Positions 1-54,251 of a stretch of DNA of 54,251 nucleotides are shown here, piece by piece. A program made the position numbers and the translations under genes. This DNA comes from Pelagibacteraceae bacterium (GTDB lineage: Bacteria > Pseudomonadota > Alphaproteobacteria > Pelagibacterales > Pelagibacteraceae): positions 1 to 54,251 of the forward strand of contig VTPP01000005.1 in the NCBI GenBank assembly GCA_008638225.1. The letters run 5' to 3'. The notes under the pieces are model-generated. The model did not search any database and was not told where the DNA came from. It saw nothing but the letters and a program-made list of their open reading frames with translations. Position 1 is the first letter of the stretch; each line of letters opens with the position of its first letter.

Positions 1-1787
1 AAAACACCAATAAATGCTTCCTGTGGTATTTCAACACTGCCAAATTGTTTCATTCTTGATTTTCCTCTTTTTTGCTTATCAAGTAATTTTCTTTTTCTAT
101 CTCTAGCGCCACCACCATGAATTTTAGTTAAAACATCCTTTTTAAAACCCTGAATAGTTTCCCTTGCTATGATTTTTCCTCCCATGGCTGCTTGAATTGG
201 TATCTGAAACTGATGTCTTGGAATTAATTCTTTTAATTTCTCGCAAATCAACCTTCCCTGCCTAACAGCAAATTCTCTATGAATAATTGTAGATAGAGCA
301 TCTACAGGTTCTGCATTAACTAATACCGAAAGCTTAATTAGTTCTCCTTCTTTATATTCACTTATTTCATAATCAAAACTAGCATAGCCGCTAGAAATAG
401 ATTTTAGTCTATCATAAAAATCAAATACGACCTCGTTTAGAGGTAATTCATATTTTAAAATGGCTCTATTTCCAGAATATGACAGGTTTTTTTGAGAGCC
501 TCTTTTTTCTTCACAAAGTTTAATAATAGATCCTAAATATTCATCAGGAGTAATTAGGGTTGCATTAATCCATGGTTCCTTAATTGTTTTGATGTAATTT
601 GGTTCGGGCATATTGCTAGGGTTCTGCAAATCAGAAGTGGTTCCATCTGTTTTCTCTAACTTATAGATAACGCCTGGTGTTGTAGTTATTAAATTAAGGT
701 CATATTCACGATCCAATCTTTCAACCACAATTTCAAGATGGAGCAAACCCAAAAAACCACATCTAAATCCAAGACCAAGAGCTGTTGAAGATTCAGGTTC
801 GTATATCAAACTTGAATCATTTAAAGCGAGCTTTCCCAAACTATCTCTTAGAAGTCCATAATCAGAACTATCAACCGGGAATAATCCACAAAAAACAACT
901 GGCTTGCTCGGCTTAAAACCTGGTAAGGCTTTTGCAATTGGATTTTTTGTTAATGTAATTGTATCTCCAACTTTTGTCTCAGAAACACTTTTAATTCCAG
1001 TTACAATAAATCCCATTTCGCCAGGTCCTAAATTATCTCTATCGATTGGCTTTGGGGTAAAAACTCCTACTTTATCAATTTTATATTTAGCATTATTCGA
1101 CATCATTAAAATTTCATCATCTTTTTTGATAAAACCATCAATAACCCTAACTAATATAACAACTCCTAAATAACTATCGTACCAACTATCCACCAAGAGA
1201 GCTTTTAGTTGCTCATCACTTTCACTTTTTGGTGCTGGTAGTCTTTCTACAATTGCCTTTAAAATTTCTTCAATTCCCAAGCCTGTTTTTCCTGAAGCCA
1301 AGATTGCGTTAGAGGTATCAATACCAATTACATCTTCAATTTCTTGTTTAACTTTTTCAGGTTCTGATGCTGGTAGATCTGCTTTATTAAGTACAACTAC
1401 AATTTCATGATTATTATCCATGGCTTGATAAACGTTTGCTAGGGTTTGAGCCTCTACTCCTTGTGAACTATCTACAACTAACAATGAACCTTCGCACGCT
1501 GCTAGAGATCTGCTTACCTCATAACTAAAGTCCACATGTCCAGGAGTGTCCATGATATTTAAAATATAATTTTTTCCGTCTGTATGCTTATAATTAAGCC
1601 TGACTGTTTGAGCTTTGATAGTGATTCCTCTTTCTCTTTCAATATCCATTGAGTCTAGAACTTGCTCTTTCATTTCTCTTTCCTCTAAACCACCGCAAGT
1701 TTGAATAAGCCTATCAGCAAGTGTTGATTTGCCATGATCTATATGTGCTACAATTGAAAAATTTCTAATTAAATTTGTAGAACTCAT
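1..1787 (-). CDS. lepA: Elongation factor 4 (LepA), C-terminus cut by window edge
   Basis: This is a ribosome-associated GTPase that back-translocates stalled ribosomes. It reads [20 protein letters not shown] at the N-terminus, with P-loop [14 protein letters not shown] and NKAD G-motifs, then the LepA-specific C-terminal domain ([16 protein letters not shown]). The frame runs off the window after [11 protein letters not shown], so only about the last 8 residues of a ~600-aa protein should be missing. The ATG lies inside the pheT stop (ATGA overlap), so it is translationally coupled as the last gene of the thrS-infC-rpmI-rplT-pheS-pheT train. All key motifs are intact. Confidence 0.97.
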
Positions 1788-4174
1788 GAACTTCTTAAAG
1801 TGCCACCAGTTGAAGATTGCACAGAAGATATAATTTTTTGACTAACGTCCTCAATAGTTTTTTCATCTAAAGTTTTTTCCATTGATTGCATTTTAACATT
1901 AAAAGCAATTGATTTTTTTCCTTGTTCAATATTGCTGCCTTCGTATACATCAAAGATGTCAATGCTTATAATCAATTGCGGTTCACAACTTTTAATTAAA
2001 GAAATCAACTGACTGGCTTTAATGTCTTTGCTTACAATAAATGCAAAATCTCTTTCAACTACTTGAAATTTAGAAACCACAAAAGCTGATCTCGCATCTT
2101 TGTACTTTTTTTTTGGTTCGGTAATATTATCTAAATAAAGTTCAAAACCACATATTGAATAATTTTCTAACCCTAATTGATTAAGAATAATTGGGTTTAA
2201 TTCTCCGAAACAACCAAGCAAAGGTCCTTTAGCAGATCCTAAATGTACTGCTCCAGATCTACCTGGATGAAACGATTGATTTGTTTTACTTTCGATAACT
2301 AATTTTTTTTCATCAAAACCTAAATCTATTAGAATGTACAAAATATCACTTTTCACATCATAAGCGCTCGTTTTTATTGTTTTTTCTGTCCAGGTCTTAT
2401 CAATTTTATTTCCCAATCTTATGCCGGCAGCAATCGTATTTTGCTGTCCAGATTGATTACCATAAAATACAGGGCCAATTTCAAATAACATGAAGTTTTT
2501 ACAATCTCTATCAACGTTATTTTTTGAATGAATTAATAAATTTGAAAAAATAGAAGTTCTCAAAGTATCAAGTTCTGATGAAATTGGGTTTGCAAGTCTC
2601 AATTTTTTTTCTGAGAAAAAATCATCGATTTTTGAATTAGAAAAAGACCAAGTAACGGTTTCTAAATAACCAATAGAGGCTATTGATCTTTGAGTGTAAT
2701 GAAAAATTTTTTGCTGGTAATTTAAAACTGATTTCAAAACTACTCTGTTAGGTTCGGATAGCGGAATATTATTATAGCCCTTAATTCTTATAAGTTCTTC
2801 AATGATATCTACTTCCTGATTAATATCAGGTCTAAAACTTGGAACTATTAATTCTAAGCTTGTTTTTTTGTCTTTTACTTTAAATCCTAATTTTTCTAAA
2901 ATTTTTATAGAATCTGCTTTAGAAATTTCAAAACCTATAAGTTTTTTAAAATTAGATAAAATAAAATTAATTTTTCTTTGCTTATATGTTGATGATCCAG
3001 CAATATTAATTTTTCCTATTTTACCCCCACAAATCTCTTGTATTAATTTTGCTGATTTTATTAATCCTTCTTCTAAAGAATTTGGGTCTACGCCTCTCTC
3101 AAATCGGTATTTAGCATCAGTTATAATACCAAGTTCTTTTGAAGATTTTGTAATTGAAATTGGATCAAAACTAGCAGCTTCTATAACAACATTGGTGGTA
3201 TTCATTTTCGTACCACTTAATTCACCTCCTAAAATTCCTCCAAGTCCAAGAATTTTTGAGTCATCTGCAATAACACAACTATTATTTGATAATGTATATT
3301 TTTTACCGTCTAAGGCCTGAAATGTTTCTCCCTTTTTGGATTTTCTTACAATAATTTTATTAGAAATTTTGTCTGCGTCATAGGCATGTAACGGTCTATT
3401 CATATCTAGCATTACGTAGTTTGTAATATCAACAATTGCAGATATCGATTTTTGGCCTACAGACTCTAGGTGTCTTTTTAACCAGTCTGGACTTTCTTTG
3501 TTAACAACTCCTTCTATAAAGCAACTACCAAACTGAAAACAGCCAGATTCTTTTTCTATTTCAACTTTAATTATTTTTTTTGAATTAATTTTTATTTTTT
3601 CTAATTTCTCCTGAACAAAAGTACCTTCGCCACAAGCTGCAAGGTCTCTGGCTACTCCTCTAACACCTAAACAATCTGACCTATTAGGAGTGATAGAAAT
3701 ATCAATCATGGGGTCTAAGTTTTCTTTAAAAAAATTATCTCCTACATTCTGTTTGTTTTTTAATTCAATAATACCATCGCTTTCTTCTGTAAGATTTAGT
3801 TCGGATTCTGAACAGAGCATACCAAAAGATTCTGCTCCCCTTATTTTAGCAACAGAAAGCTTCATTCCATTTTTTGGAATTACGGTTCCTGGTGAAGCAT
3901 ATACTGTGGTTAATCCGTCTCTTGCATTAGAGGCTCCACAAACCACTTTGGTAATTTTTCCATCCCCAATATCCACGTCACAAATTTTTAACTTATCTGC
4001 CTCAGGGTGTTTAATAGCTTTGATTATTTTGCAAACTTTAAAATTAGACAAATTACTCTTAGCAGAGCTAATGCTCTCCACCTCCAAACCTATTGATGTT
4101 AATTTTTCAGCAATTTGTTCTGTAGTTGATTTTGTTCTTAAATATTTTTTTAACCAGGCTAATGTTATATTCAT
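1784..4174 (-). CDS. pheT: Phenylalanyl-tRNA synthetase beta subunit
   Basis: This is the 796-aa beta chain of the (alpha-beta)2 PheRS in the cytoplasm. It carries an N-terminal EMAP-type tRNA-binding domain (about residues 40-150, with [10 protein letters not shown]), the B3/B4 editing region ([24 protein letters not shown]), a B5 domain, the degenerate catalytic-like core, and a C-terminal FDX-ACB anticodon-binding domain ([16 protein letters not shown]). The length is normal for proteobacteria. The start ATG overlaps the pheS stop by 4 nt and the stop overlaps the lepA start by 4 nt, so all three are co-translated. Nothing is abnormal apart from high Lys/Ile content, which is shared by the whole window. 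Confidence 0.97.
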
Positions 4175-5238
4175 CTTGCCAAACCTCTATAATTACTTGG
4201 CACATCGTTAGCATTAAATCCAAAATGTTCTAACCAACGAACATCGCTTTCAAAGAAAGATCTTAAATCGTTAATTCCATATTTTAACATTGCTAAACGG
4301 TCTATTCCCACGCCAAAAGCATAACCCTGGTATTTACTAGAATCGACTTTAGCATTTTTTAACACATTAGGATGAACCATTCCGCAACCTAAAATTTCTA
4401 GCCACTTATCTCCTTGTCCTATTGTAATTTTTCCATCTTTAATTTCGTAACCAATGTCCACTTCAGCGGAGGGCTCTGTAAATGGAAAGTGACTTGGGCG
4501 AAATCTCATTTTAATCTGATCAACTTCAAAAAATTTTTTTAAAAAATAATCAAGACAGCCTCTTAGGTCCGCCATAGTAACGTTTTTATCTACATATAAA
4601 CCTTCAAGTTGATGAAACATTGGTGTATGTGTTTGATCGCTATCACAGCGATACGTTCTTCCTGGTGCGATAATTTTAAATGGTGGTTTGTCATTCAACA
4701 TAGTTCTGATTTGAACTGGTGATGTGTGGGTTCTTAGTAAAGTCTGTTTGTTTTCATCTAGGTAAAAAGTATCATGCATATCTCTCGCTGGATGATTTGG
4801 TGGTGTATTTAAAGCTGTAAAATTATTATATTCGTTTTCAATATCTGGTCCTTCTGCAACTGAAAAACCAAGTTCTGCAAAAATGCACGTTAGTTCATCA
4901 ATAACTTGGGATACGGGATGAATTTTTCCTTGAGGTTTTTTTGGTGTTGGTAGAGTTACATCAATAGTTTCGCTGTGTAATTTTTTTTCCAATTCATCTT
5001 GTCCAAATTTTGATGAATATTTATTAAATTCTTCGAGAATTTTTGATTTTAATATATTGAGTTGAGAAGCAAATTCTTTTTTTTTGTCTTTATCTATGGT
5101 TGCAAGATCTTGAAATAGTTTAGATACACTTCCCCTTTTTCCAAGTACTTCAATTCTTAAATTCTCTAAATCTTCTTTGTTTTTTAGTTGAGAAAATTTA
5201 TTAAATATTTGCTGTTGTAATGTAGCTAGATCATTCAT
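4171..5238 (-). CDS. pheS: Phenylalanyl-tRNA synthetase alpha subunit
   Basis: This 355-aa subunit holds the class II aminoacylation site that charges tRNA-Phe. It has an N-terminal coiled-coil arm (residues 1-90) followed by the catalytic domain. Motif 2 is [20 protein letters not shown], the [11 protein letters not shown] segment lines the Phe pocket, and motif 3 is [14 protein letters not shown]. Length is close to the family norm of ~330-360. It lies 21 nt downstream of rplT and overlaps pheT by 4 nt. Confidence 0.98.
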
Positions 5239-5259
5239 CTAAAAATTAAAAAATGTAAT

Positions 5260-5616
5260 TTAATTTAGATGAGATTGTACCTTTTTTACAATAGATTTAA
5301 AGGTTTCAGGATTATGGTATGCAATATCCGCTAATACTTTACGATCAATTTTAATTTTAGATTTAATAAGCCCGTTAATAAACTTAGAATACGTTAAACC
5401 TTCCGCTCTTACTCCAGCGTTAATTCTTTGAATCCACAATGATCTAAAAATTCTTTTATTTCTTCTTCTATCTCTGTAAGCGTATTGCAATGACTTTTCT
5501 ACAGCTTGCTTTGCAACTCTAATAGTATTTTTTCTTCTTCCTCTAAATCCCTTTGCTTGCTTAAAAACTTTTTTATGTTTTTTATGACTAGCTACACCCC
5601 TTTTGACTCTAGACAT
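5260..5616 (-). CDS. rplT: 50S ribosomal protein L20
   Basis: This 118-aa, very basic protein begins [20 protein letters not shown] and contains the L20 core [10 protein letters not shown] and [12 protein letters not shown]20 binds 23S rRNA early in 50S assembly. It sits 4 nt after rpmI in the canonical infC-rpmI-rplT order. In other bacteria L20 or IF3 autoregulates this operon. I see no obvious L20-binding leader here, and the 57-nt infC-rpmI gap is the only place for one. Confidence 0.98.
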
Positions 5617-5620
5617 ATTA

Positions 5621-5827
5621 TTAACCTCTTACACTATAGGGCATATACGACTTAATGATTTTAGAGTCTTGTTTAGACAAAATCGTCATACCTCTTAATG
5701 TTCTGATCTGTTTGTTGGTTCGCTTGATCATTCCATGTCTTTTACCAGCCTGTGGTGCTTTAACTTTTCCAGTAGCTGTAAATCTGAAACGCTTTTTTGC
5801 TGAGCTTTTAGTTTTTAGTTTTCCCAT
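5621..5827 (-). CDS. rpmI: 50S ribosomal protein L35
   Basis: This 68-aa basic protein reads [20 protein letters not shown], then [10 protein letters not shown], which are family hallmarks, and has the usual length. It is an intrinsic 50S subunit protein. It is separated from infC by 57 nt and from rplT by 4 nt. Confidence 0.97.
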
Positions 5828-5884
5828 AAAAATGTATCGGGGTTATACAAAGATTGCGATTTGAAAACAATAGAAATCGATTGC

Positions 5885-6424
5885 TTATAAGGCTTGAATT
5901 ATTAGGGTCATTTGTCGACCTTCCATCTTTGCAGACTGCTCCACCTTACCTAATTCTTTAGTGTCTTCAATAATTCTTCTAACAAGATCGTGTGCTGCTT
6001 TCATATATTCCATCTCTCTGCCTTTGAATTTAATTGTAAATTTAACTTTATCTCCCGAAGATAAAAACTTTAGAGCATTTTTAATTTTAAAATCATAATC
6101 GTGAACATCGGTGACTGGTCTTAACTTAATTTCTTTTAAATTAATTATTTTTTGTTTTTTTCTAGCCTGACTAGCTTTTTTTTGTAATTCATATTTAAAC
6201 TTACCGCTGTCCATAATTTTACAAACAGGTGGTTTCGTATTAGGGGCAATCTCTATAAGATCCAAACCCACTTCTTGCGCTCTATTGATTGCTTCTCCAA
6301 GAGGAACAATACCAATGTTTTCACCTTCATGACCGATCAGCTGAACTTCTGTTGCTCTAATATTATTATTAGTACGTGGGCCTCTGTCTCTAGGCTTGCG
6401 GTTATTTTGAAAATTTTTATTAAT
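5885..6424 (-). CDS. infC: Translation initiation factor IF-3, AUU start codon
   Basis: IF-3 binds the 30S subunit, prevents 50S joining and proofreads start codons. The first ATG/GTG-type codon in frame (6271) would delete the N-terminal domain. The homologous reading continues upstream through NIRATEVQLIGHEGENIG to ATT at 6424-6422, preceded by a GAGG Shine-Dalgarno at 6435-6432 with 7-nt spacing and sitting just after the thrS stop. That gives 179 aa, essentially the E. coli length. AUU starts in infC are established in many bacteria and support autoregulation, because IF-3 discriminates against them. The C-terminal domain (KFKGREMEYMKAAHDLVRR) is complete. Confidence 0.95.
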   Translation of the reverse strand: MNKNFQNNRKPRDRGPRTNNNIRATEVQLIGHEGENIGIVPLGEAINRAQEVGLDLIEIAPNTKPPVCKIMDSGKFKYELQKKASQARKKQKIINLKEIKLRPVTDVHDYDFKIKNALKFLSSGDKVKFTIKFKGREMEYMKAAHDLVRRIIEDTKELGKVEQSAKMEGRQMTLIIQAL

Positions 6425-6435
6425 AAGGATACCTC
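6422..6435 (-). promoter_or_regulatory. Shine-Dalgarno plus AUU start of infC
   Basis: On the minus strand the order is GAGG, seven bases (TATCCTT), then ATT. This decides the infC start. The arrangement is the one through which IF-3 represses its own synthesis in other bacteria. That regulation is inferred here from the codon alone. Confidence 0.85.
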
Positions 6436-8352
6436 TTAGATTTTCGGAGTTTGTGACTCTTGTGACAAACTAGAAATTATCTCATCTAATTTTGCTGTTT
6501 GCTGTTCTTCTTGGCCCAATCTTCGCAAAGTAATAGTTTTGTCTTGCATTTCTTTAGTTCCGCAAATCATTAAGACGGGAATTTTTTCAAGGGAGTGTTC
6601 TCTGATTTTGTAGTTAATTTTTTCATTCTTTAAATCAATAATAGTTCTTATTCCTTTTTTTTCAAGCTGATTTAATATTTCTTTTGCATAATGATGATGC
6701 TCTTCACTAATGGGAAGTATTGCTACCTGCACAGGTGATAACCAAAAAGGAAGTTTTCCTGCGTAGTGCTCTATTAAAATTCCTGTAAATCTTTCCAAAG
6801 ATCCAAAAAGTGCTCGGTGAAGCATAACAGGTATTTTTTTCTTACCGTCTTTATCTATGTAGGTTGCGCCTAATCTACCTGGTAAATTTAAATCTACTTG
6901 CAATGTTCCGCACTGCCAGTCTCTTCCGATGGCATCTCTTAATACAAATTCAATTTTTGGACCATAAAATGCACCTTCACCTTTATTAATTGTATATTCG
7001 ACTTTAGATGCTTTTATTGCTTCTAATAAAGCTTGTTCTGATTTATCCCAAACAGAATCTTCGCCCACTCTTTTTGCTGGACGATCAGCATATTTAAGAC
7101 TGATATTTTCAAAACCAAATGCTTTGTAAATATCTAAAATTAATTTAGTAACCTTGACTGATTCTTCAGTAATTTGCTCTTCTGTACAAAAAATATGCGC
7201 ATCATCTTGTGTGAAAGAGCGAACTCGCATTAAACCGTGCAAAGAACCTGATGGTTCGTATCTATGAACTTTTCCAAATTCTGATAATTTTAAAGGAAGA
7301 TCTTTGTAACTTTTTAATCCCTGATTATAAATCTGACAGTGGCCAGGACAATTCATTGGCTTAATTGCAAACGTTCTTTCGTCAGGTGTAATTGTTGTAT
7401 ACATATATTCATGAAATTTTTCCCAATGACCTGATTTTTCCCACAATGCTCTATCAATAATTTCTGGAGTATTTACTTCTTTATAGCCGGCCTCCAATTG
7501 TTTTTTTCTCATAAACTCTACGAGAGTTTGAAATAATGCCCATCCTTTTTGATGCCAAAAAACTGCTCCTGGACTTTCTTCTTGGAAATGAAATAGATCC
7601 ATAGTTTTTCCAAGTTTTCTATGATCTCTTTTTTCTGCTTCTTCTAAATTGTGTAAATATTCATCTAGGTCTTTTTTAGTTTTCCAGCATGTTCCATAAA
7701 TTCTCTGCAACATGACGTTGTTAGAATCTCCTCTCCAATACGCCCCTGCAACTTTCATTAATTTAAATGCTTTACCAATTTTTCCTATGCTGGGTAAATG
7801 AGGTCCTCGACACAAATCATGCCACTTACCATGAAAATAAATTGATATTTCTTCCTTACCAGGAATAGAGTCTATTATTTCTGCTTTATAGTGTTCACCA
7901 ATACTTTTAAAATGTTCAACCGCTTTTTTTCTTTCCCAAACTTCTCTTGTAGTTTTGTCATCACGATCTACAATTTCCATCATTCTTTTTTCAATTTTTA
8001 CCAAATCGTCCTCTGTAAATGGCTCTTTTCTTGCAAAGTCATAATAAAAACCGTTGTCAATGACCGGACCAATTGTAACTTGCGTTCCTGGAAAAAGTTC
8101 TTGAACTGCCATTGCGCAAACATGGGCGCTATCATGTCTTAGTAATTCTAATGCATAATCATCTTCTAATGTGATTATTTTTACTGAAGAATCTTTGCTA
8201 ATAGTAGTATCTAAATCTTTATATTCTCCGTCAACCTGCAGTGCTAAAGCTTTTTTAGATAATGAGATGCTAATATCTTTTGCTATATCAAATCCTGTTA
8301 CAGCGTTTTCGTAAGTTACTTTTTTACCATCGGGCAGTTGAATTATTGGCAT
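6436..8352 (-). CDS. thrS: Threonyl-tRNA synthetase
   Basis: This 638-aa class II synthetase has an N-terminal TGS domain (residues 1-60, IQLPDGKKVTYENAVTG) and an editing/SAD domain with the zinc-hydrolase-like HDSAHVCAMA. The catalytic core has MNCPGHCQIY (Zn Cys), the RYEPSGSLHGLMRVR motif 2 region and LHRALFGSLERF motif 3. A C-terminal anticodon-binding domain ends the protein. Length is typical. It heads the translation train, with infC beginning 12 nt past its stop. Confidence 0.98.
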   Translation of the reverse strand: MPIIQLPDGKKVTYENAVTGFDIAKDISISLSKKALALQVDGEYKDLDTTISKDSSVKIITLEDDYALELLRHDSAHVCAMAVQELFPGTQVTIGPVIDNGFYYDFARKEPFTEDDLVKIEKRMMEIVDRDDKTTREVWERKKAVEHFKSIGEHYKAEIIDSIPGKEEISIYFHGKWHDLCRGPHLPSIGKIGKAFKLMKVAGAYWRGDSNNVMLQRIYGTCWKTKKDLDEYLHNLEEAEKRDHRKLGKTMDLFHFQEESPGAVFWHQKGWALFQTLVEFMRKKQLEAGYKEVNTPEIIDRALWEKSGHWEKFHEYMYTTITPDERTFAIKPMNCPGHCQIYNQGLKSYKDLPLKLSEFGKVHRYEPSGSLHGLMRVRSFTQDDAHIFCTEEQITEESVKVTKLILDIYKAFGFENISLKYADRPAKRVGEDSVWDKSEQALLEAIKASKVEYTINKGEGAFYGPKIEFVLRDAIGRDWQCGTLQVDLNLPGRLGATYIDKDGKKKIPVMLHRALFGSLERFTGILIEHYAGKLPFWLSPVQVAILPISEEHHHYAKEILNQLEKKGIRTIIDLKNEKINYKIREHSLEKIPVLMICGTKEMQDKTITLRRLGQEEQQTAKLDEIISSLSQESQTPKI

Positions 8353-8379
8353 ATACGCTGGTCAGATATCATTGAAGAT

Positions 8380-9516
8380 TTAATAAACTAGTGAATGATA
8401 AATTTCTAGTGTTTTTAAACACATTGTATCTTTAGTGTAGTTTTTAATGACATTATTTCTTCCTTCATTACCAATTGTCTTAAGCGCTGATTTTTCCATT
8501 TTTGAAATGTTGTAAATATGATTGGCAAGATCTTCGGTATTATTTGATTTAAATAACCAACCTGTTTTTTTATCTAAAACTGTTTCTACAGATCCGCCAA
8601 TAGCACTAGCTAATATAGGCTTTTTCATAGCTTGCGCTTCAATACTAACTCTTCCAAATGCCTCTGGCTCTATCGATGCAGAAACAACTAAATTAACAAA
8701 CGCATAGGCTAATGGCATACTTTTTAAAGGATGTACAAGTCTAACTTTATCAACCATTTTATAAGAATATATTAATTTTTTTAATTGATCTTCATAATCA
8801 TGCCTGCCCTGAGAATCTCCCAAAATAATAAAAAATATATTTGAGATTTTATCTTTGGTTTTTAAATAATTAGCAGCTTCTATAAATAACATCTGTCCTT
8901 TCCAAGATGTTAATCTGCCTGGTAACAAAACTAAAAAATTGTCATTTGAAAATCCCATTTCTTTTCTTAAAGTTTCCTGATCATGATCGGAGACATTTAA
9001 TGGATCAAAATAATTCTGATCAATTCCTCGTTTGATAACGCTAATATTATTTATTGTTTTGTAATTTGTTTTTATGTGATTCAAAATAAAATTAGAACTG
9101 GCAATCACATGATCAGATTTTAGCATGATTGAATTGTAATATTTTTTTATGGATGATGTGAAGTTATAGGTCCCGTGGAAGGTGGTAACCATCTTAGCAC
9201 CAGAAAACTTACAAGCTAAATAACAAGACCAGGCAGGGCCTCTACTACGTACATGTACGATGTTGATGTTATTTTTTTTTATAAGAAAAAAAATATAAAA
9301 TATATTTAACAAAATTATGAATATATTTTTAGAAACAGGCCACTTAAATACTTTTACTTTATTATTGATCAGATCAAGTTGAGAACCACCAGAAGTTAAA
9401 ATACTAGAAAATTCAGTGTGTTCTGAAACATATTCGGCTACATGTCTACATCCTGTTTCTGCACCACCAATACCCATATTTGGTATTACTTGGAGTAATC
9501 TTATTTTTTTAAACAT
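8380..9516 (-). CDS. GT4-family glycosyltransferase
   Basis: This 378-aa protein has the GT-B fold signatures of family GT4: an N-terminal QVIPNMGIGGAETGCRHVAE acceptor-side motif, VVTTFHGT-like MVTTFHGTYN, the donor-side LPGRLTSWKGQ, and the E-x7-E motif EPEAFGRVSIEAQAMKKPILAS. Such enzymes transfer sugars to lipid or LPS-core acceptors at the cytoplasmic face. The exact sugar cannot be read from the sequence. It ends 27 nt before thrS and is divergent from the hydrolase at 9547, with only 30 nt between the two starts. Confidence 0.85.
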   Translation of the reverse strand: MFKKIRLLQVIPNMGIGGAETGCRHVAEYVSEHTEFSSILTSGGSQLDLINNKVKVFKWPVSKNIFIILLNIFYIFFLIKKNNINIVHVRSRGPAWSCYLACKFSGAKMVTTFHGTYNFTSSIKKYYNSIMLKSDHVIASSNFILNHIKTNYKTINNISVIKRGIDQNYFDPLNVSDHDQETLRKEMGFSNDNFLVLLPGRLTSWKGQMLFIEAANYLKTKDKISNIFFIILGDSQGRHDYEDQLKKLIYSYKMVDKVRLVHPLKSMPLAYAFVNLVVSASIEPEAFGRVSIEAQAMKKPILASAIGGSVETVLDKKTGWLFKSNNTEDLANHIYNISKMEKSALKTIGNEGRNNVIKNYTKDTMCLKTLEIYHSLVY

Positions 9517-9546
9517 AAAATTTGTGTTAAAAAATTAATATTCATT

Positions 9547-10311
9547 ATGAATAATAAACAAGTTAAATTTTTCCAGACTAAAAAGAAAGAGTTAATTAGA
9601 TATAAATTAGTTCGAGGAAGAAAACCTATTGCTATCATTTTTTTTCATGGGTTTATGTCTGATTTAACAGGAAAAAAAATAAAACTACTAAGCAAATTTT
9701 GTTCCAGACAAAATGTTCCTTTTTTAACCTTTGAATATTCAGGACATGGAAAATCATCAGGTACTATAACTAATTATGGAATAAAAGATTGGATAGAACA
9801 ATCTAAAGAAATAATAGAATCAACAATTAAAACAAAAAATGTAATTTTAATAGGTTCATCCATGGGTGCATGGATAGCTGCATCACTCATACAAAAAATA
9901 AGAAAAAATATAAAGGGATTTATTGGAATTGCCTCAGCTCCAGATTTTACTAAAAAAATAATGTGGGAACGATTTTCTGCAAAAACAAAATCAATGATTA
10001 ATAAAGGTATAATTTATAATTTGCCAAGCTCTTATGGTAATTTTTATCCCATATCTAAGAAGTTAATTCTTAGTGGAAATAATAGTCTAATTCTTCACAA
10101 AAAAATTAAATGCAATTTTCCTATAAGGTTATTTCACGGTCTCAATGATAAAAGTGTGGGGACAGAATTTTCAATTCAATTATTAAAAACCTTTTTATCA
10201 AAAGATAAAATTATTTTTTTACAAAAAAATGGAGATCACAGTCTTAGTAGTAAGGAGGATTTTAAAAAAATAACTGGAGAATTAATTAAACTGATTAAAT
10301 ATGCTATCTAA
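9547..10311 (+). CDS. Alpha/beta hydrolase, ABHD10-like
   Basis: This 254-aa serine hydrolase has an oxyanion segment FFHGFMSDLTGKK, then EYSGHGKSSG, nucleophile elbow GSSMGAW, a late Asp (GLNDKSV) and catalytic His (NGDHSLS). The HGFxSDxTG pattern resembles the alphaproteobacterial relatives of mitochondrial ABHD10, which act on acyl-thioesters. That substrate is inferred only from resemblance. It is divergent from the GT4 gene, and its 3' end overlaps the convergent epimerase gene by 30 nt. Confidence 0.8.
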   Translation: MNNKQVKFFQTKKKELIRYKLVRGRKPIAIIFFHGFMSDLTGKKIKLLSKFCSRQNVPFLTFEYSGHGKSSGTITNYGIKDWIEQSKEIIESTIKTKNVILIGSSMGAWIAASLIQKIRKNIKGFIGIASAPDFTKKIMWERFSAKTKSMINKGIIYNLPSSYGNFYPISKKLILSGNNSLILHKKIKCNFPIRLFHGLNDKSVGTEFSIQLLKTFLSKDKIIFLQKNGDHSLSSKEDFKKITGELIKLIKYAI

Positions 10312-11124
10312 GCCCTCTTTATAAGTAGGATATTTTAGTTGAAGACCCATTAATTTAGCTTTTTGATTACTTACTTTTTTACTATCAAGATAAAAATTTT
10401 TCATACTTCCTTCAGGGAGATCTTTGAAAGAAACCTCTTTTGGCTTTTCTATCCCTAAAAGTTTTGAAGCATACTCTACTACCTCTTTATATGAGCAAGG
10501 CATATCATCACTAACATTGAATATATCTTTTACTTTTGACTTTTGAAAAGAGTTCCATAAAGTTTGAGCAATATCCTCTACGTGTATTCTTGAAAAAATT
10601 TGATTTTTCATTTGGACAACTCTTATCTCTTGATGTTTTAATCTATTTAGGACATTTCTTTCTTTAGAATAAATTCCAGATAATCTAAAAATTCTAACAG
10701 GTAGATTAGTTTGTAGGAATTTTTTTTCTGCATGCAATCTATTCATTCCAGCATCTGAAGTTGGATTTGTATTAGAGTTTTCTGTAACCCATTCTCCGTC
10801 ATGATTTCCATAAACACTCGTTGAAGATAAGTACCCGAACCATATTAATTTTTTATTAGATGACAAAATGTCATAAAAATTTTTAATAATAACATCTTCT
10901 ATTTTTGGGGGTGTTGATACCAATACATGAGTTACATCTTTTAGGTATTCAATAATTTTTAAGTCGAATTTCTCTTCTTCTAAATAAAAACTTTTCACTT
11001 CTTTTTCTTTAAATTTAATTTTAGATCTAGAGGTGCCTGCAACTGAAAAATTTTCTTTTTTATCTATTAATAGCTTAACTAAATATTGGGCAGATAACCC
11101 AAAACCAAAACAGAATAATTTAAT
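10282..11124 (-). CDS. YeeZ-like NAD(P)-dependent epimerase/dehydratase, apparent ATT start
   Basis: This Rossmann-fold SDR-family protein has a nucleotide-binding motif near KLFCFGFGLSAQYLV at the very N-terminus and the active-site-like segment SSTSVYGNHDGEWV. The first ATG/GTG-class codon is GTG at 10998, which would remove strand beta-1 and the GxGxxS loop. The homologous frame extends upstream to ATT at 11124-11122, exactly where the family's Met is expected (M-KLFCFG). This gives 280 aa. The start falls 4 nt after the gltB stop. There is no good Shine-Dalgarno, so either ATT is used through coupling to gltB or the base is a sequence error for ATG. Substrate unknown. Confidence 0.75.
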   Translation of the reverse strand: MKLFCFGFGLSAQYLVKLLIDKKENFSVAGTSRSKIKFKEKEVKSFYLEEEKFDLKIIEYLKDVTHVLVSTPPKIEDVIIKNFYDILSSNKKLIWFGYLSSTSVYGNHDGEWVTENSNTNPTSDAGMNRLHAEKKFLQTNLPVRIFRLSGIYSKERNVLNRLKHQEIRVVQMKNQIFSRIHVEDIAQTLWNSFQKSKVKDIFNVSDDMPCSYKEVVEYASKLLGIEKPKEVSFKDLPEGSMKNFYLDSKKVSNQKAKLMGLQLKYPTYKEGLDSIFNQFN

Positions 11125-11128
11125 ATTA

Positions 11129-14100
11129 TTAGACAGCTTTTTTTTCAGGTTCCTTTAAAGAAATTGGGTGATCCAATTTTCCTATCATTTCTTTTGGACA
11201 AATTTGATAAAAATCTTTTTTACTTAACTCCCAATCAATTAATATCTTTTTAGCGTATTCTGATGCTGTCTCTTCAATGTGTTTTTCTAAAATTTTATAA
11301 AGGAAATCCAGCCAATATTTAGTTTCTACTTTTTGCCAAATAACAGAGTTTGGATTTATTACGTTTTCTAAATTATCTTTGGGATCGTAAACAAACGCCA
11401 TTCCGCCGGTCATACCTGCTGCAAAGTTATCTCCTACTTCTCCAAGAATTACCGAACATCCACCAGTCATATACTCGCAAGCATTGGTTCCGGCACCCTC
11501 TACCACTGCGGTTGCTCCTGAATTTCGAACTGAAAATCTTTCCCCAGCTTGTCCTGCAGCAAAAAGATATCCTGAAGTTGCTCCATATAAGACCGTATTA
11601 CCAACGATAGTATTCTCATTAGACATTAGATCGCTAGCTACCGGCGGTCGTACACTTATAGTAGCTCCTGAAAGACCCTTTCCTACATAATCATTACAAT
11701 CGCCTATGACTTCAAATTTTAAACCTTTAACACCAAATGCTCCCAGTGATTGTCCTGCAGATCCTCTCAATTTAATTTTAATATGATTTTCTGGAAAACT
11801 TTTATTTTTAAAATTTGTAACAAGACGAGAAGATAGTCTTGAACCGACAGTTCTGTCCGTATTTTTAATTGTATAACTTAATTCTACTTTTTGACCGCTC
11901 TCAATTAAGGGCAATGCATCAATCAGTATTTGCTTATCCAAAGTATCTGGAACTTCATTTCTTATTTTATCTTTACAAAATCTTGGATGATCGCCAGGAT
12001 CTGCCTGAACTAATAATGGATTAAAATCTAAATCATCTAAGTTTGCGGCTCCTCTTGAAACTTGTTTTAACAAATCTGTTCTTCCAATAACTTCGTTTAA
12101 AGTTTTAAATCCGAGCTCTGCTAAAATTTCTCTTACTTCTTCTGCTATAAAGGTAAATAAGTTAACAACTTTTTCTGGTGTTCCTGTAAATTTTTTTCTC
12201 AACTCTTCATTTTGAGTACAAATTCCTACTGGACATGTATCTGAGTGACATTGACGTACCATAATACATCCCATAGCAACTAAACTAGTTGTTGCTATTC
12301 CAAATTCATCCGCTCCCATCATGGCTGCCATTACAACATCTCTTCCTGTTTTGATTCCACCGTCAGTTCTAAGTACAACTTTGTGACGTAGGCTATTTAA
12401 CGTTAGAATTTGATTAGTTTCTGTAAGACCCATTTCCCACGGTAGACCTACATACTTAACACTTGTTTGAGGAGTTGCTCCTGTTCCCCCATTGTGACCT
12501 GAAATTAAAATAATATCAGCTTTTGCTTTTGCAACTCCGGCAGCGATAGTTCCTATTCCACCCGAAGCAACTAACTTTACCCCAACTCTCGCTATCGGAT
12601 TAATTTGTTTCAAATCGTAAATTAATTGAGCCAAATCCTCAATGGAGTAAATATCATGATGAGGCGGTGGAGAAACCAATGTAACTCCTGGTGTTGAATG
12701 TCTTAATCTAGCAATTTCTTTGGTAACTTTAAATCCAGGTAATTGGCCGCCTTCTCCTGGTTTTGCACCTTGGGCCATCTTAATTTCTATTTCATTACAA
12801 TTATTGAGGTAAGTAGCAGTTACTCCAAATCTTGCTGAAGCTATTTGTTTAACCCTAGAGTTGGCATTGTCACCATTTTCTCTAGGTACAGATCTACTTT
12901 CATCTTCTCCACCTTCGCCACTACAAGATGCTCCTCCAATTCTATTCATTGCGATTGCTAAGGTTTCATGAGCTTCTTTTGACAACGCTCCTAAAGACAT
13001 ACTTCCTGATCCAAATCTTTTTCGAATATGAGTAACCGATTCAACTTCATCTAGTGGAATTGGTTTATTTTTAAATCTAAAATCTAATAGATCCCTAAGA
13101 TGAATTGGCGGCATTTCATTCATTAATTTTGAATATTTTTTAAACATGTCATACGAGTCACTTCCAACCGCTGTCTGCAAAAGATGAATTGTTTTTGCTT
13201 GGTACGCGTGTGTTTCCCCGCCATGTCTATATTTATAAATTCCTCCAATGGGCAAGGTAATAATGTTTTCCTCATATGTTGCGGCATGTTGTTTTCTAAT
13301 CATGTCTTCAATTCCAGAAAGTCCTATCCCGGAAATTTTAGATTCTAACCCAGGAAAGTAATCAGCAACTAATCCTCGGCTAAGACCTAGCGATTGAAAA
13401 TTTAAACCCCCTCGATAAGAACTTATGACTGATATTCCCATCTTAGACATAATTTTTAAAAGACCGTCATTAACTGCTTTAATGTAACGGTGCACACACT
13501 CATCAAAGGAAAATTTGTCGAATAATTTTTTTTCAAATCTTTGATAAATTGAATCAATGGCTAAATATGCATTAACTGTAGTAGCGCCCGCTCCTATTAA
13601 AACTGCATAATAATGTGTATCTAAACATTCTGAGGATCTTACATTTAAAGAGGTAAATTTTCTCAAACCTTTTTTGACCAAATGGGATTGAATTGCTCCA
13701 ACTGCAAGAATAATTGGAATACTTATTCTATCTTTAGAAATATTTTCATCAGTTATAATTAGGTGTTTTTTTCCTGATCGAATATAAAACTCAGATTCTT
13801 TTCTAATTCTTTCAATCTCTGATTTAAGATTTAATTCTTTATTATCTTTTTCAAACGTACAGTCTATTTTTTGAACTGATTCATCTCCAAATATTTCAAA
13901 TAACTTTTTGAATTGAGTGTTAGATAAAACTGGGCTATCTAAAACGTAGCTCTTTTGCTCCGTAAGTCTATCATCTAAAATATTCTCTAAATTTCCAAAT
14001 CTTGTATTAAGTGACATTACTCTATTCTCTCTTAAAGAATCGATAGGAGGATTGGTGACTTGACTAAAATTTTGTCTAAAAAAGTTGGAAAGAGGCCTAA

Positions 14101-15640
14101 ATTTACTGGATAAAACGGCGATAGGAGTGTCATCTCCCATAGACCCAACTGCTTCTTTTTGATCTTCAATCATCGGGTGGAGTATGCTTTCCATATCCTC
14201 GATTGTATAACCAGCCATAAACTGTCTTTGTCTAAGCTCCACTCCCTCAAATTTATTTTTTTCTTTAACTGCATTTAAGGTTCGACTTAGTTCAATGTGG
14301 TTCGATGCAAATTTTTTATAGACTAGATTAGATGATAGGTAATCTTTGGTTTTGCTGTCATTATAATATTTTCCTTTATCCAAATCCAAAGAAATCATCT
14401 GTCCGGGTCCTACTCTTCCTTTAAATAAAATATTATCTTCTGAAACTGGGATCATTCCGGTTTCAGATCCTGCAAAAAATAATTTGTCTTTCGTGATAGT
14501 AAATCGCAATGGTCTTAGACCATTTCTGTCGGATGCAGCAATGACCCATTTTCCGTCGCAAGCTGCAATTGCTGCTGGTCCGTCCCACGGTTCTATTAAT
14601 GAATTTAAATAATTATACATTTCTCTGTGAGCTTTTGGGATAATCTTGCTTTTTTTGGACCAAGCTTCAGGTATCAACATCATTTTAGCTACTGGTAACG
14701 ATCTTCCCGTTCTAACTAACAATTCAAATACTGCATCCAGTGAAGCTGTGTCTGAATTTCCTGATTTTATAATAGGTTTTAAATCTTCAATATTTTCTAT
14801 TAGATTACTTTCCATCCCAGCTTCATGTGTTTTCATCCAATTTACATTTCCTTTAAGCGTATTAATCTCTCCGTTGTGAGCTATAATTCTAAAAGGCTGA
14901 GCAAGCTCCCAAGAAGGAAAAGTATTTGTTGAAAATCTTTGATGGAATATTGCAAAACGAGAAATAAATCTTTCGTCAGCAAAATCTGGGTAAAAGTCAC
15001 TTAAGTTCTGTGCTAAAAACATACCTTTGTAAATGATAGTTTTAGAACTTAATGAACAAATATAAAATTCTCTTAATTGTTCTTCGGTAGCTCTCTTTTC
15101 TATTTTTTTTCTTACAGCAAATAATAATCTTTCAAGGTCTTCATCTTCTAAGTTTTTATTTGTTGTAAATAACAATTGCTCAATTTCAGGTCTTGTATCG
15201 TTTGCTTTCTGCCCTAAAACTTTTGGATTTACTGGAACTTGTCTCCATCCAAATATATAAAAATCATTTTTTAAAAGTTCTTGTTCAATAAGAGTTCGAC
15301 AACGCTCTTGTTCGTTAAAATTGTTTCTTGGTAAAAAAATCATACCTACGCAAAGTTTTTGATTTTGTTTTAAAGTATGACCTGTTGAATTAATTACATC
15401 CTCAAAAAAATTTTGGCTGAATTCAAAATGAATTCCTGCACCATCGCCTGTTTTTCCATCAGCATCTACCGCGCCTCTATGCCAAACCGCTTTTAATGCA
15501 TTAATTCCATTAATAACTACCTCTCTTCTGGGTTTTCCATTCATTGAAGCCACGAATCCAACTCCGCAAGCATCATGCTCCTTAGTATTCACATGATTTT
15601 TATTAAGCAGTTTTAAATTTTGTAAGTACAAATCTTTCAT
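11129..15640 (-). CDS. gltB: Glutamate synthase (NADPH) large subunit
   Basis: GOGAT alpha chain, 1503 aa, converts glutamine plus 2-oxoglutarate to two glutamates. A 24-residue propeptide precedes the nucleophile Cys25 in DACGVGFVA (glutaminase class II). Next come the central domain and the FMN-binding TIM barrel (SGGIGTIAAGVAKAKADIIL, GHNGGTGATP). The 3Fe-4S cysteines lie in CHSDTCPVGIC, and a C-terminal GXGXG beta-helix (GGCSVILGEVGDNFAAGMTGG) ends the protein. The start overlaps the gltD stop by 1 nt (TAATG). It is complete and canonical and is the central nitrogen-assimilation enzyme with GltD. Confidence 0.98.
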   Translation of the reverse strand: MKDLYLQNLKLLNKNHVNTKEHDACGVGFVASMNGKPRREVVINGINALKAVWHRGAVDADGKTGDGAGIHFEFSQNFFEDVINSTGHTLKQNQKLCVGMIFLPRNNFNEQERCRTLIEQELLKNDFYIFGWRQVPVNPKVLGQKANDTRPEIEQLLFTTNKNLEDEDLERLLFAVRKKIEKRATEEQLREFYICSLSSKTIIYKGMFLAQNLSDFYPDFADERFISRFAIFHQRFSTNTFPSWELAQPFRIIAHNGEINTLKGNVNWMKTHEAGMESNLIENIEDLKPIIKSGNSDTASLDAVFELLVRTGRSLPVAKMMLIPEAWSKKSKIIPKAHREMYNYLNSLIEPWDGPAAIAACDGKWVIAASDRNGLRPLRFTITKDKLFFAGSETGMIPVSEDNILFKGRVGPGQMISLDLDKGKYYNDSKTKDYLSSNLVYKKFASNHIELSRTLNAVKEKNKFEGVELRQRQFMAGYTIEDMESILHPMIEDQKEAVGSMGDDTPIAVLSSKFRPLSNFFRQNFSQVTNPPIDSLRENRVMSLNTRFGNLENILDDRLTEQKSYVLDSPVLSNTQFKKLFEIFGDESVQKIDCTFEKDNKELNLKSEIERIRKESEFYIRSGKKHLIITDENISKDRISIPIILAVGAIQSHLVKKGLRKFTSLNVRSSECLDTHYYAVLIGAGATTVNAYLAIDSIYQRFEKKLFDKFSFDECVHRYIKAVNDGLLKIMSKMGISVISSYRGGLNFQSLGLSRGLVADYFPGLESKISGIGLSGIEDMIRKQHAATYEENIITLPIGGIYKYRHGGETHAYQAKTIHLLQTAVGSDSYDMFKKYSKLMNEMPPIHLRDLLDFRFKNKPIPLDEVESVTHIRKRFGSGSMSLGALSKEAHETLAIAMNRIGGASCSGEGGEDESRSVPRENGDNANSRVKQIASARFGVTATYLNNCNEIEIKMAQGAKPGEGGQLPGFKVTKEIARLRHSTPGVTLVSPPPHHDIYSIEDLAQLIYDLKQINPIARVGVKLVASGGIGTIAAGVAKAKADIILISGHNGGTGATPQTSVKYVGLPWEMGLTETNQILTLNSLRHKVVLRTDGGIKTGRDVVMAAMMGADEFGIATTSLVAMGCIMVRQCHSDTCPVGICTQNEELRKKFTGTPEKVVNLFTFIAEEVREILAELGFKTLNEVIGRTDLLKQVSRGAANLDDLDFNPLLVQADPGDHPRFCKDKIRNEVPDTLDKQILIDALPLIESGQKVELSYTIKNTDRTVGSRLSSRLVTNFKNKSFPENHIKIKLRGSAGQSLGAFGVKGLKFEVIGDCNDYVGKGLSGATISVRPPVASDLMSNENTIVGNTVLYGATSGYLFAAGQAGERFSVRNSGATAVVEGAGTNACEYMTGGCSVILGEVGDNFAAGMTGGMAFVYDPKDNLENVINPNSVIWQKVETKYWLDFLYKILEKHIEETASEYAKKILIDWELSKKDFYQICPKEMIGKLDHPISLKEPEKKAV

Positions 15641-17082
15641 TATGCAGCTCTTATTACAGATTGCTCTTTTTTAATTTTTAGATATTTGTCAATTTGCTGC
15701 GCAGCATCTCGTCCATCTCGAATCGCCCACACAACAAGGGAAGCTCCGCGAACTATATCTCCAGCTGCAAATACACCCCTAATATTTGTTCTCATAGTTT
15801 TCAAATCTGTTTTAATAGTTCCCCACTTAGAAACTTCCAATTTAGGTTCAGAAAATAAAGTTGGTATTTCTTCTGGATCAAAACCAAGAGCTTTAATTAC
15901 TAGATCCGCATCCAATTCTTCATGGGCTCCCTCAATAATCTTAGGAGATTGACGTCCAGAAGAATCTGGTTCACCTAATCTTATTTTGTCATAAATAACT
16001 TTTTCAACTTTTTGACTTCCTTTAAATTCTTTTGGACTTGATAGCCAAATAAACTTAACTCCTTCTTCCTCTGCATTTTGAACTTCTCTTGCAGAACCTG
16101 GCATATTTTTTTTATCTCTTCTATACAAGCATGATACTGATTTAGCCTTTTGTCTAATTGCAGTCCTTACACAATCCATTGCGGTATCCCCTCCTCCAAT
16201 CACAACAACATTTTTTCCTTCGGCATTTAATGTTCCATTATCAAATTCTGGCACTGCATCTCCAAGACCTTTTTTATTAGATGCTGTTAAAAATTTCATT
16301 GCTGGAAAAATATTCTTTAATTCTTTTCCTGGCACATCTATTTCTCTGGACTTATAAACACCAGTTGCAATCAAAACTGCATCATGCTTTTCTTTTAACT
16401 CTTCTAATGTCGAGTCTTTTCCTACTTCAAAATTTTGAACAAACGTAATTCCGCTATCTTGATAAAGTTTTGTTCTTCTTTGAACTGAAGATTTTTCTAA
16501 TTTAAAATTAGGGATTCCATAAATTAGCAATCCACCTGCTCGATCATAGCGATCATAAATAGTGATTTGATAACCCTTTTGTCTCAATTGTTCAGCAGCA
16601 GCTAAACCTGCAGGTCCAGCTCCTATAATTCCTATGGTCTCCTTTAATTCTTTTGTTGGCTTTATAGTTTCTACCCATCCATTTTCCCAAGCGGTGTTGG
16701 TAATATATTTTTCTATAGCACCAATAGTTACTGTTCCGTGTCCAGATTGTTCAATAACACAATTGCCTTCGCACAAACGATCTTGAGGACAAATAGATCC
16801 GCATACTTCTGGCATGGAATTAGTAGCAGACGATAATTTATATGCTTCTTCCAATCTCCCCTCAGCAGTTAATTTGAGCCAGTCAGGAATATTATTATGC
16901 AGTGGACAATGAACCTGACAAAATGGTGTTCCACATTGTGAACATCTGCTTGCTTGTTCTGCAGCCTTGGTTTCTATAAACTCTTTATAAATTTCATGAA
17001 AATTTGATGTTCTCTCTGTAGATTCTAATTTCGCAGGAGTTTGTTTTTTAATACCTACAAACTTTAGCATTTTCTCTGTCAT
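15640..17082 (-). CDS. gltD: Glutamate synthase small subunit
   Basis: This 480-aa FAD/NADPH oxidoreductase feeds electrons to GltB. The N-terminal Cys clusters CSQCGTPFCQVHCP and CGSICPQDRLCEGNC bind 4Fe-4S centres. GAGPAGLAAAEQL is the FAD dinucleotide fold and GGGDTAMDC the NADPH fold, and the C-terminal AAGDIVRGASLVVWAI is typical. It is the first gene of the gltD-gltB pair. Transcription probably starts in the 205-217 nt gap it shares with uppP. Confidence 0.97.
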   Translation of the reverse strand: MTEKMLKFVGIKKQTPAKLESTERTSNFHEIYKEFIETKAAEQASRCSQCGTPFCQVHCPLHNNIPDWLKLTAEGRLEEAYKLSSATNSMPEVCGSICPQDRLCEGNCVIEQSGHGTVTIGAIEKYITNTAWENGWVETIKPTKELKETIGIIGAGPAGLAAAEQLRQKGYQITIYDRYDRAGGLLIYGIPNFKLEKSSVQRRTKLYQDSGITFVQNFEVGKDSTLEELKEKHDAVLIATGVYKSREIDVPGKELKNIFPAMKFLTASNKKGLGDAVPEFDNGTLNAEGKNVVVIGGGDTAMDCVRTAIRQKAKSVSCLYRRDKKNMPGSAREVQNAEEEGVKFIWLSSPKEFKGSQKVEKVIYDKIRLGEPDSSGRQSPKIIEGAHEELDADLVIKALGFDPEEIPTLFSEPKLEVSKWGTIKTDLKTMRTNIRGVFAAGDIVRGASLVVWAIRDGRDAAQQIDKYLKIKKEQSVIRAA

Positions 17083-17299
17083 ATTTTTAAGCTTTAATTT
17101 TTGCTAATTTTATTTCAACTTTTTAAAAAAAATCAATAATAAAATGATTTTTTAGTTACCATGATCTTACCTATTTTATCTATATTATGTGAATATTTTT
17201 ATATTTTTAAATTTTTATCATTAAATAGTCCCATAAATTTACTAGTTTTAAGTATGTTTAAATAGCCTAGATATCATTGTAAAGAATTTGAATAAATTG
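17083..17299. promoter_or_regulatory. Divergent intergenic region between gltD and uppP
   Basis: About 215 bp of very AT-rich sequence between two divergent genes must contain both promoters. On the minus strand a TTGATT hexamer near 17135 is followed about 18 nt later by TAAAAT, a reasonable sigma70-like pair for gltD. On the plus strand only weak TATATT-like boxes are visible. I see no NtrC site, riboswitch or long inverted repeat. Confidence 0.4.
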
Positions 17300-18079
17300 A
17301 TGAGCGAACTTTATTTTATCAAAATTTTATTATTATCCATTGTCCAAGGAATATCTGAATTTATTCCGGTATCGAGCTCTGGTCTTTTAGTTATATTTGA
17401 AAATATATTTGAAATACAAAATAACAATCTTTTAATTAACGTAACTATGCATGGCGGAAGTTTAGCTGCCGTAGTCTTATTTTTTTATAAAGATTTAATT
17501 AGCCTTTGGAAAAACCCCAAGCTACTTCTTAACTTAATTATTGCAACTATACCTGTGGTAATTGTTGGAGGATTTTTACAATACTATGGAATTATAGATC
17601 AATTAATGAATATAGTCGTCATAGGTTACTCAACTATTTTTTTTGGAATTTTATTGTTTTTTAGCGACAGAAATAATGAAGATAAAAAATTTAATCATTC
17701 CATTTCTAACAAAGATTCTTTTATTATAGGATTGTATCAAGTATTAGCATTGATACCTGGAACTTCTCGAAGTGGGATTACTTTAACTGGGGCAAGATTT
17801 TTAAAATTTAACAGAGTTGATGCTGCAAGATTTTCTTTTTTACTTTCTATACCAACGTTGTCTGCTGCATTTATTTTAAGTGCTTATAAAATATACAAAC
17901 TTGATGAAACCGAATTTAATACTCTTTTGCTTTTAGCATTTATTTTTAGTTTTGTATGTTCTTTGCTGACTATCAAGTATTTTTTAATTTTTCTAAAAAA
18001 CTTTAGTCTTAATGTGTTTGTAGTTTTTAGGATTATTATGGGCTTAGGTTTGCTAACTTTTTATTATACTACTCGCTAA
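17300..18079 (+). CDS. uppP: Undecaprenyl-diphosphate phosphatase (BacA/UppP)
   Basis: This polytopic membrane enzyme recycles C55-PP for peptidoglycan and LPS synthesis. The (E/Q)xxxE motif is QGISEFIPVSSSG (residues 16-28) and the second motif is PGTSRSGIT. Length (259 aa) matches the family. Leu29 occupies the position of E. coli His30 in SS(S/T)GH, which has been implicated in catalysis. This is the odd point of the protein. I prefer ATG at 17300; an in-frame TTG at 17288 would add four residues. The 3' end overlaps the convergent NDUFA9-like gene by 11 nt. Confidence 0.9.
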   Translation: MSELYFIKILLLSIVQGISEFIPVSSSGLLVIFENIFEIQNNNLLINVTMHGGSLAAVVLFFYKDLISLWKNPKLLLNLIIATIPVVIVGGFLQYYGIIDQLMNIVVIGYSTIFFGILLFFSDRNNEDKKFNHSISNKDSFIIGLYQVLALIPGTSRSGITLTGARFLKFNRVDAARFSFLLSIPTLSAAFILSAYKIYKLDETEFNTLLLLAFIFSFVCSLLTIKYFLIFLKNFSLNVFVVFRIIMGLGLLTFYYTTR

Positions 18080-19019
18080 ATTGACCTTTAGGTCTATAAA
18101 TTTTTAGATAGGATGAAATTACACTTTCTATACTTTGCGGAAGTATATTTAAATCTTTCAAAGTTTTAAAATTCCCAGAAACAATATTATTTCCCTCTTC
18201 TAAAATGGTTACTTGATCAACAGTAAGAATAGGTTTTGGCATTAATTGCAATATAAATGCTTGTATTTTCCCGACAGAAAACGGAATGGGAATAATTAGT
18301 CTTTTCTTTCTTATTTCCTTCAGAAGTAATTCTATCAATTCTTTAAATGTAAATATTTTATTTCCTGCGATTTCAAAAGTTTCGTTTTTAATATTATTTT
18401 GAATAATATAATGAACCGCTTCGGCAACATCCCCAACATATACCGGTTGAAATTTTGTTTCAGCGCCAACTAAGGGAATTACCGGAAGTAAATTGATTAA
18501 CTTAGCAAACATATTGAAAAAATTATCTTTAGGCCCAACAATGATGCTTGGCTTCATAATGACACTATTAACAAATTTAGTTTTCACTTCTTGCTCTCCT
18601 AAATATTTGCTCACTATGTATTGGGATTGGGAATCCTCTTTAACTCCAAGAGCTGAAAAATGAATTAACATTCTGTCTTTTGATATTTTAGAAAATGCAG
18701 TTGCTAATTGCTTAGGAAAATCTGTATGCAAAGCTTTAAATTTTTGCGTTCTCTTTTCAAAAAGAATTCCGATTAAATTAATGCAAATGTCACAGTCTTG
18801 TATAAAAGATTCAATAGAAAGAGTTGATGCAATATCAATCTTTACAAGCTCTATCTGTCCAATATCTCCATACACCTTAAGATGCTGTGAGAGATAAGGC
18901 TTTCTAGTTGCAATTTTTAACTTAAGGTTAGTTTTTGCTAATCTTTCAATAATAGCTTCTCCAACAAAACCTGATCCGCCAAATATGCCCACAGTTCTAC
19001 TATAATTTTTTTCATTCAT
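18069..19019 (-). CDS. NAD(P)-binding protein, complex I NDUFA9-like family
   Basis: This 316-aa atypical short-chain dehydrogenase has TVGIFGGSGFVGEAIIERL as its Rossmann motif, IDIASTLSIESF, MLIHFSALGV (no Tyr-xxx-Lys catalytic pair) and the GPKDNFFN / FQPVYVGDVAEAV motifs of the NDUFA9/UDP-sugar epimerase-like group. In alphaproteobacteria such proteins are relatives of a complex I accessory subunit. A role in complex I or quinone metabolism is inference. I chose ATG 19019 over an upstream TTG at 19037. It is divergent from rnd. Confidence 0.8.
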   Translation of the reverse strand: MNEKNYSRTVGIFGGSGFVGEAIIERLAKTNLKLKIATRKPYLSQHLKVYGDIGQIELVKIDIASTLSIESFIQDCDICINLIGILFEKRTQKFKALHTDFPKQLATAFSKISKDRMLIHFSALGVKEDSQSQYIVSKYLGEQEVKTKFVNSVIMKPSIIVGPKDNFFNMFAKLINLLPVIPLVGAETKFQPVYVGDVAEAVHYIIQNNIKNETFEIAGNKIFTFKELIELLLKEIRKKRLIIPIPFSVGKIQAFILQLMPKPILTVDQVTILEEGNNIVSGNFKTLKDLNILPQSIESVISSYLKIYRPKGQFSE

Positions 19020-19064
19020 GCTATATACAATCTGCAATTGAACATTTAAATTTCATAAAAAATA

Positions 19065-19682
19065 ATGAAAATTACACTATATCAAAACGATTTACCTGAA
19101 AATCACAAACTAACCAAAGCACAAAGTGTAGCGATTGACGCTGAGTCATTGGGTTTAAATTACAAAGGTAGAGATAAATTGTGTTTATTACAACTGTGCG
19201 GAGGAGACGATGAGGTGTCGATTATTCAGTTTGATAGAAACAATTACCAAAGCCCCAATCTTTGTAACTTACTTGAAAATAAGAATGTTTTAAAAATTGC
19301 ACACTACGCAAGATTTGAAGTGGGAATTCTTAAACACTATTTAAATCTTGAGTTAAAAAATATTTACTGCACAAAAATAGCATCAAAATTGTGCCGAACC
19401 TACACAGATAAACATGGTCTTTACGATATAACAAAAGAACTTCTAAATATTACTCTTAATAAGGTTCAACAATCATCAGACTGGGGATTAAAAGAATTGA
19501 GTGAAGAACAAAAACAATATGCAGCGATGGATGTTTTTTATCTTCATAAACTTAAGGAAAAATTGGATTTAATGCTAAAAAGAGAAAATAGAACTGAACT
19601 TGCAAAAAAATGTTTTGATTTTCTAAGCACCAGAGTTGACCTTGATCTTAATGGTTGGGAAGAGGATATATTTAGTCATTAA
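19065..19682 (+). CDS. rnd: Ribonuclease D-type 3'-5' exonuclease, HRDC-less
   Basis: This 205-aa DEDDy exonuclease trims RNA 3' ends. Motif I is VAIDAESLGL (D and E retained; the common spelling is DTET), motif II is KIAHYARFEVGIL, and motif III is YAAMDVFYLHKL with the Tyr. The C-terminal HRDC domains of E. coli RNase D are absent, as in other short alphaproteobacterial forms. It starts 45 nt upstream-divergent from the NDUFA9-like gene and is followed 2 nt later by kdsD. Confidence 0.9.
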   Translation: MKITLYQNDLPENHKLTKAQSVAIDAESLGLNYKGRDKLCLLQLCGGDDEVSIIQFDRNNYQSPNLCNLLENKNVLKIAHYARFEVGILKHYLNLELKNIYCTKIASKLCRTYTDKHGLYDITKELLNITLNKVQQSSDWGLKELSEEQKQYAAMDVFYLHKLKEKLDLMLKRENRTELAKKCFDFLSTRVDLDLNGWEEDIFSH

Positions 19683-19684
19683 TT

Positions 19685-20656
19685 ATGAATAATAAAAAAA
19701 TAATTTATACAGCAAAACAAGTAATCAACTCTGAAATCACAGCATTAAAAAAATTATCAAGTTCTCTTGATGCATCCTTTTGTCAGGCAATACAATTACT
19801 ATCTAAAATTAAAGGTAGAGTTATTTGTTGTGGGGTAGGAAAATCAGCAAAAATTTTAGAAAAAATTTCAAGCACACTATCGTCTATAGGTGTATCTAGT
19901 TTTACTCTAGACCCAACTGATGCTGGTCATGGTTCGTTAGGGGCAATACAAAAAAATGACATACTTGTAATTGCATCATTTAGCGGTAACAGCACTGAGC
20001 TGAATAACATCTTAAAATATGCTAAAAAACTATCCATTAAAATTATTGGTATAAGCTCAAACGCACAATCTCATTTAATCAAGTCATCTAATGTCAAAAT
20101 TATAATGCCAAAAGTTGCCGAGGCTGGAAATAAAAATTTAGATATAATCCCAACTAGCAGTTCTACTAACCTGCTAGCACTAGGTGATTGTCTAGCAATA
20201 AGTTTGGCAACTAAAAATAACTTTAATAAAAAGAAATTTGGTGCACTTCATCCAAGTGGTTCTCTAGGGAAGAATTTATCAGAAATATCAGAAGTTATGA
20301 TTACTGGAAAAAAAATTCCAGTTGTAAAAGATCAATCATCTGTTCAAACTATTGTTATTAAGATTTCATCTGGCAGACTTGGTTGTGTAGTAGTTGAGGA
20401 TAAAGCAAAGAAAATATGTGGATTTATATCTGATGGAGATATGAATAGAGCAATCAATAAATATAAAAATATATTTAGCAAAAAAGCCAAAGATATAATG
20501 TCTAGAAAGCCAAAATCTATTCCTAGCGACTATTTAATTGTGGATGCCCTGAAGTTAATGAATAAAGAAAAAATAACTGCACTTTTGGTAACAAAAAACA
20601 ATAAGTTACAAGGACTAGTGCATATGCATAGTATTTTATCTTTTCTAAACTCGTAA
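19685..20656 (+). CDS. kdsD: D-arabinose-5-phosphate isomerase (KpsF/GutQ/KdsD family)
   Basis: This 323-aa enzyme converts ribulose-5-P to arabinose-5-P, the first step to Kdo in LPS. The SIS domain (residues 40-180) has GVGKSAKILEKI and DAGHGSLGAI where relatives usually read EASHGDLG. HPSGSLGKNLS closes the domain, followed by two CBS repeats (about 205-320). It heads the kdsD-lptC-lptB block, whose products all serve LPS. The motif drift (SGNS in place of SGET/SGES) is noticeable, but the family assignment is secure. Confidence 0.88.
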   Translation: MNNKKIIYTAKQVINSEITALKKLSSSLDASFCQAIQLLSKIKGRVICCGVGKSAKILEKISSTLSSIGVSSFTLDPTDAGHGSLGAIQKNDILVIASFSGNSTELNNILKYAKKLSIKIIGISSNAQSHLIKSSNVKIIMPKVAEAGNKNLDIIPTSSSTNLLALGDCLAISLATKNNFNKKKFGALHPSGSLGKNLSEISEVMITGKKIPVVKDQSSVQTIVIKISSGRLGCVVVEDKAKKICGFISDGDMNRAINKYKNIFSKKAKDIMSRKPKSIPSDYLIVDALKLMNKEKITALLVTKNNKLQGLVHMHSILSFLNS

Positions 20657-20660
20657 GTTG

Positions 20661-21263
20661 ATGTCGCGTAGTAAAAAAATTCAAATAGCACTCCTTGCGC
20701 TAAGTGGATTGATATTGTTTTATAGCTACTATTATTTACCATCACAAAATAAAGGCTCTATAAAAGTGGATCAAACATCAAGTCCAACAACTACTGTCAT
20801 ACCAGAGGAAGCAAAAAATACTTTTACAAATACTGAATATAAAAACCAAGATAGCAAAGGCCAAATTTTCACCACAAGGGCAGCAGAGTCATACATTTAT
20901 CAAAATAAGCCAGATCTAATTTATTTGATCAGTCCATACTCATTTACAAAATTAGAAAAAGATCAGTCTTTAATAGAGATTAGATCTAAAACTGGACTTT
21001 TTGATAAGGCTAATAAAATAACTTCTTATAATGACGATGTAAGTATTAAAAATAAAAATTATATTGTCACTGCAAATTCTGCCAAACATTTTGGAGAGAA
21101 AAATTTAATTGTGATAAATGGCAATGTAGTTATGAAAGATTTAACAATGGGATTATCTCATATTGCTTACGCTGATACTGTCGAAATCAATACCATAACC
21201 AATGATGCAGTTGCATTTATGAACTCGACTAATGATAAAGTTAAGGCTAAAAAATTCAAATGA
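20661..21263 (+). CDS. lptC: LPS export protein LptC
   Basis: This 200-aa protein has a single N-terminal membrane anchor (about residues 7-27, IALLALSGLILFYSYYYL) followed by a periplasmic OstA-like beta-jellyroll region (EYKNQDSKGQIFTTRAAES, TGLFDKANKITSYNDDVSI). LptC passes LPS from the LptBFG transporter to the periplasmic bridge. ATG 20661 is preferred to TTG 20658. It overlaps lptB by 4 nt. The usual lptC-lptA-lptB order lacks lptA here. Confidence 0.82.
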   Translation: MSRSKKIQIALLALSGLILFYSYYYLPSQNKGSIKVDQTSSPTTTVIPEEAKNTFTNTEYKNQDSKGQIFTTRAAESYIYQNKPDLIYLISPYSFTKLEKDQSLIEIRSKTGLFDKANKITSYNDDVSIKNKNYIVTANSAKHFGEKNLIVINGNVVMKDLTMGLSHIAYADTVEINTITNDAVAFMNSTNDKVKAKKFK

Positions 21264-22270
21264 AAAAGCAAAAAATTACAGTTACAGCAACCGTAGTATC
21301 AGAACACGAACAGGTTAAAACAAAAGAGGCAAATCAAAATATTTTAATTCTTAAAAAAGAATTTGCTATAGTTCCTGATACAAAAGAAATGCTAAATGAT
21401 CACAAGCAATCACAAGTGTTAAATTCTGAACCAAAAATAGATTTAATTCAAGAACAAAGTCCTTTTATTTTAAAAAAAGAATTTGAAGTTATCGAAAACA
21501 AATTAAGTAAAGAAAATAATATTTTCAATTTAAAAAAGGGCACGAGCAAACTACTTGAGGTTAGAAAAGTTTCTAAATCATTAGGTGAGAAACCTATTTT
21601 AAAAAATATATCATTAACATTGCAGCCAGGAAAAATTGTGGGCTTATTAGGTCCAAATGGATCTGGAAAAACAACATTATTTAATCTGATTATTGGAAAA
21701 ATTTTTCCTGATCAGGGAAGTATTCTTTTTAACAATGAACCAATAAACAATTTACCGATTCATCTTCGAAGTTTAAAAGGAATAAGTCTTCTTGAGCAGC
21801 ACAAAGGCCTTTTTGGAAACATGACTGCTGAGGACAATCTTTACGCTATTCTTGAACTTCATATCAAAGATAAGGAAAAGATTTATGAGAGAATTGATGC
21901 TCTTTTAGCTTATTTTGATTTAGCTTATTTAAAAAATACGAAAGCAAATCTTTTATCAGGGGGGGAATATAAAAAAATTTCAATTCTACAGAGAATTTGC
22001 AACCCAAATATATCAACTCTACTCTTGGATGAGCCTTGTGCTGCTCTTGATCCTTTATCTATTAATTCTCTTAAAGAATTTATTTTAGAATTAAAAAAAA
22101 TTGGTCTCTCCATATTAATTACAGATCACAATTATTGGGCTATTGAAAATATTTTAGATAAGGCCTACTTAATAAAAGATGGACAAATTTTAGTAGAGGG
22201 AACAACAGATAAAATTTCTAATGACAAGAATGCTATTAAATATTATTTGGGTGGAAACTTTAGGCTCTAG
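21260..22270 (+). CDS. lptB: LPS export ABC transporter ATPase LptB with N-terminal extension
   Basis: The ATPase of the LptBFG exporter has Walker A GPNGSGKTT at residues 131-139, Q-loop LLEQHKGLFG, signature LLSGGEYKK, Walker B STLLLDEPCAALDP and H-loop ITDHN. The canonical LptB part starts at about residue 98. Ahead of it lies a ~95-residue extension of low complexity with three similar segments: LKKEF at 31 and 71 and LKKGT at 91. The start is fixed by the ATGA overlap with lptC. The extension is not part of typical LptB, and its role is unknown. Confidence 0.9.
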   Translation: MKKQKITVTATVVSEHEQVKTKEANQNILILKKEFAIVPDTKEMLNDHKQSQVLNSEPKIDLIQEQSPFILKKEFEVIENKLSKENNIFNLKKGTSKLLEVRKVSKSLGEKPILKNISLTLQPGKIVGLLGPNGSGKTTLFNLIIGKIFPDQGSILFNNEPINNLPIHLRSLKGISLLEQHKGLFGNMTAEDNLYAILELHIKDKEKIYERIDALLAYFDLAYLKNTKANLLSGGEYKKISILQRICNPNISTLLLDEPCAALDPLSINSLKEFILELKKIGLSILITDHNYWAIENILDKAYLIKDGQILVEGTTDKISNDKNAIKYYLGGNFRL

Positions 22271-22554
22271 TCTGGCTTAAATTCTTCGTTAGAATCTTCA
22301 ATCTCTTTTTGATCATCTAAGCTGATAATATCATCTTCGGTACTATCATCGGCAACATCGTCAATATTTTCGATATCGTCTTTCTTTTTAGGTTCTGGTT
22401 TTGGTGCAACAACTGGAGTTGTTCTTAGATTTAAATCTTCTGGAATATATTCAGCAGAACATACTGGGCAGGTAATTTTATCTTTTTTGTTCATGGAGTA
22501 ATATTTTGCTCCACACTCACAATAAATTTTTATTCCCCAATTTTTATCTGCCAT
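22267..22554 (-). CDS. TIGR02300/FYDLN-acid family protein
   Basis: This 95-aa protein has an N-terminal zinc-ribbon-like part (IYCECGAKYYSM ... CPVC) followed by a Pro/Lys stretch and a strongly acidic tail rich in Asp and Glu. That layout is typical of the alphaproteobacterial FYDLN_acid family, where the motif usually reads CPxCGAKFYDLN. Here the first pair is CxC and FYDLN has become YYSMN. Function is unknown. It converges on lptB with a 4-nt overlap and diverges from aroA-cmk. Confidence 0.8.
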   Translation of the reverse strand: MADKNWGIKIYCECGAKYYSMNKKDKITCPVCSAEYIPEDLNLRTTPVVAPKPEPKKKDDIENIDDVADDSTEDDIISLDDQKEIEDSNEEFKPD

Positions 22555-22604
22555 ACATTATTAATTTGTAATATCAAAGGTGCGTTTATATAATTCGACC
22601 ATAA

Positions 22605-24578
22605 ATGGCAAACAAAAAGTGGTTTTTACCCTCAAATAATATTTCTATAAACGGAGAAATCAATCTTCCAGGTGATAAATCAATTGGAATTAGATCAATT
22701 ATTATTCTTTCCCAAAGTTATGGAATTTCAGATGTGCACAATGTCTCTGATGGTGAAGATGTGCAAACAGCTATTCAAGCAATTAAAAAATTAAAAGTCC
22801 CCATTAAAAAAATAGGCGCAAATAGCTATCGTATTTTTGGTCTTGGAATAGGTTTTAAAAAATTTAAAGGAACAATCAATTTTAATAATAGTGGCACTAC
22901 ATTAAGATTGTTAACAGGTCTTCTAGCGACCTCACCAGTGGATGCAAAATTAATTGGTGATCACTCTCTATCTAAAAGACCTATTCGTATTATTCCATTA
23001 ATGGAACAATTTTTTGCTAGTTTTTACCCAAAAAATAAAAATTTCTTACCCATTCGCGTCACTGGCTTTGGAGAATCGGTACAAACAGAAATTAAGATCG
23101 ACAAACCTTCAGCCCAGATAGTATCTGCCTGTATTTTAGCCGGCATGAATAGTCATGGACTAACAACAATTGAAGCGCCTAACGCGCAAAGAGATCATAC
23201 AGAATTAATGCTTAAGCATTTAAAGTATCCAATTACTGTAAAAAATTTTAAATCAAAAAAAATAATTAAAATTATGGGAAAACGACTCCTTAATGCAGAA
23301 AAAAAATATGTTGTTCCTGGCGATCCCTCTTCAGCTGCTTTTTTAGTTGTTCTCGCGCTACTGGCTAAAAATAGCAAATTAGAACTAAATAACGTTTTGT
23401 TAAATCCAAAAAGAATTGGCTTCTTAACTGTTTTAAAAAAAATGGGAGCAACAATAAATATTAAAAATAAAAAAATAAGATACGGCGAAGTTACGGGAAC
23501 GATTCAAGTTCAATCTTCTTCTCTTCAAGGAATTAAAATTGATAAATCTATTATACCAAATATTATAGATGAAGTTCCAATTTTAATGGTGGCTGCGTCT
23601 TTTGCTAAGGGAGAAACTTTTTTTCCCAATCTTGATGAATTACGAATTAAGGAATCAGACAGATTAGCTGTGATGGAAAGAAGCCTTACACAAGCAGGGG
23701 TTTTGGTTAAACGAAAAAATAATGATCTGACTGTTCTTGGACTTGGAGAACAATTTTATTCTAGCAAATTAATTACAATTGATAGTTTTAAAGATCACAG
23801 AATTGCTTTGAGTTTTGCCGTCATGGCCATGGCTTCCCAAAAGAAAATTTTAATCAAAGACTTTGATTCTGCGAATGTAAGTTACCCTACATTCTTAAGT
23901 GACATAAAAAAAATTATAAACAAACATTCTAAGCAAATTATTATAGGAATGGATGGCCCGGTGGGATCAGGAAAAACTTCTGTTGCCAAATATGCAGTAT
24001 CTAAAATAAAAAATAGTTTATTCTTAGACTCTGGATTGCTGTATCGGTTTTTAGCAAAAAAACATCTTGCAACAAAAATTAAAAAAATAAATGAAAAATA
24101 TTTAATTAAAATTGCAAAAACAATTACTTTAAAAGATATACAATCATCTGACCTACACACTCAAAAAATAAATGCCTTGGTCTCAACTATTGCAAAAATA
24201 CAAAGTATTAGATCGGCATTATTACCTGTGCAAAGAAACATCATTTTTAATAATCCATATCAATATGTGTTTGTCAGTGGCAGAGATATTAATTCTAAAG
24301 TGGCGCCAAACGCAGACTTAAAAATTTATATTGATGCGCCTATCAAAGTTAGAGCTCATAGAAGATTTTTAGAACTTAAGAAAAAAAACCAAAATATTTC
24401 CTATCAAGAAGTTCTTAAAAGCGTTGCTAATAGAGATTATCTGGACAAAACAAGGTCAAATAGCCCTTTAATCAAAACGAAAGACTCTGTCTTGATTAAT
24501 AATACGGGACGCAATATAAGATCCACCTTTGTAAAAATACAAAATTTAATAAGAAAGGTTCAGAGTAAACAATATTGA
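22605..24578 (+). CDS. aroA-cmk: EPSP synthase / cytidylate kinase fusion
   Basis: One uninterrupted 657-aa frame joins two enzymes. Residues 1 to about 440 are 5-enolpyruvylshikimate-3-P synthase: LPGDKSIGIRS, NNSGTTLRLLTGLLA, SAQIVSACILAG, RDHTELM, GDPSSAAF, LRIKESDRL, FKDHRIALSF. Residues from about 446 are (d)CMP kinase: Walker A GPVGSGKT at 451-458, SGLLYRF, VSGRDI, RAHRR, RDYLDKTRSNSPL. In most alphaproteobacteria these are adjacent separate genes, so fusion by loss of the intervening stop is the simple explanation. SIGIRS replaces the usual SISHRA in the first motif. The last codon overlaps the rpsA start by 4 nt. Confidence 0.95.
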   Translation: MANKKWFLPSNNISINGEINLPGDKSIGIRSIIILSQSYGISDVHNVSDGEDVQTAIQAIKKLKVPIKKIGANSYRIFGLGIGFKKFKGTINFNNSGTTLRLLTGLLATSPVDAKLIGDHSLSKRPIRIIPLMEQFFASFYPKNKNFLPIRVTGFGESVQTEIKIDKPSAQIVSACILAGMNSHGLTTIEAPNAQRDHTELMLKHLKYPITVKNFKSKKIIKIMGKRLLNAEKKYVVPGDPSSAAFLVVLALLAKNSKLELNNVLLNPKRIGFLTVLKKMGATINIKNKKIRYGEVTGTIQVQSSSLQGIKIDKSIIPNIIDEVPILMVAASFAKGETFFPNLDELRIKESDRLAVMERSLTQAGVLVKRKNNDLTVLGLGEQFYSSKLITIDSFKDHRIALSFAVMAMASQKKILIKDFDSANVSYPTFLSDIKKIINKHSKQIIIGMDGPVGSGKTSVAKYAVSKIKNSLFLDSGLLYRFLAKKHLATKIKKINEKYLIKIAKTITLKDIQSSDLHTQKINALVSTIAKIQSIRSALLPVQRNIIFNNPYQYVFVSGRDINSKVAPNADLKIYIDAPIKVRAHRRFLELKKKNQNISYQEVLKSVANRDYLDKTRSNSPLIKTKDSVLINNTGRNIRSTFVKIQNLIRKVQSKQY

Positions 24579-26272
24579 TACAACAACCGTTGAAAGTTTA
24601 TAACGAAAGCAATGCAGAATTCGAAGCATTGTTGAATGAGGACCTTTCCAAGAGATCAGTTCAAGAAAACACTATCGTAACAGGTAGAGTTGAAAAAATC
24701 GAAGAGAAATTTATTACGATCGATGTTAAAGGCAAATCATCTGGAATGATTGACAAGACTGAATTGTCTCGTGAAGAATTGGAAAATTTAAAAGTAGGTG
24801 GCCAACTAGAAGTCTATGTTGAACGAGTTGAAAATAAAGTTGGAGATATTGTTTTAAGCGTCGAAAAAGCAAGAAGAGCAAAATCTTGGAAAAAAATTGA
24901 AGACGCATTTACTAATAAAGAAAAAGTTTCTGGTCTAGTGAAGAACTCTGTTAAAGGAGGGTTTATAGTAGAAATTTTTGGAATATTTACATTCTGTCCT
25001 TCCTCTCAATTGAGCGACAGACCAATCAAAAGTCCAAACGAATTTTTCAATAAACCATTAGAGTTTTATATTATCAAAATTGATAATGTTCGAATGAACG
25101 TGATCAGTTCAAGAAGAGCGATATTAGAAGAGGTTAAAAATCAAAACAAAGATGAAGTTATTTCTAAATACAAAATTAATGATATCGTCGAGGGTAAAGT
25201 TAAAGCAATAACTTCCTACGGTCTATTTGTAAGCATTGAAAATTTAGATTGTTTGCTTCATTCTAGTGAAATCAGTCACCTCAAAATCTCTAATTTAAAT
25301 GAAATGTTTAGCGTTGGAGACTCCGTAAAAGTTCAAATTATTGAAATTGATAATGAAGCTAAACGAATTAGCTTATCTATCAAAGCAATGCTACCAGATC
25401 CATTCAAAACTATCGGTGACAAGTATGAAGTTGGAAAAGACTACGATGTAAAAATTACTAAACTATCTGACTTTGGCGCATTTGCAGAAATAGATGAGGG
25501 AGTCATCGGATTAATTCATTCGAGCGAGATGAAGCATATGCAAAAAAATGTAAATCCAAAATCTATATTTAAAATTGGAGACGTGGTTAAAGTTAGATTA
25601 AAAGAAGTTGATACAGAGAAAAGAAAAATCAGCTTTAGTTACAAAGATACTCAACCAAATCCAATGAGTGATTTCCTTGAAAAATATCCAGTTGGAAGTA
25701 TTGTGGACACAAAAGTTGTCAACAAACAAGACTTTGGTTTATTTTTAAATACTGGAAAAAGCGATATTGATATTTTTGTTCATTACAAACAAATTTCATT
25801 TGCTGAAACTTCTAAAGATTTAGATGATTATAAAAAAGATGATGCGGTAAAAGTTAAAATCATTGATATCAAAGATGATAAAGTAAATGGATCTATTCGA
25901 GCCTTGAAAAAAGATCCCTTTAATTTCTTTGATGACAAAAAAGTAAAAGATATTCTTTCTGTTCGTGTTGCTGAGGTTTTAGATAATGCAATTAAAGTTA
26001 ATGTAGGTGAAGACAGATATCAAACTATTATTAAAAAAGCAGACATTGCATTGGAAAAAGCAGATCAAAGACCTAATCGATTTGCACCAGGTGACACTTT
26101 GGATGCGATGATCATCGAATTAAATACTACTGAAAGAAAAGTACGACTTTCTATTAAAGAACTTGAAAAACGACAGCAAGAAGAAGCAATTGCAAAATAT
26201 GGAAGTGCATCTTCTGGATCAAGCCTGTCAGATATTCTTGGTACAGCTCTTAAGAAAAAAGAAGATAAATAA
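24575..26272 (+). CDS. rpsA: 30S ribosomal protein S1
   Basis: This 565-aa protein contains six S1/OB domains, beginning at about residues 27 (NTIVTGRVEKIEEKFI), 110, 198, 283, 371 and 453. It helps the 30S subunit engage mRNAs with weak Shine-Dalgarno sequences, which are common in this window. The start is TTG at 24575, overlapping the cmk stop (TTGA); a second TTG at 24590 is an alternative. The order cmk-rpsA-ihfB is widely conserved in proteobacteria. Confidence 0.96.
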   Translation: MIQQPLKVYNESNAEFEALLNEDLSKRSVQENTIVTGRVEKIEEKFITIDVKGKSSGMIDKTELSREELENLKVGGQLEVYVERVENKVGDIVLSVEKARRAKSWKKIEDAFTNKEKVSGLVKNSVKGGFIVEIFGIFTFCPSSQLSDRPIKSPNEFFNKPLEFYIIKIDNVRMNVISSRRAILEEVKNQNKDEVISKYKINDIVEGKVKAITSYGLFVSIENLDCLLHSSEISHLKISNLNEMFSVGDSVKVQIIEIDNEAKRISLSIKAMLPDPFKTIGDKYEVGKDYDVKITKLSDFGAFAEIDEGVIGLIHSSEMKHMQKNVNPKSIFKIGDVVKVRLKEVDTEKRKISFSYKDTQPNPMSDFLEKYPVGSIVDTKVVNKQDFGLFLNTGKSDIDIFVHYKQISFAETSKDLDDYKKDDAVKVKIIDIKDDKVNGSIRALKKDPFNFFDDKKVKDILSVRVAEVLDNAIKVNVGEDRYQTIIKKADIALEKADQRPNRFAPGDTLDAMIIELNTTERKVRLSIKELEKRQQEEAIAKYGSASSGSSLSDILGTALKKKEDK

Positions 26273-26337
26273 ATTTCCTTATCCAATCACACTTTTTGTT
26301 ATTTATTCTTTATTATCAATAAGCTATTCTACATTAA

Positions 26338-26661
26338 ATGGAAAAAAAGACCTTTGTTAAAAAAGACCTTATTGTAAAATTACAATCTCAATATCCCAAA
26401 GTTTTAAATACAGACATTGAGAAAATGGTCGATGTTATTTTTAAATATTTATCTAATCAGTTAGCTTTGGGCCATAATGTTGAGATCAGAGGATTTGGAA
26501 TGCTCAAAGTTAAAACAACAAAGCCAAGAATTGCCCGCAACCCAAAAACAGGGGACAAAGTAGAAGTTCCTTCCAAAAGAAAAATCAGCTGGAAAAGTTC
26601 TAAACTTTTAAATATTGCAATTAATCAAGGGGACAAAAAGATTGAGCAAGAACAAATATAA
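26338..26661 (+). CDS. ihfB: Integration host factor beta subunit
   Basis: This 107-aa HU/IHF-fold protein has TFVKKDLIVKLQSQYP, then VEIRGFGMLKVKTTKPRIARNPKTG. The beta-ribbon Pro and Arg residues that intercalate DNA are present. It bends DNA as a heterodimer with IhfA, which lies outside this window. It follows rpsA after 65 nt with no recognisable structure in the gap. Its 3' end contains the pyrF Shine-Dalgarno and start. Confidence 0.92.
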   Translation: MEKKTFVKKDLIVKLQSQYPKVLNTDIEKMVDVIFKYLSNQLALGHNVEIRGFGMLKVKTTKPRIARNPKTGDKVEVPSKRKISWKSSKLLNIAINQGDKKIEQEQI

Positions 26662-27343
26662 TATTTTTATAGCCTGCGACACCACTAGTTTATCTGAAGC
26701 AAAAAAAATAATTAAACAAACAAAGAATAAGCAACTAAACATTGGTTATAAATTTGGTCTTGAATTTTTTAATTCTAAAAACGGCAGAAATTTTATTTCT
26801 AAATTACCTATAGCAAGTACAGTTTGGCTAGATCTAAAACTAATGGACATCCCAAATACAGTTGCTTCAGCAATTAAATCATTACAAGATTTGAAAAATG
26901 TAAAATACTTAACTATTCACGCATCAGGTGGATATGAAATGATGAAAGCAGCAAAGCAAGCGGCAAGAGAAACAAATAAACGATTAAAAGTATTGGCCGT
27001 AACTGTACTAACATCTTTTTCTGAACAATCTCTTAAGCGAACTGGTCATACAAAAAAAATAAAACAAATTGTTTTGAAGCAAGCAACTCTTGCTAAACAA
27101 GCGGGTATTGATGGTATTGTATGCTCTGGTCATGAAGCAACTATGGTAAAAAAGATTTGCAAAGGTATGCAAATTATCACTCCAGGTATAAGATTAGCTG
27201 GTGACTCTAAGCAAGATCAAAAAAGAGTAATGACTCCAATCCAAGCCTTTCATAATGGAGCAACAGGTATTGTTATCGGCAGAAGTATTACCCAAGGCAA
27301 TATTCAGAATAATATAAAAAAATTAATTTCAGCACTTCAATAG
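26642..27343 (+). CDS. pyrF: Orotidine-5'-phosphate decarboxylase
   Basis: This 233-aa TIM-barrel enzyme makes UMP. It shows FIACDTTSLSEA, the catalytic DLKLMDIPNT (Asp/Lys network), TIHASGG and the phosphate-binding TPGIR / GIVIGRS. The start is set by a strong AAGGGGA Shine-Dalgarno at 26627-26633 with 8-nt spacing to TTG 26642. The open frame extends further upstream but only within ihfB. It overlaps ihfB by 20 nt and abuts trpF directly. Confidence 0.93.
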   Translation: MSKNKYNIFIACDTTSLSEAKKIIKQTKNKQLNIGYKFGLEFFNSKNGRNFISKLPIASTVWLDLKLMDIPNTVASAIKSLQDLKNVKYLTIHASGGYEMMKAAKQAARETNKRLKVLAVTVLTSFSEQSLKRTGHTKKIKQIVLKQATLAKQAGIDGIVCSGHEATMVKKICKGMQIITPGIRLAGDSKQDQKRVMTPIQAFHNGATGIVIGRSITQGNIQNNIKKLISALQ

Positions 27344-27955
27344 ATGTCAGCCACCATTAAAATTTGTGGATTGAGAGATAAAGATGCAATCAATACAGCT
27401 ATAAATTTTGGAGCAAAATATTTGGGATTTGTTTGTAATTATCCTAAAAGCCCTAGAAATGTATCTCCCTATCAGCTCGTAGAGATAATGAATAATTTAC
27501 CTGATAACACTACTTATAAGGTAGCAGTGCTTGTAGATCCAGATGATGGGCTTATAGATATCATTAAAAATAGTATAGATTTTTTACAATTGCACGGTTC
27601 AGAAACTAATGAACGCATTCTTGATATTAAAAAAAAATTTAATCTCAATATTATTAAAGCTATTAAAATTAAAACAGAAGAGGATTTAAAACAAATCGAT
27701 ACTTACACGAATGCGGATGATCTTTTACTAGACACGCCGGCTATGGAGAAGTCAGAATTATTTAATTTTAATTTATTAGATAATAGAAACATATCTTCTT
27801 ATTTTCTAGCAGGAGGAATAAATATTGATAATGTTGTTCAAGCTATGCAATTTACTTCTAAATTAGATATTTCAAGTGGATTGGAGTCTGAACCTGGAGT
27901 TAAAGATTTAGAAAAAATTAAAGATTTTATGAAAGAAGTTGAAAGACATGCTTAA
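27344..27955 (+). CDS. trpF: Phosphoribosylanthranilate isomerase
   Basis: This 203-aa TIM barrel performs the third step of tryptophan synthesis. The catalytic Cys lies in TIKICGLRD, the acid Asp is in LLLDT, and FLQLHGSE, LAGGINIDNV and DISSGLES are intact. The loop after LLLDT that usually reads GGxGxxFDW is shortened here to AMEKSELFNFN, with both glycines lost. It starts on the base after the pyrF stop and overlaps trpB by 8 nt. Confidence 0.9.
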   Translation: MSATIKICGLRDKDAINTAINFGAKYLGFVCNYPKSPRNVSPYQLVEIMNNLPDNTTYKVAVLVDPDDGLIDIIKNSIDFLQLHGSETNERILDIKKKFNLNIIKAIKIKTEEDLKQIDTYTNADDLLLDTPAMEKSELFNFNLLDNRNISSYFLAGGINIDNVVQAMQFTSKLDISSGLESEPGVKDLEKIKDFMKEVERHA

Positions 27956-29183
27956 GTTAAAAAAAGGAGTTTTATTAATAGATCAGCATGACAAAAACTA
28001 TATGTACGGCGGAAAGTTTGGTGGAAACTTCATACCTGAAACATTAAAAAAACCAATTGAAGATCTAACAAATTTATTCGGAAGACTTCGATATGACAAA
28101 AATTTTATCAAGGAAAGAGATTATTATTTTAAAAACTACGTTGGTGCTCCGACCCCTTTTATAAAATTAGAAAATTTAACAAAACATTTGGGCGGCGCTC
28201 AGGTATATGCAAAAGTTGTATCTAAAGCTAACGGCGGAGCACATAAAATTTATAATGCTGTAGTACATGCCTTAATCTGCAAACGTGCTGGTAAAAAATA
28301 TATTGTTGGAGATACTGGTGCTGGATATGCAGGAAAAATGCTTAGTATGGCTGCTAAAAAATTTGGTCTTAAATGCAAAATTTTTATGGGTGCAAAAGAT
28401 ATTAAAAGACAAAAGCCTAACTGTGATGCTATGCGAAAAAATGGTGCGGAAATTGTTCCTGTGTATTCAGGAAGTCAGACTTTAGTAGATGCAGTAAGCG
28501 AATGCATGAGATACTGGGTATCTAATTGCGACACAACTCATATGGCGGTTGGTAGCACTGTCGGTCCTAATATTTTTATTAAAATTTGTGCTTGGAGCAC
28601 AGCGCAGATTTCCAGGGAACTAATAGTTCAATTAAAAGAGGAGTTTGGCGGAGTACCAAAAAAATTAAAATTAATTAATTGCGTTGGCGGAGGTAGCTCT
28701 GCTGCTGGATTTTGGAATGAGTTTATAGATTATAACAAATCGCAAGTTGAATTGATTGGAGTTGAGGCTGGTGGACCAAAAAATAGCAAATTACATGCTG
28801 CACCCCTCACCTTTGGATCTAAAATTGGAATCCTGCATGGTGCTGCTCAATATGTTATTCAAGATAAAGATGGTCAAATAGGAGAAACATCATCTATCAG
28901 TGCTGGCTTGGATTACCCTGGTATTTCACCTCTTCATTGTTTTTTAAAAGATACAAAACGAGCAAGATATACTTCCGCTTCTGATGAAGAGGCGCTTCAA
29001 GCATATAAATTAGTTTCTAAATTAGAGGATTTATCTCCCTCTTTAGAACCATCACATGCATTTGCAGAAGCAATTAAAATTGCTCCCAAACTAAGTAAGG
29101 ATACAATTATTTGTGTAAATAGTTGCGGTGATGCCAAGAAAGATAGAGCTATTATTACAAAAAGACTGGGATTTTTTAGATGA
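27948..29183 (+). CDS. trpB: Tryptophan synthase beta chain, divergent active site
   Basis: This 411-aa PLP enzyme aligns over its full length with TrpB: KFGGNFIPETL, PLP-Lys100 in GGAHK (Salmonella K87), Arg154 (R141), GGGSSAAG phosphate loop, SAGLDYP (D305) and LEPSHA (E350). Several usually invariant residues differ. Asp122 replaces catalytic E109. GDTGAGYAG replaces ETGAGQHG, so Q114 and H115 are Tyr and Ala. Val180 replaces K167, HPYP after the GPx turn is lost, and Cys replaces S377. It sits in a normal trpF-trpB-trpA order with an ATGA overlap to trpA. It is either a fast-evolved TrpB or one with altered chemistry. ATG 27948 is preferred over TTG 27939. Confidence 0.88.
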   Translation: MLKLKKGVLLIDQHDKNYMYGGKFGGNFIPETLKKPIEDLTNLFGRLRYDKNFIKERDYYFKNYVGAPTPFIKLENLTKHLGGAQVYAKVVSKANGGAHKIYNAVVHALICKRAGKKYIVGDTGAGYAGKMLSMAAKKFGLKCKIFMGAKDIKRQKPNCDAMRKNGAEIVPVYSGSQTLVDAVSECMRYWVSNCDTTHMAVGSTVGPNIFIKICAWSTAQISRELIVQLKEEFGGVPKKLKLINCVGGGSSAAGFWNEFIDYNKSQVELIGVEAGGPKNSKLHAAPLTFGSKIGILHGAAQYVIQDKDGQIGETSSISAGLDYPGISPLHCFLKDTKRARYTSASDEEALQAYKLVSKLEDLSPSLEPSHAFAEAIKIAPKLSKDTIICVNSCGDAKKDRAIITKRLGFFR

Positions 29184-29980
29184 TATCAAAAATTAATTTA
29201 GCTTTTTCTCAGTGCAAAAAAGAAAATAGACCTGCTTTACTCACCTATACTGTTGCTGGTGATAATACTAAAAAAAAATCACTAGAAATTTTAAATGCAA
29301 TTGCTCCTTATGTAGATATTCTTGAAATTGGAATTCCTCACAATACTCCAGTTGCAGATGGCGGACAAATTCAAACTAGTGCTTATCGGGCTATTAAGAA
29401 TGGGATTAAAGTAAAAGATATTTTTAAAATCGTAAAACAATTTAAAAAAAATAATTTAAATAAACCTGTTATTTTAATGGGTTACTATAATACTATTTTT
29501 CAACTAGGAGAAAGATCATTCTTAAAACATTGCAAACGATCAGATGTAGATGGATTAATTGTGGTAGACTTGCCGTGGCCAGAAAATAAAAATTTTGCCA
29601 ACAAATGCAAAAAGCAATCTATTAATTTTATACAACTTCTCTCTCCTACTACATCAGATATCCGAATGAAAAATATTATTAAAGACTCTCATGATATGGT
29701 TTATTACATTAGTATGCTATCCACTACTGGTGGTAGACTCAAAGTTTCTGCAAAAGAGATTTTAAAAAATTATAATAAAATCAAAAAAATTAATCCTAAA
29801 CAGAATGTAGTCATTGGTTTTGGTATTACTGAAAAAACAATTTCCTCTTTAACTAAGGCTGATGGCCTAGTTGTGGGATCAGCTCTTTGCAAGACTATTA
29901 GCGGCGCTTTGAGCAGAGGTACAAATCCTGTTCGAACGGCCGAGAATATGGTAAAAAAACTAAGATCTAAAATTATATGA
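29180..29980 (+). CDS. trpA: Tryptophan synthase alpha chain, divergent interface
   Basis: This 266-aa TIM barrel cleaves indole-glycerol-3-P. The two catalytic acids are retained at the Salmonella numbers: Glu49 (ILEIGIP) and Asp60 (PVADGG). Tyr175-, Thr183- and phosphate-site equivalents (GFGI, VVGSAL) are also present. The loop normally spelled PFSDPxADGPT reads PHNTPVADGGQ, so Asp56, the partner of TrpB K167, is Thr. Loop 6 has Met and Ser where R179 and G181 are expected. Overlaps of 4 nt with trpB and with accD show tight coupling. Confidence 0.9.
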   Translation: MISKINLAFSQCKKENRPALLTYTVAGDNTKKKSLEILNAIAPYVDILEIGIPHNTPVADGGQIQTSAYRAIKNGIKVKDIFKIVKQFKKNNLNKPVILMGYYNTIFQLGERSFLKHCKRSDVDGLIVVDLPWPENKNFANKCKKQSINFIQLLSPTTSDIRMKNIIKDSHDMVYYISMLSTTGGRLKVSAKEILKNYNKIKKINPKQNVVIGFGITEKTISSLTKADGLVVGSALCKTISGALSRGTNPVRTAENMVKKLRSKII

Positions 29981-30918
29981 GCTGGATAGAAAAAATTTCA
30001 AAAAAATTAAAACCAAAGTTAGATAATTTATTTAGAAGAAAATCTAGCATCCCTGATAATCTTTGGACTAGTTGTGCTGCATGTTCCGACATAATTTATA
30101 AAGAAGATATTGAAAATAACTTATACTGCTGTACCAAGTGTCAAGAACCTCAGCAAATTTTACCTAGACAAAGATTTGAAATTCTTTTTGATGAAGGAAC
30201 ATTTGAAGAATTAGAAACTCCGCGCTTAAGCTCTGATCCATTACATTGGAAAGATATTACGCCTTATAAAGATAAAGTTAAGGCAGCTAGACAAAAATTT
30301 AATCAAAGACATGCTGCTTTAGTTGCAACCGGTAATATTAAAAACATAAAAACAGTTGTGTATTGCATGAACCAAAAATTTCTCGGTGGCTCTGTAGGAA
30401 TTGAAGAGGGAGAAGCGTTTGTTTTCGCTTGTAAATACGCAGTGGAGCAAAACATTCCTTTTATTGCTTTTCCACAAACTGGTGGCCAAAAAATGCAACA
30501 CTCTGCGTATGCTTTAATGCAAATGCCAAAATCAATTATTGGTTTACAGATGTTAGAAGAAAAGGGAATTCCTGCAATTATCATGGCAACTAGTCCTGTT
30601 GCTGGAGGAGTTACTGCAAGTTGGTTTTATGGTCCATCTGTATTTGTGTTTGCAGAATCGGAGCATACAAAAATTATGTTTGCAGGTCCTAATGTTATTA
30701 AAAGAACTATTGGTGAAGATTTGCCAGATGGATTCCAAACGGCTGGATATTTATTAAAAAAAGGTTTTGTAGATAGAATTATTCATAGAAAAAATCATAG
30801 AGAAGAGCTTAGTAATTTGTTATCGATACTACTTAATTTAAAAAATACACAGGCAACAAGCTCCCTAGATGCAACCGACGAAAATCCAATTTCTTCTCAA
30901 CAGACTTTATCAGCTTAA
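29977..30918 (+). CDS. accD: Acetyl-CoA carboxylase carboxyltransferase beta subunit
   Basis: This 313-aa crotonase-fold subunit of ACC has an N-terminal zinc ribbon CAAC ... CTKC (about residues 37-56). It transfers CO2 from biotin to acetyl-CoA with AccA. The body aligns with AccD (FLGGSVGIEEGEA, MQMPKS, FAGPNVIKRTIGEDLPDGFQ). The signature SGGARMQEG reads TGGQKMQHS and TDPTxGGVSASF reads TSPVAGGVTASW, so it is rather divergent. The 3' end overlaps folC by 50 nt in another frame, an unusually long overlap for this genome. Confidence 0.9.
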   Translation: MSWIEKISKKLKPKLDNLFRRKSSIPDNLWTSCAACSDIIYKEDIENNLYCCTKCQEPQQILPRQRFEILFDEGTFEELETPRLSSDPLHWKDITPYKDKVKAARQKFNQRHAALVATGNIKNIKTVVYCMNQKFLGGSVGIEEGEAFVFACKYAVEQNIPFIAFPQTGGQKMQHSAYALMQMPKSIIGLQMLEEKGIPAIIMATSPVAGGVTASWFYGPSVFVFAESEHTKIMFAGPNVIKRTIGEDLPDGFQTAGYLLKKGFVDRIIHRKNHREELSNLLSILLNLKNTQATSSLDATDENPISSQQTLSA

Positions 30919-32152
30919 TCCTCCAACTAGGATCGAACTCACTTTAGACAGAATTAAAAGATTACTCAAAGATCTTAATAATCCAGAACAAAAGCTATCA
31001 AACATTATTACTGTTACTGGAACCAATGGTAAAGGAAGTACATGTGAATATTTAAAAAATATTTTAAAAGAACATGGTCATTCTGTACATGTCTACACAA
31101 GTCCGCATATTGTAAAATTTAATGAAAGAATTTTTCTAAACGATCGTTTTATAACAGATGATGAATTTGAAACATTGGTTTACGAAGTAGATAATGCGAA
31201 TAATAATCAAGACATAACTTTTTTTGAATTCATAACTGCTGTAGCTTTTCTAGCGTTTTCAAAACAACAAGCAGATTATCATATTATTGAAACTGGGCTT
31301 GGAGGGATTGGCGATAGTACCAATGTATTTAATAAACCAGTAGCGCAGATTTTAACATCTATCTCAAATGATCATTTAGAATATTTAGGTCCAACCCTAA
31401 AAGATATTGTTCGAAATAAATGTGGAATTATTAAAGATAACACTACTATTATTATTTCAAAGCAAACTTTTGAAGTTATGGGCTACATTGATAATGAATT
31501 AAAAAAAAATGCTTCAAGAAAATTAATTCTTTCTGAAGATTACCAAGTAAGTCATGAGGCTAATAATATGATCTATCAAGATGACTTTGGCCTGATGGAT
31601 CTAAAGATGCCAAAAATGAAAGGCAAGTTTCAACTAGAGAATGCAGCAACAGCTATTCAGGCATTACGAGCGATCGGTCTTACTCTTAATATTTCCAAAA
31701 CCTCGGAAGCTTTAAGCAAAACAGAACTCCCCGCAAGAATTCAAGAAATTACTAAAGGAAATTTAAGAAATCATGTTCATGATGAAAACAGATTAATTAT
31801 TGACGGGTCACACAATAAAGATGGAGGTAAAGAATTGGCTGAATATTTGTCAAGCATACAAGAAAAGAAAAGAATTTATTTTGTACTTGGCATGCTCACC
31901 TCTAAAGATTTAAAGGCTTACCTAGAAAATTTCTCAAGTTTAGTAACTGAAATTAAGGCAGTAAAGTTAAGAGAAAATTTCTATGAAACGGATGAAATAA
32001 TAAAAGTTGCAAGAGAACTTGGCATTCATGCAAATCCAACCAAAAATGTAGCAAGCGGCCTTGCTCAGCTGGCACTGCAAGATCCTGAAAGTATTATTGT
32101 TGTTTGCGGAAGCTTGTATTTATCGGGAGCTGCATTAGAATTAAATATATGA
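30869..32152 (+). CDS. folC: Folylpolyglutamate/dihydrofolate synthase
   Basis: This 427-aa Mur-ligase-fold enzyme has P-loop VTGTNGKGSTCEYL, the YTSPHIVKFNERI segment, ETGLGGIGDSTN, NDHLEYLG and the C-terminal DGSHNKDGG. It forms dihydrofolate and adds glutamates to folates. The start ATG lies within accD. A downstream ATG choice would remove family-typical N-terminal residues, so the 50-nt overlap is probably real. It ends in an ATGA overlap with the phosphatase gene. Confidence 0.92.
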   Translation: MQPTKIQFLLNRLYQLNPPTRIELTLDRIKRLLKDLNNPEQKLSNIITVTGTNGKGSTCEYLKNILKEHGHSVHVYTSPHIVKFNERIFLNDRFITDDEFETLVYEVDNANNNQDITFFEFITAVAFLAFSKQQADYHIIETGLGGIGDSTNVFNKPVAQILTSISNDHLEYLGPTLKDIVRNKCGIIKDNTTIIISKQTFEVMGYIDNELKKNASRKLILSEDYQVSHEANNMIYQDDFGLMDLKMPKMKGKFQLENAATAIQALRAIGLTLNISKTSEALSKTELPARIQEITKGNLRNHVHDENRLIIDGSHNKDGGKELAEYLSSIQEKKRIYFVLGMLTSKDLKAYLENFSSLVTEIKAVKLRENFYETDEIIKVARELGIHANPTKNVASGLAQLALQDPESIIVVCGSLYLSGAALELNI

Positions 32153-32700
32153 AAAAACTATTTACCTTTATTTTTTTACTTCTTATTCCGCACATCTCTT
32201 ATGCAAATGAAGCTGGCTGGAAACTGTTACAAGATGGAGGAAAAATTGTTTGGATAAGACATGCAATCACAACACCATCATGTTGCGGAGACCCAGATAA
32301 TTTAAAAATTGATGATAGATCTACTCAAAGAAACCTTGGCGCTGAGGGAATAAAGCAAAGCAAAAAAATTGGCGAATTGTTTAAAAAAAATAATATTCAA
32401 ATCGATCAGGTTTTAACATCACAATTTGAAAGATGTCGTGACACAGCAAAATATGCATTTGGAGATTATAAAGATTTTTCTGCCCTTAATTCATTCTTTA
32501 GAGAAGGAATTGGATCAAATGCACAAAGACAATTAAGAGAAATAAAAGAGTTTGTGCAAAACTGGAATAGTAAGAAGAACTTGGTTTTTGTTACTCACCA
32601 GGTTGTAATCAGTAATTCAATAAATGAAACCGTCTCTTCAGGTGAGATGGTGATAACTGATAAAAATATGAAAGTATTGGCAAGAATACCTACGTTGTAA
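32149..32700 (+). CDS. Exported histidine phosphatase family protein
   Basis: This 183-aa protein has an N-terminal signal peptide (MKKLFTFIFLLLIPHISYANE), so it is probably periplasmic. The catalytic motif is IVWIRHAITTP (RHA for RHG), FERCRDTAKYAF carries the second Arg and THQVV the distal His. CCGDP near residue 45 is an extra cysteine pair. The start is set at ATG 32149 by the 4-nt overlap with folC and by the signal peptide. The substrate is unknown. It is the last gene of the plus-strand train and abuts the trxA stop with zero spacing. Confidence 0.85.
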   Translation: MKKLFTFIFLLLIPHISYANEAGWKLLQDGGKIVWIRHAITTPSCCGDPDNLKIDDRSTQRNLGAEGIKQSKKIGELFKKNNIQIDQVLTSQFERCRDTAKYAFGDYKDFSALNSFFREGIGSNAQRQLREIKEFVQNWNSKKNLVFVTHQVVISNSINETVSSGEMVITDKNMKVLARIPTL

Positions 32701-33024
32701 TTATCGTACCTTACTATCTAACCACTCTTTAATATTTGCTTTGGAAGCAGCGCCAACTTTAGTATCAATTAATTGTCCTCCACTAAAAAGAAGCATCGTT
32801 GGTATTCCACGCACTCCATATTTAGTCGGTGTATTCGGGGCATCATCAATATTATGTTTGGCAATGACAAGTTTATCCGCCATCTCATCCGACAATTCTT
32901 CTAAGACTGGACCAACCATTTTACAAGGACCGCACCATTCAGCCCAAAAATCAACAAGCACAGGCTTATCGGATTTTAGTACTTGGTTTTCAAAATTGTC
33001 GTCATTTACTTGTTTTGTTGCCAT
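32701..33024 (-). CDS. trxA: Thioredoxin
   Basis: This 107-aa thioredoxin-fold protein has active site WCGPCK in DFWAEWCGPCKMVGP, the cis-Pro motif RGIPTMLLF and a full set of core residues, and lacks a signal peptide, so it is the cytoplasmic disulfide reductant. It has a clear AGGAG Shine-Dalgarno 7 nt before the ATG. It is convergent with and directly abutting the phosphatase gene. Confidence 0.97.
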   Translation of the reverse strand: MATKQVNDDNFENQVLKSDKPVLVDFWAEWCGPCKMVGPVLEELSDEMADKLVIAKHNIDDAPNTPTKYGVRGIPTMLLFSGGQLIDTKVGAASKANIKEWLDSKVR

Positions 33025-33078
33025 AAAGAATCTCCTAAATTTATATGAGCAAGTTAAGCATCTATCTCAAATTGTCAA

Positions 33079-34500
33079 CTAGGCGTCTTGATATTTGTTT
33101 TCAATCTCTTCTAGAAATTTATTAAGATCATTCATCATTCCAAGTCTCTCTTGATCATCTGCCTCTTCGTATTTAACTCTTAAGTTATCAAGTTCATTAT
33201 AAGCCTTAGGAATTGTATTCCACTTTTCATCATTAGTACTCAAAATTTGCTTAGCAATAGCTCTATGAATTTCATTATACATGTCTTTAGGTAATATAGA
33301 TGGATTTTCCTCATAAATTAATCGTTTAGCAAAATAATTGAAACGAGCATCCTTAAATTTATCTGCAACAAATAACTTATCTTTCCATTCTGACTGATGA
33401 AATTCTTTCATATTTGATTTATCTTGCTCGGATGCAAAACCACCTGAGTAAATAGATTCTTCAGCTTCAACATCTAACTGCGAATCTAAATCATCTTTTT
33501 CTTGAGCTTCCTCTTCCAAAACTCTAGAAACTTTCTTTTTAAATTCCTCATTGTTTTGTAAAATTTCAGCTCTCTCCATCAACTTCTTAATTCCTAACTG
33601 TTTGTATCCATCAAAATTTTCTCCAAATTTTGGATTCATGATTATGGGATGCTTATTATTTTTAACAGATCTTATAATTTTTGGACTTTTTTTCATTGCC
33701 TCTTTTAAATCTTGCATACTCATATTAAGATAAATATTAGGATCTTCTTTTAAATCAAAACATTGAGGCCAATTATACTTTGGATGGAAACATAAAAAAG
33801 TAACAACATACGGTCTTGCTTTTCCATAAAAATATTCATTGAAACAAAATAGCTTTTCATTTTGAACAATAGTATTTACTTCCGATTTGCTGGTTGTCAT
33901 TAGACTAGATTTCCACACGGCTGGTGCTTTGTTTGCAATAATTTTGGCAATTCCAATTGTTGCAATAACGTCACCTATTGCATCATGTGCATTTCCATGT
34001 TCAATTCCATTCAATGGCGCAAGTTGGTCTAACTTAAATACAGCATTACCCTTATCACTTGTTGGAGTTTTAACGCAGTCTGGATAATAAAGATGAGCAG
34101 TTCTGATTAAGCCCAAAATATCTCCACGTTTATTTCCATCAAACTGAGTGAGATAAGGGTCATTCAGAGTTTTAAATAATGTTTTTCTCAGAAATTCTTC
34201 ATCAAAACCTATTGAATTATATCCAATAAAAATTGAAGGTGTCCATTTTTTGAAAGTTTGTAACATCTGATTTACCAAACCGTAATGAGATAAATTAGTT
34301 TTTCTAAGCATGTCAGGTGTTGTTTTGTTAACCAAAAGTGCTCCTGGCTCAGGAACTAATCCTGGTCTTAAACTACATTTTGCTTCAAATCTGTCCAATT
34401 CCTGGAATTCTGCATTTACTAATACAGCACCAACCTGAATAATCTGATCCCAAGTTCCCGACCTACCTGTGGTTTCAAAATCATAAAATGCGTAGTTCAT
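33079..34500 (-). CDS. sbcB: Exodeoxyribonuclease I-like (SbcB) exonuclease
   Basis: This 473-aa DEDDh exonuclease has YAFYDFETTGRSGTWDQIIQ (motif I), IGYNSIGFDEEFL (motif II) and NAHDAIGDVIATI (motif III), in the ExoI spelling with WDQI. The C-terminal part carries an ExoI-like extension with EENPSILPKDMYNEIHRAIA. It degrades ssDNA 3'-5' in recombination and mismatch repair. ExoI is best known from gammaproteobacteria. It overlaps rmuC by 4 nt, so the two are co-translated as a DNA-end-processing pair. Confidence 0.88.
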   Translation of the reverse strand: MNYAFYDFETTGRSGTWDQIIQVGAVLVNAEFQELDRFEAKCSLRPGLVPEPGALLVNKTTPDMLRKTNLSHYGLVNQMLQTFKKWTPSIFIGYNSIGFDEEFLRKTLFKTLNDPYLTQFDGNKRGDILGLIRTAHLYYPDCVKTPTSDKGNAVFKLDQLAPLNGIEHGNAHDAIGDVIATIGIAKIIANKAPAVWKSSLMTTSKSEVNTIVQNEKLFCFNEYFYGKARPYVVTFLCFHPKYNWPQCFDLKEDPNIYLNMSMQDLKEAMKKSPKIIRSVKNNKHPIIMNPKFGENFDGYKQLGIKKLMERAEILQNNEEFKKKVSRVLEEEAQEKDDLDSQLDVEAEESIYSGGFASEQDKSNMKEFHQSEWKDKLFVADKFKDARFNYFAKRLIYEENPSILPKDMYNEIHRAIAKQILSTNDEKWNTIPKAYNELDNLRVKYEEADDQERLGMMNDLNKFLEEIENKYQDA

Positions 34501-35417
34501 TCTTTATCTTTTTCAATCCTCTCAATATTAATACCTTCGATCTCTTCTATTTTTTCAGCTCTACGCTGAATTTTTTCTGCTGAAACTTTTATATTTCTAA
34601 ATTGATCTGCTACTAAATTAAATTTCTTTTCAACATCTTCTGTTCTTTCTACTAGTCTTCCAATATCTTTTCCTATTAAGCCTATCTCTTTAATAATTAA
34701 TTGAGCCTTTTTTGTCATTTCCGAGTCTTTTAAAAATACACGCAAAGTATTTAACAACCCCCAAAGATAAGATGGGGATACAATTAGAACATTTTTTTCT
34801 CTAGCTTTTTGCATCAAATCAATTTCACTATCAATTATAGATCGATAAACAGATTCAGATCTTATAAACATAATTGCGTGGGGAGCCGTCTCTCCTGAAA
34901 TAATATAATCTTCAGATATTTTTTTAACATTTTTCATTACGTCTTCTTCAAATAATTTTTTAAATTTTTTAATTTCTTCATCATTTTCTGCTGCAACGTA
35001 ATTTTTAAAATTTTCGAGAACAAATTTAGAGTCAATGCAAATTCTAGAATTTGCATCACCAAAATCTATCAAGCAATCTACTCTTTTATTATTACTTAGT
35101 GTTTCTTGAAACTTTAAGTATTGTTTAGGAAGTCTATCTTTAAGTAATTTTTCTAATTCAACTTCCGAAAAAGCTCCACGCTCTTGTCTGTCATTTAACA
35201 TCCCTTGAAAATTTTTAAATGTACTATCTATGGAAGACTGCATTGTATTCATATTTTTTGCCGCCTCTTCTAATTTTACAAAACGCTCCATTAGGTTTGA
35301 TAGTTGTGTGCTCAAAACTTCGTTGCCTGATGAATTGTTTTTTTTACTAGTAGCTAACAAATAACCGATAAAAGCTATTACAATTACACATGTAGTAATA
35401 AGAAGTATTTCATTCAT
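34497..35417 (-). CDS. rmuC: DNA recombination protein RmuC
   Basis: This 306-aa protein has an N-terminal membrane segment (about residues 3-22), a short coiled coil, then the RmuC nuclease-like domain: GAFSEVELEKLLKDRLPKQY, VDCLIDFGD, CIDSKF, IMFIRSESVYRSII, VLIVSPSYLWGLLNTLR. RmuC limits DNA inversions and rearrangement in E. coli. It is shorter than the ~475-aa E. coli protein, mainly in the coiled coil. It is the first gene of the rmuC-sbcB pair. Confidence 0.92.
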   Translation of the reverse strand: MNEILLITTCVIVIAFIGYLLATSKKNNSSGNEVLSTQLSNLMERFVKLEEAAKNMNTMQSSIDSTFKNFQGMLNDRQERGAFSEVELEKLLKDRLPKQYLKFQETLSNNKRVDCLIDFGDANSRICIDSKFVLENFKNYVAAENDEEIKKFKKLFEEDVMKNVKKISEDYIISGETAPHAIMFIRSESVYRSIIDSEIDLMQKAREKNVLIVSPSYLWGLLNTLRVFLKDSEMTKKAQLIIKEIGLIGKDIGRLVERTEDVEKKFNLVADQFRNIKVSAEKIQRRAEKIEEIEGINIERIEKDKE

Positions 35418-35579
35418 AGTTTTTTATTTGTATGAGAAAAATATAAGAGATTAATTAATCACTAACAATTAGCTTCCCAATACAATGTTTGCCAATTTAG
35501 GTCTTTTTAGACTAACATGATTCTTTTACCGTTGTAAAACAATGATAATTTGGGTTCGTTTTTCTCGGTACTAGAATTT
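35418..35579. other. Non-coding gap upstream of rmuC
   Basis: AT-rich sequence between the rmuC start and the 41-aa ORF stop, expected to hold the rmuC promoter. I find no convincing hexamer pair, repeat or RNA fold. Confidence 0.4.
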
Positions 35580-35705
35580 TCACTTATTATCTTTAAGAAT
35601 TTTTTGCAAATTTTTAAGCCTTTTTTTTCCTCTGGCTTTTCTTTGTTTGTGAATTTTATCTAATTCTTGTCGCTTAAGAATTAGTTTTTTCATATCTAAC
35701 TTCAT
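35580..35705 (-). CDS. Possible 41-aa basic protein
   Basis: The ORF begins at the ATG immediately after the TAA of the CDF transporter gene and encodes a short protein rich in Lys and Arg (MKLDMKKLILKRQELDKIHK at the start). It could be translated by stop-start coupling. There is no homology I recognise and no independent Shine-Dalgarno. It may equally be chance in an A-rich strand. Confidence 0.35.
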   Translation of the reverse strand: MKLDMKKLILKRQELDKIHKQRKARGKKRLKNLQKILKDNK

Positions 35706-36572
35706 TTAAACTGGATCCACGTGGGACATCACATTAAGCACCGCTGGCATACTAGTCATAACCGCAAGTCTTGCTGCAACAGCTATATCATGACCCTCCC
35801 TAACGCTTATGTTGGCGTCTACTTCAATATGCACATCTACTAAAATCATATCTCCCATTTTTCTTGTTTTAAGATCATGAATACCTTTTACTCCCTTAGT
35901 CTCTAAAATAATATTTGTTATTTGTTTATCTTCTTCAAGCGACACTGAGCGATCCATTAAATCGTGAAGTGCATCCCAAGAAAAACCCCACCCCATTTTA
36001 ACGATCATTAATCCTACAACTAAAGCAGCAATGATATCAAAAACACCATAGCCGAATAATGCTCCGACAATACCAATGGCCACTACAAAAGATGAAGCAG
36101 CATCTGATCTTGCATGCCAAGAGTTTGCAATCAGCATCGCTGATTTTACTTGTTCGCCAACATGCAGCATATATCTAAATAGCAATTCCTTAATAACCAA
36201 GGCGCCTAAAGCGACCCACAGTGCGATTATTTTAATTTCAACAATTTCATCTGAGTATGCAATTTTATAACCTGCGTGCCAGATCATTAAAATTCCAACT
36301 CCAATTAAAGATAGTCCTATAAAAGCAGTTGCTGCTGTTTCGTATCTATAGTGGCCGTAGTGATGATCTTCATCTGGATCTTTGCTGCTATGCTTATTTG
36401 CAATTAAAACAACAATGTCTGAAACTAAATCAGAAAAAGAATGTATTCCGTCGGCAATTAAACCTTGAGATCCTGAAAAAAAACCGGTTACAATTTGAAA
36501 CGTTCCAAGACACAAATTAACAAAAACGCTAACTAAAGTACTTTTCTTAGCAGCCGTGTGTTTCTCAATCAT
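35706..36572 (-). CDS. Cation diffusion facilitator transporter
   Basis: This 288-aa inner-membrane CDF protein exports divalent metal (Zn, Fe or Mn class). It has about six TM segments, metal-site motifs ADGIHSFSDLVSD (HxxxD-type) in TM2 and NSWHARSDAASS in TM5, the HHYGHYRYE loop, and a C-terminal cytoplasmic dimerisation domain (VHIEVDANISVREGHDIA, VMSHVDPV). Metal specificity cannot be read safely. It is on the minus strand, 19 nt from the exonuclease stop. Confidence 0.92.
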   Translation of the reverse strand: MIEKHTAAKKSTLVSVFVNLCLGTFQIVTGFFSGSQGLIADGIHSFSDLVSDIVVLIANKHSSKDPDEDHHYGHYRYETAATAFIGLSLIGVGILMIWHAGYKIAYSDEIVEIKIIALWVALGALVIKELLFRYMLHVGEQVKSAMLIANSWHARSDAASSFVVAIGIVGALFGYGVFDIIAALVVGLMIVKMGWGFSWDALHDLMDRSVSLEEDKQITNIILETKGVKGIHDLKTRKMGDMILVDVHIEVDANISVREGHDIAVAARLAVMTSMPAVLNVMSHVDPV

Positions 36573-36591
36573 ATCGTAATATTATATTTAC

Positions 36592-37281
36592 TTAATGAAT
36601 ATTAATTGCATTTTTCATAAGACGATGCAATTTTTGTCCTTGTTTACAAACTTTAACTAGATCAGAAAGAGTAGATATATTTCTTTTCTTCGCCTCTTCC
36701 ACTAAAAATAAAAATAATCTACCCGTAATAATACTGTCTCCTAATGCAGAATGTCTCGCTTGATCGTTACTCTGAATATTAAAATGATTACAAAGAGAAG
36801 TTAATTCATAACTCTGTAAATCTGGATAAAGTCCCGCAGATAGCAGGATAGTATCAATGGTAACTACATTTTTAATAAAAATTACAAGATTAGATTTTGG
36901 AATATTCGTCTTAATAAAATTAATATCAAAATCAATATTATGTCCTACTAAAATTGTCTCCTGAAGATAAGAAGAAATAATTGGTTCAATTTCTTCCAAG
37001 CTTTTTTTTCCCTGTACTTGTTCGTTTGTAATATTGTGTATTTGAGTTGAAGCAGCGGATATCTCTATTCCAGGATTAACTAATTCATTAAGAATTTCCT
37101 GTTCCTGAATTTGTAAATTTTTAATTTTAATTGCTGCGATAGAAATAATTTTGTCTTTTTTAAAATCAAGACCCGTTGTTTCCGTATCTAAAACAGAATA
37201 AGTAGCATCCGCTAAATTTATTTTAGCAAAGGCTAATCTGTTTTTTAAATATAGTTTAACTCTATTAAAAATACTCTTCAC
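36592..37281 (-). CDS. DnaQ-like DEDDh 3'-5' exonuclease
   Basis: This 229-aa protein has motif I SVLDTETTGLDF, motif II LVGHNIDFDINF and motif III RHSALGDSIITGRL. It overlaps by about 17 nt the CBS-DUF294 gene. An AGGAG Shine-Dalgarno 6 nt upstream favours GTG 37281 as start over TTG 37284. In other bacteria such exonucleases are paired with or fused to DUF294 nucleotidyltransferases, often beside acetate symporters, so a nucleotide- or signalling-related role is more likely than DNA polymerase proofreading. Confidence 0.85.
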   Translation of the reverse strand: MKSIFNRVKLYLKNRLAFAKINLADATYSVLDTETTGLDFKKDKIISIAAIKIKNLQIQEQEILNELVNPGIEISAASTQIHNITNEQVQGKKSLEEIEPIISSYLQETILVGHNIDFDINFIKTNIPKSNLVIFIKNVVTIDTILLSAGLYPDLQSYELTSLCNHFNIQSNDQARHSALGDSIITGRLFLFLVEEAKKRNISTLSDLVKVCKQGQKLHRLMKNAINIH

Positions 37282-38728
37282 CAAAATCTCCTCTTGCGCT
37301 TTTTTTTAAGTCACTAATTTTTCTTAAATACATTTTTAGAACTTGCTTTTCCCTGGTCAGTAACGTTTTTGGGTCTATAAAGTTTAGGATTTCTTTTCCT
37401 CGTTTTGCTCGCTCAACTTGGTTTTTAAGAAGAATATCAGACAAAAATCTAAAAGCATTTTTAAAAAAATCAAAATCATGATTATTAAAAACTCCTTTAG
37501 CCCGCAGACCTTCTAGTCTTTCCATAGTTGAAACTTTATCAATCTGATGTTTAATTGAGTACAATCGTATTGATTCTACTAATGGCAAAGATGCGGTGTG
37601 TTTTAGATCAAGCATACCAAGATTATTTTCATCATTTTTTTCCAAAACAAATCCTCCAAAAAAATTAAGGCCAGATGTTGCTGCTTCTTCACTTTTATAA
37701 AGAAATTTAAGCACATTTTTGTTTTGTAGCTTTTTTAAAATATAAACTCTTAGCTCATCAGCTAATTCTGGCTTACCAAACACCGACTTAAAATCATAAA
37801 GCATGTCGATATACCGAAGGTTTTGTTCAGCCATATCCGATGTCCATAAATCAATTTGCTTTTTCCAGCCTGAAATACTTTTTCTCCATAAAATATTACT
37901 CGCCATTAAATCTCCTTTACACAAAGGAATGCCAACCGCATCAAGCGTTTTAGTAAATATTTTTGCTAATTCTAAAAAATATAAATCAACTTTTTTTGGG
38001 TCTTGATCATTATCTTCATAAATAATTCCATTATCTTGATCAGGATGTAGAAAGCTTTCCATTCTTCCGCCTGATCCCATGGTTAAAACACAGTATGCGG
38101 GAATAGTTGTTAATATATTTTTTGCTTGTACTTTTTCTTCAGCATCTCTAATGGCTCTTCTGTAAATAACATTATTCAAAAAACTAAGAATATAACTAAT
38201 GTCACCTGTTGGAACATTTTGTTCTATCAAGTTTTCGGCTAACAGTACTTGCTGCTCTTTAATTTGTTTTAATCCTTCAAGATCTTTTTCATCGTATGCA
38301 AGCCTATCTATTTGATCAACAATAGTTCCTAACTCTGCGGTTAAAGCGGTATGCATATCAATTATACCAACTGGAAAAGAATTCATATCAATCACTGGTA
38401 GATGTCTAAATTTATTTTTTCTCATCTTTCCAACTGCATGAAATAGCAAATCCTCTTCGTAGACTGTGATGACAGGACTGTTCATAAGTTCTGAAACTTT
38501 TGCATCAGACTTTACATTAAAAGTTATTTTACGAACAATGTCTTGTTCGGTTAGAATTCCGCACAACTTATTATCTTGAATAACAAGAATACTTGATTTT
38601 TTTTTTAATTGAATTTCTTTAATAGCATTCTCAATTGTTTGCGTATGATCCACAATGACATAATCATTGTTCATGTAATTTTTTATTTGGTGAGTAAATA
38701 TATCAACACTATTTGATCGTGGTAACAT
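37265..38728 (-). CDS. CBS-pair / DUF294 nucleotidyltransferase-like regulator
   Basis: This 487-aa protein has two CBS repeats (about residues 20-75 and 85-135), then a GlnD-like nucleotidyltransferase domain with GSGGRMESFLHPDQDNG (GS and DxD metal motif), then the DUF294 C-terminal helical domain. The cNMP-binding domain often found at the N-terminus is missing. Such proteins are thought to modify or sense nucleotides; the target is unknown. It is coupled with the DEDDh exonuclease. No symporter gene is adjacent here. Confidence 0.85.
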   Translation of the reverse strand: MLPRSNSVDIFTHQIKNYMNNDYVIVDHTQTIENAIKEIQLKKKSSILVIQDNKLCGILTEQDIVRKITFNVKSDAKVSELMNSPVITVYEEDLLFHAVGKMRKNKFRHLPVIDMNSFPVGIIDMHTALTAELGTIVDQIDRLAYDEKDLEGLKQIKEQQVLLAENLIEQNVPTGDISYILSFLNNVIYRRAIRDAEEKVQAKNILTTIPAYCVLTMGSGGRMESFLHPDQDNGIIYEDNDQDPKKVDLYFLELAKIFTKTLDAVGIPLCKGDLMASNILWRKSISGWKKQIDLWTSDMAEQNLRYIDMLYDFKSVFGKPELADELRVYILKKLQNKNVLKFLYKSEEAATSGLNFFGGFVLEKNDENNLGMLDLKHTASLPLVESIRLYSIKHQIDKVSTMERLEGLRAKGVFNNHDFDFFKNAFRFLSDILLKNQVERAKRGKEILNFIDPKTLLTREKQVLKMYLRKISDLKKSARGDFGEEYF

Positions 38729-38757
38729 GATCAGATAATAAAGAATAAAGTGGATTT

Positions 38758-38788
38758 AAAAAAGGGGAAGTTTGCTTCCCCTTTTTTT
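38758..38788 (-). terminator. Rho-independent terminator of the 65-aa gene
   Basis: A perfect stem GGGGAAG (38764-38770) / CTTCCCC (38775-38781) with TTTG loop is flanked by A6 and T7, so it reads as a terminator in both directions. It lies 10 nt after the stop of the minus-strand 65-aa gene and 29 nt before the CBS-DUF294 start, insulating the two. Confidence 0.92.
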
Positions 38789-38797
38789 AAAATGTGG

Positions 38798-38995
38798 TTA
38801 TTGAAATCTATTTGGTGCTAAATGAGCTTTTACTGAGCCCTTTCCAGAACCATTTTTAATTACATAACCTGTTGTGCCGTTGGCATAAGTATCAACCGAT
38901 TTAATTTTATTAGCAATCATTCGGTTTTTTTCTTCAACAGATTTTTGCTTACTGAATTTGATCAAAAGATCGTTTATTCTATGCAGCAACATCAT
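38798..38995 (-). CDS. Uncharacterised 65-aa protein, stand-alone transcription unit
   Basis: The protein has an amphipathic N-terminal half (RINDLLIKFSKQKSVEEKNR) and a Gly/Lys-rich C-terminal half (NGTTGYVIKNGSGKGS). It has no signal peptide, no TM segment and no family I recognise. Expression signals are unusually complete: a sigma70-like promoter at 39097-39124, a leader with four hairpins, AAGAGG Shine-Dalgarno at 39000-39005 four nt before ATG 38995, and a strong terminator at 38758. A second in-frame ATG follows at once. It is probably abundant or tightly regulated. Confidence 0.72.
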   Translation of the reverse strand: MMLLHRINDLLIKFSKQKSVEEKNRMIANKIKSVDTYANGTTGYVIKNGSGKGSVKAHLAPNRFQ

Positions 38996-39092
38996 TGTAC
39001 CTCTTGTTAAAAGTTAACCTACTTTTAACTCATGTAGATGAGTCACTTGTAAGCCATGTGAATGGCGCATGTTACATATTCGTAAAATGCAT
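38996..39092 (-). promoter_or_regulatory. Structured 5' leader with four tandem hairpins
   Basis: Reading along the minus-strand transcript: H1 39090-39067 (GCAT.TTAC paired to GTAA.ATGC with one mismatch), H2 39066-39053 (GCCAT TCAC ATGGC), H3 39042-39029 (CTCAT CTAC ATGAG), and H4 39029-39006 (GTTAAAAG/CTTTTAAC, 8 bp). The Shine-Dalgarno follows immediately. H1 and H2 are contiguous, and H3 and H4 touch. The arrangement looks like a cis-regulatory RNA; its class and ligand are unknown. Confidence 0.6.
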
Positions 39093-39096
39093 GTCT

Positions 39097-39124
39097 AATA
39101 TAATGAGAAACCTTAGATTGTCAA
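39097..39124 (-). promoter_or_regulatory. Sigma70-type promoter for the 65-aa gene
   Basis: On the minus strand a perfect -35 TTGACA (39124-39119) is followed by a 16-nt spacer and TATATT (39102-39097; five of six -10 matches). The predicted start near 39090 coincides with the first base of hairpin H1. The -35 box lies inside a small inverted repeat GATTGT/ACAATC (39116-39131). Confidence 0.75.
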
Positions 39125-39183
39125 CACAATCGAAGATTTTTTAAAAGGGTTGTAAGACCTTGTCTCTTAATGGTTGTGATATT

Positions 39184-40614
39184 TTAGGTTCCACAAAATG
39201 TCTTATACGTTTTGTCTTTTTTAGGATCTGGCTCCAAATAAGACACATACTGTTCACGCTCCTTATATGGATCTTCTAATACGGTGAGCAAAGTTTGAAG
39301 TGGTTCAAGGTTATTTGTATGAGCAGCTTTCAAAGCTTCCTCTACTATGTGATTTCTTGGAATAAACACTGGATTAAACTGTCTCATTTTCAATACATTT
39401 GGTTTTCTTACCTCAAATTTTTTGTACCAAACTTCAAATTCTTCTGTTTGATACTGAGTATTAAATTCTTTATTCATTAAGGCTCTAAAAGTATTAGTGT
39501 AATCTGCTTGATTATTGTTCATCCAAAGCAATAATTCTTCGATTAGTAAATTATCTTCTTGGTTGTCTCCTTCTATTCCAAGTTTTCCTCTCATCATTTC
39601 TAAACTTTTTTGATGATAAATTTTACTAAATGTTTCTATTTCTGCCTCTAAAATCTCAACAGCTTTATCGGTGTCCACATCAATCATTGGAATTAAAGTT
39701 TCTGCAAATCTAGCCATATTCCACTTTGCAATATTTGCTTGGTTTCCATAGGCGTATCTACCTTGATGATCTATGGAGCTAAATTTAGTTTTAGGATCAT
39801 AACTATCCATAAAAGCGCATGGACCATAATCAATGCTTTCACCAGATATCGCCACATTATCAGTGTTAAGAACACCGTGAATAAAGCCAATACGCATATA
39901 ATGCACTATTAAATCTATGTGTCTGTTCATTACTTTTCGAAACAGTTGAAGAGCTGGAATTTTTTCCCCTTGTAATTCTGGATAATGACGATCGATACAA
40001 TACATGATTAATTCTTGGAGAAGATTTATATTTTTTTGAGCTGCTACAAATTCAAAAGTGCCAACCCGAATGTGACTTGCAGCAACTCTTGTTAAAATGG
40101 CTCCTGGTAATAAAGTTTCTCTCATTACATTTTCTCCAGTTGAAACTACAGCTAAACTTCTTGTGGTTGGAATATGTAAATGATGAATGGCCTCGCTAAT
40201 AATATATTCTCGAAGCATTGGTCCTAATGCTGCCCTGCCATCTCCATTTCTTGAGTAAGGAGTAATTCCAGAACCTTTAAATTGAATATCAAATCTTTTT
40301 TTATCTGGAGTAATGTGTTCTCCTAATACCACGGCCCTGCCATCTCCAAGCATTACAAAATGACCAAATTGGTGTCCAGCATATGCTTCTGCCCAGGGAG
40401 TCGTAGTTGCTGGAATCATATTTCCTGAGAACATTAATGCTAAATCTTGTTTGTTTATAGAAGTAACATCTAATCCAAGTTCTCTTGCTAATTTTTGATT
40501 ATATAAAATGATTTTTGGATCTTTAACTGGAACTGGTGACAGCTTAGAAGCCATCATCTTAGATAAAGTTAAATAACTATTATCAAAGTTCCATCCAATA
40601 TTAGAGTCACCCAT
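39184..40614 (-). CDS. selO: Protein adenylyltransferase SelO (YdiU)
   Basis: This 476-aa pseudokinase-fold enzyme transfers AMP to Ser/Thr/Tyr of target proteins in redox stress. Family motifs include TPWAEAYAGHQFGHFVMLGDGRA, KGSGITPYSRNGDGRAALGPM-type loop, PTTRSLAVVSTGE, GVLNTDNVAISG and DYGPCAFMD (metal-binding Asn and Asp). The C-terminal FCGT has Cys where eukaryotic SelO carries selenocysteine. It lies 9 nt after the small exported protein gene and may be co-transcribed with it. Confidence 0.95.
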   Translation of the reverse strand: MGDSNIGWNFDNSYLTLSKMMASKLSPVPVKDPKIILYNQKLARELGLDVTSINKQDLALMFSGNMIPATTTPWAEAYAGHQFGHFVMLGDGRAVVLGEHITPDKKRFDIQFKGSGITPYSRNGDGRAALGPMLREYIISEAIHHLHIPTTRSLAVVSTGENVMRETLLPGAILTRVAASHIRVGTFEFVAAQKNINLLQELIMYCIDRHYPELQGEKIPALQLFRKVMNRHIDLIVHYMRIGFIHGVLNTDNVAISGESIDYGPCAFMDSYDPKTKFSSIDHQGRYAYGNQANIAKWNMARFAETLIPMIDVDTDKAVEILEAEIETFSKIYHQKSLEMMRGKLGIEGDNQEDNLLIEELLLWMNNNQADYTNTFRALMNKEFNTQYQTEEFEVWYKKFEVRKPNVLKMRQFNPVFIPRNHIVEEALKAAHTNNLEPLQTLLTVLEDPYKEREQYVSYLEPDPKKDKTYKTFCGT

Positions 40615-40623
40615 GAATAATAA

Positions 40624-40863
40624 TTATCCCAATAAATCTAAAGCTTCGCTAATTAATTTTTGGCAGTCTTCCTTGTTTCCTTCTTTATAAGCTTGTTGAC
40701 CTTGTTCTTTTAGGCTTTTTATTTCTTTGGCTTCTTCTCTGGTAAGTTGTTTGGTTTCAGCAATTACTTCATCAAGCTGTTTCATTAGATCTAGGCAAGA
40801 ATCTGCCATTCCATACGAAGAGCTTAACAAATATAACAATGTTACTAAAAATAGTTTTTTCAT
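40624..40863 (-). CDS. Small exported helical protein
   Basis: This 79-aa protein has a clear signal peptide (MKKLFLVTLLYLLSSSYGMA, cleavage before DSCLDL). The mature ~59 residues form a charged helical hairpin with Cys at both ends (SCLDL ... DCQKL) that could be joined by a disulfide. Probably periplasmic; family not recognised. It precedes selO on the same strand. Confidence 0.65.
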   Translation of the reverse strand: MKKLFLVTLLYLLSSSYGMADSCLDLMKQLDEVIAETKQLTREEAKEIKSLKEQGQQAYKEGNKEDCQKLISEALDLLG

Positions 40864-40914
40864 TTTTTATATAATTTCAATAAAATGTTTATTAGCTAAA
40901 GAATATGGCAAATT

Positions 40915-41145
40915 TTATCTTTGGATAATTTTGCTCAACACAATAATTGCAAATTTTCTCATCATAAAAGCTGGAACTAGCGCAATAAAAAATGCCTGCA
41001 TCCAGGATGAAAACCAAATAGATAAAAAATGCTCAACAAACCCAATATTAATAACAAGAATAATAAAAGACAAAATTGCGCTCATACCAAATGCCATAAT
41101 GCCAACGAAAATAAATGGTTCCCATTTATGACTTAATTTGCTCAT
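40915..41145 (-). CDS. DUF2798-type small membrane protein
   Basis: This 76-aa protein has two TM helices (about residues 10-35 and 45-68). The spelling KWEPFIFVGIMAFGMSAILSF followed by FLSIWFSSWMQAFFIALVPA resembles the DUF2798 family. Function is unknown. It is on the minus strand among several other tiny membrane ORFs. Confidence 0.72.
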   Translation of the reverse strand: MSKLSHKWEPFIFVGIMAFGMSAILSFIILVINIGFVEHFLSIWFSSWMQAFFIALVPAFMMRKFAIIVLSKIIQR

Positions 41146-41154
41146 AACGACTAT

Positions 41155-41277
41155 TTAATCAAAAAGATTGTAAGCCCACCAAATAACAAGCCCGACAGAT
41201 ATAATCCATAAAAAAATGTCTTTTGCTTTGTGAATTTTTTTTTGAGAAATAAATGTACGAAAATAGTTAAGCATCAT
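41155..41277 (-). CDS. Possible 40-aa single-span membrane protein
   Basis: The ORF begins MMLNYFRTFISQKKIHKAKD and ends in a hydrophobic helix (IFLWIISVGLVIWWAYNLF). It overlaps the end of the 60-aa ORF by 11 nt and stops 10 nt before the DUF2798-type gene. Composition and positive-inside charge suit a small membrane protein. No homology is recognised. Confidence 0.45.
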   Translation of the reverse strand: MMLNYFRTFISQKKIHKAKDIFLWIISVGLVIWWAYNLFD

Positions 41278-41449
41278 GCTGGTAACTAAATATATACATT
41301 ACTGAACTTGTTTTGGAAACAGCTACGCTATGAATAAGCTTATCTCTTAGCATTTCTATAAGTTTTGGGTTTATGAATTTTTTAATTTGATCTTCGCTAA
41401 TATTTTGAATTCTGGAATTTTTAGAGGTTTCTACTTCAATTCGAAACAT
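41267..41449 (-). CDS. Possible 60-aa soluble protein
   Basis: This short ORF (MFRIEVETSKNSRIQNISED at the start) has alternating charged and hydrophobic residues and no TM segment. It lies between two tiny membrane ORFs on the same strand with gaps or overlaps of only a few bases. Family not recognised. Confidence 0.45.
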   Translation of the reverse strand: MFRIEVETSKNSRIQNISEDQIKKFINPKLIEMLRDKLIHSVAVSKTSSVMYIFSYQHDA

Positions 41450-41452
41450 AAT

Positions 41453-41557
41453 TTATTGTTTTTCACTTGGACTCTGACACCAGATCAAAAAAACCATGAA
41501 TAAAAAAGTTGCGGGCACGCCAAGGCAGAACAGCCATACTCCCGTTTGTGTATCCAC
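41453..41557 (-). CDS. Possible 34-aa single-span membrane protein, GTG start
   Basis: GTG at 41557 is preceded by AAGGA with about 6-nt spacing. The product is short (VDTQTGVWLFCLGVPATFLF, then MVFLIWCQSPSEKQ), essentially one TM helix with a polar tail. It ends 3 nt before the next ORF start. The gap 41558-41718 upstream holds only micro-ORFs of 11 and 15 codons. Confidence 0.45.
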   Translation of the reverse strand: MDTQTGVWLFCLGVPATFLFMVFLIWCQSPSEKQ

Positions 41558-41718
41558 TGCTTTTCCTTGGTTAAAATAGTTTTTTGAAAATTTAAGCTTT
41601 GTTTAGAAAGTCTAACTCTTCTTGATTATAGGGTATCATATTTAAACTCTAATTATACATTTCAATAGTATTTGTTTTATTCATTTCACTTTCACACCAA
41701 AATAAGGTGCTTAAGTGA

Positions 41719-41892
41719 TTAAATTCCTGTTCTTGTTACTAAGTACACAATTAATGGCAGACATAAAAATGTAGCCAAAACTGTCATGGTCACTAAAACC
41801 GATGCTGTCGTTTTGAGAATATTTGTCAGTTTGTCTGAGACAAAACTTAGTCGTACTGTTTCTGTTTGTGCAATTGTATTCATGCGGTTCAT
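41719..41892 (-). CDS. Probable 57-aa membrane protein
   Basis: The protein starts MNRMNTIAQTETVRLSF and ends in a long hydrophobic helix (TTASVLVTMTVLATFLCLPL). The N-terminal ~25 residues are amphipathic. Two in-frame ATGs (41892, 41883) are possible. No family is recognised. It is the furthest upstream of the minus-strand run of tiny membrane ORFs. Confidence 0.5.
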   Translation of the reverse strand: MNRMNTIAQTETVRLSFVSDKLTNILKTTASVLVTMTVLATFLCLPLIVYLVTRTGI

Positions 41893-42023
41893 ATAGGTAT
41901 CAAGTGTGTTTTAATTGTGATTATAAAGTTAATTGTTTGTGACACCTAGAATGTCGCAGGATACTCTGTCACAAAAATTTCACACAAATCAAATTGAAAA
42001 AAATCAACTTCAGTTTAAATAAA

Positions 42024-42102
42024 GCGCATCGCTCTATTCAGATATTATTTAGCTCCCCTGTTAGATTGGCTCTAATAGAGCGAACCAAATCTCTTCATGC
42101 GC
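42024..42102. ncRNA. Candidate structured RNA with alternative hairpins
   Basis: The outer arms GCGCAT (42024-42029) and ATGCGC (42097-42102) enclose GCTCTATT (42031-42038) and AATAGAGC (42074-42081). The latter can instead pair locally with GCTCT (42069-42073) as a 5-bp triloop hairpin. The two folds are mutually exclusive, as in attenuators and riboswitches. The strand of transcription cannot be decided. Confidence 0.45.
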
Positions 42103-42173
42103 CATCATCACTACTGGAATGCGACAATAACAATACTAACCAAAAATAATTAATCTAAATACAAGATGCTTGT

Positions 42174-42250
42174 TAACTTACTTGGTCTTACCAGTTAAGC
42201 TCATTTTCTCCCCCGAAAGTTATAATTAGCTGGTAAAACTAAATAAGTTA
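42174..42250. repeat. Long imperfect hairpin, 25-bp arms
   Basis: The left arm 42174-42198 pairs with 42226-42250 as 7 bp, a C/A mismatch, 5 bp, a C/A mismatch, then 11 bp containing one G-T type pair. The 27-nt loop contains a CCCCC run. No U-tract follows on either strand, so it is not an ordinary terminator. It lies downstream of the zinc-ribbon gene, which stops at 42292. Confidence 0.6.
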
Positions 42251-42291
42251 GAAATTCCCCTTATTCTTACTCTTGAAATTTTATTCTGTAG

Positions 42292-42486
42292 CTAGATAGA
42301 ACAGCTCATATCTTGACCGCAGCACATAGGAGATTTAATTTTTCCCTCGCACTTTGGACATCTTGATATTTGCACTTGTTTTCCGCCTACATCTAAATTG
42401 TCATTAATTAACGGCTCGTCATTACAATTGGCACAAGTAGCGTTAACAGCCATATTGCATTTTGGGCATCGGTAAGTTGCTGTCAT
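42292..42486 (-). CDS. Small zinc-ribbon protein
   Basis: This 64-aa protein contains CPKC, CANC, a third CPKC and MCC...C, enough for two zinc-binding knuckles. It has no signal peptide or TM segment. Translation is supported by an AGGAGA Shine-Dalgarno four nt before the ATG. Upstream, TTGCTA and TAAAGT with 17-nt spacing could be its promoter. Function is unknown. Confidence 0.75.
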   Translation of the reverse strand: MTATYRCPKCNMAVNATCANCNDEPLINDNLDVGGKQVQISRCPKCEGKIKSPMCCGQDMSCSI

Positions 42487-42571
42487 AATTTCTCCTGTTG
42501 ATTTGCCAGTACTTTAACATTTCTAAAAATTCTTAGCAAAATTTCATTTGAGTAATAAATGAATATAGTTA

Positions 42572-42910
42572 ATGTACCCACATATGAAAAAAGAAGCGCT
42601 AAAAAAAGAATGTCCATATTCTAGCGCAATTCCTCAAATATTTAAGTGCATGGGTTATGTGCTGAAATCTTATGCAGGAGTTGGTATTGCGCTTGCTTTA
42701 TTTATGTTAGTAGGTTTGCAAATCGAACAACAGTATCGTGGACAACGATATATGGGAAAATGCATTAACCACCTAAGCAATCCAGATCTAAAAATAAGCG
42801 AACAAGAGAGAAATTTTGCTTGTGCAAATATTTACAGAGAAAGTCCTTCTTTATTTGAGTATTACAAAGGCAATATCTTGAAGTTTATGCCTGAAAGTTC
42901 TTTTAAATAA
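42572..42910 (+). CDS. Uncharacterised single-span membrane protein
   Basis: This 112-aa protein has one TM helix near residues 31-51 (LKSYAGVGIALALFMLVGLQ) and a C-terminal domain with two cysteines (GKCINHLSNP, NFACANIY) and the motif ESPSLFEYYKG. Cys residues on both sides suggest redox or metal exposure, but no family is recognised. ATG 42584 is a second possible start. It diverges from the zinc-ribbon gene. Confidence 0.6.
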   Translation: MYPHMKKEALKKECPYSSAIPQIFKCMGYVLKSYAGVGIALALFMLVGLQIEQQYRGQRYMGKCINHLSNPDLKISEQERNFACANIYRESPSLFEYYKGNILKFMPESSFK

Positions 42911-42992
42911 TTTTTGTAACTATTGTTATTATGTCTTTAATTTAGACATTAGATCTATAGTTTGGTAATTTATTACAAATTAAGAGGTTATC

Positions 42993-43298
42993 TTGTTCAA
43001 TTTTATTTCGAATATATTTAAGTCTAGAAACAAGAAAATAGAAGAAAAGGCTTTTAAATATCTTAAAGAAGTTAGTTCTATTTCAAGACAAATTGCTGGA
43101 GAAAAAAATGAAATTAAGCTTAGAGGTTTGGCTTTTTCTTTAAAGAAAAATTACGATCTTGCAATCAATCTCTTAAAAGAAATTGATTATGATATGAGCA
43201 AAATTGAAAAAGCTTATTTTGATCCTAAAAAAACTTTATCTTCAGATAATTACAAAAAAGTAGAAACCATTCTTAAAGGCTTAGAAAAGTCCGAATGA
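42993..43298 (+). CDS. Uncharacterised helical protein, TTG start
   Basis: This 101-aa, Lys/Glu-rich and mostly helical protein starts at TTG with a good AGAGG Shine-Dalgarno (42983-42987) and about 5-nt spacing. A short hydrophobic start (FNFISNIFKS) precedes a likely three-helix body. The stop overlaps the next tiny ORF start (ATGA). No family is recognised. Confidence 0.6.
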   Translation: MFNFISNIFKSRNKKIEEKAFKYLKEVSSISRQIAGEKNEIKLRGLAFSLKKNYDLAINLLKEIDYDMSKIEKAYFDPKKTLSSDNYKKVETILKGLEKSE

Positions 43299-43393
43299 AT
43301 TGGTTTTTCATCTTCATTATCGTAACTGCTATTATATTTGCGCTCATAATCTTACCTCTTATTATTTCTAAAAAAGCCGAAAAGAATAACTAG
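43295..43393 (+). CDS. Possible 32-aa membrane peptide
   Basis: The ORF starts at ATG overlapping the previous stop by 4 nt and encodes MNWFFIFIIVTAIIFALIIL plus a short charged tail. That is a single TM helix. The ATGA coupling supports real translation; function unknown. Confidence 0.5.
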   Translation: MNWFFIFIIVTAIIFALIILPLIISKKAEKNN

Positions 43394-43409
43394 TTCTGAT
43401 TTTGATACC

Positions 43410-43508
43410 ATGCCTAAAAAGAAAAAAACCTATCAATACAAAATAAAAAAATCGAGACAGCGCAAAAACACCAAAGGTTTATTAAAAATTTTACGGCAGT
43501 CTACTTAA
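43410..43508 (+). CDS. Possible 32-aa basic peptide
   Basis: A Lys/Arg-rich ORF (MPKKKKTYQYKIKKSRQRKN at the start) begins 16 nt after the preceding ORF and overlaps the convergent AEC transporter stop by 8 nt. It may be a genuine small basic protein or chance in an A-rich strand. Confidence 0.35.
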   Translation: MPKKKKTYQYKIKKSRQRKNTKGLLKILRQST

Positions 43509-44406
43509 AATAGGTAAGCGCAAATAAAATTGTAAAAGGAATAGTAAAAATAGAAATGGTGGTTGAAACTGCAATAACACTAGCGATATTATCAGCTTGT
43601 TCCTTGGCAGAATACATTTTTGCCAATAAGTAAGTAAGTACTGCTGCAGGCATTGAGCATTGTATAAATAATACCCCGGCTTGATAACCTGTAAGACCAA
43701 AAAATTTAATCACTGCAAAAGCTATCAGTGGCCCTCCTAATAATCTTGCAAAAGAAATAATAAGCGTTCTTTTTATATCGACTGTTTTTAATGTACTTAA
43801 AGCAATACCAAGCGAAGTTAATACAAGCACAAGTCCCGTGTAACCAACCAACATGGTGGTGTTAACAATAAATTTAGGAACAGGAGTTTTAAAATATAAA
43901 AATGTAGCTGCAACCAGCATTGCATATAATGGCACTGATTTTAATACTGGCTCTATTGTAAATTTTCCTTTTGCCAAGAAAATGTTCAACGTAAAATGTA
44001 AAATCATAATCATAGAGGCAATAGCACTTGCAATTGAAAATCCTTCTGGTCCATAAGCAAATAAACAAAAGGCTAAACCCATATTTCCCATATTGGGTAA
44101 AATAATAGGAGAAAGTTCTGTTAACACATTTCTTTTCAGAAGAAGTAAAACTACAACACCCATGATAACAAAAAGAGCAATGCACAACAGGGTAATTCCT
44201 GCAAATTTTATGAAAAGATAAAAATCTAAATTGGTTAAAGTTAAAGAATAAAAAAGAAGACTAGGAACACCAACGGTTCCCGCAAAACCTGTAATGACAT
44301 TAGTATCAAAATTTGGGTTTTTTTTTCCAAACATATAACCTATGCCAATAATAAAAAAGACGGGAAATATAACTTCGAGCAGCTTTGTAAAAATTTCTAG
44401 CTGCAT
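43501..44406 (-). CDS. AEC (auxin efflux carrier) family transporter
   Basis: This 301-aa integral membrane protein has about ten TM helices in two halves, with the AEC features GYMFGKK, FAGTVGVPSLLFYSL, LPNMGNMGLAFCLFAYG and QCSMPAAVLTYLLAKMY. Bacterial members export or import organic acids such as malate. The substrate is unknown here. A 27-aa membrane ORF lies 5 nt upstream. Confidence 0.88.
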   Translation of the reverse strand: MQLEIFTKLLEVIFPVFFIIGIGYMFGKKNPNFDTNVITGFAGTVGVPSLLFYSLTLTNLDFYLFIKFAGITLLCIALFVIMGVVVLLLLKRNVLTELSPIILPNMGNMGLAFCLFAYGPEGFSIASAIASMIMILHFTLNIFLAKGKFTIEPVLKSVPLYAMLVAATFLYFKTPVPKFIVNTTMLVGYTGLVLVLTSLGIALSTLKTVDIKRTLIISFARLLGGPLIAFAVIKFFGLTGYQAGVLFIQCSMPAAVLTYLLAKMYSAKEQADNIASVIAVSTTISIFTIPFTILFALTYFK

Positions 44407-44411
44407 TAAAT

Positions 44412-44495
44412 TTAAAAAATATATTTATCTGCTAAATAAAAAGCAAAACCAATAGCAAGACCAAGCAGGATCCAGTGATAATTGTCTTTAAGCAT
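44412..44495 (-). CDS. Possible 27-aa membrane peptide upstream of the AEC gene
   Basis: The ORF encodes MLKDNYHWILLGLAIGFAFY followed by LADKYIF, a single TM helix. Its stop is 5 nt before the AEC start, so it could be a co-translated small partner of the transporter. No homology is recognised. Confidence 0.4.
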   Translation of the reverse strand: MLKDNYHWILLGLAIGFAFYLADKYIF

Positions 44496-44530
44496 AATTG
44501 GTTTGTATAGATTATTTTGTAATTTTAAAG

Positions 44531-44571
44531 AAAAAGGACGTCAACTTATAATAGCCAACGTCCTTTTTTTT
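44531..44571 (-). terminator. Rho-independent terminator after the 28-aa Lys-rich gene
   Basis: The stem AAAAAGGACGT (44531-44541) / ACGTCCTTTTT (44558-44568) with a 16-nt loop and flanking A and T runs works on both strands. It lies 7 nt past the minus-strand 28-aa ORF stop. Confidence 0.85.
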
Positions 44572-44577
44572 AAACAA

Positions 44578-44664
44578 TTAATACTGCTTCTTAGATTTGC
44601 TTACTTTTGGAGCTGTACTTTTTGGTTTTTTAGTTTCTTTTTTTACGTCTTTGCTTTTTCCCAT
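44578..44664 (-). CDS. 28-aa Lys-rich protein
   Basis: The ORF reads MGKSKDVKKETKKPKSTAPK then VSKSKKQY. It has a TAGGA Shine-Dalgarno four nt before ATG 44664 and a strong terminator directly after its stop, so it looks like an independent transcription unit. The composition resembles histone-tail-like DNA- or RNA-binding peptides; function unknown. Confidence 0.6.
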   Translation of the reverse strand: MGKSKDVKKETKKPKSTAPKVSKSKKQY

Positions 44665-44802
44665 AATATCCTACCGGTTAAAGTTAATTCCTTTATTACT
44701 CTTTTTTTTGACATAGTAAATATCATAGATGCTTTGAAATAGCAGTCTTGTAAAATGTAAAACAATAATTACCTAAGGGTTATAATCAGCAAGGAATAAA
44801 TC

Positions 44803-45903
44803 ATGAAACTTTTATCAGAATTAAAATTGGGTCCTATCACTTTAAAAAACAGAATTATTATGGCTCCCTTAACCAGAATGCGTTCGGCTCAGCCTGGAAA
44901 CATACCTCAAGAATTAAATGAAATTTATTATGCGCAGCGAGCAAGCGCTGGTTTAATCATTACAGAAGCAACTCAAGTTTCTCAGCAAGGACAAGGCTAT
45001 CCTGGAACGCCTGGTATTCATAATAAAGAACAAGTTGCAGGTTGGAAAAAAGTGACCAAAGCCGTTCATGATAAGGGTGGAAAAATTTTTTTACAATTAT
45101 GGCATGTTGGACGAATTTCACACAGCTCACATCAACCTGATGGTAAGTTACCTGTGGCTCCCTCTGCGATAGCTGCTAAAAATAGCGGAACCTATACTGC
45201 TGAATGGAAACCTACAGAAATTCTTACTCCACGTGCTCTGGAAGTTTCTGAAATTAAAGAAATAGTTAAAGATTTTAAACAAGCATCTATTTATGCGAAA
45301 GAGGCTGACTTTGATGGTGTAGAGGTTCATATGGCGAATGGTTATCTATTAGATCAGTTTTTACAAAGTGGAAGTAATCAAAGAACAGATGCATATGGGG
45401 GATCTATAGCGGACCGAGTTAAATTTCCTTTAGAAGTTTTAGATGCGGTACTATCGGTCTGGGGCAAAGATAGAGTTGGGGTTCGACTATCTCCTTATGG
45501 AACATTTAACGATATGAGTGATTCTGACCCTCTAGCTTTATTTGGACACTTAATTGAGGAATTAAATAAAAGAGAAATTGTGTTTCTAGATATGATTGAG
45601 CCAAGAGCAACTACGGCAGGCGGAGATGATAAAGTAAATGAAAAAGCGCCAAGTACTTCTGATTTATTTAAAAATAAATTTAAAGGAGTGTTTATTTCAG
45701 CAGGTGGATATAATCCTGACATGGCTGAAGAAGCATTACAAAATAATAAAGCAGATGCAATTATGTTTGGCAGATGGTTTATTTCTAATCCAGATTTGCC
45801 AGAGCGAATAGCCAAAAAAGCAGAGCTAACGAAATACGATAGAGCTACTTTCTATGGTGGGCAAGAAAAAGGCTACACGGATTACCCTTTTCTAGCTAAC
45901 TAG
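44803..45903 (+). CDS. Alkene reductase, Old Yellow Enzyme family (NemA-like)
   Basis: This 366-aa FMN TIM barrel reduces activated alkenes or nitro compounds with NAD(P)H. The motifs are APLTRMRSAQPG, ITEATQVSQQGQGYPGTPGI, LQLWHVGRISH (substrate-binding His, WHxGR), HMANGYLLDQFLQSGSN and the phosphate-site FGRWFISNPDLP. Start supported by AAGGA 8 nt upstream. It has 365-370 aa like E. coli NemA. It stands alone between small ORFs. Confidence 0.94.
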   Translation: MKLLSELKLGPITLKNRIIMAPLTRMRSAQPGNIPQELNEIYYAQRASAGLIITEATQVSQQGQGYPGTPGIHNKEQVAGWKKVTKAVHDKGGKIFLQLWHVGRISHSSHQPDGKLPVAPSAIAAKNSGTYTAEWKPTEILTPRALEVSEIKEIVKDFKQASIYAKEADFDGVEVHMANGYLLDQFLQSGSNQRTDAYGGSIADRVKFPLEVLDAVLSVWGKDRVGVRLSPYGTFNDMSDSDPLALFGHLIEELNKREIVFLDMIEPRATTAGGDDKVNEKAPSTSDLFKNKFKGVFISAGGYNPDMAEEALQNNKADAIMFGRWFISNPDLPERIAKKAELTKYDRATFYGGQEKGYTDYPFLAN

Positions 45904-45912
45904 TTTTTTTTA

Positions 45913-45993
45913 TTACGCGAAGTAATGAATAGCTAAAGATAATGTAGCTATAAATGCTAGGCTAAATAAATTAATTTTAATTGTTTTTGACAT
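45913..45993 (-). CDS. Possible 26-aa membrane peptide
   Basis: The ORF reads MSKTIKINLFSLAFIATLSL then AIHYFA, a minimal single-TM peptide, convergent with the Old Yellow Enzyme gene. It has no recognisable Shine-Dalgarno. Coding potential is uncertain. Confidence 0.3.
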   Translation of the reverse strand: MSKTIKINLFSLAFIATLSLAIHYFA

Positions 45994-46098
45994 ACTTAAG
46001 TAATACCAATTTTTAAGTATTTGCAGGAATGCTATTTGGTTATAGCTAATACCTAAAAAACGAATGACGCAAAGCTATAATTGATCTACTATTTACGT

Positions 46099-46296
46099 AT
46101 GACGGAAGAAACTCCTAAGAAAATTGATTGGAAAGAAATAATTGCAACCAGTAAAATTAGTATTTTATGGTACATCGTTATTTCGTTTATTTGGTGGATT
46201 ATGGGAATCTATCCCCATATTTTGTTTTCTCTTGGCGGTCAGCTGGTAATTGCTGGATTAGCTAGTCTAATGTCTTTTCTTCACACTAAAAAATAA
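46099..46296 (+). CDS. Small two-span membrane protein
   Basis: This 65-aa protein (MTEETPKKIDWKEIIATSKI at the start) is followed by two hydrophobic helices (LWYIVISFIWWIMGIYP and LVIAGLASLMSFL). ATG 46099 is preferred over TTG 46081. A terminator-like hairpin follows at once. Family not recognised. Confidence 0.6.
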   Translation: MTEETPKKIDWKEIIATSKISILWYIVISFIWWIMGIYPHILFSLGGQLVIAGLASLMSFLHTKK

Positions 46297-46297
46297 T

Positions 46298-46322
46298 ACA
46301 ATTAAAAATTGTTTTTATTTTT
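46298..46322 (+). terminator. AT-rich terminator after the 65-aa membrane protein gene
   Basis: ACAATT (46298-46303), AAA loop, AATTGT (46307-46312), then a T-rich tract TTTTATTTTT. The stem is weak, but the position just past the stop and the T-tract fit a Rho-independent terminator. Confidence 0.6.
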
Positions 46323-46467
46323 CACGCCTTAAAAAGACGCGACAATTAATCTTAATGTTGTGTCATATTTTATTCATAATGTTTTGCTAATCTAACGATG
46401 GTCTCGGTGCTCGTCCTTATTTAGCCATCTTAATCTTTTTACGGAGTTGTGCTGAGACCACTCAAGG
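46323..46467. other. Non-coding stretch with an alternative-pairing hairpin
   Basis: GGTCTCGG (46400-46407) pairs with CTGAGACC (46452-46459). The overlapping GATGG (46397-46401) can instead pair with CCATC (46425-46429). No ORF is credible here. It lies just downstream of the 57-aa minus-strand ORF. Strand and function are undetermined. Confidence 0.4.
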
Positions 46468-46641
46468 TTATTGTTTATTCAATAAGCTAATTGCTAGTTT
46501 TAACTTATTAATAATCTTAATTAATTCCAAATCAATTTGAAAGCTTTCCATCTGAGGACTTTTTAATTTTTTCCTGATTCTCTCTAGTCTGGTAGTAATA
46601 CTGTTAAGGTCTCTTATAGAAAATTTTGTTTTACGAATCAT
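46468..46641 (-). CDS. Probable 57-aa helical protein
   Basis: The ORF starts MIRKTKFSIRDLNSITTRLE and is predicted entirely helical and amphipathic, with a regular heptad-like pattern of Leu and Ile (about residues 11-55). It may form a short coiled coil. No TM segment or family is recognised. It is divergent from the DUF6111-type gene. Confidence 0.5.
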   Translation of the reverse strand: MIRKTKFSIRDLNSITTRLERIRKKLKSPQMESFQIDLELIKIINKLKLAISLLNKQ

Positions 46642-46698
46642 AATAAATTAATATTACTTTGGTCTTACCTTTTAAATAGGGTATTTATAAAATAAATT

Positions 46699-46941
46699 AT
46701 GTTAAATAAAATTATAATTTTAATAGCCATACTTGCCCCTTTTATTATTTTTTATATATCAAAAAAATTAGTAAAAAAAAGTGAAGGCAAATGGCCCGTC
46801 ATTAAACTTTCTCTGATTAGTTTACTTTTTTTGATTTGCGCACTCCTTTATTTTAGGTTCACAAATGACGCACCAGCTGGAAAACAATATATTCCACCAA
46901 AATTAGAAAATGGGAAAGTAATAAGTCCAAAAGTTCAATAG
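46699..46941 (+). CDS. DUF6111-type small membrane protein
   Basis: This 80-aa protein has two TM helices (residues 4-20 and 34-53) and the C-terminal signature APAGKQYIPPKLENGKVISP, matching the (P)GxxYxPxxxEDGxxxPG pattern of the alphaproteobacterial DUF6111 family. Function is unknown. It lies 38 nt upstream of hemA on the same strand. Confidence 0.75.
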   Translation: MLNKIIILIAILAPFIIFYISKKLVKKSEGKWPVIKLSLISLLFLICALLYFRFTNDAPAGKQYIPPKLENGKVISPKVQ

Positions 46942-46979
46942 ATTATATTCATTAGTATTAGTATAAATTAAAAAAAATT

Positions 46980-48200
46980 ATGAAATTTAATTATAATTCT
47001 ATTTTTGAAAACGCTCTTAATCAGCTTCGAAGTGAAGGCAGATATAGAGTCTTTAATAATATCACTCGTAAAAGTGGTGAGTTTCCCAAAGCAGTATTTA
47101 ATAATGAATTAGGAATAAAATCAGATGTTACTATCTGGTGTAGCAATGATTATCTTGGAATGGGTCAACATCCAGAAGTAATTGATGCATTTGTTAATGC
47201 AGCAAAAGCGGTAGGTGCGGGTGCGGGTGGTACCAGAAATATTTCAGGAACTTCGAGTTATCATGTGGAATTAGAAAGAGAACTTTGTAAATTTCATCAT
47301 AAAGAATCTGCTTTAATTTTTACTTCCGGATATATTGCTAATGAATGTGCATTAAGTACTCTTTCTAGATTTTTACCAAATTGCATTGTTTATTCTGATG
47401 CAAATAATCATGCTTCCATGATCGAGGGTATTAAAAATGGCAAATCAGATAAACATATTTGGAAACATAATGATGTGGAGCATTTAGAATATTTACTAAA
47501 ACAGTCTCCAGCAGATGCACCAAAAATTGTAGCATTTGAGTCGGTGTATTCGATGGATGGAGATTTGTGTCCTATCAAAGATATTATTCGAGTATCAAAA
47601 AAATATAATGCTCTTACCTACTTAGATGAAGTTCATGGTGTTGGATTATATGGTGATCATGGCGGCGGCCTATCAGAATTAATGGGAGTGACAGACGAAT
47701 TGGATATTATTGAGGGAACTCTTGCCAAAGGTTTTGGAATTATGGGCGGCTACATTGCTGCAAATAAAAATATTGCAGATGTAATTAGATCATTTGCACC
47801 AGGATTTATTTTTACAACTTCTATGCCTCCAAGCATCGCAGCAGCAGCTATTGCTAGTATTCGTGTGGTTAAAAATAATAATTCTTTACGATTAGAGCTG
47901 CACGAGAGAGCAAGTAAACTAAAAAAATTAATGTTAGATAGAAATTTACCTATTATAAAAAATGATAGTCATATCGTTCCTTTATTGGTGAAAGACTCCG
48001 CAAGATGTAAGGAAATTTCAGATATTTTATTAAATGAGTTTTCTATTTATGTTCAGCCTATTAATTACCCTACTGTTCCTAAAGGAACAGAACGTTTGCG
48101 TTTCACACCTACTCCGTACCATGATGATAAAAAAATGGAGTACTTAGTTGATTGTCTTGATCAAATTTGGAGTGAATTAAAATTATCTAGAGCTGCTTAA
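46980..48200 (+). CDS. hemA: 5-aminolevulinate synthase
   Basis: This 406-aa PLP enzyme condenses glycine and succinyl-CoA, the first step of the C4 haem pathway that typifies alphaproteobacteria. It shows WCSNDYLGMGQHP, GAGAGGTRNISGTSSYHVELE, SDANNHASMIEGI, YLDEVHGVGLYG and the PLP Lys in GTLAKGFGIMGGY, all intact, with standard length. It is convergent with typA across a 134-nt gap containing a small hairpin. Confidence 0.97.
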   Translation: MKFNYNSIFENALNQLRSEGRYRVFNNITRKSGEFPKAVFNNELGIKSDVTIWCSNDYLGMGQHPEVIDAFVNAAKAVGAGAGGTRNISGTSSYHVELERELCKFHHKESALIFTSGYIANECALSTLSRFLPNCIVYSDANNHASMIEGIKNGKSDKHIWKHNDVEHLEYLLKQSPADAPKIVAFESVYSMDGDLCPIKDIIRVSKKYNALTYLDEVHGVGLYGDHGGGLSELMGVTDELDIIEGTLAKGFGIMGGYIAANKNIADVIRSFAPGFIFTTSMPPSIAAAAIASIRVVKNNNSLRLELHERASKLKKLMLDRNLPIIKNDSHIVPLLVKDSARCKEISDILLNEFSIYVQPINYPTVPKGTERLRFTPTPYHDDKKMEYLVDCLDQIWSELKLSRAA

Positions 48201-48334
48201 TCTGCTCACAAAGTGGATAACTACAACACCCTGTAGTTTCAATTTGAGTCTTAAATAGAATCAAAACAAGAACATCGCTCTTAAATGAATAAATTATCAA
48301 CAGTGGCTGTGTAAAACTTGATGGAGTAAAAAGC
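48201..48334. other. hemA-typA convergent gap with small hairpin
   Basis: AACTACA (48220-48226) and TGTAGTT (48233-48239) form a 7-bp stem with a 6-nt loop 20 nt past the hemA stop. It lacks a proper T-tract, so it is only a weak terminator candidate for hemA. The rest of the gap holds no ORF or repeat. Confidence 0.35.
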
Positions 48335-50146
48335 TTAACTTTTAGAAGCGCGTTTTCGTTCGTGTTCTAATAAAAATTTCTTTCTTAGTCTTAAGTGACG
48401 TGGGGTAACTTCTAACAATTCATCTTCATTAATATAAGACATTAATTCCTCTAAATTCATTACAACTGGAGGAACTAAAGCGACAGCTTCATCGCTTCCG
48501 GAAGCTCGCATGTTGGTTAATTGTTTTCCCTTCATAACGTTAATAACTAGATCGTTTTCTCTAGAGTGTTCTCCAACGATCATGCCCTGATAAACATCTG
48601 TATTATGTGAAACAAACATTCGGCCTCGATCTTGCAATTTCCAAATTGCAAAAGCTACTGCTTGACCTGTATCAATTGAAATTAAAGCTCCATTTCTTCT
48701 TCCAACAATCTCGCCTTTAAATGGACCGTACGAATGAAAAATTCTATTTAATACTCCTGTACCTTTTGTGTCAGTTAAAAATCTGCTTTGATATCCAATT
48801 AAACCTCGAGATGGTGCTTTAAAAATAATACGTTTTTTGCCAGCCCCAGTGTCTTTCATATCTGTCATTTCAGCTTTTCGCTGGTTCATATTGTCGATAA
48901 CACTGCTTGAATATTCTTCATCTACATCGATTGTAACTTCTTCCATTGGTTCTAATTTTTGACCATTTTCAGTTTTATATAAAACTCGTGGTCTAGATAC
49001 GGTTAATTCAAAACCTTCTCTTCTCATAGTTTCAATCAACACTCCTATTTGTAATTCACCACGTCCTCCGATTTCAAAAGAATCTTTGCCTTCATTTTCT
49101 TTAAAGGTAATAGCCACGTTGCTCTCTGCTTCTTTCATTAATCGCTCACGAATAACAGTTGATGTAACTTTTTTTCCGTCTTTTCCTGCAAAAGGGGAAT
49201 CGTTAACTGTAATAGTAACCGACATTGTCGGTGGATCTATAGGTGTAGATTTTAAGGGTTCATTAACCGACATGTCGCAAATGGTATCTGCAACAGAAGC
49301 ATCCGATAAACCTGCGATACAAACAATATCTCCTGCAGTAACTTTTTCTGCAATAATTCTTTCTGTTCCAGCAAAAGTAAAAAGTTTTGTTAATCTTCCC
49401 GTGTCTACTTGTTCTCCTTTTAAATTAATTGCTTTTACTGTGTCATTTATTTTTGCAGATCCATGAATAACTCTTCCAACTAAACATCTTCCTAAATAAG
49501 AATCTGAACTTAACAACGTAACTAACATAGCAAAAGGCCTATTTTGGTCTACTTTTGGTTCTGATACATGACTTAAAATCAAATCTAATAATGGGTGCAA
49601 ATTTTCTCTTGGCTCTTCTAATTCTTTAACGCACCATCCAGCTCTTCCTGATGCATACAAAATAGGAAAATCTAACTGAGCATCGCTTGCATCAAGCGAA
49701 ACAAATAAATCAAATACTTCATCAATAACTTCTTTCGGTCTTGCATCTGAACGATCAATTTTATTAATAATAACAATTGGTCTTAAACCTTGCTTTAATG
49801 CTTTTCCTAAAACGAATTTTGTCTGAGGCATAGGACCTTCTGCTGCATCCACGAGTAAAATAACTCCGTCAGTCATTCCAAGTACACGCTCAACTTCTCC
49901 ACCAAAATCAGCGTGGCCTGGTGTATCTATGATATTCATTCGAACATCTTTCCATTTCACAGAAGTTGGTTTTGCAAGAATAGTAATTCCTCTTTCTTTT
50001 TCTAAATCTCCAGAATCCATTAATCGCTCTGCTACCAATTCATTTTCTCTAAACATTCCGCTTTGCTTCATAATATTATCTAGCAAAGTTGTTTTCCCAT
50101 GGTCGACATGGGCAATGATCGCGATGTTTCTTAACTTTAATTCCAT
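48335..50146 (-). CDS. typA: Ribosome-associated GTPase TypA/BipA
   Basis: This 603-aa translational GTPase shows IAIIAHVDHGKTTLLD (P-loop), RGITILAKPTSV (switch I), DTPGHADFGGEVERVL, NKIDR, EF-G-like domains and the BipA-specific C-terminus (SRGLIGYQSRFLTDTKGTG, RLRKKFLLEHERKR). It supports ribosome assembly and stress adaptation. The length is usual and no residue is odd. Confidence 0.98.
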   Translation of the reverse strand: MELKLRNIAIIAHVDHGKTTLLDNIMKQSGMFRENELVAERLMDSGDLEKERGITILAKPTSVKWKDVRMNIIDTPGHADFGGEVERVLGMTDGVILLVDAAEGPMPQTKFVLGKALKQGLRPIVIINKIDRSDARPKEVIDEVFDLFVSLDASDAQLDFPILYASGRAGWCVKELEEPRENLHPLLDLILSHVSEPKVDQNRPFAMLVTLLSSDSYLGRCLVGRVIHGSAKINDTVKAINLKGEQVDTGRLTKLFTFAGTERIIAEKVTAGDIVCIAGLSDASVADTICDMSVNEPLKSTPIDPPTMSVTITVNDSPFAGKDGKKVTSTVIRERLMKEAESNVAITFKENEGKDSFEIGGRGELQIGVLIETMRREGFELTVSRPRVLYKTENGQKLEPMEEVTIDVDEEYSSSVIDNMNQRKAEMTDMKDTGAGKKRIIFKAPSRGLIGYQSRFLTDTKGTGVLNRIFHSYGPFKGEIVGRRNGALISIDTGQAVAFAIWKLQDRGRMFVSHNTDVYQGMIVGEHSRENDLVINVMKGKQLTNMRASGSDEAVALVPPVVMNLEELMSYINEDELLEVTPRHLRLRKKFLLEHERKRASKS

Positions 50147-50203
50147 AATGCGCCCCTTAATACATGCTGTATTTTTAAAAGCTAGTGAATTTTATTTGAT
50201 TTT

Positions 50204-50230
50204 TTTCAGCAGTGCAGAGCACTGCTGAAA
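50204..50230. repeat. Perfect 12-bp hairpin without U-tract
   Basis: TTTCAGCAGTGC (50204-50215), AGA loop, GCACTGCTGAAA (50219-50230). It lies between the EF-hand stop and the typA start, both minus strand. Its stability suggests a transcription stop, mRNA-end stabiliser or processing site for the EF-hand transcript, but neither strand has a T-tract directly after it. Confidence 0.7.
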
Positions 50231-50250
50231 TAAACTATAACTTACTTGTA

Positions 50251-50487
50251 TTACTTAGCGGCTGGATCTTTTTTAGCTTCTTTACTAGCTTTCATTTTTG
50301 CGTAATATTCTTTTTTTTCTTCAGCAGTTAAGATCCCATCTTTATTTAAATCCATTTTATTAAAAGAAGCTTCCGCTTGTTTTAAGTAGTCTGCTTTAGT
50401 TACGTCTGTTTTTTTTGCTTCAGTTGCAGCAAATACATTCATAGAAATTGCTGACAAGATCATCATTAATGTAACGATTTTTTTCAT
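50251..50487 (-). CDS. Exported EF-hand protein
   Basis: This 78-aa protein has a signal peptide (MKKIVTLMMILSAISMNVFA, cut before ATEAKK). A Ca2+-binding loop DLNKDGILTAEE lies in AEASFNKMDLNKDGILTAEE, followed by a Lys-rich tail. Only one EF-hand is present, so it probably dimerises if it binds calcium. An AAAGGA Shine-Dalgarno lies 5 nt before the ATG. Probably periplasmic. Confidence 0.82.
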   Translation of the reverse strand: MKKIVTLMMILSAISMNVFAATEAKKTDVTKADYLKQAEASFNKMDLNKDGILTAEEKKEYYAKMKASKEAKKDPAAK

Positions 50488-50564
50488 GTGTTTCCTTTTG
50501 TTAAAGAACAGATATCTAACTTTAATTAAGGCTGAACTAAGGTGATTAGAAAATATTTAAAAGA

Positions 50565-51782
50565 CTAGCCAATGGCTTTTTTGTTTGTTTTGCTGGCATA
50601 ATAAGAGGCCATAAGGCCAGCCAAGCCTAAAAAAGAAAAAGCGTAAATCCAGTTTGTGTTTTGCGATACTGGTTCATAATTATTACTAAGATCAAGAATA
50701 AAACCAAATACTCCTGGTGTAAAAGATCCAAGTCCCATTCCAACAATAGATCTATAAGCCAATGCTCTGCCTAAAACATTTCTTTGCGTACTTTCTGATA
50801 GAGCAGCTGTTAATACTCCAGAATCTCCGATTGAAAAAAAGCTATAACTAACCGAGAGCAAACATACAAGAGTCCAGTGCCAACTCGAGGTCCAACCAAT
50901 CATAAAAGATAAAACAGAACTTGATAATGCAAAAATAACTAGGATATTTTTTCTTCCAAATTTATCAGCTAAAACACCACTCATTAAACTCGCAAACATA
51001 CCCGATAAATGAAGAATTAATCCAATCAGTATTCCAAGCACCAATGGACTAATCACAATATCTTTAATTAATATAAAAGATAAAAAAATTGGAAGCCACG
51101 CCCACATTCCAAATAGTTCGATACAATGCGCTGTGTAGCCCCTAACTAAAAATTTATTTTGATCAGATTGTTTAGTATCTAGATAACTAATAGAGTGATC
51201 AAACTGATATTTTTTTGGCAGATCTTTTAAGACTGCTAATAATAATGGAACAATTCCTATGCAAGCACAACTTAAGCAAAATAAAAAAGCAATAGATGGA
51301 GAATATAAATTTGATAAAACAAAACTAGCAGACAAAGATAATGCATATCCGAAAGATTGTCCTGATAGTACGCCGCCCATAGCAAGCCCTCTATGAATTT
51401 TTTCGTATTTTTCCGAAACTAAAATCATTGATGGCCCATAAATACCGCCCTGGAATAAACCCAATAATAAATTACAAAAAAGACCACTGACAAAATCGTT
51501 TGCATACGCATAAAAAATAAAACTAGCAATCGCATTTCCAATCGCTGAAATAATTAATATTTTATTAGGATTAAAATAATCGCAAAGATAAGACGAAAGA
51601 AATAAAGATAGAGCAAAGCCAATTACAATTGCTGTTTGTATTATCCCCGCAGAACTTGCTGTTAAATTCCAGCTAGTGAACAAAAAAGGTAATGAGCCCA
51701 CATACATAAAAAAAACTGAAGAAGTTAATAATCTTCCCACAAAAATAAGATTGGTCCACTTCCAGTTAAAATTTTCGTACAT
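50565..51782 (-). CDS. MFS transporter
   Basis: This 405-aa polytopic protein has about 12 TM segments. The inter-TM2/3 loop reads YLCDYFNPNKILIIS (degenerate MFS motif A), and the second-half copy LADKFGRKNILVI is canonical. SGVLTAALSESTQRNVLGRA and GMGLGSFTPGVFGFILD lie in the C-half. Its substrate cannot be inferred. It stands between the EF-hand and the 69-aa protein genes, all on the minus strand. Confidence 0.88.
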   Translation of the reverse strand: MYENFNWKWTNLIFVGRLLTSSVFFMYVGSLPFLFTSWNLTASSAGIIQTAIVIGFALSLFLSSYLCDYFNPNKILIISAIGNAIASFIFYAYANDFVSGLFCNLLLGLFQGGIYGPSMILVSEKYEKIHRGLAMGGVLSGQSFGYALSLSASFVLSNLYSPSIAFLFCLSCACIGIVPLLLAVLKDLPKKYQFDHSISYLDTKQSDQNKFLVRGYTAHCIELFGMWAWLPIFLSFILIKDIVISPLVLGILIGLILHLSGMFASLMSGVLADKFGRKNILVIFALSSSVLSFMIGWTSSWHWTLVCLLSVSYSFFSIGDSGVLTAALSESTQRNVLGRALAYRSIVGMGLGSFTPGVFGFILDLSNNYEPVSQNTNWIYAFSFLGLAGLMASYYASKTNKKAIG

Positions 51783-51833
51783 GAGAAAGTTTTAAATGAA
51801 ATTTAATATTTGAAAAGAAGTGAAAAAAAACGA

Positions 51834-52043
51834 CTAATTATCTGGGTTTGTTAAGTCGTCTAAAGTTATGGTTTTTTTTATATCATGCATCTCGATTCGC
51901 TTTTCTATGGGTGCGCTTGAGACTGCGGTGGTAGTTAAGGGGGCCCGTTTCAATTTTTTTGAAGCTAAACGATCTTTCCGCTTTTGCTCCTTTTGCATCG
52001 CACGTTCTCCGCGCTTTGCCTTGTAATTGTAGTGTATGCCCAA
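51834..52043 (-). CDS. Uncharacterised 69-aa basic protein, TTG start
   Basis: The N-terminus reads xGIHYNYKAKRGERAMQKEQ, then Lys/Arg-rich helix and an acidic end (KKTITLDDLTNPDN). A strong AGGAGG Shine-Dalgarno with 6-nt spacing fixes TTG 52043 as the start. GCCC and GGGC around the start (GCCCGTTTTGGGC) could form a small hairpin covering the start codon. Family not recognised. Confidence 0.65.
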   Translation of the reverse strand: MGIHYNYKAKRGERAMQKEQKRKDRLASKKLKRAPLTTTAVSSAPIEKRIEMHDIKKTITLDDLTNPDN

Positions 52044-52074
52044 AACGGGCCTCCTAACTAATTAACGATTGGGA

Positions 52075-52243
52075 TTATTCTTGCTTTAGATTTACTGCAG
52101 ATGGTCCCTTAGGTCCGTCTTCAACATCAAAATTAATAGTAGATCCTTCATCTAAGTAATCTAAGCCAGCCGCTTGGACTGCTGAGATATGTACGAAAAC
52201 ATCTTTTTTCATTAAACCATTTTACTTTTCCTTTTAGACTCAT
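52075..52243 (-). pseudogene. csp: Cold-shock protein gene with internal deletion and frameshift
   Basis: From ATG 52243 the frame reads MSLKGKVKWFNEK, the N-terminal strand of a CspA-type domain, then goes out of frame. In another frame (ATG 52212 to TAA 52075) lies KKDVFVHISAVQAAGLDYLD and the rest of the domain, ending SAVNLKQE. The RNP1 segment KGYGFI and about 15 residues in between are missing. The junction sits in an A6 run (GAAAAAAG), consistent with a slippage- or microhomology-mediated deletion. A sequence or assembly error is the alternative. Confidence 0.8.
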
Positions 52244-52273
52244 TTGTTACTTTCTTGTTATTATTAGTAATTA

Positions 52274-52295
52274 TGTATTTGCAAAAGCAAATACA
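52274..52295. repeat. 9-bp hairpin upstream of the broken csp gene
   Basis: TGTATTTGC / GCAAATACA with an AAAA loop, 31 nt upstream of the csp ATG. It could be part of the former cold-shock leader or an upstream terminator. No T-tract is seen. The rest of 52296-52387 holds no ORF. Confidence 0.5.
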
Positions 52296-52387
52296 CTCCG
52301 TCTTAGATAGAAAAAAAACTCCAAAGTCAAACATTGTTAGGATAGGCTTAATAATCGTTGGTATGCTTGGATAGTATTTAGATATAA

Positions 52388-52747
52388 TTATTTAAGATTA
52401 GTTAACTGACCTTTATTTTTCAAAAACAAAAAGTATGCAACAACTTCATACGTATAATGAAATAGTGAAAAAATAATTGGTAATCCAAATAATTTAGATA
52501 GAATTCTGTATCTTGGTATCTTAGACCAAATAATCAAAAATGCCCTTGCTCCAGAAAATAGTTGTCCATTTTCTATTACGTGCATTCTTCTCAATAATTG
52601 TCTGTCATTTGATTTTGTTTGAATTTTTGCCATTTCATTATCTGTAATATCAACAAAATCAAATTGATCTTTAGTAATTTTTTTATAGTGATCAATTTCA
52701 GCTCTACAAATATTACATGAATGATTGTAAAAAACTTTTGTAATCAT
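52388..52747 (-). CDS. DCC-family (DUF393) thiol-disulfide oxidoreductase-like protein
   Basis: This 119-aa thioredoxin-like protein has the redox motif NHSCNICRAEI (CxxC), FVDITDNEM, and the RRMHVIENGQLFSGARAFLIIW segment typical of the DCC family. A C-terminal hydrophobic stretch (LPIIFSLFHYTYEVVAYFLF) may touch the membrane. The redox partner is unknown. It diverges from the 75-aa gene across 29 nt. Confidence 0.88.
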   Translation of the reverse strand: MITKVFYNHSCNICRAEIDHYKKITKDQFDFVDITDNEMAKIQTKSNDRQLLRRMHVIENGQLFSGARAFLIIWSKIPRYRILSKLFGLPIIFSLFHYTYEVVAYFLFLKNKGQLTNLK

Positions 52748-52776
52748 TGTAGGAGATTATAATATTTTACAAATAA

Positions 52777-53004
52777 ATGAACAAAGAAAATGCAAATAAA
52801 CTTTGGAAAATGATACAAGATGCGGGTGATTATTTGCAAGGCCAATTACCTAATCATCCCAATCATCCTAAAGGCAGAAACCCCTACGCTCATGTTGCTC
52901 TTTGTGTAAAACATAAATTTAATAATAGTTACAAAGATATTGAAGATGAAAAATTTATTGAGGTATTAGACTATATTGAATTCCTAAAAAAAAATCCTAG
53001 TTAA
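52777..53004 (+). CDS. Uncharacterised 75-aa protein
   Basis: This soluble protein has a distinctive central segment HPKGRNPYAHVALCVKHKFN followed by NSYKDIEDEKFIEVLDYIEF, giving an overall helical fold. The clean motif suggests a conserved small family, but I cannot name it. The 3' end overlaps the convergent DUF6134-type gene by 8 nt. Confidence 0.65.
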   Translation: MNKENANKLWKMIQDAGDYLQGQLPNHPNHPKGRNPYAHVALCVKHKFNNSYKDIEDEKFIEVLDYIEFLKKNPS

Positions 53005-53656
53005 GCTCATCAATTGTATAAAGCCAAACTCCTCTTGTATTTAAAACTTGCTGAACAATTACCCAGTCTTTTTTTCGGTACCAAACTTGCGTATCTAGAT
53101 CTTCGCCCTTGATGTCAAATACTGCTGTCTCGGTATCAACTCCTAGGACTTTGATTGTTTCATTTTTTATAAAGTTAACTTTTTGCTCTCTGACTGCACA
53201 GGTAATACCTGCAATTTGTGTAGTTTGTTTTAAAAGTTCATGATTCCAATAAGAAGAAAGTAAAAAATCTTTCTTAACCTCTCCCTTAAATTTTTCTCCA
53301 TCGACCACATAATAATCTCCCTGCTTCTTAATACTGCAGTACTTTATGTCTCCGTCCTCGGACGTTTTAGACTCAAAACTAAGTAGGTTCCCTTCTTCTG
53401 TATAAATTTCTGTGCCTTCAGACTCGTATTTGTAAAATGAAATACCTAATTTTTTAATTTCAAAATTAATTAAATTACGAACAATTAATTTTCCCTTATC
53501 TCTTTCAAATGAAATAGAGTGAAACCCAACTTTTGAATCGTTTCTAAAAATATCAAATTTAATAAGGTTAAGATCATTATAATGTTGAACATGAGCGTGG
53601 CTTGGTTTGGCTACAAAACAAGCAACAAATAAGCAACTGACAATAATTTTAATCAT
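52997..53656 (-). CDS. DUF6134-type exported protein
   Basis: This 219-aa protein has a signal peptide (MIKIIVSCLFVACFVAKPSH, cut near HA-HVQ). The body starts IKFDIFRNDSKVGFHSISFE, then SFYKYESEGTEIY and ends LDTQVWYRKKDWVIVQ, the pattern of alphaproteobacterial DUF6134 proteins (beta-rich, periplasmic, unknown role). I chose ATG 53656 because it starts a proper signal peptide; the open frame extends to 53743 without better signals. Confidence 0.72.
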   Translation of the reverse strand: MIKIIVSCLFVACFVAKPSHAHVQHYNDLNLIKFDIFRNDSKVGFHSISFERDKGKLIVRNLINFEIKKLGISFYKYESEGTEIYTEEGNLLSFESKTSEDGDIKYCSIKKQGDYYVVDGEKFKGEVKKDFLLSSYWNHELLKQTTQIAGITCAVREQKVNFIKNETIKVLGVDTETAVFDIKGEDLDTQVWYRKKDWVIVQQVLNTRGVWLYTIDELN

Positions 53657-53771
53657 TTTTACAGTTTTTTTTTGCATTAAGGTGTTGTCAAAAAAAATTA
53701 ATAATAAATCAAGGAGAAATTTTGTATACAACACTGAACGCACCTATTCTATATTCTATCTATTTTTTAAT

Positions 53772-54191
53772 ATGAACAAAATAACATCAGAAGATAAATT
53801 AATTAAAGAGTGTTTGCTTAAGTCTCGTCACATTGCACTTATTGGCGCAAGTGTCAGACAGGAGTTGGCAGCATATGAAGTAATGAAATATCTTTTAGAA
53901 AAAGGTTATAAAGTTTTTCCTGTAAACCCCAAATACAGGGACGACAGCATTCTAGGTCAAAAAGTGTACGCCGATTTATTAGATATTCCAACAAGCATAG
54001 ATTTGGTCAATGTATTTCGTCCGGCAGCAGAGGCTATCGCAATTACTCAAAAAGCTATTCAAGCTAAAACCACTTACATATGGCTGCAACTAGCTATTGA
54101 AAATCAAGAAGCAAAAAAAATTGCAGAAGAAAATGGAATTGTTATGATTATGAATCGATGCACATTAATCGAACATAAAAAAATGTTTTAG
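53772..54191 (+). CDS. CoA-binding domain protein (YccU-like)
   Basis: This 139-aa Rossmann-like protein has HIALIGASVRQELAAYEVMK, VFPVNPKYRDDSILGQKVYA, VFRPAAEAI, IWLQLAIENQEA and IMNRCTLIEH, the CoA_binding_2 (YccU) layout. It is similar to the nucleotide-binding domain of succinyl-CoA synthetase alpha. The ligand is inferred from the family. ATG 53772 is preferred; the longer open frame upstream is antisense to the DUF6134-type gene. It ends 6 nt before tRNA-Arg. Confidence 0.88.
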   Translation: MNKITSEDKLIKECLLKSRHIALIGASVRQELAAYEVMKYLLEKGYKVFPVNPKYRDDSILGQKVYADLLDIPTSIDLVNVFRPAAEAIAITQKAIQAKTTYIWLQLAIENQEAKKIAEENGIVMIMNRCTLIEHKKMF

Positions 54192-54197
54192 ACAATT

Positions 54198-54251
54198 GAT
54201 CCCGTAGTTCAACTGGATAGAATATCGGTTTCCTAAACTGAGGGTTGGGGG
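54198..54251 (+). tRNA. tRNA-Arg (CCU), 3' end beyond the window
   Basis: The acceptor 5' strand GATCCCG (54198-54204) is followed by TA, D-stem GTTC/GAAT around AACTGGATA, anticodon stem TCGGT/ACTGA and loop TTCCTAA with anticodon CCT at 54232-54234. The T-arm and 3' acceptor strand are cut off, so identity rests on the anticodon and 5' two-thirds. Confidence 0.88.

Follow-up and report, generated by a model that had tools for sequence, protein, structure and literature searches.

A tandem-pseudoknot leader RNA before short peptide genes of SAR11 bacteria and their phages is a candidate nitrogen-status riboswitch

The window analyzed here is a 54,251-nt stretch of Pelagibacteraceae DNA (GenBank assembly GCA_008638225.1, contig VTPP01000005.1, positions 1 to 54,251), and its minus strand holds the transcription unit of a 65-codon ORF. 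Comparison with relatives and named records assigns the window to the order Pelagibacterales (SAR11). A sequence-only reading of this DNA had described the unit as a promoter (TTGACA, a 16-nt spacer, and TATATT), a leader of ~95 nt, a Shine-Dalgarno sequence, the ORF, and an intrinsic terminator, and all of these were located where that reading had placed them. The features of the unit are as follows.

39119 to 39124, minus strand: -35 hexamer TTGACA, kept in same-genus homologues and not significant alone
39097 to 39102, minus strand: -10 hexamer TATATT, separated from the -35 hexamer by a 16-nt spacer
39088 to 39104, minus strand: operator-like site overlapping the -10 hexamer (reverse complement TGCATGTCTAATATAAT), from a weight matrix built on relatives' glnA promoters
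39067 to 39090, minus strand: 24-nt dyad GCAT...ATGC at the expected transcript start, hairpin 1 of the sequence-only reading
39044 to 39065, minus strand: pseudoknot 1, with stem CCA (39065-39063)/UGG (39056-39054) and loop CAC (39060-39058) pairing with GUG (39046-39044)
39019 to 39043, minus strand: pseudoknot 2, with stem ACUCA (39043-39039)/UGAGU (39032-39028) and loop CUAC (39037-39034) pairing with GUAG (39022-39019)
39000 to 39003, minus strand: Shine-Dalgarno sequence GAGG, ~15 nt 3' of pseudoknot 2
38798 to 38995, minus strand: 65-codon ORF encoding a small basic protein of the phrog_32989 family
38765 to 38781, minus strand: bidirectional intrinsic terminator, stem GGGGAAG/CTTCCCC plus a T run

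The promoter had also been given weight, but promoter-like sites with at least 11 of 12 matches number 5 in the window against 5.75 expected in Markov sequence, a count within chance expectation. The TTGACA/TATATT pair is kept upstream of same-genus homologues of the 65-aa gene, and in four same-genus leaders the ends of the dyad at 39090-39067 (GCAT...ATGC) are kept and its interior is variable. The leader folds at -24.2 kcal/mol compared with -14.7 kcal/mol in shuffles (z = -3.26). The broader proposal of a self-contained unit selected for conditional expression is judged correct. On the 3' side, the terminator (38758-38781) is bidirectional, yet the neighboring DUF294/CBS gene (37265-38728) lies on the same strand.

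The leader had been read as four consecutive hairpins. The minimum-energy fold, in which hairpin 2 is extended over the GUG, was rejected because 7 of the 24 homologous leaders disrupt it at columns 26-46 and none disrupts the knot-1 pairs, and we therefore conclude that the leader core (39065-39019, minus strand) consists of two tandem H-type pseudoknots. Elements 2 and 3 of the earlier description are the stems of these pseudoknots, and element 4, the hairpin at the Shine-Dalgarno sequence, has no conserved counterpart across clades. For the covariation test the structure was fixed as the two stems and two loop-tail helices and was scored over 30 distinct host and phage leaders, in which 98.3% of the 480 cells were paired and 68 cells had changed on both sides. 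The covariation score was 0.429 compared with 0.143 in shuffles, none of the 500 shuffles reached it, and pairing fell to 16-34% in a control with the partners slid by 1-3 columns. Compensatory changes, by which the sequence-only reading had proposed to check the leader, are thus many and fall in both knots, including their loop-tail helices, the hallmark of an H-type pseudoknot. The middle pair of knot 1 is A-U, U-A, or G-C across homologues. Knot 2, whose loop-tail pairing spans a UAAAA linker, has both-sided changes in three of its four knot pairs and in two stem pairs, with the variants CUAC/GUAG, UCGC/GCGA, GCC/GGC, CCAC/GUGG, GUCC/GGAC, CAGC/GCUG, CAUC/GAUG, and GUAC/GUAC. Leaders from two families of the order share the motif CCAU-n-CxC-AUGG...AAGxG followed by RCYSAU-loop-AUSRG-UUAAAA and then the complement of the loop. 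Genus g5 has a second form (type-B) in which both knots are retained (GUC/GAC; CUAC/GUAG or CGAC/GUCG) and the knot 2 linker gains a hairpin. The unpaired positions of the RNA are strictly conserved, and in the 12 leaders measured 11-21 nt separate knot 2 from the downstream Shine-Dalgarno sequence. No common expression platform was found across clades: the predicted accessibility of the Shine-Dalgarno sequence differs between them, and its masking was rejected as a general platform for this inconsistency. That the tandem-knot leader is a cis-regulatory structured RNA is strongly supported.

A profile search with the window RNA gave matches in 74 of the 397 genomes of the order Pelagibacterales; among those inspected, matches below ~25 bits were nearly all due to chance, and weak matches were set aside as mostly coding, one example lying just 5' of a riboflavin-type gene. 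The genome of the window (1.02 Mb) carries a single copy of the RNA. A degenerate pattern recovered at least 119 stretches in reference genomes and 31 in viral contigs, and among the matches listed (80 titles) all were from Pelagibacteraceae except the isolate HIMB114 and one contig labeled Methylophilales. The latter (L215, DGAZ01000046.1, labeled Methylophilales bacterium UBA4017) combines the SAR11 RNA and the small gene with a CDF gene resembling that at 35706-36572 of the window, and is probably mis-binned, or otherwise a transfer. Some contigs of the viral collection resemble host DNA, among them L140 and L341, which have a ClpP-like gene and tRNAs. Among the 148 pattern matches listed, the RNA was followed by a relative of the 65-aa protein in 122 and by other short ORFs (32-78 aa) in 20, 5 ran off the contig end, and 1 was a chance match in coding sequence; placement before a short ORF, a trait of RF01704, was therefore found in 142 of the 148. 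The other ORFs were a 48-aa RPRAK peptide (5 loci), a 38-48-aa peptide ending in ENRWGYK (10 loci), a short HHWILARFS-type peptide (4 loci), and a 78-aa ORF (1 locus). An autoregulated leader should always have one protein family downstream, whereas this RNA also precedes short ORFs of at least three other kinds. The ENRWGYK-ending phage peptide encoded 3' of the tandem knots (viral contigs L334-L356) is conserved and has no database match. Phage copies of the RNA often lie directly 3' of a T4-type late promoter, TATAAATA. In two viral contigs (L135, 3666-3946; L163, 3664-3945), alphaproteobacterial-type tmRNA genes lie directly upstream of a homologue of the small protein.

The family of the 65-aa protein was present in 293 of the 397 Pelagibacterales genomes, nearly always as one copy, and, among 289 genomes sampled from the class, in no further one; in these searches the family was limited to Pelagibacterales and to viral-collection contigs. 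All 16 scanned members matched phrog_32989, a family of a phage-protein library that is of unknown function and uninformative on the host gene or the leader. The protein has a basic N-terminal half, predicted with low confidence to be helical, and a conserved NGT-GY-IK-G core; its AlphaFold model (pLDDT 71.6, pTM 0.38) shows a helix and a hairpin and is too weak for a fold search. Searches of Pfam, NCBIfam, and the PDB with the 65-aa protein gave nothing convincing, and no characterized homologues were found for it, for the RPRAK peptide, or for the other peptides.

In close relatives, the tandem knots are exchanged for a known riboswitch. Two genomes of the window's genus (G002 and G005), the only ones with RF01739 matches among 197 genomes of the order, have this glutamine riboswitch (60.2 bits) in place of the tandem knots before the 65-aa homologue. 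The same alternation occurs in T4-like phage contigs, with RF01739 (51.4 bits) before the 65-aa homologue in L156, near T4-type baseplate genes, and the tandem pseudoknot before it in L053, near gp32-like and RecA/UvsX-like genes (gene names on both contigs were assigned by inspecting translations). A second peptide family repeats the pattern: in Pelagibacter phage Mosig the RPRAK peptide MDLLKEIRA...ARPRAKKNLFTDDPRMQGI follows RF01739 (50 bits), and in HIMB114-type SAR11 the RPRAK homologue ...SRPRAKDNVINPNQKGI follows the tandem knots. These two RPRAK peptides are homologous by both a shuffle test (0 of 20,000) and a profile comparison (E 8e-10), and no similarity was detected between the RPRAK and 65-aa families. 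The leaders of G002, G005, L156, and Mosig all pass the RF01739 gathering score of 35 bits. In pelagiphages HTVC103P and HTVC168P (L383, 1201-1721; L214, 3465-4024), the two peptide families interchange before a shared 121-aa gene (phrog_20984, 60% identical), and this common position suggests equivalent roles. For both families, the majority of phage copies lack a dedicated leader. The exchange of regulators over the same genes points to one physiological signal reported by the two RNAs, a result that stops short of proving the same ligand.

In seven other SAR11 genomes, from two genera, a homologue of the 65-aa protein stands next to glnA, with an Fe-S carrier gene on its other side. These glnA-linked copies have no tandem-knot leader, and the RNA was absent before glnA itself in the genomes inspected. 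Within group g4, 35 of the 36 genomes with the pseudoknot carry just one member of the family, at the pseudoknot locus; in two of three such genomes inspected the erpA-glnA gap contains no gene, and in the third it holds no relative of the 65-aa family. In g4, the pseudoknot-linked copy stands in for the glnA-adjacent one. The erpA-glnA gap of pseudoknot-positive genome G082 (L111, 3' side of glnA) holds a different short basic ORF, MTKFISSLKNIIGFKK.... The glnA promoters of the family carry GCATAnCTGAYAT, and an operator-like palindrome of about GCATAnCTGATATGC is common to glnA promoters (L110-L123) and many small-gene promoters. The site in the window had p = 0.007 in dinucleotide shuffles of its upstream region, one of 30 regions tested. 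Over these 30 regions, the glnA-site matrix scored in small-gene promoters of g1, g6, g4-short, and g10 (p 0.003-0.05 each) and gave no score in the glutamine-riboswitch members of g1, in g2, g5, g8, and knot-bearing g4, or in the second family of the order. In promoters inspected by eye, the site is at or just downstream of the -10 hexamer of the small gene and upstream of that of glnA, a placement that would suit one regulator controlling the two genes in opposite directions but is suggestive only; the shared palindrome possibly reflects an NtcA-like opposite logic exerted by some regulator.

The 54-kb window contains no match at Rfam 15 gathering scores, and the leader matched neither RF01739 nor RF01704 even at E values up to 10; snoRNA and nuoG matches of the leader in the Rfam scans were discarded as far below threshold. 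A description of the tandem-pseudoknot element was not found in the open-access literature. The element is an RNA class uncatalogued in Rfam 15, within the known kind of riboswitch or leader RNA. The leader exchange and the adjacency to glnA make it a candidate for a third glutamine (nitrogen-status) riboswitch architecture. Our main reading, to which we give a probability of roughly 55%, is that this class absent from Rfam is a nitrogen-status riboswitch, with glutamine as the leading candidate ligand, that would exert translational control over a short basic peptide tuning glutamine synthetase or closely related nitrogen assimilation. The case for a nitrogen-sensing riboswitch is strong but indirect. 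The more specific proposal of a third glutamine riboswitch class, built of two tandem pseudoknots, used in SAR11, acquired by their T4-like phages and controlling peptides that modulate glutamine synthetase, is put forward tentatively. Under such a mechanism, high glutamine would stabilize the tandem knots, the stabilized knots would alter ribosome access 11-21 nt downstream, and the altered access would change synthesis of the peptide that may tune glutamine synthetase. In cyanobacteria, synthesis of the glutamine-synthetase inactivating factor IF17 is under a glutamine riboswitch and is activated by glutamine (PMC6316151); by this parallel, activation is predicted.

Other accounts of the RNA must be weighed against the same observations. 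The least unlikely is a riboswitch of the same kind that responds to another nitrogen or carbon signal, such as 2-oxoglutarate, glutamate, an amino acid, or a nucleotide. The exchange of leaders indicates shared physiology rather than an identical ligand, the sequence is unlike that of the glutamine aptamers, and two similar modules stand in tandem, all of which suit this account; we nevertheless hold it unlikely, as the exchange involves RF01739 only and does so in two gene families, in hosts and in phages. An mRNA operator would instead be bound by a protein, either a host RNA-binding protein or the encoded basic peptide, that represses or activates translation, on the model of autoregulated ribosomal-protein leaders and the T4 gene 32 pseudoknot. 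Small tandem pseudoknots adjoining the ribosome-binding site and followed by basic products are compatible with protein binding, but homologues of the same protein occur without this RNA, under the glutamine riboswitch, and several unrelated peptides follow the same RNA. The latter makes simple autoregulation by one protein unlikely, and autoregulation was rejected as the main model; we regard a protein operator in general as rather unlikely.

A constitutive 5' structure, acting without a ligand to stabilize the transcript or fix its translation rate, would account for the phage copies that start directly after the late promoter, that is, at the 5' end of the transcript. We consider it improbable, given that the element is exchanged with a known metabolite riboswitch and that its unpaired positions are strictly conserved, two facts that point to a recognized surface. 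The sequence-only reading had offered a thermosensor and a dual-function RNA beside a riboswitch, and these, or chance hairpins in an AT-rich leader, would be compatible with the fold z-score of -3.26 taken alone. Against them stand the covariation of the two pseudoknots across distant lineages and phages, the conserved unpaired positions, and the lack of a conserved structure masking the Shine-Dalgarno sequence; the dual-function idea is unsupported, and chance hairpins are refuted by the covariation (0 of 500 shuffles). All three are very improbable. On the comparative evidence, the riboswitch option is favored over both thermosensing and binding by the encoded protein.

Smith et al. 2013, as cited in PMC13198564, describe the Pelagibacter nitrogen response as PII-independent in their title. 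The nitrogen-status riboswitch proposed here, a compact RNA sensor paired with a peptide, is a concrete candidate for nitrogen-status feedback onto SAR11 ammonium assimilation, and the candidate pair occurs in an isolate (HIMB114) and in phages. The Melnitz paper (PMC9004378) reported a glutamine riboswitch in phage Mosig and read the riboswitch of Melnitz as tmRNA control. In Mosig (MT647606.1; L363, 1514-1739), the glutamine riboswitch lies directly 5' of the 51-aa RPRAK peptide gene, which suggests the short peptide as its target; phage-borne glutamine riboswitches thereby gain a plausible target in a short peptide gene. Should the tandem-knot RNA bind glutamine, this one ligand would have a third riboswitch architecture, and the RNA would be useful for the study of convergence among RNA aptamers.

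Among known systems, the element resembles the single H-type pseudoknot riboswitches SAM-V, SAM-II, and preQ1-I in having a compact H-type knot near the ribosome-binding site, but it differs from them in sequence, in its two tandem knots, in having no Rfam match, and in its Shine-Dalgarno sequence, which lies outside the knot strand, 11-21 nt past knot 2 in 12 leaders. The RF01704 riboswitch is pseudoknot-based and occurs in a phage, and its downstream ORFs have about 17-100 codons. This glutamine-II riboswitch (Downstream-peptide motif) is glutamine-responsive and occurs in marine bacteria before short ORFs (PMC2864571, PMC6316151), as does the window RNA, which differs in its two tandem knots and in its occurrence in SAR11 and their phages rather than in picocyanobacteria. 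SAM-V was itself discovered in SAR11 (PMC2704228, PMC6061858). The peptides recall the cyanobacterial IF7 and IF17 in being short proteins, IF7 and IF17 being under nitrogen-status control, with IF17 regulated through a glutamine riboswitch (PMC6316151); unlike these factors, the SAR11 peptides match no described glutamine-synthetase inactivating factor family in Pfam or NCBIfam, and their link to glutamine synthetase is the genomic association with glnA. The glutamine-I riboswitch (glnA motif, RF01739) is a junction aptamer with the conserved core CGUUCA...GACGGAAGUAG...GAAGGAACGC, which is absent from the window RNA, but the two RNAs are alike in having the same two peptide families downstream, in close relatives and in phages.
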